Below the pieces are notes generated by a model. It was not told the DNA's origin, did no database searches, and was given only the letters and a program-made list of their open reading frames with translations. Both the position numbers and the translations under genes were made by a program. Below are positions 1 through 36,889 of a stretch of DNA of 36,889 nucleotides, piece after piece (the stretch's first letter is position 1; every line of letters starts with the position of its first letter). The stretch covers positions 381 through 37,269 of the forward strand of contig JAKLKS010000009.1 of assembly GCA_023150535.1 (NCBI GenBank), given 5' to 3'. This DNA comes from Planctomycetota bacterium. GTDB lineage: Bacteria > Planctomycetota > JAJSAM01 > JAKLKS01.

Positions 1-1
1 C

Positions 2-649
2 CAGCCCCCCGGCCCCGGGATCGAGAGGACCCGGCAGGTCCTCGCGTCCCTCCGCGGCCGCGTCGCCCGCCTCGTGCGCCACGAGATCGTCCACGACCCC
101 TCCCTCTCCGGCGTCGCGAAGGAGGCCATCTCCGTCCCCGACGTCGTGGACGAGGCCCTCGTCTGGACCATGGCCAACCTCGAGCGCCGGCCCGCCTACC
201 TCTCGCCGGAGCAGTACCTCTGGCGGCGGGTGCTCCACGACCTCGACCTCGCCCGCGCCTCGGTCCTGCGGCGGTCCGCCGCGGAGAAGGAGGAGGCGAG
301 GGTCGCCGACGCCCACCGCGAGCCCAACCCCGAGCTCGACATGGAGTGGGCCGAGGCGGAGGACCTCATCTACGGCGGCGGGGAGCCCCTGCCGCTCGAC
401 CTCGACGAGGCCCCGGGCGGCGATTCCGACCCGGCCGAGATCCTCGACCGGGAGGCCCTGCGGGAGGCCGTCTCCGACGCCCTGACGGAGCTCCCCGAGG
501 CCCAGCGCCGGGCGCTCCTCCTCCACGACCTCGAGGGCTACGACCCCGCCGAGATCGCCTTCGTGCTCGCCCGCAGCGAGGACCGCGTGCGCGAGGACCT
601 CGAGGGGGCGCGGAGGACGCTGCGGCGGAAGCTCCGGGACTTCCGGTAG
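2..649 (+). CDS. RNA polymerase sigma factor, sigma-70-like (5' end outside window)
   Basis: The frame is open from the first bases of the window, so the true start lies upstream. A GTG at 74 is an internal alternative start but would discard in-frame sequence that looks coding. The last 60 or so residues read as sigma-70 region 4: a helix beginning LPEAQRRALLLHDLEGY, then a helix-turn-helix around PAEIAFVLARSEDRVREDL, then a basic helix ending in LRRKLRDFR. Upstream there is a region-2-like segment (VVDEALVWTMANLERRP, then YLWRRVLHDLDLA) and an acidic linker. By analogy the product would recruit RNA polymerase to a subset of promoters. The region-4 recognition helix is acidic for a DNA-binding helix, so core or regulator contact rather than strong -35 binding is possible. 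Some planctomycete proteins fuse a ribosome-hibernation-like domain to such a sigma module; whether this one does cannot be seen here. Confidence 0.7.
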   Translation, partial: QPPGPGIERTRQVLASLRGRVARLVRHEIVHDPSLSGVAKEAISVPDVVDEALVWTMANLERRPAYLSPEQYLWRRVLHDLDLARASVLRRSAAEKEEARVADAHREPNPELDMEWAEAEDLIYGGGEPLPLDLDEAPGGDSDPAEILDREALREAVSDALTELPEAQRRALLLHDLEGYDPAEIAFVLARSEDRVREDLEGARRTLRRKLRDFR

Positions 650-670
650 GCGGGGCGCGGCGGGACGCTC

Positions 671-831
671 AGAGGCCGTGAGCCAATCCCGCGCGCCCCC
701 TGCGTGCCCCGTCGCGGCGCGGCTCTTCGTTGCTCGTCGTCGTCATGTCCTCTGGACATGACTCCTCCTCGCGCCTCGATCCGCTTGCGCCGGGACCCGC
801 AGGGGGCACGGGGGATTGGCTCACGGCCTCT
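671..831. repeat. 161-bp nested palindrome (MITE-like or giant hairpin element)
   Basis: Bases 671-690 (AGAGGCCGTGAGCCAATCCC) are the exact reverse complement of 812-831. Pairing continues inward with only a few mismatches: 695-704 pairs perfectly with 798-807, and 708-711 with 791-794. The centre is a perfect 9-bp hairpin, 742-750 with 754-762, closed by a TCT loop. The element fills the gap between two convergent genes, and its last base is the first base of the arfB stop triplet. No transposase is nearby and no second copy was noticed in the window. It could be a non-autonomous mobile element, a REP-like repeat or a two-way terminator. Confidence 0.8.
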
Positions 832-1268
832 CACTCCTCGCCGGCCGCGGTCCCGCGGGCCCTCTTCACCTCCGAGCGGCGGCGCTTCTCCCCGAGGCGC
901 CGCTCGCGGGAGCCCCGCGTCGGCGCGGTCGGCCGGCGCCTCTTCGGGCGCGCGAGGGCCTCGCGGAGGATCTCCCCCATCCGCTGCAGCGCCTCCCGGA
1001 GGTTCCGCTCCCGGTGGCGGGTCCGGTCGCAGGCGACGTCGAGGCGGCCCGCGTTGGTGAGCCGCGGCGCGAGGCGCCCGAGGGCCCGGCGGCGCTCCTC
1101 CTCGCCCAGCAGCGGGGACCCCGCGAGGTCGAAGAGGACCTCGGCCCGGGTCTCCACCTTGTTCACGTTCTGCCCGCCCGGCCCGCCGGAGCGGGAGAAG
1201 CGGATCTCGAGCGCCGAGGCCGGGATCACGAGGCCCGGACGCACCCGCACCTCGCGGTCGGCGCTCAC
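831..1268 (-). CDS. arfB: Peptidyl-tRNA hydrolase ArfB (YaeJ), ribosome rescue
   Basis: The protein is a 145-residue stand-alone release-factor-like hydrolase. The catalytic GGQ motif is at residues 31-33 in the context SRSGGPGGQNVNKVETRAE, which is the classical class-I release-factor signature without a codon-recognition domain. The C-terminal third is a basic tail (RPKRRR, then EKRRRSEVKRARG), as in ArfB, where the tail sits in the empty mRNA channel of stalled ribosomes. The family releases peptides from ribosomes stalled on non-stop mRNA. The GTG start overlaps the stop of the upstream gene in a GTGA tetranucleotide, which suggests translational coupling. The length matches the family norm of about 140 residues. 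The stop codon abuts the large palindrome. Confidence 0.92.
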   Translation of the reverse strand: MSADREVRVRPGLVIPASALEIRFSRSGGPGGQNVNKVETRAEVLFDLAGSPLLGEEERRRALGRLAPRLTNAGRLDVACDRTRHRERNLREALQRMGEILREALARPKRRRPTAPTRGSRERRLGEKRRRSEVKRARGTAAGEE

Positions 1269-3331
1269 CGCGCGTCCCCCGCGCGCAGGAGGAGCGAGCC
1301 CCGGGGGCCGGTCTCGTCCCAGGCGAGGAAGCCGGCGACGGAGGAGACACCCCGCCAGCCCTCCAAGGACCGGAGGTAGTCCTTCACCGCCGCCGGGAAG
1401 GCGACCTCGCGCTGCTCCCGCTCCCACTCCTCGAAGCGGCGGTCCACCTCGGCCTGGAGCTCCTTCTGGGCGATCTGCTGCTGGCCGCGCATGAAGTCCT
1501 TCGCCACCTCCGTGTGGATCCGGCGCCGCTCCTTCACCGGGTCCTTCGCGATGGCCCCGTTGGCCGCCTCCCGGCGGCCGTCCCGGGCCATGGCCAGCGC
1601 CGCCCCCGCCTCGAGGAAGAGCGCCGCCTGCCCCTCGGCCCCCTGAGAGCAGGCCTCCGCGAAGCCGGGGAAGTCCGAGAGCGCGGGCCGCTTCCCCCCC
1701 CGCGCCTCCAGCGCGCGGCGCAGCGTCCCCTCGTTGCTCGAGAGGAGGACCAGGTCCCCCTCGAAGGCGGCGGCCGGCCGCACGAGCTCCTTCTCGGCCG
1801 TGAGGAACTTCGGGCGGAACCGCAGGCCCCGCACCCCCGCGGGGAGGCCCTCGAGGTCCTCGAGGACGGAGAGGTTCCCCCGCCACTCCCCGAGCCGGCG
1901 GCGGATCATCTTCTCCGCGCCCCCCTCGGGGATCTCCCGCTTCTGGCGGAGCGCGAGGAGGACCCCGGGGAGGGGGAGGACGAACCGCCCCTGCGGGTCG
2001 GCGCCGGGGACGTCGAGGTCGATCCCGTCGCACTCCGGGAGACGCTCCACGACGACCGAGAACCCGCGGGCGAGGTAGTCGTCGATCTCCGCCGCGATCT
2101 CCGCGATCCCGGTGCCGCCCTCCTTGAGGACCCCGTCCAGCTCCTTGCGGAGGGATTCGTCGGCCCGGGCCTCGAGCACCTTCACCAGCGTCCCCGGCCG
2201 GGCCTCGAGGCGCGCGGCCAGCACCGCGCTCCCCGCGGGGGCCAGCAGGGCCGCCTCCGCGAGGGACTCCGCGGGGGGGCGCGGGGCCCCCTCGACGAGG
2301 TCGGCCGCCAGGGAGGAGAGGCCCCCCGCGGCGCGGGAGGCGACAGCCTCGAGACGGGCCTCCTCGGGGGAGGGGAAGGAGATCCGCGCCTGCCCGCTCG
2401 CGAGGTTGTCCACGTCGAGGAGCGGTCCGATCATCCCGAGGACCCCCGGGCTCTCCCGCAGGAGGTCGCCGGGGGTCGGCTCCCCCGCCTCCTCGGCCGA
2501 GGAGGCGGCCCGGGCGAGGTCCACGAAGGCGCGCAGCGGCGCCCCCGCCCCCTCCCCGAAGGCGAGGCCCGCGTCGAGCCGGTAGGGGAGGGAGCCCCCT
2601 CCCCCGGTGGCGGCGAGGTGGACCGCCTCGATCACGAGGTCCCGGTCGTTGCCGGCGACGAGGACGTCCTTCACGAGGGCCGCGTAGACCGTCTCCCACT
2701 CGGGGTGGAGGGAGACGGAGGCGAGGTCCACCGCGTAGGCGTTGGAGTGGCGGGTGACGCGGACCCCCGAGTCCGCCTCGATGCGCCGGCGCACCCAGTC
2801 GTGCTTGAGGAGCGACAGGAGGCGCCGGGCCCGCGCGGAGACCCTCGTCGCCACCGCCACGCGGGCGTCCAGGGGGTCCTCCGCGAGGATCACCCGGCCC
2901 GGGGAGGGGCCGCCGAAGACGACGGTCTCCCTCCCGAGGAGGTCGGTCCGCAGGCGGACGCCCGCGAGGAAGCCGGGGAGCCGTGCGTCGAGGAGGCGCT
3001 CCTCCTCCTCGAGGCGGCGGAGCGCCGCCTCGACCCCCCAGGCCTCCAGGAGCGCCGCGACGTCCTCCCGCCCGAGGACCCGGTCCCGGACGAAGGGGGA
3101 GGCGAGGATCTCCTCCGCGGAGCCCCGGAAGGCGAAGGTGGAGGCGGTCGGGATGCAGCGGTCCAGGCTCTCCACGTCCCCCTCGAAGGGGTCGTGGAAG
3201 AGCCAGGTGAAGAGCCCCCAGGCCGTCACCGCGAGGAGGAGCAGGGCGATCCCGGCGCGGATCCCCCACCGGCGCAGGCGGGAGGGGCCCGCCGCGGGGG
3301 GGGACGGGAAGCCGGGCGAGGCGGGGGTCAT
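1265..3331 (-). CDS. Membrane-anchored protein of unknown function, 688 aa
   Basis: A Pro-rich cytoplasmic tail and an Arg cluster precede one hydrophobic segment at about residues 23-44 (GIALLLLAVTAWGLFTWLF). The remaining 640 or so residues should therefore lie outside the cytoplasm. The first part of that domain (PTASTFAFRGSAEEILASPF) loosely resembles DUF3352-type proteins that open with a statement about a large stored value, but I cannot assign the family. The sequence is alternating alpha/beta with many short hydrophobic strands (VVFGG, RVAVATRV, LVLLSSNEGTLRRAL). The LVLLSSNEGTLRRAL type of motif is common in repeated beta-rich planctomycete surface proteins. There is no HExxH or other catalytic motif. 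The ATG at 3331 follows a -10-like TAAGAT (3349-3344) in a divergent intergenic region. The 3' end overlaps arfB by 4 bp, so the two are probably one operon. Confidence 0.75.
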   Translation of the reverse strand: MTPASPGFPSPPAAGPSRLRRWGIRAGIALLLLAVTAWGLFTWLFHDPFEGDVESLDRCIPTASTFAFRGSAEEILASPFVRDRVLGREDVAALLEAWGVEAALRRLEEEERLLDARLPGFLAGVRLRTDLLGRETVVFGGPSPGRVILAEDPLDARVAVATRVSARARRLLSLLKHDWVRRRIEADSGVRVTRHSNAYAVDLASVSLHPEWETVYAALVKDVLVAGNDRDLVIEAVHLAATGGGGSLPYRLDAGLAFGEGAGAPLRAFVDLARAASSAEEAGEPTPGDLLRESPGVLGMIGPLLDVDNLASGQARISFPSPEEARLEAVASRAAGGLSSLAADLVEGAPRPPAESLAEAALLAPAGSAVLAARLEARPGTLVKVLEARADESLRKELDGVLKEGGTGIAEIAAEIDDYLARGFSVVVERLPECDGIDLDVPGADPQGRFVLPLPGVLLALRQKREIPEGGAEKMIRRRLGEWRGNLSVLEDLEGLPAGVRGLRFRPKFLTAEKELVRPAAAFEGDLVLLSSNEGTLRRALEARGGKRPALSDFPGFAEACSQGAEGQAALFLEAGAALAMARDGRREAANGAIAKDPVKERRRIHTEVAKDFMRGQQQIAQKELQAEVDRRFEEWEREQREVAFPAAVKDYLRSLEGWRGVSSVAGFLAWDETGPRGSLLLRAGDAR

Positions 3332-3343
3332 GGGGGGTCGCTG

Positions 3344-3380
3344 ATCTTAGACGACGCCCCGCGGAACGGGATGCTAGGCT
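3344..3380. promoter_or_regulatory. Divergent -10 elements between the 688-aa gene and the aminotransferase gene
   Basis: On the plus strand TAGGCT lies at 3375-3380, 52 bp before the aminotransferase ATG. On the minus strand there are two candidates for the opposite gene, TAAGAT (3349-3344) and TAGCAT (3376-3371), the latter overlapping the plus-strand hexamer. No convincing -35 box was seen for either direction. If both -10 boxes at 3371-3380 are used, the two polymerases would compete. Confidence 0.35.
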
Positions 3381-3431
3381 CGACGGTCCCGGCCGGGACG
3401 GCCCGGGGATTCCCGGCAGGAGACACCATCC

Positions 3432-4622
3432 ATGACCGTCCGGCTCTCCCGAAAGGTCACAGGACTCTCGGACTCCCTCACCCTCGCCATCGACGCCCGC
3501 TACAAGGCCATGGTCGCCGCCGGGGAGGACGCCGTCTCCTTCGGCACCGGGGAGCCGGACTTCCCCACCCCGGCCGCCGTCTGCGAGGCGGGGCTCCAGG
3601 CGATCCGGGACGGCTACCACAAGTACACCCCCTCCTCCGGGCTCCCCGAGCTGCGCCGGGCGGTCGCCGACTCCCTCCGGACCGGGTCCGGGGTCTCCTA
3701 CGACCCCTCGGAGGTGGTGATCACCGGGGGGGCCAAGCAGGCCGTCTACGAGGCCCTCGCCGTCCTCCTCGACGAGGGGGACGAGGCGCTCATCCCCTCC
3801 CCCTACTGGCTCTCCTACCCCGAGATGGTCCTCTCCCTGGGGGGGAGGCCGGTGTTCGTGCCCTGCCGCGAGGAGGACGGGTGGAGGCTGCGGGCCGAGG
3901 ACCTGGCGCGGGCCGCCGGCCCCCGGGCCCGCGTGCTCGTGCTCAACAGCCCCAACAACCCCACCGGGGCGGTCGCCTCCCGCGAGGACCTCGCCGCCGT
4001 GGCCGAGGTCTGCCGGGAGAAGGGCCTCGCCGTCGTCTCCGACGAGATCTACGAGAAGATGGTCTACGGGGGCGCCCGCAACACCTGCTTCGCCTCCCTC
4101 TCCCCGGACGCCCGGGCGCGCACCGTCACCGTGGGCGGCGTCTCCAAGACCTACGCCATGACCGGCTGGCGCATCGGCTGGGCGGCGGGGCCGAAGGCGG
4201 TGATGGCCGCCTTCGGGAACCTCCAGTCCCACCTCGCCAGCAACGCCGCCGCCGTCAGCCAGAGGGCGGCCTTCCACGCGCTCACCGCCGACCAGGGGCC
4301 GGTCCTCGAGATGGTGGGGACCTTCGAGCGGAGGCGGGACCTCGTCGTCCGCCTCGCGCGCGGGATCCCCGGCGTCGACCTCGCCCCCCCCCGGGGGGCC
4401 TTCTACGTGTTCCTCCGGGTGGACGGCCACTACGGGAAGCGGCCCGGGGTGGACGGGTCCGTCGGCTTCTGCGAGGCCCTCCTCGAGGAGAGGAAGGTGG
4501 CCTGCGTCCCCGGGTCGGCCTTCGGGGACGACCGCTACATCCGGCTCTCCTACGCGACCTCCGAGGAGAGGATCGAGAAGGGGATCCGCCGGATCGTCCA
4601 GTTCGTGGAGGGGCTCCGGTAG
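3432..4622 (+). CDS. aspC: Aspartate aminotransferase (PLP-dependent, class I)
   Basis: The protein has 396 residues and a full class I/II aminotransferase fold. FGTGEPDFPTP (37-47) is the N-terminal arm motif, NSPNNPTG (172-179) the PLP-ring-contact motif, and SDEIY at 203-207 carries the Asp that binds the pyridine nitrogen. Lys239 in GGVSKTYAMTGWRIGW is the Schiff-base lysine. The YHKYTP stretch near residue 62 and the length fit the Thermus/Bacillus type I-gamma aspartate aminotransferases, which move an amino group between aspartate and 2-oxoglutarate in the cytosol. Some family members also accept prephenate or aromatic acids, and sequence alone does not exclude that. The ATG follows a modest GGCAGGAGA ribosome site. 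The gene appears to be transcribed alone or with the next plus-strand gene, which has its own -10 box. Confidence 0.92.
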   Translation: MTVRLSRKVTGLSDSLTLAIDARYKAMVAAGEDAVSFGTGEPDFPTPAAVCEAGLQAIRDGYHKYTPSSGLPELRRAVADSLRTGSGVSYDPSEVVITGGAKQAVYEALAVLLDEGDEALIPSPYWLSYPEMVLSLGGRPVFVPCREEDGWRLRAEDLARAAGPRARVLVLNSPNNPTGAVASREDLAAVAEVCREKGLAVVSDEIYEKMVYGGARNTCFASLSPDARARTVTVGGVSKTYAMTGWRIGWAAGPKAVMAAFGNLQSHLASNAAAVSQRAAFHALTADQGPVLEMVGTFERRRDLVVRLARGIPGVDLAPPRGAFYVFLRVDGHYGKRPGVDGSVGFCEALLEERKVACVPGSAFGDDRYIRLSYATSEERIEKGIRRIVQFVEGLR

Positions 4623-4651
4623 GGTCCCCCGCCGCCCCGGCCCCCGGGGGC

Positions 4652-4657
4652 TAGAAT
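4652..4657 (+). promoter_or_regulatory. -10 element TAGAAT before the secreted protein gene
   Basis: TAGAAT stands alone in very GC-rich sequence 69 bp before the ATG at 4726. No clear -35 hexamer is visible 16-18 bp upstream. A good ribosome site, AGGAGGAG, lies just before the start. Confidence 0.4.
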
Positions 4658-4725
4658 CGGGGAGGAGGGGGCGGCCCGCAGGGCGCCGCCCCCGTCGACG
4701 ACCACCGCCGCACCAGGAGGAGAGC

Positions 4726-6234
4726 ATGCACCGGACGCTCCGCAGGACGCTGGCCCTCGCCCTCGCCGCCGCCGCGGCCGCCCCCTGGGCCCCCCTCCCG
4801 TCCCGCGCGGCGGAGGAGGGGACTCCCCCCGCGCTCTCCCCCGCCGAGGCCTACGAGGCCCGCCTCCGCAGCGGCATGGCCCAGGTCGGCGGCCTGCTCG
4901 AGCCCGCGGCCTCCTTCGCCATGTCCAACAAGCTGAAGAGGACCGGCATCGGGGTCTTCCGGACGATCCTGGAGTTCGACCCCTCGAACCAGCGGGCCCG
5001 GCGGGAGCTGGGGTACGAGAAGAAGGGGGAGGAGTGGGTCCTCTCCGAATCGAAGAAGAGGAAGGTGGACGACCTCGAGGACGAGAGCTCCAAGAAGCTC
5101 GTGGAGTTCCAGGAGAAGCTCGACAAGGCGAACCTCGCGGTCGCCGGCATCCTCGCCGAGCTCGGCGACCTCGCCGACCGCGCCGGGGAGAAGGAGAAGG
5201 CCCAGGCCCACTGGAAGAGGGCCATCCTCCTCGACGACCAGAACCCGGTCGCCAACCGGGGGATGGGGCACAAGCTCGTGAACGGGAAGTGGCTGAGCCA
5301 GCGGGCCATCAACCACGACGAGTTCTGGAAGGTCTACAAGGCCTCCCTGGAGAAGGCGCAGAAGATGGCGGTGACGCCCGTCTCGACGGACGCCACCACC
5401 GGCATCGCCGAGGACGCCGGGATCCCGGTGAAGAGGTACGCGACGAAGAACTTCCGGATCGAATCGACCCTCCCCGACGGGGACATCCGCGACACCCTCG
5501 TGTGGCTGGAGAGAGCCAGGTCCTTCTTCATCGATCTCTACGGCATGGAGGAGCGCCACCTCGACTACGAGGGGAACCCGCTCGTCTACGTCATCGGCAC
5601 GACGGACGAGCAGAAGAACAAGTTCATCGACGCCTGCAAGGAGCTCGACCCCGCGAAGAAGGCCTTCAACAAGAAGTTCGGCGGCGTCGAGGTCAACGGG
5701 AAGCTGAAGCTCGCCGGGTACCCGAACGGGGAGACCGCCCAGAGGGAGTGCCTGCACTCGGGCACCCATTCCTTCGTCCGGGACACCTTCGGCCAGCACG
5801 CCGCATGGCTCTGGGAGGCGCTGGCGAACTCCGTGTCCGCGGCCCTGAAGGGGGCCGACCTCAAGGTCTGCTTCTCCGGCGAGGGGTCCACGGGCGGGAT
5901 CCACCTCGAGAACATCGGCCTCGAGACGGCACCGCAGGTCCTGCGGGACCTGGTCGTCGCGAAGAAGGACACCCCCATCGGGGAGTTCGTCAAGCTCCCC
6001 TCCGACGGCCTGACCGCCCAGCAGATCGCCAAGTCCTGGAGCATCGTGATGTTCCTGCTCGAGACCGACCGGGTCCAGGCGCGGGACTACTTCGCCGCGG
6101 CCGGCCAGGGCCAGGCGGGGGCGAACTCCAAGGAGGACAGGGTCCTCGCCCAGTACTTCGAGGCCTTCCCGAAGTGGGAGGCGCTGGACGCCGCCTGGCG
6201 GGAGTGGGCGCTCGACGTCTACAGGAAGCGGTGA
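4726..6234 (+). CDS. Secreted TPR-like protein with a degenerate gluzincin peptidase domain
   Basis: The first 28 or so residues form a signal peptide (RRTLALALAAAAAAPWAPLPSRAAEE, cleavage near SRA-AEE). Residues 40-210 are helical and Lys-rich with TPR-like spacing: FRTILEFDPSNQRARRELGY, then AQAHWKRAILLDDQNPVANR. The C-terminal half resembles DUF1570/peptidase-MA-like domains. In this domain the zinc helix reads H344-S-G-T-H348 instead of HExxH, followed by LWEALAN with Glu364 in the position of the third zinc ligand. Both His and the distal Glu are kept, but the general-base Glu is Ser345. I infer a metal-binding but non-hydrolytic protein, or a very divergent enzyme. It is probably periplasmic or surface-located. 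The length (502) suits the family. A hairpin after the stop may end transcription before the kinase gene. Confidence 0.75.
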   Translation: MHRTLRRTLALALAAAAAAPWAPLPSRAAEEGTPPALSPAEAYEARLRSGMAQVGGLLEPAASFAMSNKLKRTGIGVFRTILEFDPSNQRARRELGYEKKGEEWVLSESKKRKVDDLEDESSKKLVEFQEKLDKANLAVAGILAELGDLADRAGEKEKAQAHWKRAILLDDQNPVANRGMGHKLVNGKWLSQRAINHDEFWKVYKASLEKAQKMAVTPVSTDATTGIAEDAGIPVKRYATKNFRIESTLPDGDIRDTLVWLERARSFFIDLYGMEERHLDYEGNPLVYVIGTTDEQKNKFIDACKELDPAKKAFNKKFGGVEVNGKLKLAGYPNGETAQRECLHSGTHSFVRDTFGQHAAWLWEALANSVSAALKGADLKVCFSGEGSTGGIHLENIGLETAPQVLRDLVVAKKDTPIGEFVKLPSDGLTAQQIAKSWSIVMFLLETDRVQARDYFAAAGQGQAGANSKEDRVLAQYFEAFPKWEALDAAWREWALDVYRKR

Positions 6235-6243
6235 GGGGGCGCC

Positions 6244-6274
6244 CGGGAATCCGCCTCGCGCGGGGCGGTTCCCG
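6244..6274 (+). terminator. Hairpin downstream of the secreted protein gene
   Basis: CGGGAATCCGCC (6244-6255) pairs with GGCGGTTCCCG (6264-6274) through one bulged base, around an 8-nt loop. It begins 9 bp after the stop codon and abuts the -35 box of the next gene. The trailing sequence is TTGAACC, not a true T-tract, so termination efficiency is uncertain. Confidence 0.45.
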
Positions 6275-6303
6275 TTGAACCTCCCGGCTCCCCCCTGCAT
6301 ACT
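6275..6303 (+). promoter_or_regulatory. Sigma-70-type promoter of the FHA kinase gene
   Basis: TTGAAC (6275-6280) and CATACT (6298-6303) are separated by exactly 17 bp. They lie 36 bp before the GTG start. The -35 box shares its first bases with the end of the preceding hairpin. Confidence 0.5.
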
Positions 6304-6339
6304 GTCCTGACTCAGGCGGGAAGGCCCGGGGGGACGACC

Positions 6340-7740
6340 GTGGACGCGCCGAAGGCGGAGATCGTCGTCGAGGAGGGCACCGAGAGCGGGCGCGTGCTCT
6401 CCCTCCGCCCCTCGAAGGTGATCGAGATCGGCCGGGAGGGGAACTTCCGGCTCGAGGACTCCGCCCTCTCCCGCCGCCACTGCCGGATCCTCTTCGAGGG
6501 CGGCCGCTACCGCGTCGAGGACCAGGGATCCACCTGGGGGACCTTCGTGAACGGGGGGAAGATCGCCTCCCACGTGCTCTCCCACGGCGACCGGATCAAG
6601 ATCGGCAACCACGTCCTCGTGTTCACCTCGGAGCCGCCGGTCCCGGCCGCCCCCGTGCTCCTCGTCGAGGAGGACCCGGAGGACGCCATCCCCTCGGCGC
6701 CCATGGCCGCCGCACCCGCCCCCGCCCCACCGCCCGCCCCCCCCACCATGACCCCCGATCCCCTCCCCGAGCCGGAGGAGGCGATCCCGCCCCTGGGCAC
6801 CTGCGCCAACTGCCTCAAGCCCGCGGGGGAGGACGACGGACGCTGGGCCACGGAGTCCGTGGACCTCGCCCCCCGCTCCTACTGCACGAACTGCCGCGAG
6901 CAGTACCCGCTGCTCGGGAAGGTCCTCGCCAACCACTTCTGCGAGAAGGTGCTCGGCGCGGGGGGCATGGGCATCGTCTACCGCGGGACCCACGTCGTCA
7001 TGGGGCGGAAGGCCGCCCTCAAGACCCTCAAGGTGCTGGCCGAGGCCGACCCCATCATGGTCCAGCGGCTGCTCCGGGAGGCCACCGCCGGCGGCCGCAT
7101 CCAGCACCCCAACATCGTCGCCGTCCACGACACGGGCGAGCAGGACCAGATCGCCTACGTGGTCATGGAGTACGTGAGGGGGGAGAACCTCGCCGAGGCG
7201 ATGCGGCGCGAGAAGTCCTTCGCCCTCCCCCGGGTGCTGCGCTTCGGGGTTCAGGTGGCCGACGCGCTCGCCGCCGGCTTCCGGCTCGGCTACATCCACC
7301 GGGACATCAAGCCGGAGAACGTGCTCCTCATGCGCGGGGACGTCGTCAAGGTGACCGACTTCGGCCTGGCGAAGAACCTCAAGGACGGCGAGCTCGGCGG
7401 GCTCACGCGCACGGGGCAGGTGCTCGGGACGATGCTCTACATGCCCCCGGAGCAGATCGTCTCCAGCAAGGGGAGCGACCAGCGGGCCGACATCTACTCC
7501 CTCGGGGCGACCCTCTTCCACCTCGCCACCGGCCGTCCGCCGCTGGACGCGAAGTCGGCCATCGCGCTGCTCATGGACATCCGCACGAAGGAGCCGCCCC
7601 CGCTCTCCTCGCTGATCCCCGGGACGCCCCCCGAGATGGACCGCGTGCTCGCCAAGTGCCTGAAGAAGGCCCCCGCCGACCGCTACCAGGAGCCGGCGGA
7701 CCTCGCCGCCGACCTGCGACGGGTGACGATCCCCGCCTGA
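6340..7740 (+). CDS. FHA domain, zinc-ribbon, Ser/Thr protein kinase fusion
   Basis: Domains in order: FHA (about 1-98) with the phosphothreonine-binding core IEIGRE, SALSRRH and GSTWGTFVNGG; a Pro/Ala linker (100-150); a likely four-Cys zinc site (CANC 155-158 and CTNC 182-185); then a bacterial Hanks-type kinase (about 203-465). Kinase motifs are complete: glycine loop GAGGMG (206-211), Lys228, HRDIKPEN (320-327) and DFG (340-342). The activation loop TRTGQVLGTMLYMPPEQ holds two Thr that could be autophosphorylated. There is no transmembrane segment, unlike PknB-type receptors, so this is a cytosolic kinase. The FHA could bind the kinase's own phosphorylated loop or a phosphorylated partner. 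The GTG start is chosen because the FHA begins directly after it. The gene ends 9 bp from the convergent lipoprotein gene. Confidence 0.93.
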   Translation: MDAPKAEIVVEEGTESGRVLSLRPSKVIEIGREGNFRLEDSALSRRHCRILFEGGRYRVEDQGSTWGTFVNGGKIASHVLSHGDRIKIGNHVLVFTSEPPVPAAPVLLVEEDPEDAIPSAPMAAAPAPAPPPAPPTMTPDPLPEPEEAIPPLGTCANCLKPAGEDDGRWATESVDLAPRSYCTNCREQYPLLGKVLANHFCEKVLGAGGMGIVYRGTHVVMGRKAALKTLKVLAEADPIMVQRLLREATAGGRIQHPNIVAVHDTGEQDQIAYVVMEYVRGENLAEAMRREKSFALPRVLRFGVQVADALAAGFRLGYIHRDIKPENVLLMRGDVVKVTDFGLAKNLKDGELGGLTRTGQVLGTMLYMPPEQIVSSKGSDQRADIYSLGATLFHLATGRPPLDAKSAIALLMDIRTKEPPPLSSLIPGTPPEMDRVLAKCLKKAPADRYQEPADLAADLRRVTIPA

Positions 7741-7749
7741 GGACGGCCG

Positions 7750-8796
7750 CTACCTCGATCCCACAGAGACGCTCCCCGCCCCGGAGCGGACCGTGAGGGT
7801 GCCGCCCTTCCCGTCCCCGAGGGTCCCGCGGAGGGTCTTCGCGGCGTACTTCCCCTCGACGGACAGGGGGAGGTCGGTCTCCACGGAGCCCGCCTGCGTC
7901 CCCCCCTCCACGACGAGGGAGGCCGAGGCCGGGATCCGGACCTTCACGGACCCGGCGGAGGACTCGGCGCGGCACTCCCCGGAGAGGTCCCCCTCGACGG
8001 AGACCGAGCCGCCGCCGGACTTCGCGCGGACGGCGCCCTTCGCGCCGGACACGTCCACGGTGCCGGCCTTGGTCTCGAGGAGGAGGTCGCCGGCCCGGCC
8101 CTCGACCGCGATCGATCCGCCGCCGGTGGCCGCCTCCACGCGCCCGGCCCCGCCCGCCACCTTGATCGTCCCCGCGGCGCTCTCGAGGCGGAGGTCCCCG
8201 GCGCGATCCGCCGCCTTCAGGCTCCCGCCCCCGGTCTTCGCGGTCAGGGCGCCCTTCCCGCCCCCGACCTCGATGGACCCGGCGCCCGACTCGAGGGCGA
8301 GGTCCCCCTCGACCTTCCGGACCTCGATGCTCCCCCCGCCGGTCCGGGCCGCCAGGCCCTTCGCGAACCCCTCCGCCTCCACGGACCCGGCCCCGGTCCG
8401 GATCGAGGGGGCGCTCCCCGGGGGGGCGGTGACGACGAAGGAGACGGAGAGGTTGTTCCTCGATCCCTCGGTGACGTCCCAGCCGATGCTCACGGTGCCG
8501 TCCCCGTCCGACTCCGCCCGGACCCGGATGCGGTCGAGGTCCTTCTCCTCCGTCGCGTGGAGGGTCGCCTCGACGGTGACGGGGGCGGGGGTGCCGTCGG
8601 CGGCGGGGGGGGCGGCGCGGAGGGTGACGGAGCCGGCGTGGCTCTCCAGGACGACGGCGGGCTCCCTCCCGGCGGGGAGGGTGCGGACCGGCTCGGCCCG
8701 GGTGGCGCCGGGTCCGCCGGGGAGGTTGATGACGATGGAGGACTGCCGGCCGCAGGCCGCCGCCAGGAGCGCCGCCGCGAGGATCGCCGTCCGCAT
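7750..8796 (-). CDS. Lipoprotein with DUF4097-like beta-solenoid repeats
   Basis: The protein has 348 residues. The N-terminus MRTAILAAALLAAACGRQ is a lipoprotein signal with Cys15 as the lipidated residue. An ordinary beta-rich region follows (20-130). From about residue 135 the chain enters a strict 18-residue repeat running to about 279. Each repeat has a glycine corner (GAGS or GGGS, with AAGT and KAGT variants), a hydrophobic strand (SIEV-type), a second turn with Gly-Asp or Gly-Ala, and a second strand ending in Ser or Thr. Such repeats are typical of DUF4097 putative adhesins, which are predicted right-handed beta-helices. The start at 8796 is set by the signal peptide and the GGGAGGGAACACC ribosome site. 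It is probably tethered to the outer or cytoplasmic membrane. The function is unknown; surface adhesion or anti-sigma-linked sensing are the usual guesses for this family. Confidence 0.85.
   Translation of the reverse strand: MRTAILAAALLAAACGRQSSIVINLPGGPGATRAEPVRTLPAGREPAVVLESHAGSVTLRAAPPAADGTPAPVTVEATLHATEEKDLDRIRVRAESDGDGTVSIGWDVTEGSRNNLSVSFVVTAPPGSAPSIRTGAGSVEAEGFAKGLAARTGGGSIEVRKVEGDLALESGAGSIEVGGGKGALTAKTGGGSLKAADRAGDLRLESAAGTIKVAGGAGRVEAATGGGSIAVEGRAGDLLLETKAGTVDVSGAKGAVRAKSGGGSVSVEGDLSGECRAESSAGSVKVRIPASASLVVEGGTQAGSVETDLPLSVEGKYAAKTLRGTLGDGKGGTLTVRSGAGSVSVGSR
7960..8394 (-). repeat. Eight in-gene repeats of an 18-codon (54-bp) unit
   Basis: The region encodes seven consecutive units of exactly 18 residues and an eighth of 19. 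GAGS-type and GGGS-type corners alternate, giving a 36-residue super-period. The DNA copies have diverged while the protein pattern is kept, so the array is old rather than a recent slippage expansion. Confidence 0.8.
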
Positions 8797-8851
8797 GGTG
8801 TTCCCTCCCCCGGGGGGGCCGCCCTGCCGCCCCCTCCGGATTCCGACCGAC

Positions 8852-8857
8852 AATGTA
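8852..8857 (-). promoter_or_regulatory. -10 element TACATT of the DUF4097-like lipoprotein gene
   Basis: The minus strand reads TACATT from 8857 to 8852, 55 bp before the ATG at 8796. No good -35 hexamer was found at the usual spacing. Confidence 0.4.
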
Positions 8858-8981
8858 CACCCCCCGGCATCCCGCCTCATGGCCGGATGCCCGGATCCCG
8901 CACCCGCGGGGTCGCCCCGAAGCCGCGCCGCCGGCCCGCCGCGGAGGCAGGGTGCCCCCGCGGGACGGTCGGAGGTCCCAA

Positions 8982-9000
8982 CCCGGGACCTGGTCCCGGG
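8982..9000. promoter_or_regulatory. Perfect 9+1+9 inverted repeat before the ribosome site
   Basis: CCCGGGACC (8982-8990), T, GGTCCCGGG (8992-9000) lies 3 bp before the CAGGAGG ribosome site of the next plus-strand gene. As RNA it could fold with a 7-bp stem and a 5-nt loop beside the ribosome site. As DNA it could be an operator. No promoter for this gene was recognised in the 220-bp divergent gap. Confidence 0.4.
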
Positions 9001-9016
9001 GTTCAGGAGGTGCCTC

Positions 9017-10144
9017 ATGCGCACGGTCTTCGGTCTCGCGGTCCTGGCCGCCTTCGTCCTCGCCGGGGAGCCCCCCCCCGCGTCCGGGGAGACCTACACG
9101 GAGGGGCTGGTGGAGTCGAAGGACGACATGTCCAAGGGGGACTGGGACGGGCAGAAGGAGTGGGAGAGCAAGCCCCCGTCCTCGACGCCGAGCACCCCGG
9201 GCAACACCGGGCCGGCCCCGCCGGCCGGTGGGTCGGGCGGGACGCCGACGCCGACGGGGGGCACCACGGACGGAGGCGGGGACGGGACGACCGGCGGCGG
9301 CGGCGACCTCCCGGGCCCCGGCGTGCCCCACGCGGGCGGCGACGAGGAGGAGGACGACGGGGGCACCGACCTGCATCCGGGCGACGGTGGCACCACCAAC
9401 CCCGGGCCCGAGCCGGCCCCCCCGCCTCCCCTGAAGCCGGCCCCCCTCCCGGCCTGCTCCGGGAAGTTCGTGCTGAAGGAGAAGCAGCCGGCGGCCGAAC
9501 TCGTATCGAAGCAGACCCTCCTGACGAACCTCCTCTACCGGAACGACGTCTTCGCCTACATCTCCAACGGCTTCTGCCGATCGGAGTCCACCTGGTTCCT
9601 GGACGCCTTCGTGACGACCCGCGCCTACCACGACGACACGAAGGAGTACGAGGTGACCGTGGCCCTGGAGGGCGGATGCGCGAACTGCGCCCCGTACTTC
9701 GTCCTCGACGGGACCTCCTACATCAAGGCGGCGGCCAGGGTCCGGACCTCCTGGGGCGGGATCGACGCGGCCTCCACGGCGAAGGCGCAGGCCTCCACCG
9801 TGTGGACGGGGCTTCTCGCCTGCTCCGACGGCGCCGAAGCGCGCATCACCGACTGCCAGACCGGCGGGGAGCTCAAGCTGGCGATGGCCGGCCTCGAGTT
9901 CGTCGCAAGGGAATCGCGGTCCGACGCCACGGAGACCTCCACCGCGGGCAAGGGGGATCACAAGGACTCCCGCGACAACTCCGTGACGATGAAGGTGACC
10001 AACAACGCGACGGTGCACACCGACGCCTCGGGGACGGAGAACAACAGCCAGGCCAAGGCCCTCGTGGGGGAGACCATGAAGATCGCTGCGACGACGAAGT
10101 GCGGCGCCACGGCCACCTACGAACTGACCAGGATCTGCAGGTAG
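9017..10144 (+). CDS. Secreted Cys-rich protein of unknown function with Gly/Pro/Thr linker
   Basis: The protein has 375 residues. The signal peptide is MRTVFGLAVLAAFVLAGEPPPASG, cleaved near ASG-ET. Residues 50-140 are a low-complexity linker of Gly, Pro, Thr and an acidic run, as in extended surface stalks. The C-terminal 230 residues form a compact domain with eight cysteines (in ACSGKF, GFCR, GGCANC, LLACSDG, ITDCQTG, TKCGA and TRICR). The even number and regular spacing suggest disulfides and an extracytoplasmic site. The end is rich in Thr/Asn/Lys strands (VTMKVTNNATVHTD). I do not recognise the family. The ATG at 9017 is supported by the ribosome site at 9004-9010 and by the signal peptide; the frame is open much further upstream, but that part is antisense to the lipoprotein gene. 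Likely co-transcribed with the next gene unless the palindrome at 10167 stops transcription. Confidence 0.8.
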   Translation: MRTVFGLAVLAAFVLAGEPPPASGETYTEGLVESKDDMSKGDWDGQKEWESKPPSSTPSTPGNTGPAPPAGGSGGTPTPTGGTTDGGGDGTTGGGGDLPGPGVPHAGGDEEEDDGGTDLHPGDGGTTNPGPEPAPPPPLKPAPLPACSGKFVLKEKQPAAELVSKQTLLTNLLYRNDVFAYISNGFCRSESTWFLDAFVTTRAYHDDTKEYEVTVALEGGCANCAPYFVLDGTSYIKAAARVRTSWGGIDAASTAKAQASTVWTGLLACSDGAEARITDCQTGGELKLAMAGLEFVARESRSDATETSTAGKGDHKDSRDNSVTMKVTNNATVHTDASGTENNSQAKALVGETMKIAATTKCGATATYELTRICR

Positions 10145-10166
10145 GGGAACGGGTCGTCGGATGACC

Positions 10167-10192
10167 GGCGGGGCGCCCCGGGGCGCCCCGCC
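10167..10192. terminator. 26-bp perfect palindrome between two plus-strand genes
   Basis: GGCGGGGCGC, CCCGGG, GCGCCCCGCC is a perfect 26-bp self-complementary sequence, 22 bp after one stop and 27 bp before the next ATG. It can form a very stable stem. There is no T-tract, so it may be a Rho-independent-like terminator, an RNA end stabiliser or a protein site. Confidence 0.4.
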
Positions 10193-10219
10193 CACCCGCG
10201 ACCGGAGGGAGATCGGACC

Positions 10220-12019
10220 ATGAAACTGCGGAAGGGCGGGCTCATCCTCGTCGCCGCCGTGGCGGCGGCCTTCGTGGCCCTCTACGGGCCATGGAGGGGC
10301 AGGGGCCCCGACGGGGCCGGAGACGCGGCGCTGCGGTCCTCGGACCTGCCGGTCTTCTCGGACGCGGACGCGGGATCGGTCCCGGCTCCTCCACGGGACG
10401 ACGGGAAGGCGCTCTCCGGCCCCGGCTCCCTCGGGGGGGTCGTCCTCGACGGGGCCGGACGTCCCGTCGCCGGCGCCGAGGTCGCGGCGGCGGCCGAAGG
10501 GAATCCGAGACCGGTGCGAGGGGAGAGCGGTCCGGACGGCCGCTTCTCCCTCGCGGGCCTGCCCGCCGGAGTGGACCTGCTCCTCGGAGTCCGGTCCCCC
10601 GGCTTCGCGCCGACGATGGTGGGCTCCCTTCGAACGGGAAGGGATGACGTGACGCTCATCCTGCTGCCCCCGGCCCGCATCCGGGGCACGGTCCGTTCCG
10701 GCGCCGGGGAGCCCCGGCCGGGCGCCCGGGTGGACGTGCTCCTGCGGTTCCCGGGGGTGGCCCTCCCCCTTCCCGTCCGGGAGGCCCACGCCGACGAGAG
10801 CGGGTCCTTCTCCATCGAGGGGATCCCCCCGGTCGAGGGAACCGCGGAGGCGTCCTGGAAGGGCGCGACCTCCGGACCCGTCGGCTTCGATGCCGGGAGG
10901 GACGCGGGCTCCGCCTCCCTCGTCCTCATCGTGGACGAGGGACCCGCCCTCTCGGGCAGGGTCCTGAGCGCCGGGGGCGACCCCCTCGCCGGGGTGGACG
11001 TGTACGCGAAGACGCCCGGCGGCTACAGCCTGTCCACCGCCACCCGACAGGACGGAACTTGGAGCATCGCCTGCAAGGCCGCCGAGCCGCACGGCCTCAG
11101 GGTCTCGGACATCATGGGCCAGTACCTCGGCGCCGAACTCGACGAGGAGGTCACCCCTCCCCGCTCGGGCATCGATTTCACCCTGCAGCCCAATCCCAGG
11201 GCCCCCGGGTGGTTCTCCTTCCGCTGCGTGGATCCCTCGGGACGACCCGTGGAGCACCTGTTCGGCGAGGGAAGGTCCATCCCCGAGGGCGAGGCGGGGC
11301 TCGGCGAGTGGAAGCCGGGGGCCGACGGCGTCTTCCGCTCGGGGCACATGGGCGCGACGAAGCACGTCTACCGCTTCCGCTCCCCCCTCGGAACCGTCTC
11401 CACGGGCGAGTTCGAGGTCGTCGCGGGCAAGGTCACCGACCTCGGCCTCCTCCGCCTGTCCCCCGGCGCCCGGGTCCGGCTCCGGGTGGTGGACGACGCG
11501 GGCCGCCCGCTGGACGGCGCCCTCGTGCTCGTCGGGGAGACCCGGATCCCGGAGCGCCGCTCCGAGACCGACCCCGCGGTCTTCGACGTCCCCGGCCTTC
11601 CGCCGGGGAGCGGCGTCGTCCGCATCGCCCATCCCACCCGCGAGCGCCGGGAGATCCCCTGGGCCGCGGGCCCCGGGGAGACCGCCGACCTCGGCGACGT
11701 CGTCCTCGCCGCGGGGACCGGGACGGTCCGGGGGATCGTGAAGTCGGAGACCCACGGCCCCGTCCCCGGCATCACCCTCACCCTCACCATGAAGGGCATC
11801 TCCACCCGGGGCGACACCCACCTCACCACCGTCTCCGGCGCGGGGGGCCGGTTCGAGTTCACCGGCGTCGCCGCCGGCGAGTGGGAGAGCGCCTTCCTCC
11901 TCCCCGCCACCCCCGACGAACTCGACCGGGACGGGAAGCGGTCCCTCCTCTCCTTCCGCCGCGGCCCGGAGGTCGTCCTCGAGCCCGGCGGCACGGCCGA
12001 GATCGAGATCCCCTGGTGA
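10220..12019 (+). CDS. Membrane-anchored protein with carboxypeptidase-regulatory-like beta domains
   Basis: The protein has 599 residues. A basic start and one hydrophobic segment (about 7-22, GLILVAAVAAAFVALYGPW) anchor or export the chain. There is no lipobox Cys. The rest consists of serial CarboxypepD_reg/CNA-B-like beta-sandwich domains. Each begins with a pattern such as GGVVLDGAGRPVAGAEV, IRGTVRSGAGEPRPGARV, LSGRVLSAGGDPLAGVDV or VRLRVVDDAGRPLDGALV and continues to a GRFSLAGLPAG-type turn. I count at least five. These modules are structural or ligand-binding rather than catalytic. Planctomycetes and Myxococcota carry many such proteins on their cell surface. Its stop TGA and the stop of the convergent rhomboid gene together form TGATCA with no spacer. 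Confidence 0.85.
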   Translation: MKLRKGGLILVAAVAAAFVALYGPWRGRGPDGAGDAALRSSDLPVFSDADAGSVPAPPRDDGKALSGPGSLGGVVLDGAGRPVAGAEVAAAAEGNPRPVRGESGPDGRFSLAGLPAGVDLLLGVRSPGFAPTMVGSLRTGRDDVTLILLPPARIRGTVRSGAGEPRPGARVDVLLRFPGVALPLPVREAHADESGSFSIEGIPPVEGTAEASWKGATSGPVGFDAGRDAGSASLVLIVDEGPALSGRVLSAGGDPLAGVDVYAKTPGGYSLSTATRQDGTWSIACKAAEPHGLRVSDIMGQYLGAELDEEVTPPRSGIDFTLQPNPRAPGWFSFRCVDPSGRPVEHLFGEGRSIPEGEAGLGEWKPGADGVFRSGHMGATKHVYRFRSPLGTVSTGEFEVVAGKVTDLGLLRLSPGARVRLRVVDDAGRPLDGALVLVGETRIPERRSETDPAVFDVPGLPPGSGVVRIAHPTRERREIPWAAGPGETADLGDVVLAAGTGTVRGIVKSETHGPVPGITLTLTMKGISTRGDTHLTTVSGAGGRFEFTGVAAGEWESAFLLPATPDELDRDGKRSLLSFRRGPEVVLEPGGTAEIEIPW

Positions 12020-13195
12020 TCACCCCTCCAGCCGCAGCAGCTCCTTCCGCACGAACTCCCGCGTCGCCGGGTCCGGGTGCTCCTCCGCCGCCTGCCGCAG
12101 CCACCGCCGCGCCTCGGCGGCGTCCCCCTCCGCCTTCGCGTAGATGAGCCCCACGCGGAACTTCGCCTCGGGGGCCTCCGCCGCCCGCGGGTGGCTCCCG
12201 AGGAACCTCCGGTAGGCCTCCATCGCCTCCGCCACCCGGCCCCGCCTGAGGATCTCGTGCGCCACCTCGATCTCCACGTGGGGCGGCAGCACCTCCAGGC
12301 GCGGCTCCCCGATCCAGCGCCCGTAGAGCTCCAGCGCGAGGTCCATCCGCCCGTCGAGCACCGCCCCCACGAGCTGGTCCCGGAGGTCCGGCATCGGGAT
12401 CGTCCGCGGGGGCTCCGGCCGCCGCGGGTCGAAGGCCACCTCGGCGGCGGCCCCCCCGGGAGCGAACCCCGTGTCCCGGTCCCAGGCCGTGTGCGGCCCC
12501 CCCCGGAGGAAGGGCTTGAGCGCCAGCGCCGCCGCGATCCCCGCCAGCATCCCCCCCGTGTGGGCCGCGTAGGCGACCCCGCCCGTCCCCCCCTGCTGGA
12601 GAGCGCCGAGCAGGAGGTCCTGGACGAAGTACATCCCGATCACCACCAGCGAGGGGAGCGAGAAGGGGATGAGGAAGACGAGGAGCCACCAGACCATGCG
12701 GATGCGCGCGCGGGGGAAGAAGACGAGGTAGGCCCCCATCACCCCGGCGATGGCGCCCGAGGCCCCCACCAGCGGGAGCGTGCGCCAGGCCGCCTCCACC
12801 TCCTCGGGCGTGTGGCCGGCGACCTCGCCCCCCGGCCCCCCGAGGAGGAGGAACGCGAGGGAGGCCGCCACCCCCCAGCCGAGGTAGAGCAGGAGGTAAC
12901 CCGCGCGCCCCAGCTTGTCCTCCACGTTGTCGCCGAAGATGTGGAGGAACCACATGTTGCCGAGCAGGTGCCAGGGCCCCGCGTGCACGAAGAGGCAGGA
13001 GAGGAAGCGCAGCGGCTGCGGGTCCCCGGGGAGGAGCCCCCACCGGCGCGAGTCCTCGAGCGTGAGCTCGAAGAAGCCCTCGCCCCGGGCGACGTTCAGG
13101 GCGAGGAAGACCAGCGCGTTGAGCGCGATGAGCCCGGTGTTGACCAGGGGACGGCGGGCCGTCGGGTTCTCGTCTCCGACGGGAATGGGGAGCAC
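12020..13195 (-). CDS. Rhomboid-family intramembrane serine protease with TPR-like C-terminal domain
   Basis: The protein has 391 residues. Residues 1-230 are the rhomboid core: FVHAGPWHLLGNMWFL supplies the HxxxN motif (Asn80 oxyanion side), GASGAIAG carries nucleophile Ser146, and AAHTGGMLAG carries catalytic His212. About six hydrophobic helices surround them. Residues 270-391 are a soluble helical domain with TPR-like repeats (LALELYGRWIG, AMEAYRRFLGSHPRAAEAP, AEARRWLRQAAEEHPDP). This layout is common in rhomboids of planctomycetes and related phyla, where the tail probably recruits partners. The enzyme cleaves single-pass membrane proteins within the membrane. The ATG start gives a short cytoplasmic N-terminus. 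It lies upstream of the dehydrogenase-family gene on the same strand, but transcription runs away from it, so it forms its own unit. Confidence 0.93.
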   Translation of the reverse strand: MLPIPVGDENPTARRPLVNTGLIALNALVFLALNVARGEGFFELTLEDSRRWGLLPGDPQPLRFLSCLFVHAGPWHLLGNMWFLHIFGDNVEDKLGRAGYLLLYLGWGVAASLAFLLLGGPGGEVAGHTPEEVEAAWRTLPLVGASGAIAGVMGAYLVFFPRARIRMVWWLLVFLIPFSLPSLVVIGMYFVQDLLLGALQQGGTGGVAYAAHTGGMLAGIAAALALKPFLRGGPHTAWDRDTGFAPGGAAAEVAFDPRRPEPPRTIPMPDLRDQLVGAVLDGRMDLALELYGRWIGEPRLEVLPPHVEIEVAHEILRRGRVAEAMEAYRRFLGSHPRAAEAPEAKFRVGLIYAKAEGDAAEARRWLRQAAEEHPDPATREFVRKELLRLEG

Positions 13196-13220
13196 GCCGC
13201 GGACTCCGCGCCCGGCTCCG

Positions 13221-14381
13221 CTAGGGCGCCGCGGCCGCCCTGCGGGACTTCTTCGCGGCGGGCGCGGACTTCGCGGCCTTCCGCGCCGCGCCGTCGCGGG
13301 GCGCCCCGCGGACGGGGGAGACCGTCCGGCGGGCGCCCCGGATCCCGGCGGCGACCATGTCCCCGAGGACGCTCGTGGGGAGCGCCCCCGCGGACAGCGT
13401 GGTGACCCGGCCGGAGGTGAGCAGCGTGCGGACCGCCTCCTCCACGGCCCGGGAGGCGTCCTTCTCGCCCAGGTGGTCGAGCATCATCCCGGCGGCGCAG
13501 ATGGCCGCCAGGGGGTTGGCGGTGTTCTTGCCGGCGTACTTCGGGGCGGAGCCGTGGATGGGCTCGAACATGGAGACCCGCCCCGGGTGGATGTTGCCGC
13601 TGGCGGCGATCCCCATGCCGCCCACGAGCTGGGCGCCGAGGTCGGTCACGATGTCGCCGAAGAGGTTGGTCGTCACGATGACGTCGAACCACTCGGGGTT
13701 CTTCACCATCCACATGCAGGCCGCGTCCACGTAGGCGTGGTCCTGCTTGACGTCGTCGTACTCCAGGCCGACCTCGGCGAAGGTGCGCGTCCAGATGTCC
13801 TGGCAGCGGATGGCGTTGGCCTTGTCCACCAGCGTGAGCCGCTTGTGCTTGGACCGCGCCCGGCAGAGGTCGTAGGCGTAGCGCACGACCCTCTCCACGC
13901 CGGCCCGGGTGTAGATCATCTCCTGGACGGCGACCTCGTTGGGCGAGCCCTTCTTGAGGATCCCGCCGAGGCCCGCGTAGGCGTCCTCGGTGTTCTCCCG
14001 GACGACGATGAAGTCGAGGTGCTCGGGGCCGCGGTCCTTGAGGGGGCAGAAGCGGGCGTCGTAGAGCCGCACGGGGCGCAGGTTCACGTAGAGGTCGAGG
14101 CCGAAGCGGAGGCCCGAGATGATGGCGCGCTCGAGGAGCCCGGTCTCGACGCGGGGGTCCCCGATGGCGCCGAGGAAGATGGCGTCGAAGTCGTGGGCGG
14201 CCCGGAGGGCGGAGTCCGGGAAGGTCTCCTTCGTCTTGAGGTAGTGCTCGGCCCCGTAGGGCATCTGCACGGCCCTGTAGCGGAACCCGTGGACCTCGGC
14301 GGCCGCCTCGAGGACCTTGAAGGCCTCGCGGGTCACCTCGGGCCCGATCCCGTCCCCGCCGATCACGGCGATGTCGTGCAT
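13221..14381 (-). CDS. Isocitrate/isopropylmalate dehydrogenase family protein (LeuB-like) with basic tail
   Basis: The protein has 386 residues. IAVIGGDGIGPEVTREAFKVL at the N-terminus is the family start signature. ENTEDAYAGLGG is at the substrate loop, KANAIRCQDIW contains the catalytic Lys region, and NLFGDIVTDLGAQLVGGMGIAASGNI is the metal-Asp signature. EPIHGSAPKYAGKNTANPLA is the NAD-binding end. NAD-dependent beta-decarboxylation of a 3-substituted malate is expected. 3-isopropylmalate (leucine synthesis) is most likely, but tartrate or homoisocitrate types are possible. No other leu genes are near. An extra 25-30 residues of Lys/Ala/Arg (RKAAKSAPAAKKSRRAAAA) follow the normal end. 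The ATG at 14381 is chosen over a longer frame because of the GGAGGAA ribosome site and because the family begins at that point. Confidence 0.88.
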   Translation of the reverse strand: MHDIAVIGGDGIGPEVTREAFKVLEAAAEVHGFRYRAVQMPYGAEHYLKTKETFPDSALRAAHDFDAIFLGAIGDPRVETGLLERAIISGLRFGLDLYVNLRPVRLYDARFCPLKDRGPEHLDFIVVRENTEDAYAGLGGILKKGSPNEVAVQEMIYTRAGVERVVRYAYDLCRARSKHKRLTLVDKANAIRCQDIWTRTFAEVGLEYDDVKQDHAYVDAACMWMVKNPEWFDVIVTTNLFGDIVTDLGAQLVGGMGIAASGNIHPGRVSMFEPIHGSAPKYAGKNTANPLAAICAAGMMLDHLGEKDASRAVEEAVRTLLTSGRVTTLSAGALPTSVLGDMVAAGIRGARRTVSPVRGAPRDGAARKAAKSAPAAKKSRRAAAAP

Positions 14382-14511
14382 GTTCCGGTTCCTCCGCCCG
14401 ACGGCCCGGTGCGTCCCCCCCCGCGGGATCGCGGGATCCCCCCGGTCGACTCCGGGGGAGCCCCCCCGCGGAACGGCCGGCCCGCGTCGGCCCCGGGGGA
14501 GGATCGCGGGC

Positions 14512-14517
14512 ATTCTA
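14512..14517 (-). promoter_or_regulatory. -10 element TAGAAT of the dehydrogenase gene
   Basis: The minus strand reads TAGAAT from 14517 to 14512. It lies 130 bp before the ATG at 14381 in the 192-bp gap after the enoyl-CoA hydratase gene. The rest of the gap is GC-rich with no other feature seen. Confidence 0.35.
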
Positions 14518-14573
14518 GGCCCGCCCTCCCGGGGCGGTTCAGGAAACAACCGGTGGACCCGGGAGGGACGGCC

Positions 14574-15350
14574 TCAGAGGCCGCGGAAGGCCGGCTTCCG
14601 CCGCTCCAGGAAGGCCCCCGTCCCCTCCTTCATGTCCCCGGAGGAGGCCGCGAGCCCGAAGAGGAACCGCTCCGCCTTCATCCCCTCCCCGGGACCCGCC
14701 TCCTCGCCGCGCAGGACCGCCTCCAGGGCGAGGCGGAGCGCCACGGGCCCCTTGCCGAGGATCGCCCCGGCCAGCCTCCGCGCCTCCTCCAGGACCGCCT
14801 CGGGCTCGACGACCCGGTTGGCGAGCCCGAACCGGAGGGCGGTCTCGGCGTCGACGGGCTCCCCCGTCAGAATCATCTCGAGCGCCCTCCCCCTCCCCAC
14901 GACGCGCGGGAGGCGCTGGGTGCCGCCGTACCCGGGGATGAGCCCCAGGCCCACCTCGGGAAGGCCGACCTTCGCCGTGCGCGAGAAGACCCGGAGGTGG
15001 CAGGCGAGGGCCAGCTCGAGGCCGCCGCCGAAGGCGTAGCCGTTCACCGCCGCGATCACGGGGCGGCCGCACCCCTCCACGGCCTGCATGAGGGACTGCC
15101 CGCGGGCGGCGACCCCGACCGCGGAGAGCCCGGTCATGGTCGCGAGCTCCGCGATGTCGGCGCCCGCGACGAAGGCCTTCGGGCCGGCGCCGGTGACGAT
15201 CACGGCCCCGACCCCGGGATCGGCCGCGAGGCCCGCGAAGGCCCGCTCGAGGTCCCCCATCACCGCGTCGTTCAGCGCGTTCAGCTTGTCCGGCCGGTTC
15301 ACCGTCACCGTCGCGAGGCGGTCCGCCTTCTCCACGAGCACCGTCGTCAT
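14574..15350 (-). CDS. Enoyl-CoA hydratase/isomerase family protein
   Basis: The protein has 258 residues, the normal crotonase length. Both catalytic glutamates are present: Glu112 in NGYAFGGGLELALACHLRV and Glu132 in GLPEVGLGLIPGYGGTQRL. The oxyanion-hole segments FVAGADIAEL (60-69) and GYAFGGG (105-111) are intact, so an active trans-2-enoyl-CoA hydratase (beta-oxidation or butanoyl-CoA type, crt-like) is the simplest reading. The GTQRLPR motif supports a true hydratase over dehalogenase or naphthoate synthase members. The start is an ATG at 15350 with a GGGAGGAACGG ribosome site. It follows the VWA genes by 37 bp on the same strand and may be read through from them. The thiolase at 29.6 kb is not adjacent, so no beta-oxidation operon is seen here. 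Confidence 0.9.
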   Translation of the reverse strand: MTTVLVEKADRLATVTVNRPDKLNALNDAVMGDLERAFAGLAADPGVGAVIVTGAGPKAFVAGADIAELATMTGLSAVGVAARGQSLMQAVEGCGRPVIAAVNGYAFGGGLELALACHLRVFSRTAKVGLPEVGLGLIPGYGGTQRLPRVVGRGRALEMILTGEPVDAETALRFGLANRVVEPEAVLEEARRLAGAILGKGPVALRLALEAVLRGEEAGPGEGMKAERFLFGLAASSGDMKEGTGAFLERRKPAFRGL

Positions 15351-15387
15351 CCGTTCCTCCCTCCCGCGCGGGGGCGCCGGCCCCCGG

Positions 15388-16953
15388 CTACCGTACCGCC
15401 ACGTAGGTCCCGCCGTTCTCCCGCGCCAGCGTCCCGAGGAACTCGGCGTTGGCCTCGCGCCCGATCCCGATGGCGTGGATCGCCACCCGCTTCCCCCGGT
15501 TCCAGCCCCGCACCGCCTCCAGCACCCGCAGCCACTCCGGGTTGCCCTTCCCGTCGCGCAGCTTCCCCCCGGGGGTCGTGGGCGCCCCGTCCGTGAGGAG
15601 GAAGATGGTGTCCGCCGCCATGGCGTAGCCCGGGCCCATGTCGTGGACCGGGTTCGCCGAGGACGCCTTCAGCGCCTCCTCGAGGGCGGCGTAGGTGTTC
15701 GTCGAGTTGGCCGCGACGAGGCCCTCCACCCACCTCGCGACCCCCTGCTTCGCGGCGTCGTCGGCCTTCACGAGGGCCGGCTTCCACTTGTCCACGGTGT
15801 CCCGGAAGGAGAAGACGGTGAAGGCGGAGGCGGGGCCCAGCGTCCGGATGCAGCGCAGGAGCTCCTTCTTCGCGGCTTCCACCTTGGCCGGGCCCTCCTC
15901 CTCCCCGCCGCCCGGCCTCTCCATCGAACCGGAGATGTCGATGACGAAGAGGATGCGGAGCGATTCGACCGTGATGCCGTAGTAGTTCGCCCTCCCCTCC
16001 GGCCCCTCCCCCCCCGCGGCGGGGCCGGGGGCGCCCGGGGTCAGCGTCCGCTCCCCGGAGGCGAACTCCGCGCGGTGCTCCCTCCACCAGGCGGCCCACC
16101 CCTCGGGCTCCGGGCCGAACCTCTGGCCCGTGAGGCCGCGGAGGAGGGCGGCGACGTCGGAGCGGGGCTTCCCCTCCTCCCGGGCGAGGTGGGGGACGAG
16201 GAGGTCCACCGCCTCGGGGGTCGCGAGCTCGGCCAGGCGCCGGGCCGCGGCGAGGCGCACCGTCCAGCGCTCGTCGGCGAGGCCGGCCGCCAGGACGGAG
16301 GCGGCCTCCGCGTCCCGGGCCCGCAGGCGGGCGAAGGCGGCGAGCGCCGCCTCCCGGACCGCGGGGTCGCGGTCGCGGAGGGCCGCGCGCACCTGGGGGA
16401 GGGCCGCCTCGACCCCCGCCTCGCCGAGGATCCCGAGGAGGGCGACCCGCAGGTCGCGGGGGGACGAGGGCCGCGCCGCCTCCCCGGCGAGCCAGCCCGC
16501 GGCCTTCCCCCCGGCGCAGCGGGCGAGGGCGCGGCGGAGGGCGGCGAGGACCTCGCGCTCCCTCTCGTCCTGCTCCCGGAGGGACTCCTCCCCGGCCTTG
16601 AGCTCCTGGATCCGTGCGAGGACCTCCGCCGGGACGGGGGTCGTGCCGTCGGTCCCGTGGCCGCCGAGGAGGCGCGTCAGCTCCTCCCGCCCCTTCGTCC
16701 TGCGCGCGGAGAGATCCTCGAGCCGCGCCGCGACGGAGGCGTACCCCCCGCAGAGGAGCTCCGCCGCGGATCGCGACGCCTCCTCCCCGAGGGCGCGGGC
16801 GGCCTCCGCCCGCTCGTCCGCGGGGGCGGGGGCCTTCTCCGCGAAGGCGCGGCGGAACCGCTCCGCGGCGTCCTCCGGCCCGGCGGCGGCCGCGGCGGCG
16901 GCGCCGAGGAGGAGGGCCGCCGCCAGCGCCGCCCGGAGCGCGCCGCTACTCAC
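15388..16953 (-). CDS. Secreted HEAT-repeat and VWA-domain protein (copy B)
   Basis: The protein has 521 residues. After a signal peptide (1-25) comes a helical region with a possible coiled coil (110-140). HEAT-like repeats follow (165-260: LRVALLGILGEAGVEAALPQV, AVREAALAAFARLRA, WTVRLAAARRLAELATPEA). Next is the short motif LTGQRFGPEPEGWAAWW, a linker, and a VWA domain (about 325-521). The metal-ion-dependent adhesion site is complete: DISGS (339-343), a Thr in STNTYAALEEAL, and the Asp in LLTDGAPT. The domain should bind a protein partner through a divalent metal. The GTG start at 16953 overlaps the stop of the upstream paralogue by 8 bp, so the pair is translationally coupled. Cys residues are few. 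The role is unknown; a two-subunit surface or periplasmic assembly with its paralogue is my inference. Confidence 0.85.
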   Translation of the reverse strand: MSSGALRAALAAALLLGAAAAAAAGPEDAAERFRRAFAEKAPAPADERAEAARALGEEASRSAAELLCGGYASVAARLEDLSARRTKGREELTRLLGGHGTDGTTPVPAEVLARIQELKAGEESLREQDEREREVLAALRRALARCAGGKAAGWLAGEAARPSSPRDLRVALLGILGEAGVEAALPQVRAALRDRDPAVREAALAAFARLRARDAEAASVLAAGLADERWTVRLAAARRLAELATPEAVDLLVPHLAREEGKPRSDVAALLRGLTGQRFGPEPEGWAAWWREHRAEFASGERTLTPGAPGPAAGGEGPEGRANYYGITVESLRILFVIDISGSMERPGGGEEEGPAKVEAAKKELLRCIRTLGPASAFTVFSFRDTVDKWKPALVKADDAAKQGVARWVEGLVAANSTNTYAALEEALKASSANPVHDMGPGYAMAADTIFLLTDGAPTTPGGKLRDGKGNPEWLRVLEAVRGWNRGKRVAIHAIGIGREANAEFLGTLARENGGTYVAVR

Positions 16954-18502
16954 GCTGGACGTACTCCCCGCCGTTCTGCTTCGCCAGCTCCTTCATGAAG
17001 GCGATGAACTGGCCGCCCCCGGTCCGCGGATCGATGGCGATGGCGTGGAGGACCACCTTCCCGAGGCGGTTCCACTCCCGCACGGCGTCGAGGATGATCC
17101 TCGGGTCCTGGAGCTGGGGCTTGTCCATGTCCTGGTCCGTGGGGGCCCCGTCGGAGATGAGGTAGATGGTGTCCACGGTGGGGTCGTAGTTGCGGTCGAC
17201 GACGCCCATCCCCCCGACGCGGAAGGCCTCCTGGAGGGCGCCGTAGGTCCAGGTGCCGCCCGCCGCCTCCATGTCCCGGATGAAGGCGTAGGCCTCGTTC
17301 TTGGTCGTCATGTCCCCCTTCACCATCTTCTGCTTCCAGGGGACGATGTGGGTCGCGTAGGCGATGATGTTGAAGAGCGCGTCGGGCTCGAGCGCGCGGA
17401 TCGCGCGCTTCAGCTCCCTCTTGGCGAGCTCGATCTTGGTCATGTCGTACTCCTCGAGCTCGTCCGCGGAGAGGCCGGTGGCCGTGCCCTGCGCGGACTT
17501 CAGCCTCTCCTTCATCGAGCCGCTCGTGTCGATGACGAAGAGGATGCGCCGGGAGCGGCTCTCGATGCCGTAGACCGACTTCTTCTCCGGGGGGGGCTTC
17601 CTCCCCTTGAAGGCGCCGAAGAGCGCCTTGTCCGGGGCCGGGCCCTCGAGGTCGGAGCGGTTCTCGATGTACCACTTCTGCCAGAGGTCCGGGTCGGGCT
17701 CGAAGTTCTGGCTGGTGAGCCTCTTCAGCGCGTCCCCGAAGTCGTCCCGGAGGCGCCCCTCCTCCTTGCCGAGGGCGACGATGAGCACGGGGAGCACGCG
17801 GGGCTGGTTCACGCCCTCGAGCGTCAGCCCGGCCTCCAGCCGCACGGGCCAGTGCTCCGAGAGGATGCTCTCCTTGGCGAACTCGAAGACGGCGTCCTCG
17901 GACCGGCCCCGGAGGCCCCGCAGGGCGGCGGCGCGGACCCAGGGGTCCTTGTCCTTCCCCAGGCGGATGGCGATCTCCATCCCGGCGGGGTTGGCGCCGA
18001 GGCCCTCGGCCAGGACCTCGCGGGCGCGCACGTTCGCGAGCCGCTTCCCCTCGGCGGAGAGGGTGGAGAGCGCCTGCGCGTTCCCGTACCTCCTCAGCGC
18101 CGCGCGGAAGGCCTCCAGCACCTTCCCGTCCTCCCGCTGCTTCTCCTCCAGCTCGAGGATGCGGGCCTGCAGCTCGGTCCGTGTCTTGAAGTCGTCCTTC
18201 ATCACGTCCGTCGGGACGTTGATCTCCTCGTACTGCCTCCGGATCCCCGCGAAGACCGCCATGTCCTCGTCGATGCGGTCCGCCAGCGCCGAGAGGCCGA
18301 GCGCGAGGACCTTCGCCCCCTCGGCGTCGTCGTAGGCGGCGACGCGCGCGAGGACGTTCTCCCGCTCCTTCGCGGGGGTCCGCTCGGCGACCCTCGCGGG
18401 GAACTCCCGCTTGAGGGCCTGGAGGGCCTCGTCCGCGGCGGCGGGGGCGGCGGCCGCCGCGGCCAGGAGGAGGGCGGGCAGCAGGGCTCGGAAGGTCTTC
18501 AT
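16946..18502 (-). CDS. Secreted HEAT-repeat and VWA-domain protein (copy A)
   Basis: The protein has 518 residues and the same layout as the gene after it: signal peptide (1-23, cleavage near AAA-DEA), helical segment with a coiled-coil-like stretch (105-130), HEAT-like repeats (185-245), the linker motif LTSQNFEPDPDLWQKWY, then VWA (about 312-518). MIDAS residues are DTSGS (325-329), Thr in TWTYGALQEAF, and Asp in LISDGAPT. The two paralogues are clearly related but far apart in sequence, so the duplication is old. An acidic insert (LSADELEEYDMTK) within the VWA domain is longer here than in copy B. The ATG at 18502 lies only 9 bp after a TAGGAT -10 box, which implies a very short or absent leader. 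Confidence 0.85.
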   Translation of the reverse strand: MKTFRALLPALLLAAAAAAPAAADEALQALKREFPARVAERTPAKERENVLARVAAYDDAEGAKVLALGLSALADRIDEDMAVFAGIRRQYEEINVPTDVMKDDFKTRTELQARILELEEKQREDGKVLEAFRAALRRYGNAQALSTLSAEGKRLANVRAREVLAEGLGANPAGMEIAIRLGKDKDPWVRAAALRGLRGRSEDAVFEFAKESILSEHWPVRLEAGLTLEGVNQPRVLPVLIVALGKEEGRLRDDFGDALKRLTSQNFEPDPDLWQKWYIENRSDLEGPAPDKALFGAFKGRKPPPEKKSVYGIESRSRRILFVIDTSGSMKERLKSAQGTATGLSADELEEYDMTKIELAKRELKRAIRALEPDALFNIIAYATHIVPWKQKMVKGDMTTKNEAYAFIRDMEAAGGTWTYGALQEAFRVGGMGVVDRNYDPTVDTIYLISDGAPTDQDMDKPQLQDPRIILDAVREWNRLGKVVLHAIAIDPRTGGGQFIAFMKELAKQNGGEYVQRE

Positions 18503-18511
18503 GGGGGCTCC

Positions 18512-18517
18512 ATCCTA
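18512..18517 (-). promoter_or_regulatory. -10 element TAGGAT directly before the VWA gene pair
   Basis: The minus strand reads TAGGAT from 18517 to 18512, then nine bases, then the ATG at 18502. If real, the transcript would start at or within a few bases of the start codon. The GGAG between the two could be a ribosome site only if transcription starts further upstream. Confidence 0.4.
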
Positions 18518-18536
18518 CACCCCCCCGGGCCCCGTC

Positions 18537-18554
18537 GCCCCCCGGCCGGGGGGC
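18537..18554. terminator. 18-bp perfect palindrome after the methyltransferase gene
   Basis: GCCCCCCGG and CCGGGGGGC form a perfect inverted repeat 19 bp past the methyltransferase stop, upstream of the VWA promoter. It may end minus-strand transcription from the methyltransferase. No T-tract follows. Confidence 0.35.
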
Positions 18555-18573
18555 TCCGCGGGGAGGAGGGGCG

Positions 18574-19224
18574 CTACCCGTGGGCGGCCGTGCGCAGGGC
18601 CTCCGTCCGGGGCCTCTCCGCCCAGTGGTTCATGGCCAGCATGAGCCCCTGGGCCACGGCGGCGGCGAAGAGCCCCGGGAGGGACCCGAGGACGATGGCG
18701 AGCCCGTAGGCGTGCAGGTAGCCGAGGGTGTACATGGGGTTGCGGAACCAGCGGTAGGGCCCCGTGGTGACGAACCGGTCCCCCTCCCCGGGGACGAAGG
18801 AGCCCTTCCACCAGAAGCTCCCCTCCCCGAGGGTCCGGACCGCCCAGGCCTTGGAGAGAATGCCCACCGCCACCAGGACGCAGCCGAGGAACCAGCGGAC
18901 GGGGAGCGAGGGCCCCAGGGTGAGGGTGTTCCGGCCGAGCCAGCAGACGAGGACGATGGCGGCGGCGTCCCCGGTCATGAGGAGGGCGGCGGCGGAGCGG
19001 AAGCGCTCGAACCCCCGCTCGACCCCGTAGCGCCGGGTCCACCAGCCGGTGGCGGCCTGGGCCCTCAGGGAGAAGCCGATGAAGAGGACGTAGGCGCCCC
19101 GGCAGGCCAGGAACCAGGCGAGGGAGGCCTCGATGGACCCGACCGCCAGGAGCGCGAGGGCGGGGAGGACCAGGAGGCCGCTGCGGGCGTCGCGCCAGAG
19201 GCTCCGTCCCGGCGAGGGGGCCAT
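18574..19224 (-). CDS. Integral membrane methyltransferase, ICMT/phospholipid methyltransferase family
   Basis: The protein has 216 residues and about five to six hydrophobic segments. The C-terminal motif GPYRWFRNPMYTLGYLHAYG (around residues 147-166) is the SAM-binding GPY-x-x-x-RNPMY signature shared by isoprenylcysteine carboxyl methyltransferase-like and phospholipid N-methyltransferase-like proteins. A later NHWAERPR fits the family's C-terminal region. The substrate cannot be told from sequence; a lipid or a small hydrophobic compound is likely in bacteria. The ATG at 19224 is supported by an AAGGAGGAG site directly before it and by a -10-like TAGATT at 19250-19245. The neighbouring gene on the opposite strand also encodes a membrane protein. 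Confidence 0.78.
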   Translation of the reverse strand: MAPSPGRSLWRDARSGLLVLPALALLAVGSIEASLAWFLACRGAYVLFIGFSLRAQAATGWWTRRYGVERGFERFRSAAALLMTGDAAAIVLVCWLGRNTLTLGPSLPVRWFLGCVLVAVGILSKAWAVRTLGEGSFWWKGSFVPGEGDRFVTTGPYRWFRNPMYTLGYLHAYGLAIVLGSLPGLFAAAVAQGLMLAMNHWAERPRTEALRTAAHG

Positions 19225-19330
19225 GCTCCTCCTTCCAGCGCGGAAATCTACCGGGGAGGGTGGGCGGAATCCAGAGGCACCTGCGGGGATCCCGCTCGCG
19301 CCCCCCTCCCCCGCCGGGGAAGATGCCCCC

Positions 19331-20197
19331 ATGGCCGCCGAGGAACCGGGGTCCCGCTGCCGGCGCTGCGGGGAGCCCCCCGACGAGGGGGGATCCCGGG
19401 GCCCCTGCCGCCGCTGCGGCGCCCCGGAGGGGGCCCCCGGCCCCCCCGGGGAGGGGTCCCCGGGCCCCGCCGCCGCCCTCCTCGCCCCCCTCCGCGGGGG
19501 GCTCTTCGTCCTCCGCCACCCCCGGCTCCTGCCCTGGATCCTCCTGCCCCTCCTCGTGGACGCCGTCCTCCTCGTCCTCCTCGCGGCCGCCGCAGTATCA
19601 TACTTTGATACACTCGCCCCCCGGTTCGAGGAGCCCTGGTGGGGCTGGATCGACTGGCTGCGCGGCGCCGCGGCCTGGGGCGCGCTCCACCTCCTCCGGC
19701 TGCTGGCCCTGGCCTCCGCCTTCTTCGCCACGCTCGCCGCCGCCGGCGCGGTGAACGCCCCCTTCCACGACGTCCTCTCGGGGAGGACCGAGGACCTCGC
19801 CCTGGGGATCCCCGACCCGGGGAGGCCCTGGTCCCGGCTCCTGCCGGACGCCCTGCGGGCCGCGGGGGCGGCCCTGCTGCTGCTCGCGGTGCAGGCGGCC
19901 GTCCTGCTCCCCCTCCTCCTCCTCGGGTTCACCGCGGCGGGCGCGCCGGTCTTCGCCGCGGCCGGGGCCTGGTTCGCCGGGCTCGGCGCGGTCGACGTGA
20001 CGCTCGGCCGCAAGCGCTACGGCGGGCGGGAGAGGCTCCGCTGGGCGATCCGGCGCTGGCCCCTCGTCCTCGGCCTCGGCCTCCCGCTGTCGCTCCTGCC
20101 GCTCCTCCAGCCCCTCGCGGTCGTCGGGGCCACGCTGCTCTACCTCGGGCAGGCGGACAAGGAGCCGGGGCCGCCGCGGGCACGGGCGAAGAACTGA
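19331..20197 (+). CDS. CysZ/EI24-like membrane protein with N-terminal zinc ribbon
   Basis: The protein has 288 residues. The N-terminus has two Cys pairs, CRRCGEPP and CRRCGAPE, 20 residues apart, a rubredoxin-like zinc knuckle. After a Pro/Gly linker come membrane helices: RLLPWILLPLLVDAVLLVLLAAAAV, GALHLLRLLALASAFFATLAA, a long AALLLLAVQAAVLLPLLLLGFTAA pair, and a final VLGLGLPLSLLPLLQPLAVVGATLLYL. NAPFHDVLSGRTE is the conserved EI24/CysZ segment between helices. The family includes the CysZ sulfate permease and etoposide-induced 2.4-like proteins; transport of sulfate is possible but not shown by the sequence. The ATG at 19331 lacks a good ribosome site, and an overlapping ATG at 19323 is in another frame. 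The 106-bp divergent gap holds nothing else I can name. Confidence 0.75.
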   Translation: MAAEEPGSRCRRCGEPPDEGGSRGPCRRCGAPEGAPGPPGEGSPGPAAALLAPLRGGLFVLRHPRLLPWILLPLLVDAVLLVLLAAAAVSYFDTLAPRFEEPWWGWIDWLRGAAAWGALHLLRLLALASAFFATLAAAGAVNAPFHDVLSGRTEDLALGIPDPGRPWSRLLPDALRAAGAALLLLAVQAAVLLPLLLLGFTAAGAPVFAAAGAWFAGLGAVDVTLGRKRYGGRERLRWAIRRWPLVLGLGLPLSLLPLLQPLAVVGATLLYLGQADKEPGPPRARAKN

Positions 20198-20217
20198 GGG
20201 CCGTCCCCGGCCGGCCG

Positions 20218-20223
20218 TAGGAT
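20218..20223 (+). promoter_or_regulatory. -10 element TAGGAT of pyrE
   Basis: TAGGAT at 20218-20223 lies 44 bp before the ATG at 20267, inside a short GC-rich inverted region (GGCCGGCCG and CGGCCCGGCCGG). The ribosome site GGGAGGA lies before the start. Confidence 0.4.
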
Positions 20224-20266
20224 CGGCCCGGCCGGCGGCGGCGCGCGGGGCGACCCGGGAGGACGG

Positions 20267-20971
20267 ATGCAGGACTACCAGCGGCGGTTCGTGGACTTCC
20301 TGTGGGAGTGCGGGGCCTTCCGCATCGGGACCTTCACCCTCAAGAGCGGGCGCGTCTCTCCCACCTTCGTGAACCTCGGCCTCGTGGAGGACGGGCAGGG
20401 GCTGCTGCGCCTCGGCGACGCCTTCGCGGGGAAGCTCCTCGAGGTCCTGGGGCCGGACGGCTTCGACAGCGTCTTCGGCCCCGCCTACAAGGGGGTGCCG
20501 CTGGCCGTGGCCACCGCCATCTCCCTCTCGACCCGGGGCGTGCGCAAGCCCTACCTCTTCGACCGCAAGGAGAGGAAGACCCACGGCGAGGAGGCCTCCG
20601 CGAAGGCCGCGGCGGCCTCGATCCTCGTCGGCCACAGGCCCGCGGACGGGGAGCGCATCGTCATGGTGGACGACGTGCTCACCGACGGGGCCACCAAGCG
20701 GGAGGCGCTGGACCTCCTGCGCTCCCTCGTGCCCGGGGCGAGGTTCCCCGCCCTGCTCGTCGCCGTGGCGCGGGAGGAGGTGGGCCCCGACGGCCGGGAC
20801 GCGCTCGAGCGCTTCACCGCCGACACCGGGGTCCCCGTCCACCCCGCCGTGACCATGACCGAGGCGCTCTCCCACCTGCGGGACGCCGGCCGGCTGTCCG
20901 GCGCCGACCGGGAGCGCTGCTCCGCCTACCTGCGGCAGTACGGCACGCCGGCCGCCCGGGACTGGAGGTAG
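20267..20971 (+). CDS. pyrE: Orotate phosphoribosyltransferase
   Basis: The protein has 234 residues. It joins orotate and PRPP to give orotidine 5'-phosphate in pyrimidine synthesis. The PRPP-binding motif is RIVMVDDVLTDGATK (130-144). FDRKERKTHGE (98-108) is the flexible catalytic loop with the Lys/Arg residues that reach across the dimer. FTLKSGRVSPTFVNLG (23-38) is the substrate-binding N-terminal region. All the expected catalytic elements are present and the length is in the family range (about 205-235). No other pyrimidine gene is adjacent. The gene ends 21 bp from the convergent exporter gene. Confidence 0.95.
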   Translation: MQDYQRRFVDFLWECGAFRIGTFTLKSGRVSPTFVNLGLVEDGQGLLRLGDAFAGKLLEVLGPDGFDSVFGPAYKGVPLAVATAISLSTRGVRKPYLFDRKERKTHGEEASAKAAAASILVGHRPADGERIVMVDDVLTDGATKREALDLLRSLVPGARFPALLVAVAREEVGPDGRDALERFTADTGVPVHPAVTMTEALSHLRDAGRLSGADRERCSAYLRQYGTPAARDWR

Positions 20972-20992
20972 GGCGGCGGGGCGCGGGGCGCC

Positions 20993-23101
20993 TCACCGCA
21001 GGAGGTCCGGGCGGAAGGCGCCCCGGATCCCCCCGAGGAGGGCCCCCGCCAGGCTCGTCCTGCCGAGGACCACGCGCACCTCCCCCACCATCCCGGGGAG
21101 GACCCGGCGATCGGGGTTCCCCGTCTCGACGATCACCTCCCAGTGCGGACCGGGGAGGTCCTTCGCCCGCGGCTCCCGGGCCGGGTCCACGGGGGCGCGG
21201 GAGACGGCCACGACCTTCCCCTCGAGGGGATCGCCGGGGCGATCGCGGAAGCGCACGGAGGCGTCCATCCCCTCCCGCACGGGCCCCGCGCCCCGGGCGT
21301 CCAGCAGGGCGCGGAACCGCAGGCGCCCGAGGTCGCCCACCCTGAGGATGGACGCGTTCCGGGTCACCGGGCTCCCCGCCAGCTCCCCCGCCCGCCGGGT
21401 CAGGACGGTCCCCGCCAGGGGGCTCGGGAGGAGGGACTTCGCGAGGCGCGCCTCGGCGCCCTCGGCCTTGAGGCGCGCCGCCTCGGCCCTGTCCTCGAGG
21501 CCCGCCGCCCGGGCCGCGTCGCCCGAGGAGTGGGCGCCGAGGGCCTCGCGGCGCAGGCGGGTGGCGTTCTCCCGCTCGACGACCGCCTCGGCCGCCTCGA
21601 CGGGGGCCTCGATCCGCAGGAGGGGCGCCCCCTCCGCCACGTCGTCCCCCTCCGCGACGAGAACCTCCGCGATGCGCCCCCGCAGCGGGGAGCGCACCTC
21701 CGCGACCCGGGCGGGCTCCGCCGGGGCCGCCGCTCCCGTCGTGCGCGTCCAGGGGACGAGGATCGCCGCCAGGAGGAGTGCGCCCGCCCCGGCCGCCGCC
21801 CGCAGCAGCGCCCCCTTCGCCCCGTGCCGCGCCACCTGCGCCGTCGCGCCCTCCCTCATCGCCTCCCCCATCGTCTTCAACGCGGGCCGCAGCATCATCC
21901 AGCCCAGGAACAGGAAGAACATCGTCATGAAGAAGCCCGGCCCCTCGCCCCCGCCGAGGCTCCCGAGCAGCAGCACCGCGATGACCAGGAGCATGGTCGA
22001 CATGTAGAGGATCGACGCGATCCCGTAGGAGGCCAGGATCCACGCCTCGCGCCGGTCCTTCGCCGCGGAGGCCGCGGGCATCCCGAGGAGCTTCCCCCGC
22101 ACCAGCCAGGCGACCTGCTTCCTCGAGCGCTCGGAGAGGTTGTCCATCCGGAGCAGGTCCGCCAGCAGGTAGTACCCGTCCAGCTTGATGAGCGGGTTGA
22201 GGTTGAACAGCAGGGTCGAGGAGAGGGAGATCATGAAGACGAGGTAGCAGACGCCGTGGAGCGCGGTCCCCTCGTCGGTCGCCGCCCAGAGGAGCACGCA
22301 GGCGGATCCGAGGACCAGCTCCACGAAGCCCCCCGCCGCCGTCACCCAGAGGCGCTGCGCCCGGCTGTCGAAGGTCCAGGCGTCGTTCACGTTGCAGTAG
22401 AAGCAGGGCTGGAAGAAGAGGAGGAGGAAGCCCATCTCCCGGACCTCCCCGCCCCAGTGCTTGCAGGCGACTCCGTGGGCGAGCTCGTGGAACATCACGA
22501 TGGTGAGCGCCGTCGCCCAGGCCCCGGCGAGGGAGAGGCCCGCCCCCCGGGTGATCTGCGTGAAGTCCCGGAGGCGGGCGAAGACCTCGTCCCCCCGGGC
22601 CACGAGGGTGCCGGCGGCCAGGGCCACGAGGATCCCCGCGAGGACGAGGAACCCGGGGGTGAACACCCAGCGCACCCTCCGCTCGAGGAAGGTGAGGATG
22701 CCGTCGGGATCGAGGAGCGGCACCCGCCAGAAGAGGACCGCACCCCACTTCCCCGCGAAGAGGCGCTCCGAGCGCCTCTGGCGGGCCTTCTCGACGAGCA
22801 GCAGGTTCCTCATCTCGGCCGTCGGCTGGACGACCTCCATCTCCCTCATCCGGGAGACGAAGCCCTCGACGTCGGCGGCCGTCACCGGCTCCTTCGCCCG
22901 GGCGGTGAAGGCGGTGGCGATCTCCGCGGCGGTGCGGTTCCCGTCCACGAGGCCGAGCATGACGGCCTCGCGCTCGCCGACGCGGAGGTACTTCCCCGAG
23001 CCGCCGGCCCGCACGACCCAGCGCACCTCGCCCCCCTCGGACTGCCGGACCACGCGGGTCCCGGCGGCGAGGACGGGGCAGTCGGGGCGTTGGTCCCCCA
23101 T
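20993..23101 (-). CDS. PqqD-like domain, M50 site-2 protease and HlyD-type adaptor fusion
   Basis: The protein has 702 residues in three parts. Residues about 1-97 resemble PqqD-type peptide-binding domains (a three-strand start, then helices around LVDGNRTAAEIATAF and TAADVEGFVSRMREMEVV). Residues 145-410 are a multi-pass M50 metalloprotease: HELAH at 205-209 with an adjacent Gly, and NPLIKLDG at 302-309 supplying the third zinc ligand. After a helix at 433-450 comes a biotinyl-lipoyl/HlyD-type periplasmic adaptor (466-700) with the half-motif SPLRGRIAEVLVAEGDDVAEG, a short helical hairpin, and a second half-motif SPLAGTVLTRRAGELAG. Such fusions occur beside GAF-HlyD and HlyD proteins in planctomycetes, and all three are present here on one strand. 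An export or processing step on a peptide or protein substrate is the likely role. Confidence 0.9.
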   Translation of the reverse strand: MGDQRPDCPVLAAGTRVVRQSEGGEVRWVVRAGGSGKYLRVGEREAVMLGLVDGNRTAAEIATAFTARAKEPVTAADVEGFVSRMREMEVVQPTAEMRNLLLVEKARQRRSERLFAGKWGAVLFWRVPLLDPDGILTFLERRVRWVFTPGFLVLAGILVALAAGTLVARGDEVFARLRDFTQITRGAGLSLAGAWATALTIVMFHELAHGVACKHWGGEVREMGFLLLFFQPCFYCNVNDAWTFDSRAQRLWVTAAGGFVELVLGSACVLLWAATDEGTALHGVCYLVFMISLSSTLLFNLNPLIKLDGYYLLADLLRMDNLSERSRKQVAWLVRGKLLGMPAASAAKDRREAWILASYGIASILYMSTMLLVIAVLLLGSLGGGEGPGFFMTMFFLFLGWMMLRPALKTMGEAMREGATAQVARHGAKGALLRAAAGAGALLLAAILVPWTRTTGAAAPAEPARVAEVRSPLRGRIAEVLVAEGDDVAEGAPLLRIEAPVEAAEAVVERENATRLRREALGAHSSGDAARAAGLEDRAEAARLKAEGAEARLAKSLLPSPLAGTVLTRRAGELAGSPVTRNASILRVGDLGRLRFRALLDARGAGPVREGMDASVRFRDRPGDPLEGKVVAVSRAPVDPAREPRAKDLPGPHWEVIVETGNPDRRVLPGMVGEVRVVLGRTSLAGALLGGIRGAFRPDLLR

Positions 23102-23120
23102 CAGGCCCCCGGAGCGCGCG

Positions 23121-24089
23121 TCACCGCCGGATCTCCACCTCCGCCTCGCCCCCGGGGCGGAAGCGGTGCCCGGGGTTGTCCGCCTCGACGACGATGCGGA
23201 TGGTCCCCGAGGCGGCGTCGAGGACGGGGGAGACGCGGGTGACGGCCCCGGAGAGCTCGGCGCCGGGGTGCCGGGGGGACCGGATCGCCGCCTTCGCGCC
23301 GCGGGCGAGCCCCTCGACCGACTCCCCCGGGAGGTCGAGCTCGACCCGCAGCCGGTCCATGTAGACGAGCTCCGCCACCACGCGGCCCGCCTCCACCCAC
23401 TGGCCCTCCTCGACCCACACCCGGGTGACGACGGCCCGGCCCTCGCGGCTCCCGGCGATCCGGGCGCGGGCGGCCTCGAGCTCCCTCTGGGCGAGGCGGG
23501 ACCTCTGCCTCTCCACCTCGACCTCGGCGAGGCGGACGTCCTCCGGCCGCGACCCCTTCTCGAGGAGGACGAGGTCGAGGCGCCTCCCCTCCGCCTGCGC
23601 CTTGGCGGCGTCCAGCATCCGCTCGGAGCGCCGCCGGCTGAGGTCGGAGAGGATCCCCCCCTTCTGGAGCTCGATGTCGGCCCGGAGGGTCCTCTCGGCG
23701 AGATCGAGGCCCGCCTGGCTCTCGGCGAGGAAGGCCTTCGCCCGCTCCAGGTCCTCGGGCCGGGGGCCGGAGCGGATCTTCGCCAGGTTGATCTCCGCGG
23801 TCTCCACGTCGTTCCGGGCGAGGGCGACCTGGATCCGCTCCTCCGCGTCGTCGAGGAGCACCACCGGCTCCCCGGGGCCGACCTCGTCCCCCTCGAGGCG
23901 CTCCACCGAGAGGACGAGCCCGGCCCGCCGCACGGCGAGCTGGAGGTGGGCCTCGGCCCGGAGGAAGCCCGCGGCGCGGAGGGGCTCCTTCCCCTCCTCC
24001 GCCGGCGCCGGGGGAGGGGCCCCCGCCCCGGCCGCCGCGAGGAGGGCGGTCGCGAGGATCGCCGCCGCCAGTCCCTTGACCCGCTCCAT
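23121..24089 (-). CDS. HlyD-like periplasmic adaptor (membrane fusion protein)
   Basis: The protein has 322 residues. The signal peptide is MERVKGLAAAILATALLAAAGAGA. It has a short lipoyl half, then a long helical hairpin rich in Leu, Ala, Arg and Glu (90-220, for example AFLAESQAGLDLAERTLRAD and LAEVEVERQRSRLAQRELEAAR). A beta-barrel end follows with VVTRVWVEEGQWVEAGRVVAELV and RFRPGGEAEVEIRR. This is the RND/ABC adaptor architecture that bridges an inner-membrane machine to the cell surface. I chose the ATG at 24089 because GGGAGG lies seven bases before it and the signal peptide begins directly there. An ATG at 24116, sharing its A with the upstream TGA stop, would add nine residues and is the alternative. 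Confidence 0.85.
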   Translation of the reverse strand: MERVKGLAAAILATALLAAAGAGAPPPAPAEEGKEPLRAAGFLRAEAHLQLAVRRAGLVLSVERLEGDEVGPGEPVVLLDDAEERIQVALARNDVETAEINLAKIRSGPRPEDLERAKAFLAESQAGLDLAERTLRADIELQKGGILSDLSRRRSERMLDAAKAQAEGRRLDLVLLEKGSRPEDVRLAEVEVERQRSRLAQRELEAARARIAGSREGRAVVTRVWVEEGQWVEAGRVVAELVYMDRLRVELDLPGESVEGLARGAKAAIRSPRHPGAELSGAVTRVSPVLDAASGTIRIVVEADNPGHRFRPGGEAEVEIRR

Positions 24090-24115
24090 GGTCCACCTCC
24101 CGGCCCAGCGCCGCA

Positions 24116-26026
24116 TCAGAGCCCCGTCTGCCACCGGACCCACCGCCAGAGGCCCGCCGCGAACCGGAGCCCCAGGCTCCGCCTCCCGGTCCTCACGTGC
24201 CCGCGCCCCTTCATGCCCGACCGGAGGCTCCCGTCCCGGTCCTCCACCGTGCAGACCACGGGGAAGCCCGGCGTCCCGCCCGCGTCCACGGCCGTCACGC
24301 CGATGGAGGCGACCCTCCCCTCGAAGATGACGCCGGGGACGGCGGGGCTCGCGAAGGAGGCGGGGAGGTCCGCCGCCAGGCCCGGGACGTCGGCCTGGGG
24401 CACGCGGATCTCCACGGTCCAGCGCCCCTCCTCGGCGATCTCGATCAGGGTCTTCCCCGGCTCCGCCGTCGTGCCGACGAGGTCCCGCGGCCTGTGGGTG
24501 AGGACGAAGCCGTCGGCGGGTGCCCTCAGGACGGCCGCCTCGATGCGCTCCTCGGTGAGCCGGATCTGCGCCTCCGCGTGGCGGGCGAGGTCCCGGGCCG
24601 CCCTCTCCTCCGCCACCCTGCCCGCGGCCTCCAGGCGCATGGCCTCGGCGCGGTGGCCCCGGGCCCGGGCGCTCAGCTCCGCCAGCTCCACCTCGAGCTC
24701 CCGGGTCCGCAGCCGGCCGAGCTCCTCCCCCTTCCGGACCGCCTGCCCCCCGTCCACGAGGATGGAGTCCACCACCAGCGGCGCGTCGGCGCGGAGGTGG
24801 TGGCGGACCGCGGGGATCACCTCGGCCTCGCCCGTCGCGTAGCGCTGGAAGGGCCAGAGGAGGAGGAGGAGGGCCGCCGCGCCGGCCGCGATCCCGGCCT
24901 TCGCCTTCGGGCCCAGCCGCCCCGCGCCTCCCGCGAGCCCTCCCCCCCCTCCCACGCTCCTCTTCCCGAGGATGCCGACGAGGGGGGTCTGGCGGTAGAG
25001 GTCGGCGTTGCGCATCGCCACGGCCACCTGGTTGGCGAAGGTCTCGACGACCTCGAGCTGCCCCTCCTCCAGGAAGTCCTCCTTCGCGGATTCCATGGAG
25101 AGCATCCCGATGAACCCGGAGTCGTCCCGCAGGGGGACGGCGAGCACCGCCTTCATGCCCGAGGACGCCGCGTGGGCCCGGAAGCGCGCCGCCTTCTGCG
25201 GGTCCTCCTCCTCCAGGGCGGCCGGGTCGGGGCTGTAGAGGGTCTTCTCGAAGCCGCGGAGCCACCCGAGGAGATCCTCCAGGGCCTTCACCTCGGGAGC
25301 CGCCCGGTCGACCTTCTCCTTCCCGGAGAGGGCCGCGACCTGGAGCGAACCGCGCCGGTCGAGGGAGACCGCGCAGCGCTCGAAGGCCACGATGCCCGTG
25401 AGCACGTTGGAGGCGGTGGTGAGGATCCGGTCGAGGTCGAGGGTCGAGGTGATCTCCCGGCTCATGCGGAGGAGGGCGCGCATCTCCTTCGCGCGGCGCT
25501 CGGTGCGCAGCAGCTGGGCGTTGCGGATGACCGCGGCGGCGTCCAGCGCGATCTCGCGGAGGAAGTCCGCGTCCTCCCGGGTGAACCGCCCCCCCGCGTC
25601 CTTCTTGTTGAGGATCTGGAGGGAGCCCAGGCACTCCCCCCGGAGGACGAGGGGCACGGTCATCATGGACTTCGTGACGAACCCCGTGGCCTCGTCCACC
25701 TGCTGGATGTGGCGGCGGTCCGCGGCGGCGTCGAGGACGACCTCGGGCTTGCGGCTCTCGGCCACGCTGCCGACGACGCCGGCCCCCCGGGGGAGCTCCA
25801 GGCCGACGATCCCCTCCCCCGCGCCCCCCGCGGCGTGGGCGCAGACGATCTTGTCGCCGCGGAGGAGCCAGATGGACCCGGCCTCGGCCCCGACGGCGTC
25901 GAGGACGAGGGCGAGGACGCGGGGAAGGAGGGCCTCCGCCTCGAGGGAGTTGTGGAGCTCCCGGGAGACCGTGTGCAGCAGCTCGAGCCGCTTCAGCCGC
26001 TCGACGGCGAATTCGCTTCCTTCCAC
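24116..26026 (-). CDS. Two GAF domains, one membrane helix and a HlyD-like adaptor domain
   Basis: The protein has 636 residues. A cytoplasmic N-terminal half holds two GAF domains, about 15-172 (MMTVPLVLRGECLGSLQILNKK in the core) and about 186-342 (AVLAVPLRDDSGFIGMLSMES). A single hydrophobic helix at 377-392 crosses the inner membrane. The C-terminal part is a short HlyD-type adaptor with a helical hairpin (440-500) and lipoyl halves (LRADAPLVVDSILVDGGQAVRKGEELG and VLRAPADGFVLTHRPRDLVG). This links small-molecule sensing inside the cell to an adaptor outside it, so export might be tuned by a ligand or by cyclic nucleotides. The GTG start is preceded by GGAGG and by TACATT at 26094-26089. 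The gene is first in the likely three-gene exporter operon. Confidence 0.88.
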   Translation of the reverse strand: MEGSEFAVERLKRLELLHTVSRELHNSLEAEALLPRVLALVLDAVGAEAGSIWLLRGDKIVCAHAAGGAGEGIVGLELPRGAGVVGSVAESRKPEVVLDAAADRRHIQQVDEATGFVTKSMMTVPLVLRGECLGSLQILNKKDAGGRFTREDADFLREIALDAAAVIRNAQLLRTERRAKEMRALLRMSREITSTLDLDRILTTASNVLTGIVAFERCAVSLDRRGSLQVAALSGKEKVDRAAPEVKALEDLLGWLRGFEKTLYSPDPAALEEEDPQKAARFRAHAASSGMKAVLAVPLRDDSGFIGMLSMESAKEDFLEEGQLEVVETFANQVAVAMRNADLYRQTPLVGILGKRSVGGGGGLAGGAGRLGPKAKAGIAAGAAALLLLLWPFQRYATGEAEVIPAVRHHLRADAPLVVDSILVDGGQAVRKGEELGRLRTRELEVELAELSARARGHRAEAMRLEAAGRVAEERAARDLARHAEAQIRLTEERIEAAVLRAPADGFVLTHRPRDLVGTTAEPGKTLIEIAEEGRWTVEIRVPQADVPGLAADLPASFASPAVPGVIFEGRVASIGVTAVDAGGTPGFPVVCTVEDRDGSLRSGMKGRGHVRTGRRSLGLRFAAGLWRWVRWQTGL

Positions 26027-26088
26027 GGACCTCCGCCCGGACCCGTTCCGTCCGCCGACGGGCCCCCTTCGCTTCCCACGGGGGGCCT

Positions 26089-26094
26089 AATGTA
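26089..26094 (-). promoter_or_regulatory. -10 element TACATT of the exporter operon
   Basis: The minus strand reads TACATT from 26094 to 26089, 62 bp before the GTG of the GAF-HlyD gene and just beyond the hairpin cluster. This would give the exporter genes their own promoter, separate from the small Pro/Gly-rich gene. No clear -35 box was seen. Confidence 0.35.
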
Positions 26095-26128
26095 GCGGGG
26101 AGAGGTCCCGGGGTGGTCCGTGAATCGA

Positions 26129-26256
26129 CCGGGCTCCCTCGCGGGAGCCCGGTTCCCCACTTTCGCTCCCGCCAGGGGGCGGGAGCTCCCTCGTCCGCCC
26201 GGGGAGGGCGGGCGCGGGACGCCGGGGGGAGTCCCCGGGCCCTCGCGGGCCCGGGG
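26129..26256 (-). terminator. Hairpin cluster after the small Pro/Gly-rich gene
   Basis: Four stems are visible. The stem 26233-26242 pairs with 26247-26256 (10 bp). The stem 26195-26200 pairs with 26206-26211 (6 bp). The stem 26165-26173 pairs with 26178-26186 (9 bp). The stem 26129-26138 pairs with 26143-26152 (10 bp). Read as minus-strand RNA, both 10-bp stems close on GCGA, a GNRA tetraloop. The first lies 23 bp past the stop of the small gene. They could end or stabilise its mRNA and partly insulate the downstream exporter genes. No long T-tract is present. Confidence 0.55.
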
Positions 26257-26278
26257 GTTTCCCGTCCGGTTCGTGCGG

Positions 26279-26959
26279 CTAGGCCTGCCCGCCGCGCAGC
26301 TGGCGCAGGATGGCCTGGCGGTGGCGCTGCAGCTCCTCCTCGGAGACCTCGTTGGGGCCGACGTTCTGCTCCGGCTCCATGTGGCGGAGGCGCGGATCCG
26401 CGGGGCCCTCGCCCTGGGCGCCCGGACGGAAGCGGCCGCCCTCGTCGCCCGGCTGCGGGATGCCGTCGTCGGGCCCGCCGCCGCCGAACTGGGGCTGGGC
26501 GCCGAAGGGGTCGTGCGGGCCGCTGTGGTGCTCGAAGCCGGGGCCGCCGGCGCCGTCGGCGAAGGGGTCGCCGCCGGGGATGCCGGGGTCGCCGCCCTCG
26601 GGGTTGAGGCCGGGGAGCGGGGGCGTGCCGTCGCCCGGGAGGGGCGGGGTGCCGTCGCCCGGGAGGGGCGGCGTGCCGTCGCCGGGGAGGGGCGGGGTGC
26701 CGTCGCCGGGGAGGGGCGGCTCACCGCCGCCGGGGAGGGGGGGATCCTCGCCGCCGACGACGTCCGGGGTGTCCCCGCCGCCGACCGTGTCCTCGAGGCC
26801 GCCACCGATGGGCAGGCCGATGCGGCTCGGGGCGATCCGGTCCTCGAGGGACTGGACGTTGAAGCCCTTGCGGCTCTTGACGGTGTTGCGGATGACCTCG
26901 GCGATCTGCTCCTCGGTCAGGGAGATGCGAATGGGCTTCAAACGCTTCGGACCCGACAT
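26279..26959 (-). CDS. Small Pro/Gly-rich protein with leader-like N-terminus and LEDRIAPS motif
   Basis: The protein has 226 residues, no cysteine, no signal peptide and no membrane segment. Residues 1-36 form a basic amphipathic region with a helix around LTEEQIAEVIRNTVKSR. Residues 38-45 are LEDRIAPS, which matches the LED-R-(I/V)AP motif seen near the N-termini of many planctomycete surface proteins. From about 50 onward the chain is Gly/Pro/Asp-rich and likely disordered, with six PPLPG units (73-117), an FG/His-rich stretch, and a final charged helix (VSEEELQRHRQAILRQLRG). The ATG has a strong GAGGAGGCAGG site. The gene lies directly upstream of the GAF-HlyD, HlyD and M50-HlyD genes and may encode the substrate of that machine. 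Function is unknown; a structural or secreted role is inferred from composition only. Confidence 0.8.
   Translation of the reverse strand: MSGPKRLKPIRISLTEEQIAEVIRNTVKSRKGFNVQSLEDRIAPSRIGLPIGGGLEDTVGGGDTPDVVGGEDPPLPGGGEPPLPGDGTPPLPGDGTPPLPGDGTPPLPGDGTPPLPGLNPEGGDPGIPGGDPFADGAGGPGFEHHSGPHDPFGAQPQFGGGGPDDGIPQPGDEGGRFRPGAQGEGPADPRLRHMEPEQNVGPNEVSEEELQRHRQAILRQLRGGQA
26609..26743 (-). repeat. 24-bp tandem repeats encoding PPLPGDGT
   Basis: The region encodes six PPLPG units at an eight-residue spacing: one with GGE, four identical PPLPGDGT units, and a last one leading into LNP. The four central DNA copies are nearly identical (CCCGGG versus CCGGGG is the main variation), so the array expanded recently or is being homogenised. 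Copy number is likely to vary between strains. Confidence 0.9.
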
Positions 26960-27034
26960 GCCTGCCTCCTCTATCTTTCCCGACTTGCCCTGGCCGCTGC
27001 CCCGCTTGCGGGACGCCCATCGGCCTCGGGGGGA

Positions 27035-27063
27035 ACTGTACGAGGTTCTTGAGGAATCGTCAA
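27035..27063 (-). promoter_or_regulatory. Strong sigma-70-type promoter of the small Pro/Gly-rich gene
   Basis: On the minus strand TTGACG (27063-27058) and TACAGT (27040-27035) are separated by exactly 17 bp. This is the best-formed promoter in the window. Predicted transcription would start about 69 bp before the ATG at 26959, giving a leader that ends in a strong ribosome site. Confidence 0.65.
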
Positions 27064-27232
27064 AGCCGAAAACATTTGACTGACCTACGGTTGCAACTCA
27101 CTTGTTTGCAGTCGCTTACGAAACAAGGCCCCCGAAGAATGGGATTCGTCCCCGGCCCCTCTCCCCCTCACGGAGGGGGGGGCCTCCCCCGACCGCCGCC
27201 TCCACCGCCCTCCCCCCTCCCCCAGGCCCCCC

Positions 27233-27264
27233 CCGGTTGCCGACCCTGCAACCGGCGGTAGAAT
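27233..27264 (+). promoter_or_regulatory. Promoter with overlapping inverted repeat before the lipoprotein gene
   Basis: TTGCCG (27237-27242) and TAGAAT (27259-27264) are spaced by 16 bp. The inverted repeat CCGGTTGC (27233-27240) and GCAACCGG (27248-27255) covers the -35 box, as an operator would. A related CGGTTGCAAC occurs at 27088-27097 behind the opposite promoter. Confidence 0.5.
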
Positions 27265-27323
27265 GCCCCCCTCCGCGGGAGTCGCCCGCGGGAACGGACC
27301 CTCGCCCCGGAAGGAAGGACCCC

Positions 27324-27866
27324 ATGGACACGCTCCGCCGCCTCGCCGCGCTCGCCTCCCTCGGACTCCTCGCCGCCCTCGCCGCGCCAGGGTGCGCCTC
27401 CACCGCCGCACCCGCCGGCCCCCCCGAGGCCGGACGGGACGAATCCACCGCCGCCTACGAGCGCATCAAGGGCCTGGCCGGGTCCTGGAAGGGGACCTTC
27501 AGCGGCGGGGGCGAGACCACGGTCACCTGGCGGGTGACCTCCGGGGGCACCTCCGTGGAGGAGGTCCTCTTCGGTGGCACCCCCCACGAGATGATCACCA
27601 TGTACCACCTCGACGGCCCCCGCCTCCTCCTCACCCACTACTGCGCCGCCGGGAACCAGCCGACCATGGTCCTCGGCCCCGGGGCCGGGGACGGCCTCCT
27701 CCGGTTCGAGTTCCTCCGGGGGACCAACATGGCCCCGGAGGACGGCCACATGCACCGGGCGGTCATGGACCTCACCGAGGCGGGGAGGGTGAAGTCCACC
27801 TGGACCTTCTTCGAGGGCGGGCAGGCCGGCCACGACGCGGTCATCGAGGTGCGGCCGGTCCGGTAG
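27324..27866 (+). CDS. Small lipoprotein, DUF1579-like lipocalin-type domain
   Basis: The protein has 180 residues. MDTLRRLAALASLGLLAALAAPGCAS is a lipoprotein-type signal with Cys24 as the likely lipidation site (APGC is a slightly unusual lipobox). The mature part starts with ERIKGLAGSWKGTFSGGG, the fold start seen in DUF1579-type lipocalin-like proteins. Alternating beta strands follow (TTVTWRVTSGG, MITMYHLDGPRLLLTHY, LLRFEFLRGTNM, VKSTWTFFEGGQ). This suggests a small beta-barrel that may bind a hydrophobic ligand. No catalytic motif is seen. The ATG has AAGGAAGGACCCC before it. The gene is not clearly tied to the exporter genes on the other strand, though the two share the divergent regulatory region. 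Confidence 0.78.
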   Translation: MDTLRRLAALASLGLLAALAAPGCASTAAPAGPPEAGRDESTAAYERIKGLAGSWKGTFSGGGETTVTWRVTSGGTSVEEVLFGGTPHEMITMYHLDGPRLLLTHYCAAGNQPTMVLGPGAGDGLLRFEFLRGTNMAPEDGHMHRAVMDLTEAGRVKSTWTFFEGGQAGHDAVIEVRPVR

Positions 27867-27941
27867 CGGCGGGGGACCCGGGGCGGACCGCCGGCGGAGG
27901 GCGGGTCCGGACCGCCCGATGCCGATCCGTGCCGGGTTCCG

Positions 27942-27947
27942 TATCAT
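27942..27947 (+). promoter_or_regulatory. -10 element TATCAT positioned for leaderless transcription
   Basis: TATCAT ends 6 bp before the GTG at 27954. Transcription from a -10 box usually starts about seven bases downstream, so the mRNA would begin on the start codon. No ribosome site is visible between them. Confidence 0.45.
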
Positions 27948-27953
27948 CCCCGC

Positions 27954-28739
27954 GTGAACCTCCTCCTCTACGCCGCCGTCCTCCTCTGCGCCTCGGGGGC
28001 GGTGGCGCTCGTCCTCCGCCACGACCTCCACGACCGGGAACCCCCCCTCGCCGTGGCGCTCGCCCTCCTCATCGGCTTCCTCGCCACCCCGGTCCTCGGG
28101 CGCATCGAGGACGCCCTCCTCTTCGCCCTCACGCCCCTCCCGCCCCTCACCCTCGTCGCCGCCGCCGCGGCGGTCGTGGAGGAGGGGTCCCGGGCCCTCC
28201 TCGTCACCCTCTTCGCCCTCTGCGACCGGCGGCGGTTCAACGACCCCATGGACGGGATCGTCTACGGCTCGCTCCTCGGCGTGGGGATGGCCATCTTCGA
28301 GACCTTCCTCTACGTGGGCGGTGATCCGGTCCCCCTGGAGGGGACGCTGGCGCGGGAGGCGGTGCGCATCTACGGGCACCTCATCCTCGGCGGCATCGCG
28401 GGGTACGCCGCGGGCGCCCTGCGCACCGGCCGCCGGACCGCCCCCCTCGCCATGGCCCTCTGCCCCCTGCTGGCCATGGCCCTCCACTTCCTGCTCGACC
28501 TCGGCTCCCTCACCGTCGCCATCGAGCCCGGGGGGGAGGCGGCCGGGACCGCCCTCGCCCTCGTCGCCGTGGTGGCGGCGACCCTCCTCCACGGGGGCCT
28601 CACCGTCCTCGCCTCGGAGCGCTCCCGACTCCTCTTCGACCCCGGGTCGGCCCGCCGCCTGGTCGGGTGGCCGCTCGACCTCCTCGCGCGGGGCAAGGGT
28701 CCCGGGGCGCCGCCCCCGGGAGATGCGCCGCCCCCCTGA
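27954..28739 (+). CDS. PrsW-like intramembrane metalloprotease
   Basis: The protein has 261 residues and about seven hydrophobic segments. The PrsW/CAAX-like motifs are present in variant form: VVEEGSR (EE with Arg in place of the usual Lys), FNDPMDGIVYGSLLGVGMAIFET (PrsW members usually end this in an E-N pair), YGHLILGGIAGYAAG with a His, and ALHFLLDLG with His-Asp. The conserved Glu and His residues support a membrane-embedded metalloprotease. PrsW in Bacillus starts release of sigma-W from its anti-sigma factor; no such partner is next to this gene. The GTG start is chosen because the hydrophobic N-terminus begins there and a -10 box lies immediately before it. The gene following it on the same strand starts after 27 bp. 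Confidence 0.82.
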   Translation: MNLLLYAAVLLCASGAVALVLRHDLHDREPPLAVALALLIGFLATPVLGRIEDALLFALTPLPPLTLVAAAAAVVEEGSRALLVTLFALCDRRRFNDPMDGIVYGSLLGVGMAIFETFLYVGGDPVPLEGTLAREAVRIYGHLILGGIAGYAAGALRTGRRTAPLAMALCPLLAMALHFLLDLGSLTVAIEPGGEAAGTALALVAVVAATLLHGGLTVLASERSRLLFDPGSARRLVGWPLDLLARGKGPGAPPPGDAPPP

Positions 28740-28748
28740 GGCCGGCGG

Positions 28749-28754
28749 TATCGT
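28749..28754 (+). promoter_or_regulatory. Possible -10 element TATCGT before the TauE/SafE gene
   Basis: TATCGT lies 12 bp before the ATG at 28767 in the short gap after the PrsW-like gene. It is a weaker match than its neighbours, and read-through from the PrsW-like gene may suffice. Confidence 0.25.
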
Positions 28755-28766
28755 CCCCTCCCTCCC

Positions 28767-29510
28767 ATGGAACCCGCCACCCTCGCGGCCCTCTGCGCGG
28801 CGGCCCTCGCCGCCGGCTTCGTGGACGCCATCGCCGGCGGCGGCGGGCTCCTCACGGTCCCGGCCCTCCTCGCCGCGGGCCTCCCGCCCCACCTCGCCTT
28901 CGGGACCAACAAGGGGCAGTCGGTCTTCGGGACGCTGGCGGCGACGGCCCGCTTCGCCCGCTCCGGGAACATCGACCCGCGGACGGCGCCCCGCTTCGCG
29001 GCGCTGGGCGTCGCGGGGTCCCTGCTCGGGGCGCTGCTGGTGCTCCGGGTGAGCCCGGAGGCGCTCCGGCCCGTGGTCCTCGTCCTGCTGCCCGCGGCGG
29101 CGGCGGTCGTCCTCCTCCGCCCCCGGCCCCCGGCCTTCCTCGCGGGGAGCCGGGGTCCCGCCGCGGCCGCGGCGGTCGCCTTCCTCGTGGCGGCCTACGA
29201 CGGCTTCTTCGGGCCGGGGACGGGGACCTTCCTCATCCTCGGGTTCACGGGGCTCCTCGGCTGGAGCGCCGTGAAGGCCTCGGCGGAGGCGAAGGTCGTG
29301 AACGCGTCGAGCAACCTCGCGGCGCTGGCGGTCTTCGCCGCCGGAGGCTCCGTGGCCTGGGGGGTGGCCCTCCCCATGGCGGCGGCCCAGGTGGCGGGAG
29401 GGTTCCTCGGCGCCCACGTCGCCCTGCGGAAGGGGGACCGCCTCGTGCGGGGCTTCGTCGCGGCGGTCGTGGTCGCCCTGGTGGCGAAACTCGCCCTGGA
29501 CCTCTCCTGA
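28767..29510 (+). CDS. TauE/SafE (TSUP) family membrane transporter
   Basis: The protein has 247 residues and seven to eight hydrophobic helices. GFVDAIAGGGGLLTVPALLAAG near the N-terminus and the inverted-repeat partner AAYDGFFGPGTGTFLILGFTGLLG in the second half are the paired signature of the TSUP family, whose two halves arose by duplication. FGTNKGQSVFGTLAAT and VKASAEAKVVNASSNLAALAVFA are the matching second motifs of each half. Members move sulfite, sulfonates or other small organic anions; the substrate is not predictable from sequence alone. No sulfur-metabolism gene is adjacent, although a CysZ-like protein gene lies at 19.3 kb. The ATG is taken for its position at the start of the first helix. 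The length is normal for the family. Confidence 0.88.
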   Translation: MEPATLAALCAAALAAGFVDAIAGGGGLLTVPALLAAGLPPHLAFGTNKGQSVFGTLAATARFARSGNIDPRTAPRFAALGVAGSLLGALLVLRVSPEALRPVVLVLLPAAAAVVLLRPRPPAFLAGSRGPAAAAAVAFLVAAYDGFFGPGTGTFLILGFTGLLGWSAVKASAEAKVVNASSNLAALAVFAAGGSVAWGVALPMAAAQVAGGFLGAHVALRKGDRLVRGFVAAVVVALVAKLALDLS

Positions 29511-29530
29511 CGGGGGCGGCCCCGGAGGGA

Positions 29531-29560
29531 TTGTCCCGGCGGGCTCCCCCGCCGTACACT
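29531..29560 (+). promoter_or_regulatory. Sigma-70-type promoter of the thiolase-SpoIIE unit
   Basis: TTGTCC (29531-29536) and TACACT (29555-29560) are separated by 18 bp, 76 bp before the ATG at 29636. They are the only such pair in the 125-bp gap after the transporter gene. Confidence 0.5.
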
Positions 29561-29635
29561 CCCCCCTTCGGCGGCGGCGCGGCGGACGGGGTCCCGGACG
29601 GTCCCCGCCTCCCCCCCGGCGGGATCGGAGGCCCC

Positions 29636-30829
29636 ATGCGACTCGAGAAGTGCTTCATCCCCTACGGCGCCTACTGGAGCAGCCCCTTCTGCCGCTGGCA
29701 GGGCTCCTTCTCCCAGGTCAACTCCATCGAGCTGGCCGCGGGAGCGGCGAGGAAGTTCCTCGCCGCCCGCGAGATCCCCCCCGGGTCCTTCGACGGGCTC
29801 GTGCTCGGCTTCACGGTGAACCAGAAGGCCTCCTTCTACGGCGCCCCCTGGCTCGCGGCCATGATCGGCGCCGGCGGGATCACCGGCCCCAACGTCTCCC
29901 AGGCATGCGCCACCTCCGCCCGGTCGCTGGCGACCGCGGCGCTGGAGGTCGAGGCGGGCATGAAGTGCTGCGTCCTCACCGTGAACACCGACCGCTGCAG
30001 CAACGGCCCCCACGTCTACTACCCCAACCCCTCGGGCCCGGGCGGCATGGGCGAGCCGGAGAGCCCCGTCTGGGACAACTTCAACCGCGACCCCAACACC
30101 GGCTTCGCCATGCTCCAGACCGCCGAGAACGTGGCGAAGAAGGGCGGGATCACGAAGGAGGAGCAGGACGAGGTGACCCTCCTCCGCAACCGCCAGTACC
30201 AGGACGCCCTGGCCTCGGACCGCGCCTTCCAGAGGACCTGGATGCTCCCCGTGGACGTGCCGAAGGGCCGGAAGAAGTTCGAGACCGTCGAGGCCGACGA
30301 GGGGGTCTTCCCGACCACGGCCGACGGGCTCGCGAAGCTGCGCCCCGTCATGGAGGGGGGGACCGTCACCTTCGGCTGCCAGACCTTCCCCGCGGACGGC
30401 AACGCCGGCATCGTCGTCTGCGACGAGGGGAAGGCCAAGGCCATGAGCCGCCGCCCGGACATGCCGATCCGCATCCTCTCCTTCGGCGAGGCCCGGGTCG
30501 AGAAGGCCCACATGCCCATGGCCGTGGCCCCCGCCGCGAAGCAGGCGCTCCAGCGGGCCGGCGTCGGGATCGCGGACTGCCGCGCCGTGAAGACCCACAA
30601 CCCCTTCGCCGTGAACGACATCTGGTTCGCCCGGGAGATGGGCATCGCCCTCGACCGGATGAACAACTTCGGCTCCCCCCTCGTCTACGGCCACCCGCAG
30701 GGTCCCACGGGGGCCCGGGTCGTCGTGGAGCTCATCGAGGAGATCGCCAGGGCCGGCGGCGGGTACGGGCTCTTCTCCGGCTGCGCCGCGGGGGACACCG
30801 CCATGGCCATGGTGATCAGGGTCGGGTAG
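29636..30829 (+). CDS. Divergent thiolase-family acyltransferase
   Basis: The protein has 397 residues, the usual thiolase length. The expected catalytic residues can be placed: Cys91 in NVSQACATSARSLATAAL (acyl-enzyme), His353 in YGHPQGPTGARVV, and Cys383 in FSGCAAGDTAMAM. The segment that usually reads NEAFA is THNPFAVND here (His321), so the oxyanion-hole region differs from biosynthetic thiolases. The N-terminus, MRLEKCFIPYGAYWSSPFCRWQGSF, also differs from the usual start, where a conserved R-x-P-G appears. Thiolase activity on an unusual acyl-CoA, or a role in a polyketide-like or lipid pathway, is possible. The ATG has a weak GGATCGGAGG site. The SpoIIE phosphatase gene follows after 18 bp, so the two are probably co-transcribed. 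Confidence 0.85.
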   Translation: MRLEKCFIPYGAYWSSPFCRWQGSFSQVNSIELAAGAARKFLAAREIPPGSFDGLVLGFTVNQKASFYGAPWLAAMIGAGGITGPNVSQACATSARSLATAALEVEAGMKCCVLTVNTDRCSNGPHVYYPNPSGPGGMGEPESPVWDNFNRDPNTGFAMLQTAENVAKKGGITKEEQDEVTLLRNRQYQDALASDRAFQRTWMLPVDVPKGRKKFETVEADEGVFPTTADGLAKLRPVMEGGTVTFGCQTFPADGNAGIVVCDEGKAKAMSRRPDMPIRILSFGEARVEKAHMPMAVAPAAKQALQRAGVGIADCRAVKTHNPFAVNDIWFAREMGIALDRMNNFGSPLVYGHPQGPTGARVVVELIEEIARAGGGYGLFSGCAAGDTAMAMVIRVG

Positions 30830-30847
30830 GCGCGCACCGGAGGCACC

Positions 30848-32155
30848 GTGGAAGACCTGGCCGGGGAGAACGCCGCGCTCCGCGAGCAGCTCGATCGCCA
30901 GAAGAGGCTCGTGGACGCGGCCTACGCCCTCCACTCGACGCTCGACCTCGACGAGCTCCTCGGCCTCATCCTGAAGGTCGCCTCCGAGGGGGTCGGGGCC
31001 GACCGGGGCACGGTCTTCCTCCTCACCCCCGACGGGACGGAGCTCTGGTCGAAGGTCCTGAGCGGGGCCGGGCTCCTCGAGATCCGCCTCCCCGTCGGCA
31101 GGGGGATCGCGGGAAGCGTCGCCGTGGCGGGGGAGGCGGTGCGCATCGCGGACGCCTACGACGACCCCCGGTTCGACCGCTCCTGGGACGCGAGGAGCGG
31201 CTACCGCACCCGCCAGATCCTCTGCGCGCCGATCCGCGGGCGCGACGGGCGCATCGTCGGGGTGTTCCAGCTCCTCAACAAGCAGGCCGGCGGGGTGTTC
31301 ACCGCCGAGGACGAGGAGTACCTCGCCGCCATCTCCGTGGACGCCGCCCTGGCGGTGGAGAACGCGCGCCTGCACCGGTCCGCCCTCGAGAAGGAGCGCT
31401 ACGACCGCGAGGTGGCGCTCGTGCAGAACGTCCAGCGCCACCTCCAGCCCGAGAAGCGGTCCGTCGCGGCCGGGGGCCTCACGGTGGCGGGGATGAACGA
31501 GCTCTGCGAGGACGCGTCGGGGGACTACTACGACATCATCGCCGACCTCCCGGGGGACCTGCTGGCGGTGGCCGTGGGGGACGTCTCCGGCCACGGGCTG
31601 CAGGCGGCGCTCGTCATGTTCGAGGCCCGCGCCTACCTCCGCGCCTTCCTGCGCACGACCGACAGCCTGACGCGGGCCATGGACCTGCTGAACGACTGCC
31701 TCGTCCCGGACATGCAGGCGAGCCAGTTCATCTCGCTCTTCGGGGCCGTCCTCGACGCGGGGACCGGGGTGATGGACTGGTGCAACGCCGGGCACAACGC
31801 GCCGCTCCTCTACCGCGCCTCCACGGGCGAGGTCCGGGAGCTCAACGCGACGGGCCGCATCGTGGGGATCCTGCCGGACTCCGCCTACCGGGCGGGGGAG
31901 GAGCTGGCCCTGGAGCCCGGCGACGTCCTCCTGCTCTACACCGACGGCGTGACGGAGGCGCGCAACGGGGCGAAGGAGCTGTTCGAGGAGGAGCGGCTGG
32001 TCGCGTCCCTGAAGCGGGCGGCCGCCTCCGCCGCCGACGCCGGTGGGGTGCGGGACGCCATCCGCGCGGACCTCGCGGCCTTCACGGACGGCGTCCCGAG
32101 CGAGGACGACGTGACGATGCTGGCGGTGATGCGGGCGCGGGCGCCCGCGGCCTGA
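30848..32155 (+). CDS. GAF-domain PP2C-type serine phosphatase (SpoIIE/RsbU-like)
   Basis: The protein has 435 residues. A short coiled coil (1-22) leads to a GAF domain (about 30-175, with ILCAPIRGRDGRIVGVFQLLNK in its core). A second helix (176-205, VALVQNVQRHLQP) connects to a SpoIIE-type PP2C phosphatase (about 210-430). The metal-binding motifs are DASGDYYD (222-229), where most family members have VGGDFYD, GDVSGHG (244-250), LYTDGVTEARN and DDVTMLAV near the end. RsbU/SpoIIE proteins dephosphorylate anti-sigma-factor antagonists, so the protein may adjust a stress or developmental switch when the GAF domain binds a ligand. No anti-sigma or antagonist gene is next to it. The GTG start has a GGAGG site four bases before it. 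Confidence 0.92.
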   Translation: MEDLAGENAALREQLDRQKRLVDAAYALHSTLDLDELLGLILKVASEGVGADRGTVFLLTPDGTELWSKVLSGAGLLEIRLPVGRGIAGSVAVAGEAVRIADAYDDPRFDRSWDARSGYRTRQILCAPIRGRDGRIVGVFQLLNKQAGGVFTAEDEEYLAAISVDAALAVENARLHRSALEKERYDREVALVQNVQRHLQPEKRSVAAGGLTVAGMNELCEDASGDYYDIIADLPGDLLAVAVGDVSGHGLQAALVMFEARAYLRAFLRTTDSLTRAMDLLNDCLVPDMQASQFISLFGAVLDAGTGVMDWCNAGHNAPLLYRASTGEVRELNATGRIVGILPDSAYRAGEELALEPGDVLLLYTDGVTEARNGAKELFEEERLVASLKRAAASAADAGGVRDAIRADLAAFTDGVPSEDDVTMLAVMRARAPAA

Positions 32156-32162
32156 GGACGGC

Positions 32163-33011
32163 CTAGGCCGCCTCCCTCGGCTTCCCGAGCGCCTTCATGG
32201 CCTCCATGATCTCCATGGGGATCCCGATGACCACGGTGTTGGAGGCCGTGGGCCCGAGCCCGTCGATGGTCTGGAGGGTGCGGAGCTGCATCGCCCCCGG
32301 CGCCGTCGCCATGGTCGTCGCCGCCGCCGCGAGGTTGAGGGCCGCGTCGCGGTCCCCCTCGGCCTTGGTGATGGTGGCCCGCTTCTCGCGCTCGGCGGAG
32401 GCCTGCCGGCTCATCATCTTCTTCAGCTCCTCCGGCATGTCGATGTCCTGGATCTTGATGTTGCTCACCGAGAGCCCCCAGTTCTTCGATTCCTGCTCCA
32501 CCGCCTTCTCGATGTCGGAGCAGATCTTCTCGCGCTCCGAGAGGAGCTGGTCGAGGGTCATCTCGCCGATGACGTCCCGCAGCGTCGCCTGGGCGAACTG
32601 GCTCATGGCGTACTCGTAGTTCTGGACCTTCATGATCGCGTCCTCGGGGACGACCACCTTGAAGTAGACGACCCCGTTGATGGACACCGGCACGTTGTCC
32701 TTCGTGATCACCTGCTGGGAGGGGATGTCGAGCGTCAGCGTGCGGATGTCCACGAAGATGGCCCGGTCGAGGACGGGGATGACGATGAACAGCCCGGGCC
32801 CCTTCATGCTCGAGAACTTCCCCAGGCGCAGGATGAGGATCCGCTCCCACTGGTTGGCGATGCGGATGGCGCTCGCGACGAAGGCGGCGAAGAGGAAGGC
32901 CAGGACGCCGAAGAGCGCGCCGGCGACCTCGTTGGACTGGCCGATGGCGAGCGCGAGGGCCTCGCCGACGATGAGCAGGACCATGAAGCAGACGAAGTTG
33001 ATCGCCTTCAC
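32163..33011 (-). CDS. SPFH/band-7 protein, slipin (stomatin-like)
   Basis: The protein has 282 residues. Two hydrophobic stretches at the N-terminus (5-23 and 31-48) form the membrane hairpin. The band-7 domain follows (about 50-220): RILILRLGKFSSMKGPGLFIVIPVLDRAIFVDIRTLTLDIP and QATLRDVIGEMTLDQLLSEREKI are close to slipin consensus. A helical end (EEEL-type, with many Ala and Lys) and a C-terminal segment VVIGIPMEIMEAMKALGKP complete it. Slipins form large rings in ordered membrane patches. A partner NfeD-like protease is often encoded beside them, but none is adjacent here. The ATG is supported by a GGGAGGC site, and a -10-like TAGGCT lies at 33071-33066. The gene is convergent with the phosphatase gene, with 7 bp between stops. 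Confidence 0.93.
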   Translation of the reverse strand: MKAINFVCFMVLLIVGEALALAIGQSNEVAGALFGVLAFLFAAFVASAIRIANQWERILILRLGKFSSMKGPGLFIVIPVLDRAIFVDIRTLTLDIPSQQVITKDNVPVSINGVVYFKVVVPEDAIMKVQNYEYAMSQFAQATLRDVIGEMTLDQLLSEREKICSDIEKAVEQESKNWGLSVSNIKIQDIDMPEELKKMMSRQASAEREKRATITKAEGDRDAALNLAAAATTMATAPGAMQLRTLQTIDGLGPTASNTVVIGIPMEIMEAMKALGKPREAA

Positions 33012-33065
33012 GGGGGAGCCTCCCTTCCGTTGCGGTGCTTCGCGGGACGACCGCGGGCCGGGAGA

Positions 33066-33071
33066 AGCCTA
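33066..33071 (-). promoter_or_regulatory. -10 element TAGGCT of the slipin gene
   Basis: The minus strand reads TAGGCT from 33071 to 33066, 54 bp before the ATG at 33011. The 129-bp gap after the acyl-CoA synthetase gene holds nothing else that I recognise. Confidence 0.35.
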
Positions 33072-33140
33072 GCCCGCCGGTCCCCCGCGCCGAGGGGTGG
33101 AACCGGTGACCCTGGAATCCGTGCGCTCACCGTCCGGATT

Positions 33141-35384
33141 TCAAGGTCCCGTCCGGCCGGCCCGGACGGCCGCGTACCGCCCGAAGGCCCGCAGGGCCCG
33201 GTCGGCGGAGCGGAAGGTCGGGATCCCCTCCGCCGCCAGCAGGCGGGCCATGGGGTCGAAGGGCTCCCCCGCGTCCACCACCGCGATCCAGGGCTTCGCG
33301 CTCCCCCGCCGCAGGCGGCCGAGGCGCCGGACGAGCCCCTCCTCCCGCCCGACGTCCTCCCCGTGGCCCGGCCCCGGGGCCAGGGTCTGCAGGGCGCCCG
33401 AGAGCGGCACGCACCCGACGACGGCGGCGTCGGTGCCCCCGTCCGCGAGCACCGCCTCCACGGCCTCGGCGAAGCCCGCGTCGGGGGTGATGGGCGTGAG
33501 GTCCAGGGGGTTGTGGACGTCCACGACGCCGTCCACGCGGTGGCGGGCCAGGATCCCCCGCAGGCGCTCCTCCGTCCCGGGACCGAAGGGCGGGAGGGTG
33601 AAGGGGCCGAGGTTGTCGGCCATGGCCACGCACTCGAACCCCGCGTTGGAGATCGCGGCGAGGCGCAGCCCCGGGAGCGGCCCCCCGCCGAGCAGGGCGA
33701 AGAGGAGGACGAGGTCCTCGAACTCCTCCAGGGACTCCGCGAGCACCACGCCGGCCGCGGCCGCCAGCGCCCCGAGGACGGCGTAGTCCCCCGCGAGGGA
33801 GGCGGTGTGGCTCGCCGAGGCGCGGGCCCCCGCCTCGGTGCGCCCGGCGCGGTAGAGGACGACGGTGCGGCCGGACTCCGCGACGGCGCGGGCCGCCTCG
33901 AGGAACCGCAGGCCGTCGAGGGGGCGGAAGCCCTCGACGTAGACGGCGAAGAGGTCGAGGTCCGGGTCCTCCGAGAGGCCCGCCAGGCAGTCCCCGACGG
34001 TGAGGTCCATCTGGTTGCCGAGGGTGACGAGGTGGCGCGGGTCGAGGGGGGCGAGCCGGCTCGCCCGCGCGACGCCGAAGGCGCCGCTCTGGGAGAGGAG
34101 CGCCCACCGGCCCGGGCCGCCGCGGGGCGAGGGGAGCTTGTGGCGGGGGATGAACAGGGTGTCGCAGCGGCCGGGCCGCGAGCGGAACCCGAGGCAGTTG
34201 CCGCCGCAGAGGAGCGGCCCCCCCCAGGCGGTCGCGCGGGACCGGGCGAGGGCGGCCCGCATCCGGTCCGCCACGGCCGCGCCGCCGGACTTCTCCTCGA
34301 GCCCCCCCGCGAGGAGGACCACGCTCTCGGCCCTCTCCAGCGCCACGGCCTCCTCCAGCGCCTCCGCGGAGCGGGCCGCGTCGAGGGCGAGCACGAGGAG
34401 GTCCACCCTCCCGGGGAGCGAGGCGACGCCGTCCGCGGTCCGGCACCCCCCCAGCGACATCCCCCCGGGCTTGAGGATCCAGAGGCTCCCGGGGTCGAAG
34501 CCGTCGGCCAGGAGGTTCTCCACGATGATGCGCCCGGGGTTGCGCCGCTCCGAGACGCCGGCCACGGCCACGGTGCGGGGCGCGAGCATCGACCGGAGGC
34601 GGTGGAGGGGGCGCGGGGCGGCGGGGAGGCCGTCGGCGGGATCGCGGAGGCGGAAGAGGACGTCCAGCGCGACGAGGCCCCCGTCGGGCCCGATGACGAA
34701 GGGGTTGACCTCCCCCTCGGCGATCCCCGGGCCGAAGGCGGCGGCGAGTTCGAGGAAGGCGGCGACGGTGCGGCGGAGTTCCGCGGGATCGAGGCGGGCC
34801 GGGCGGCCGCGCAGGGGCCGCGTCGCGAGTTCGGTCACGGCGAGCCCGGAGAGGGCCGCCCCGACGCGGGCGGGATCGGCGAGGGAGGGGGACAGGACGG
34901 CGATCCCCCTCCCGGGGCGGAGCGCGCGGGCGAGGAGCTCCGCGTGGATTCCGCCGGGGCCGACGGTGACGACGGACCCGGCGTCCGGGGTCCAGCGGAG
35001 GCCGACGAGGAACTCCCCCCCCGGCTCCGCGGAGTGGGGGACGAACTCGTGCACCGAGAACCCCTCCACGTCCGCGGGAGGGATGCGGGCCTCCATGGCG
35101 GCCATGGCGGCGGCCACGGCCGCGGGAGCGCGATCGACGACCCGCACGCCGCCGACGTCGCTCTTGTGGGCGATGGAGGAGGACAGGACCTTCACGACGA
35201 CGCGGGGGCCGGGGAGGGAGGCCAGGGAGGCGTCGTCCACCTCCGCGGGGCGGCGGAACCCGACGTGCGCGGGGACGCGGAGGCCGAGGGCGCCGAGGAG
35301 CGCGAGGCCCTCCGCCTCCCGCAGCACCTCCCGCCCGTCGGCGCGGACGGCCGCGAGGATCCCGGCGACGGCGGCGCGGTCCAT
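33141..35384 (-). CDS. ADP-forming acyl-CoA synthetase (acetate-CoA ligase family), ATP-grasp first
   Basis: The protein has 747 residues. The N-terminal 240 residues are an ATP-grasp domain (RVVVKVLSSSIAHKSDVGGV, then EGEVNPFVIGPDGGLVALDV). Residues 260-390 are the CoA-binding Rossmann fold (MLAPRTVAVAGVSERRNPGRIIVENLL). Residues 390-740 are two succinyl-CoA-ligase-like domains; LLSQSGAFGVA (429-439) is typical. The phosphohistidine loop is ASASHTASLAGDY with His526. The usual fused order in bacteria is CoA-binding, ligase, ATP-grasp (alpha-beta); here the ATP-grasp (beta) part comes first. The enzyme makes acyl-CoA or runs in reverse for ATP gain. I use the ATG at 35384; a GTG at 35411, overlapping the ChrB stop as GTGA, is a good alternative that would add nine residues and imply translational coupling. 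Confidence 0.88.
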   Translation of the reverse strand: MDRAAVAGILAAVRADGREVLREAEGLALLGALGLRVPAHVGFRRPAEVDDASLASLPGPRVVVKVLSSSIAHKSDVGGVRVVDRAPAAVAAAMAAMEARIPPADVEGFSVHEFVPHSAEPGGEFLVGLRWTPDAGSVVTVGPGGIHAELLARALRPGRGIAVLSPSLADPARVGAALSGLAVTELATRPLRGRPARLDPAELRRTVAAFLELAAAFGPGIAEGEVNPFVIGPDGGLVALDVLFRLRDPADGLPAAPRPLHRLRSMLAPRTVAVAGVSERRNPGRIIVENLLADGFDPGSLWILKPGGMSLGGCRTADGVASLPGRVDLLVLALDAARSAEALEEAVALERAESVVLLAGGLEEKSGGAAVADRMRAALARSRATAWGGPLLCGGNCLGFRSRPGRCDTLFIPRHKLPSPRGGPGRWALLSQSGAFGVARASRLAPLDPRHLVTLGNQMDLTVGDCLAGLSEDPDLDLFAVYVEGFRPLDGLRFLEAARAVAESGRTVVLYRAGRTEAGARASASHTASLAGDYAVLGALAAAAGVVLAESLEEFEDLVLLFALLGGGPLPGLRLAAISNAGFECVAMADNLGPFTLPPFGPGTEERLRGILARHRVDGVVDVHNPLDLTPITPDAGFAEAVEAVLADGGTDAAVVGCVPLSGALQTLAPGPGHGEDVGREEGLVRRLGRLRRGSAKPWIAVVDAGEPFDPMARLLAAEGIPTFRSADRALRAFGRYAAVRAGRTGP

Positions 35385-35407
35385 GGCGGGCACCCCCGGG
35401 GCCGACC

Positions 35408-35845
35408 TCACTCCTCCCCTCGCACCGCCGCCCGGCAGCGCGCGTAGAGGGCGTCGTAGACGGGGAACTCCCTCCGCAGGAGCTCGCGGTCGTCCAGCAC
35501 GATCCTCCGGAAGCCGTCGGCGATGGCCTCCAGGCCGGCGCTCTCCGGCGGGGGATCCTCCATGTCCGTGTCCGCCCCGCGGACGATCCGCGCGAGGCGC
35601 GCCAGGGCGGGGTCCTTCCCGAGGCCGTACTTCCGCACCACGGCGTCGAAGGAGCACTCCTCCCCGTGGTGACCGAGTTCGACCCCGGGGACGTCGAAGG
35701 GCGTGGCCCCCTCGCGCGCCGCCACCTCCATCACGCGGTCCTTCTGGACGAAGAGGAACTCCGCCTCCGGGTCCACGAAGCGGACGATGAGCCAGGGGCA
35801 GGCCACGCGGTCCACCTTCGGCCGCTCGCGCGTCACCCACTTCAT
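35408..35845 (-). CDS. Stand-alone ChrB-type (chromate resistance) domain protein
   Basis: The protein has 145 residues. The N-terminus, MKWVTRERPKVDRVACPWLI, matches the conserved start of the chromate-resistance C-terminal domain of ChrB, and continues with RFVDPEAEFLFVQ. HHGEECSFDAVVRKYGL carries the His/Glu/Cys residues that could bind metal. Full ChrB is about twice as long, so this is the C-terminal domain alone; such short forms are common and are not always linked to chromate. No chrA transporter gene lies in the window. The ATG follows GGAGGGCTCC with good spacing, and TAGACT (35877-35872) is a likely -10. The stop is 23 bp (or 4 bp overlap with the alternative GTG) from the acyl-CoA synthetase start, suggesting one operon. 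Confidence 0.88.
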   Translation of the reverse strand: MKWVTRERPKVDRVACPWLIVRFVDPEAEFLFVQKDRVMEVAAREGATPFDVPGVELGHHGEECSFDAVVRKYGLGKDPALARLARIVRGADTDMEDPPPESAGLEAIADGFRRIVLDDRELLRREFPVYDALYARCRAAVRGEE

Positions 35846-35871
35846 GGCGGAGCCCTCCGGGTGCCGACCCG

Positions 35872-35981
35872 AGTCTACAGGGCCGCCGCGCGATCCCGCG
35901 GGGCGCCCCCGCCGGGGGAGGCGCGGTGGTGTGACCGGAGCCGACGGCGGCCGGACCGCCGGGCGAGCGGGGGGATAGCAT
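35872..35981. promoter_or_regulatory. Divergent -10 elements between ChrB-domain and DUF2092-like genes
   Basis: The minus strand reads TAGACT (35877-35872), 26 bp before the ChrB-domain ATG at 35845. The plus strand reads TAGCAT (35976-35981), 74 bp before the GTG at 36056. Between them lies GC-rich sequence without other recognisable elements. No convincing -35 boxes were seen. Confidence 0.35.
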
Positions 35982-36055
35982 GGCCGTGCGTCCGGGGCCG
36001 GAGGGCCCGCCCCGGATCGTTCCGCGCCGACCCGCCGTCCCGGAAGGGGGGAACC

Positions 36056-36889
36056 GTGGAACTCCCGAGGATCCCGGTCGTTCTGGCTCTCGCCCTCGTG
36101 CCCTTCGCCTTCCTCCCCTCCTGCGGGAGCACCGAGGAGGCGGCGGAGGTGGAACCGCCCGCGGAGACCGCCGACGCCCCGGAGCCGACCGCCCTCGGGG
36201 GCGTCGAGGCCGACGCCTCGGTGGAGCCGGTCCTGCGCGCCATGGCCGGCGCGTTGCGGTCGGCGCGCTCCCTCTCCTTCCGCGTGGAGTCCTGGACCGA
36301 CGAGGAGATGGAGGAGGGGGTCCACTACTCCGTCGGCGCCGAGTCCCGCGTGCTCCTCCGGTATCCCGATCGCCTCCTCGTCGACCGCGTCGGGGAGAAG
36401 GGCCGCCGCGTGATGCGCTACGACGGGGCCTCCTTCTCCGTCTGCGACCCGGAGCGCGGCCTCTGGGGGCGGATCCCGGCGCCCGGGACCATCGACGGGA
36501 TGCTGGACATGCTCCACGCGGACTACGGCATCGTCGTCCCCCTGGCCGACCTCTTCGTCGGGGATCCCTACGATGCCTACACCTCCGTGGCGGACAGGGC
36601 CCTCCACCTCGGCGTGCACGACGTCCGGGGCGTCCCCTGCCACCAGGTCTCGCTCTCCACGGACTGGCTCGCCTGGCAGATCTGGGTCCCCGTCGAGGGC
36701 CCGGCGCTCCCGCGGCGCGTCGAGATCCGCTACCTCGACGAGGCCGGCTCCCCCCGGTACCTCGCCCACCTGGACGAGTGGAAGGTCGACCCGCCGGCGG
36801 AGGACGCGGCGTTCCTCTTCACCCCCCCCGCGGGGTCGGAGGAGATCGAATTCCGCCGCCCGACGACGGACGGCGAGGCCCCGGCCGAC
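36056..36889 (+). CDS. DUF2092-like lipoprotein (3' end outside window)
   Basis: The frame is open from the GTG at 36056 to the last base, so the stop lies beyond the window; 278 residues are visible. The N-terminus (VELPRIPVVLALALVPFAFLPSCGS) is a lipoprotein signal ending LPSC, with Cys23 lipidated. An acidic Pro/Ala linker follows. From about residue 60 the chain is a beta-rich domain like the LolA/DUF2092 fold: LRSARSLSFRVESW, VLLRYPDRLLVDRVG, VMRYDGASFSVCDPERGLW, DVRGVPCHQVSLSTD, and near the end DEWKVDPPAEDAAFLFTPPAGSEEIEF. The last segment is the family's typical closing pattern. Members are thought to bind lipids or lipoproteins in the periplasm. A GGAAGGGGGGAACC site precedes the GTG and TAGCAT lies upstream. 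The gene is easy to miss because it has no stop in the window. Confidence 0.8.
   Translation, partial: MELPRIPVVLALALVPFAFLPSCGSTEEAAEVEPPAETADAPEPTALGGVEADASVEPVLRAMAGALRSARSLSFRVESWTDEEMEEGVHYSVGAESRVLLRYPDRLLVDRVGEKGRRVMRYDGASFSVCDPERGLWGRIPAPGTIDGMLDMLHADYGIVVPLADLFVGDPYDAYTSVADRALHLGVHDVRGVPCHQVSLSTDWLAWQIWVPVEGPALPRRVEIRYLDEAGSPRYLAHLDEWKVDPPAEDAAFLFTPPAGSEEIEFRRPTTDGEAPAD

Follow-up and report, generated by a model that had tools for sequence, protein, structure and literature searches.

A Planctomycetota gene cassette and an N-terminal LE[DE]RIAP tag suggest a leader-guided export machine

The RiPP M50 proteases, which include EpeP/YydH of the epipeptides, the daptide M50 protease and TglG/TmoG, are membrane M50 proteins that act on a ribosomal precursor peptide. 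For one of them, EpeP, a published report takes both cleavage and export of the epipeptide as likely roles (PMC10885120), which provides a precedent for a single protein with both activities. The locus described here likewise encodes a membrane M50 protease beside a putative precursor, but this protease is fused to a HlyD adaptor, lies amid genes for GAF-HlyD, HlyD and TolC-type proteins, is associated with cargo of up to 2,929 aa and scores under the cut-offs for the daptide and epipeptide enzymes. As with type I secretion (ABC-HlyD-TolC), we find HlyD-type adaptors, a TolC-type channel and cargo without a Sec signal; unlike type I secretion, the cassette has no adjacent ABC ATPase, the leader is N-terminal and the inner-membrane part contains a protease. 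The predicted fold of residues 1-100 of the fusion resembles RRE/PqqD domains such as TfuB1, TbiB1 and PqqD, whereas here the RRE-like domain is attached to a membrane protease-adaptor fusion and its contact with a leader is putative. The LEPR-XLL proteins named in an earlier report (PMC10868602) also carry an LE-R-type N-terminal motif on giant surface-type proteins, but the residues after the Arg differ from those of LE[DE]RIAP. A search of open-access papers, preprints apart, yielded no description of an LE[DE]RIAP leader or of an M50-HlyD protein. The gene set and its LE(D/E)RIAP tag suggest that export here is leader-guided and uses a type of machine undescribed in the sources searched.

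The window, by which we mean the whole stretch of 36,889 nucleotides analyzed, comes from a 4.4 Mb MAG of 529 contigs that is approximately 88% complete and is placed in the Planctomycetota from its relatives. A preliminary description of this DNA had named four consecutive minus-strand genes, and all four were found at the positions given for them (Table 1). The ATG of the HlyD adaptor gene overlaps the stop codon of the GAF gene by one base, and the cargo and GAF genes lie 252 bases apart. Given this gap, the word "consecutive" is correct, but a single operon is not established. RNA folding in the gap (26027-26278) is stronger than that of shuffled sequences (z -3.7 for the stretch 26040-26285), and an Rfam search that included the gap returned no match. 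Convergent with the M50 fusion gene is a plus-strand gene at 20267-20971 whose product, by sequence reading, appears to resemble orotate phosphoribosyltransferase.

Table 1. Coordinates of the candidate export locus within the window
Feature	Position	Strand	Basis
Sigma-70-like promoter match, upstream of cargo gene	27035..27063	-	Consensus match only
Cargo protein, 226 aa, Gly/Pro-rich, without Sec-type signal peptide	26279..26959	-	Sequence
Leader, cargo residues 1-45	26825..26959	-	Gap-free alignment to Gemmatimonadota micropeptide leaders, LTxEQ...ELEERIAP
LEDRIAP motif, cargo residues 38-44	26828..26848	-	Sole such site in MAG; cassette-linked across phyla
Pro/Gly repeats of cargo: PPLP units, GDGTPPLP x4 exact	26612..26749	-	Sequence
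GAF-GAF-TM-HlyD protein, 636 aa	24116..26026	-	Pfam GAF, HlyD_D23, HlyD_3
HlyD-type periplasmic adaptor, hydrophobic signal at N-terminus	23121..24116	-	Pfam and hydropathy
RRE(PqqD-like)/M50/HlyD fusion, 702 aa	20993..23101	-	Pfam, fold, homologues
Predicted PqqD/RRE-like leader-binding domain, fusion residues 1-95	22817..23101	-	Model and PDB folds
HExxH zinc site, fusion residues 205-209	22475..22489	-	Invariant in homologues
HlyD/MacA-like adaptor half, fusion residues 450-690	21032..21754	-	Foldseek

Within the fusion protein, Peptidase M50 (PF02163; 30.7 bits against a cut-off of 27.2) and HlyD both score above their Pfam cut-offs. Residues H205, E206, H209, N302, P303 and D308 are unchanged in 24 homologues; the active site of the M50 protease that had been proposed is invariant. 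The PqqD-like domain proposed at the N-terminus is a sub-threshold match in Pfam (E 0.023; 15.5 versus 23.4 bits) and is backed by its predicted fold. In a model with a pLDDT of 81.8, residues 1-100 form three strands followed by three helices, the arrangement expected of an RRE/PqqD fold. Foldseek comparison of this model with the PDB placed TfuB1 and TbiB1, both solved with leader peptides, at the top, although with a best E value of only 1.9e-3; TglHI, a sactipeptide maturase (5wgg), ThcOx, SkfB and a heterocyclase (4v1t) came next, with a few unrelated chains interspersed. A profile search of PDB sequences ranked PqqD, PaaA, TbiB1 and TfuB1 first, none of them significant alone. The C-terminal half resembles MacA, MexA and AcrA (Foldseek, E ~1e-12). 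We rejected the fusion as a member of either the daptide or the epipeptide M50 family because it scores below both curated cut-offs, with 186 bits against 300 for the daptide model NF041824 and 46 bits against 225 for the epipeptide model NF058609 (LiaK/YydH).

The neighboring GAF-GAF-HlyD gene encodes two GAF stretches and HlyD_D23/HlyD_3 above Pfam cut-offs, with a TM segment that sequence reading puts at approximately residues 384-400, and the separate adaptor gene encodes a HlyD domain that is also above its cut-off. These two genes and the M50 fusion are kept together in most of 32 related loci; a GAF-HlyD homologue is present in most of them and went unmatched in the Pseudogulbenkiania loci. 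OEP/TolC-type genes adjoin the cassette in 15 related loci, and in the MAG of the window OEP genes lie on other contigs, unlinked to the cassette. We observed no ABC ATPase adjoining the cassette in the related loci by tblastn and a motif screen (the screen overlooked a PstB-like gene in L063, and tblastn was added); the nearest ABC ATPases are at least some 6 kb distant in L034 and L054, and in L151 they are close to a locus end. Likewise, tblastn with one RND query gave no match in the LEDRIAP cassette loci, in keeping with the earlier statement that no ABC or RND pump stands beside the cassette. The cassette encodes no energy-coupling protein, an unusual feature if proteins of more than 2,000 aa are exported.

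The cargo protein of the window contains 48 Gly and 39 Pro among its 226 residues. Its best 12-residue mean KD is 0.78, compared with 2.48 for the HlyD gene's signal peptide, which agrees with the reported lack of a signal peptide. It matched no family in Pfam or NCBIfam and, used as a query (P0001), found no relative among 59 related genomes. What is conserved is the motif and not the cargo protein. Residues 37-45 read SLEDRIAPS, and the preliminary description had taken the whole of residues 1-45 as the signal. We take the signal to be the LEDRIAP motif and not the full leader: the cargo of the window has the 37-residue amphipathic leader in common with Gemmatimonadota peptides only, and the other groups share just LE[DE]RIAP. 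Among 34 leaders, in which L-E-[DE]-R-I-A-P is fixed by selection on the motif, the flanking positions vary, but L recurs at -5 (24 of 34). No Pfam or NCBIfam model covers LE[DE]RIAP. The M50 fusion is single-copy in the MAG, as is the exact LE[DE]RIAP site in its 4.4 Mb; two other LED-R-AP-like sites (C485 and C488) were rejected as not leader-like.

We searched across phyla with the M50 fusion as the query, taking one genome per species, and obtained the 32 related loci from Gemmatimonadota, Bdellovibrionota, Pseudomonadota (Magnetococcales, Alteromonadales, Oceanospirillales and Betaproteobacteria) and Planctomycetota, together with one Myxococcota locus. Open reading frames with an N-terminal LE[DE]RIAP adjoin the cassette in related loci, with the variant LEQRIAP in L044. 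When 27 genomes with a relative of the M50 fusion were searched with a degenerate DNA pattern for LE[DE]RIAP, 23 of them gave hits, at 33 sites in total, and each site that was read back lies where an open reading frame begins; the reversed pattern hit 0 sites in the same 27 genomes. A chance neighbor effect was rejected by such reversed-pattern controls.

The same association was observed in samples of two phyla. Among 150 Gemmatimonadota genomes, 15 carry the fusion at E <= 1e-100 (14 with matches above 540 bits, and G428 weaker at 385 bits), and leader-type micropeptides occur in 10 of these 15 versus 0 of the 135 others (p ~3e-12). For genomes outside profile building the counts are 6/10 versus 0/135. 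Among 294 Planctomycetota genomes, 67 match the fusion at E <= 1e-30, and proteins with the N-terminal motif (LEERIAP) are encoded by 7 of these (G000, G031, G187, G063, G038, G097 and G080, of which the last three are one family) versus 0 of 227, with p 2.5e-5 and no score cut picked afterwards. Restricting the comparison to the 14 best-scoring genomes, a cut chosen after seeing the data, gives 7/14 versus 0/280. Calls of leader-likeness (N-terminal, in an open frame) were made by reading contexts and not by a blind rule; raw counts without this reading are 11/15 versus 15/135 (p 5e-7) in Gemmatimonadota and 7/14 versus 23/280 (p 1.2e-4) in Planctomycetota, and in all of these p values shared ancestry is not fully corrected. 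Pattern matches in approximately 23 more Planctomycetota genomes, 15 more Gemmatimonadota genomes and G442 were set aside as internal to proteins or in unlikely frames. A high-scoring M50 fusion without a recognized motif was seen in G166, G167, G078, G059, G389, G408 and G428. The co-occurrence of LED-R-IAP proteins with the cassette that had been predicted is strong and holds in two phylum samples and in the cross-phylum set, and because of these counts we do not regard the association between cargo and cassette as chance.

The cargo proteins range from 46 aa to 2,929 aa and have only the motif in common. In Gemmatimonadota they are micropeptides of about 46-59 aa, in many cases encoded as tandem sets of two or three; their leader (LTxEQ...ELEERIAP) is conserved, and the tails of 4-16 aa after IAP are variable and would suit a secreted peptide signal. 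In seven Gemmatimonadota loci (L025, L027, L034, L036, L041, L044 and L056) a divergent BTAD/AAA_16-type regulator is encoded beside the micropeptides and cassette, and a Ser/Thr kinase gene is close to some cassettes of this phylum. One planctomycete (G187) also encodes two micropeptides, of 59 and 64 aa. The Pseudogulbenkiania cargo is about 60 aa long with repeated LGYEGQPGNQ units; small leaders of this type, tandem or single, occur in L049 (9523-13362), L040 and L045, where a homologue of 2OG-Fe(II) oxygenases, encoded just downstream of M50, suggests a modified peptide. Cargo of approximately 690 to 2,929 aa occurs in Bdellovibrionota, Planctomycetota, Magnetococcales and Alteromonadales. 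The three genomes of one Planctomycetota family (G038, G097 and G080) have two to four cargo genes each that are unlinked to the cassette; a second cargo was also seen on a different contig in one Alteromonadales genome. Such unlinked cargo, and the presence of the motif on unrelated proteins, fit a trans-acting signal.

In a quick tree with SH-aLRT support only, the LEDRIAP-associated M50 fusions, including that of the window, form one supported clade. A Planctomycetota sister clade of the M50 protein is accompanied by neighbor proteins of 480-1,200 aa that begin with LEERVLFDAAP-type sequences (L066, 9674-16698; L071, 11819-13255; L072, 1-3619), and a strict LEERVLFDA pattern matched at only four places among 294 genomes, each on an M50 contig of that clade. 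The rule that N-terminal LE[DE]R tags accompany this M50 family is repeated in the sister clade. No LE[DE]R tag was seen near the M50 genes of other Planctomycetota M50-HlyD clades. In one locus of another M50-HlyD clade (L070, 6271-7004), two small open reading frames between a giant open reading frame and the GAF-HlyD gene share W..(E/D).M.T.YANV..EEV.LLFG and are possibly a different cargo or partner.

We consider it probable that the cassette matures and exports its cargo as a dedicated system guided by a leader. In the mechanism that we propose, in which the order of the steps is a guess, the N-terminal LE[DE]RIAP leader of the cargo would replace a Sec signal peptide and would be captured in the cytoplasm by the RRE/PqqD-like domain of the fusion protein. 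The leader would probably be removed by the membrane M50 site at or just after IAP, a cleavage site that is also a guess, and three HlyD-type parts would pass the cargo on: the half fused to the protease, the separate adaptor and the protein under presumed GAF control. Together with a TolC-type channel in the outer membrane, to which they would be joined, these parts would carry the cargo as far as the cell surface or the medium. Export of the cargo by the cassette is the step in which we have good confidence; binding of the leader by the RRE domain is likely, cleavage by M50 is evenly balanced, and regulation through the GAF domains is a tentative suggestion. The pathway in the preliminary description is partly supported; it survives in its co-occurrence, PqqD-like fold and lack of an adjacent pump, and gives way in its use of the whole leader as the signal; to it we add a frequent TolC-type cassette member and cargo that is sometimes unlinked and very large.

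The same parts could be explained by RiPP-type maturation only, in which leader binding and cleavage fall to the M50 fusion, a housekeeping pump or Sec moves the product and the HlyD parts act on some other substrate. In NCBIfam the closest models are indeed RiPP M50 proteases, the micropeptides pair conserved leaders with variable tails and the Pseudogulbenkiania loci include an oxygenase, but the protease is itself fused to HlyD, further HlyD genes are usually conserved alongside, often with TolC, and giant multi-domain cargo is unlike RiPP precursors; we regard this explanation as unlikely. Less likely again is retention, by which the M50 fusion and adaptors would hold LEDRIAP proteins in the envelope until M50 cleavage frees them, as a surface-display switch under GAF sensing. 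Such a switch would suit the GAF domains of one adaptor and the many cargos that look like repetitive surface proteins, with weak matches to aRib and Tcp10_C-type repeats, yet cargo without a Sec signal would still need a way out, and the role would be odd for cargo of 46-60 aa. That the small protein merely neighbors a generic HlyD cassette, with no functional link, is very improbable: the 252-base gap and the cargo gene's own promoter-like match speak for it, but the cross-phylum co-occurrence and the zero reversed-pattern background among cassette genomes argue against it.

A broader form of the export reading, to which we give somewhat less than an even chance, is that this is a distinct secretion system of at least four phyla. 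An LE[DE]R-type leader would be read by an RRE on M50, which would serve as the inner-membrane part of an ATPase-free HlyD-TolC conduit. Its cargo would include micropeptides, which are possible signals, as well as giant surface proteins, and the leader codes would be clade-specific, LE[DE]RIAP in one and LEERVLFDA in the other. If true, an N-terminal tag would predict the cargo of an unrecognized export route, and many unannotated giant surface proteins and micropeptides of Planctomycetota, Gemmatimonadota, Bdellovibrionota and Pseudomonadota would gain a testable route and cleavage hypothesis. It would also connect the way RiPP leaders are recognized with the secretion of proteins in bulk, and would raise the question of what powers export without an ATPase.
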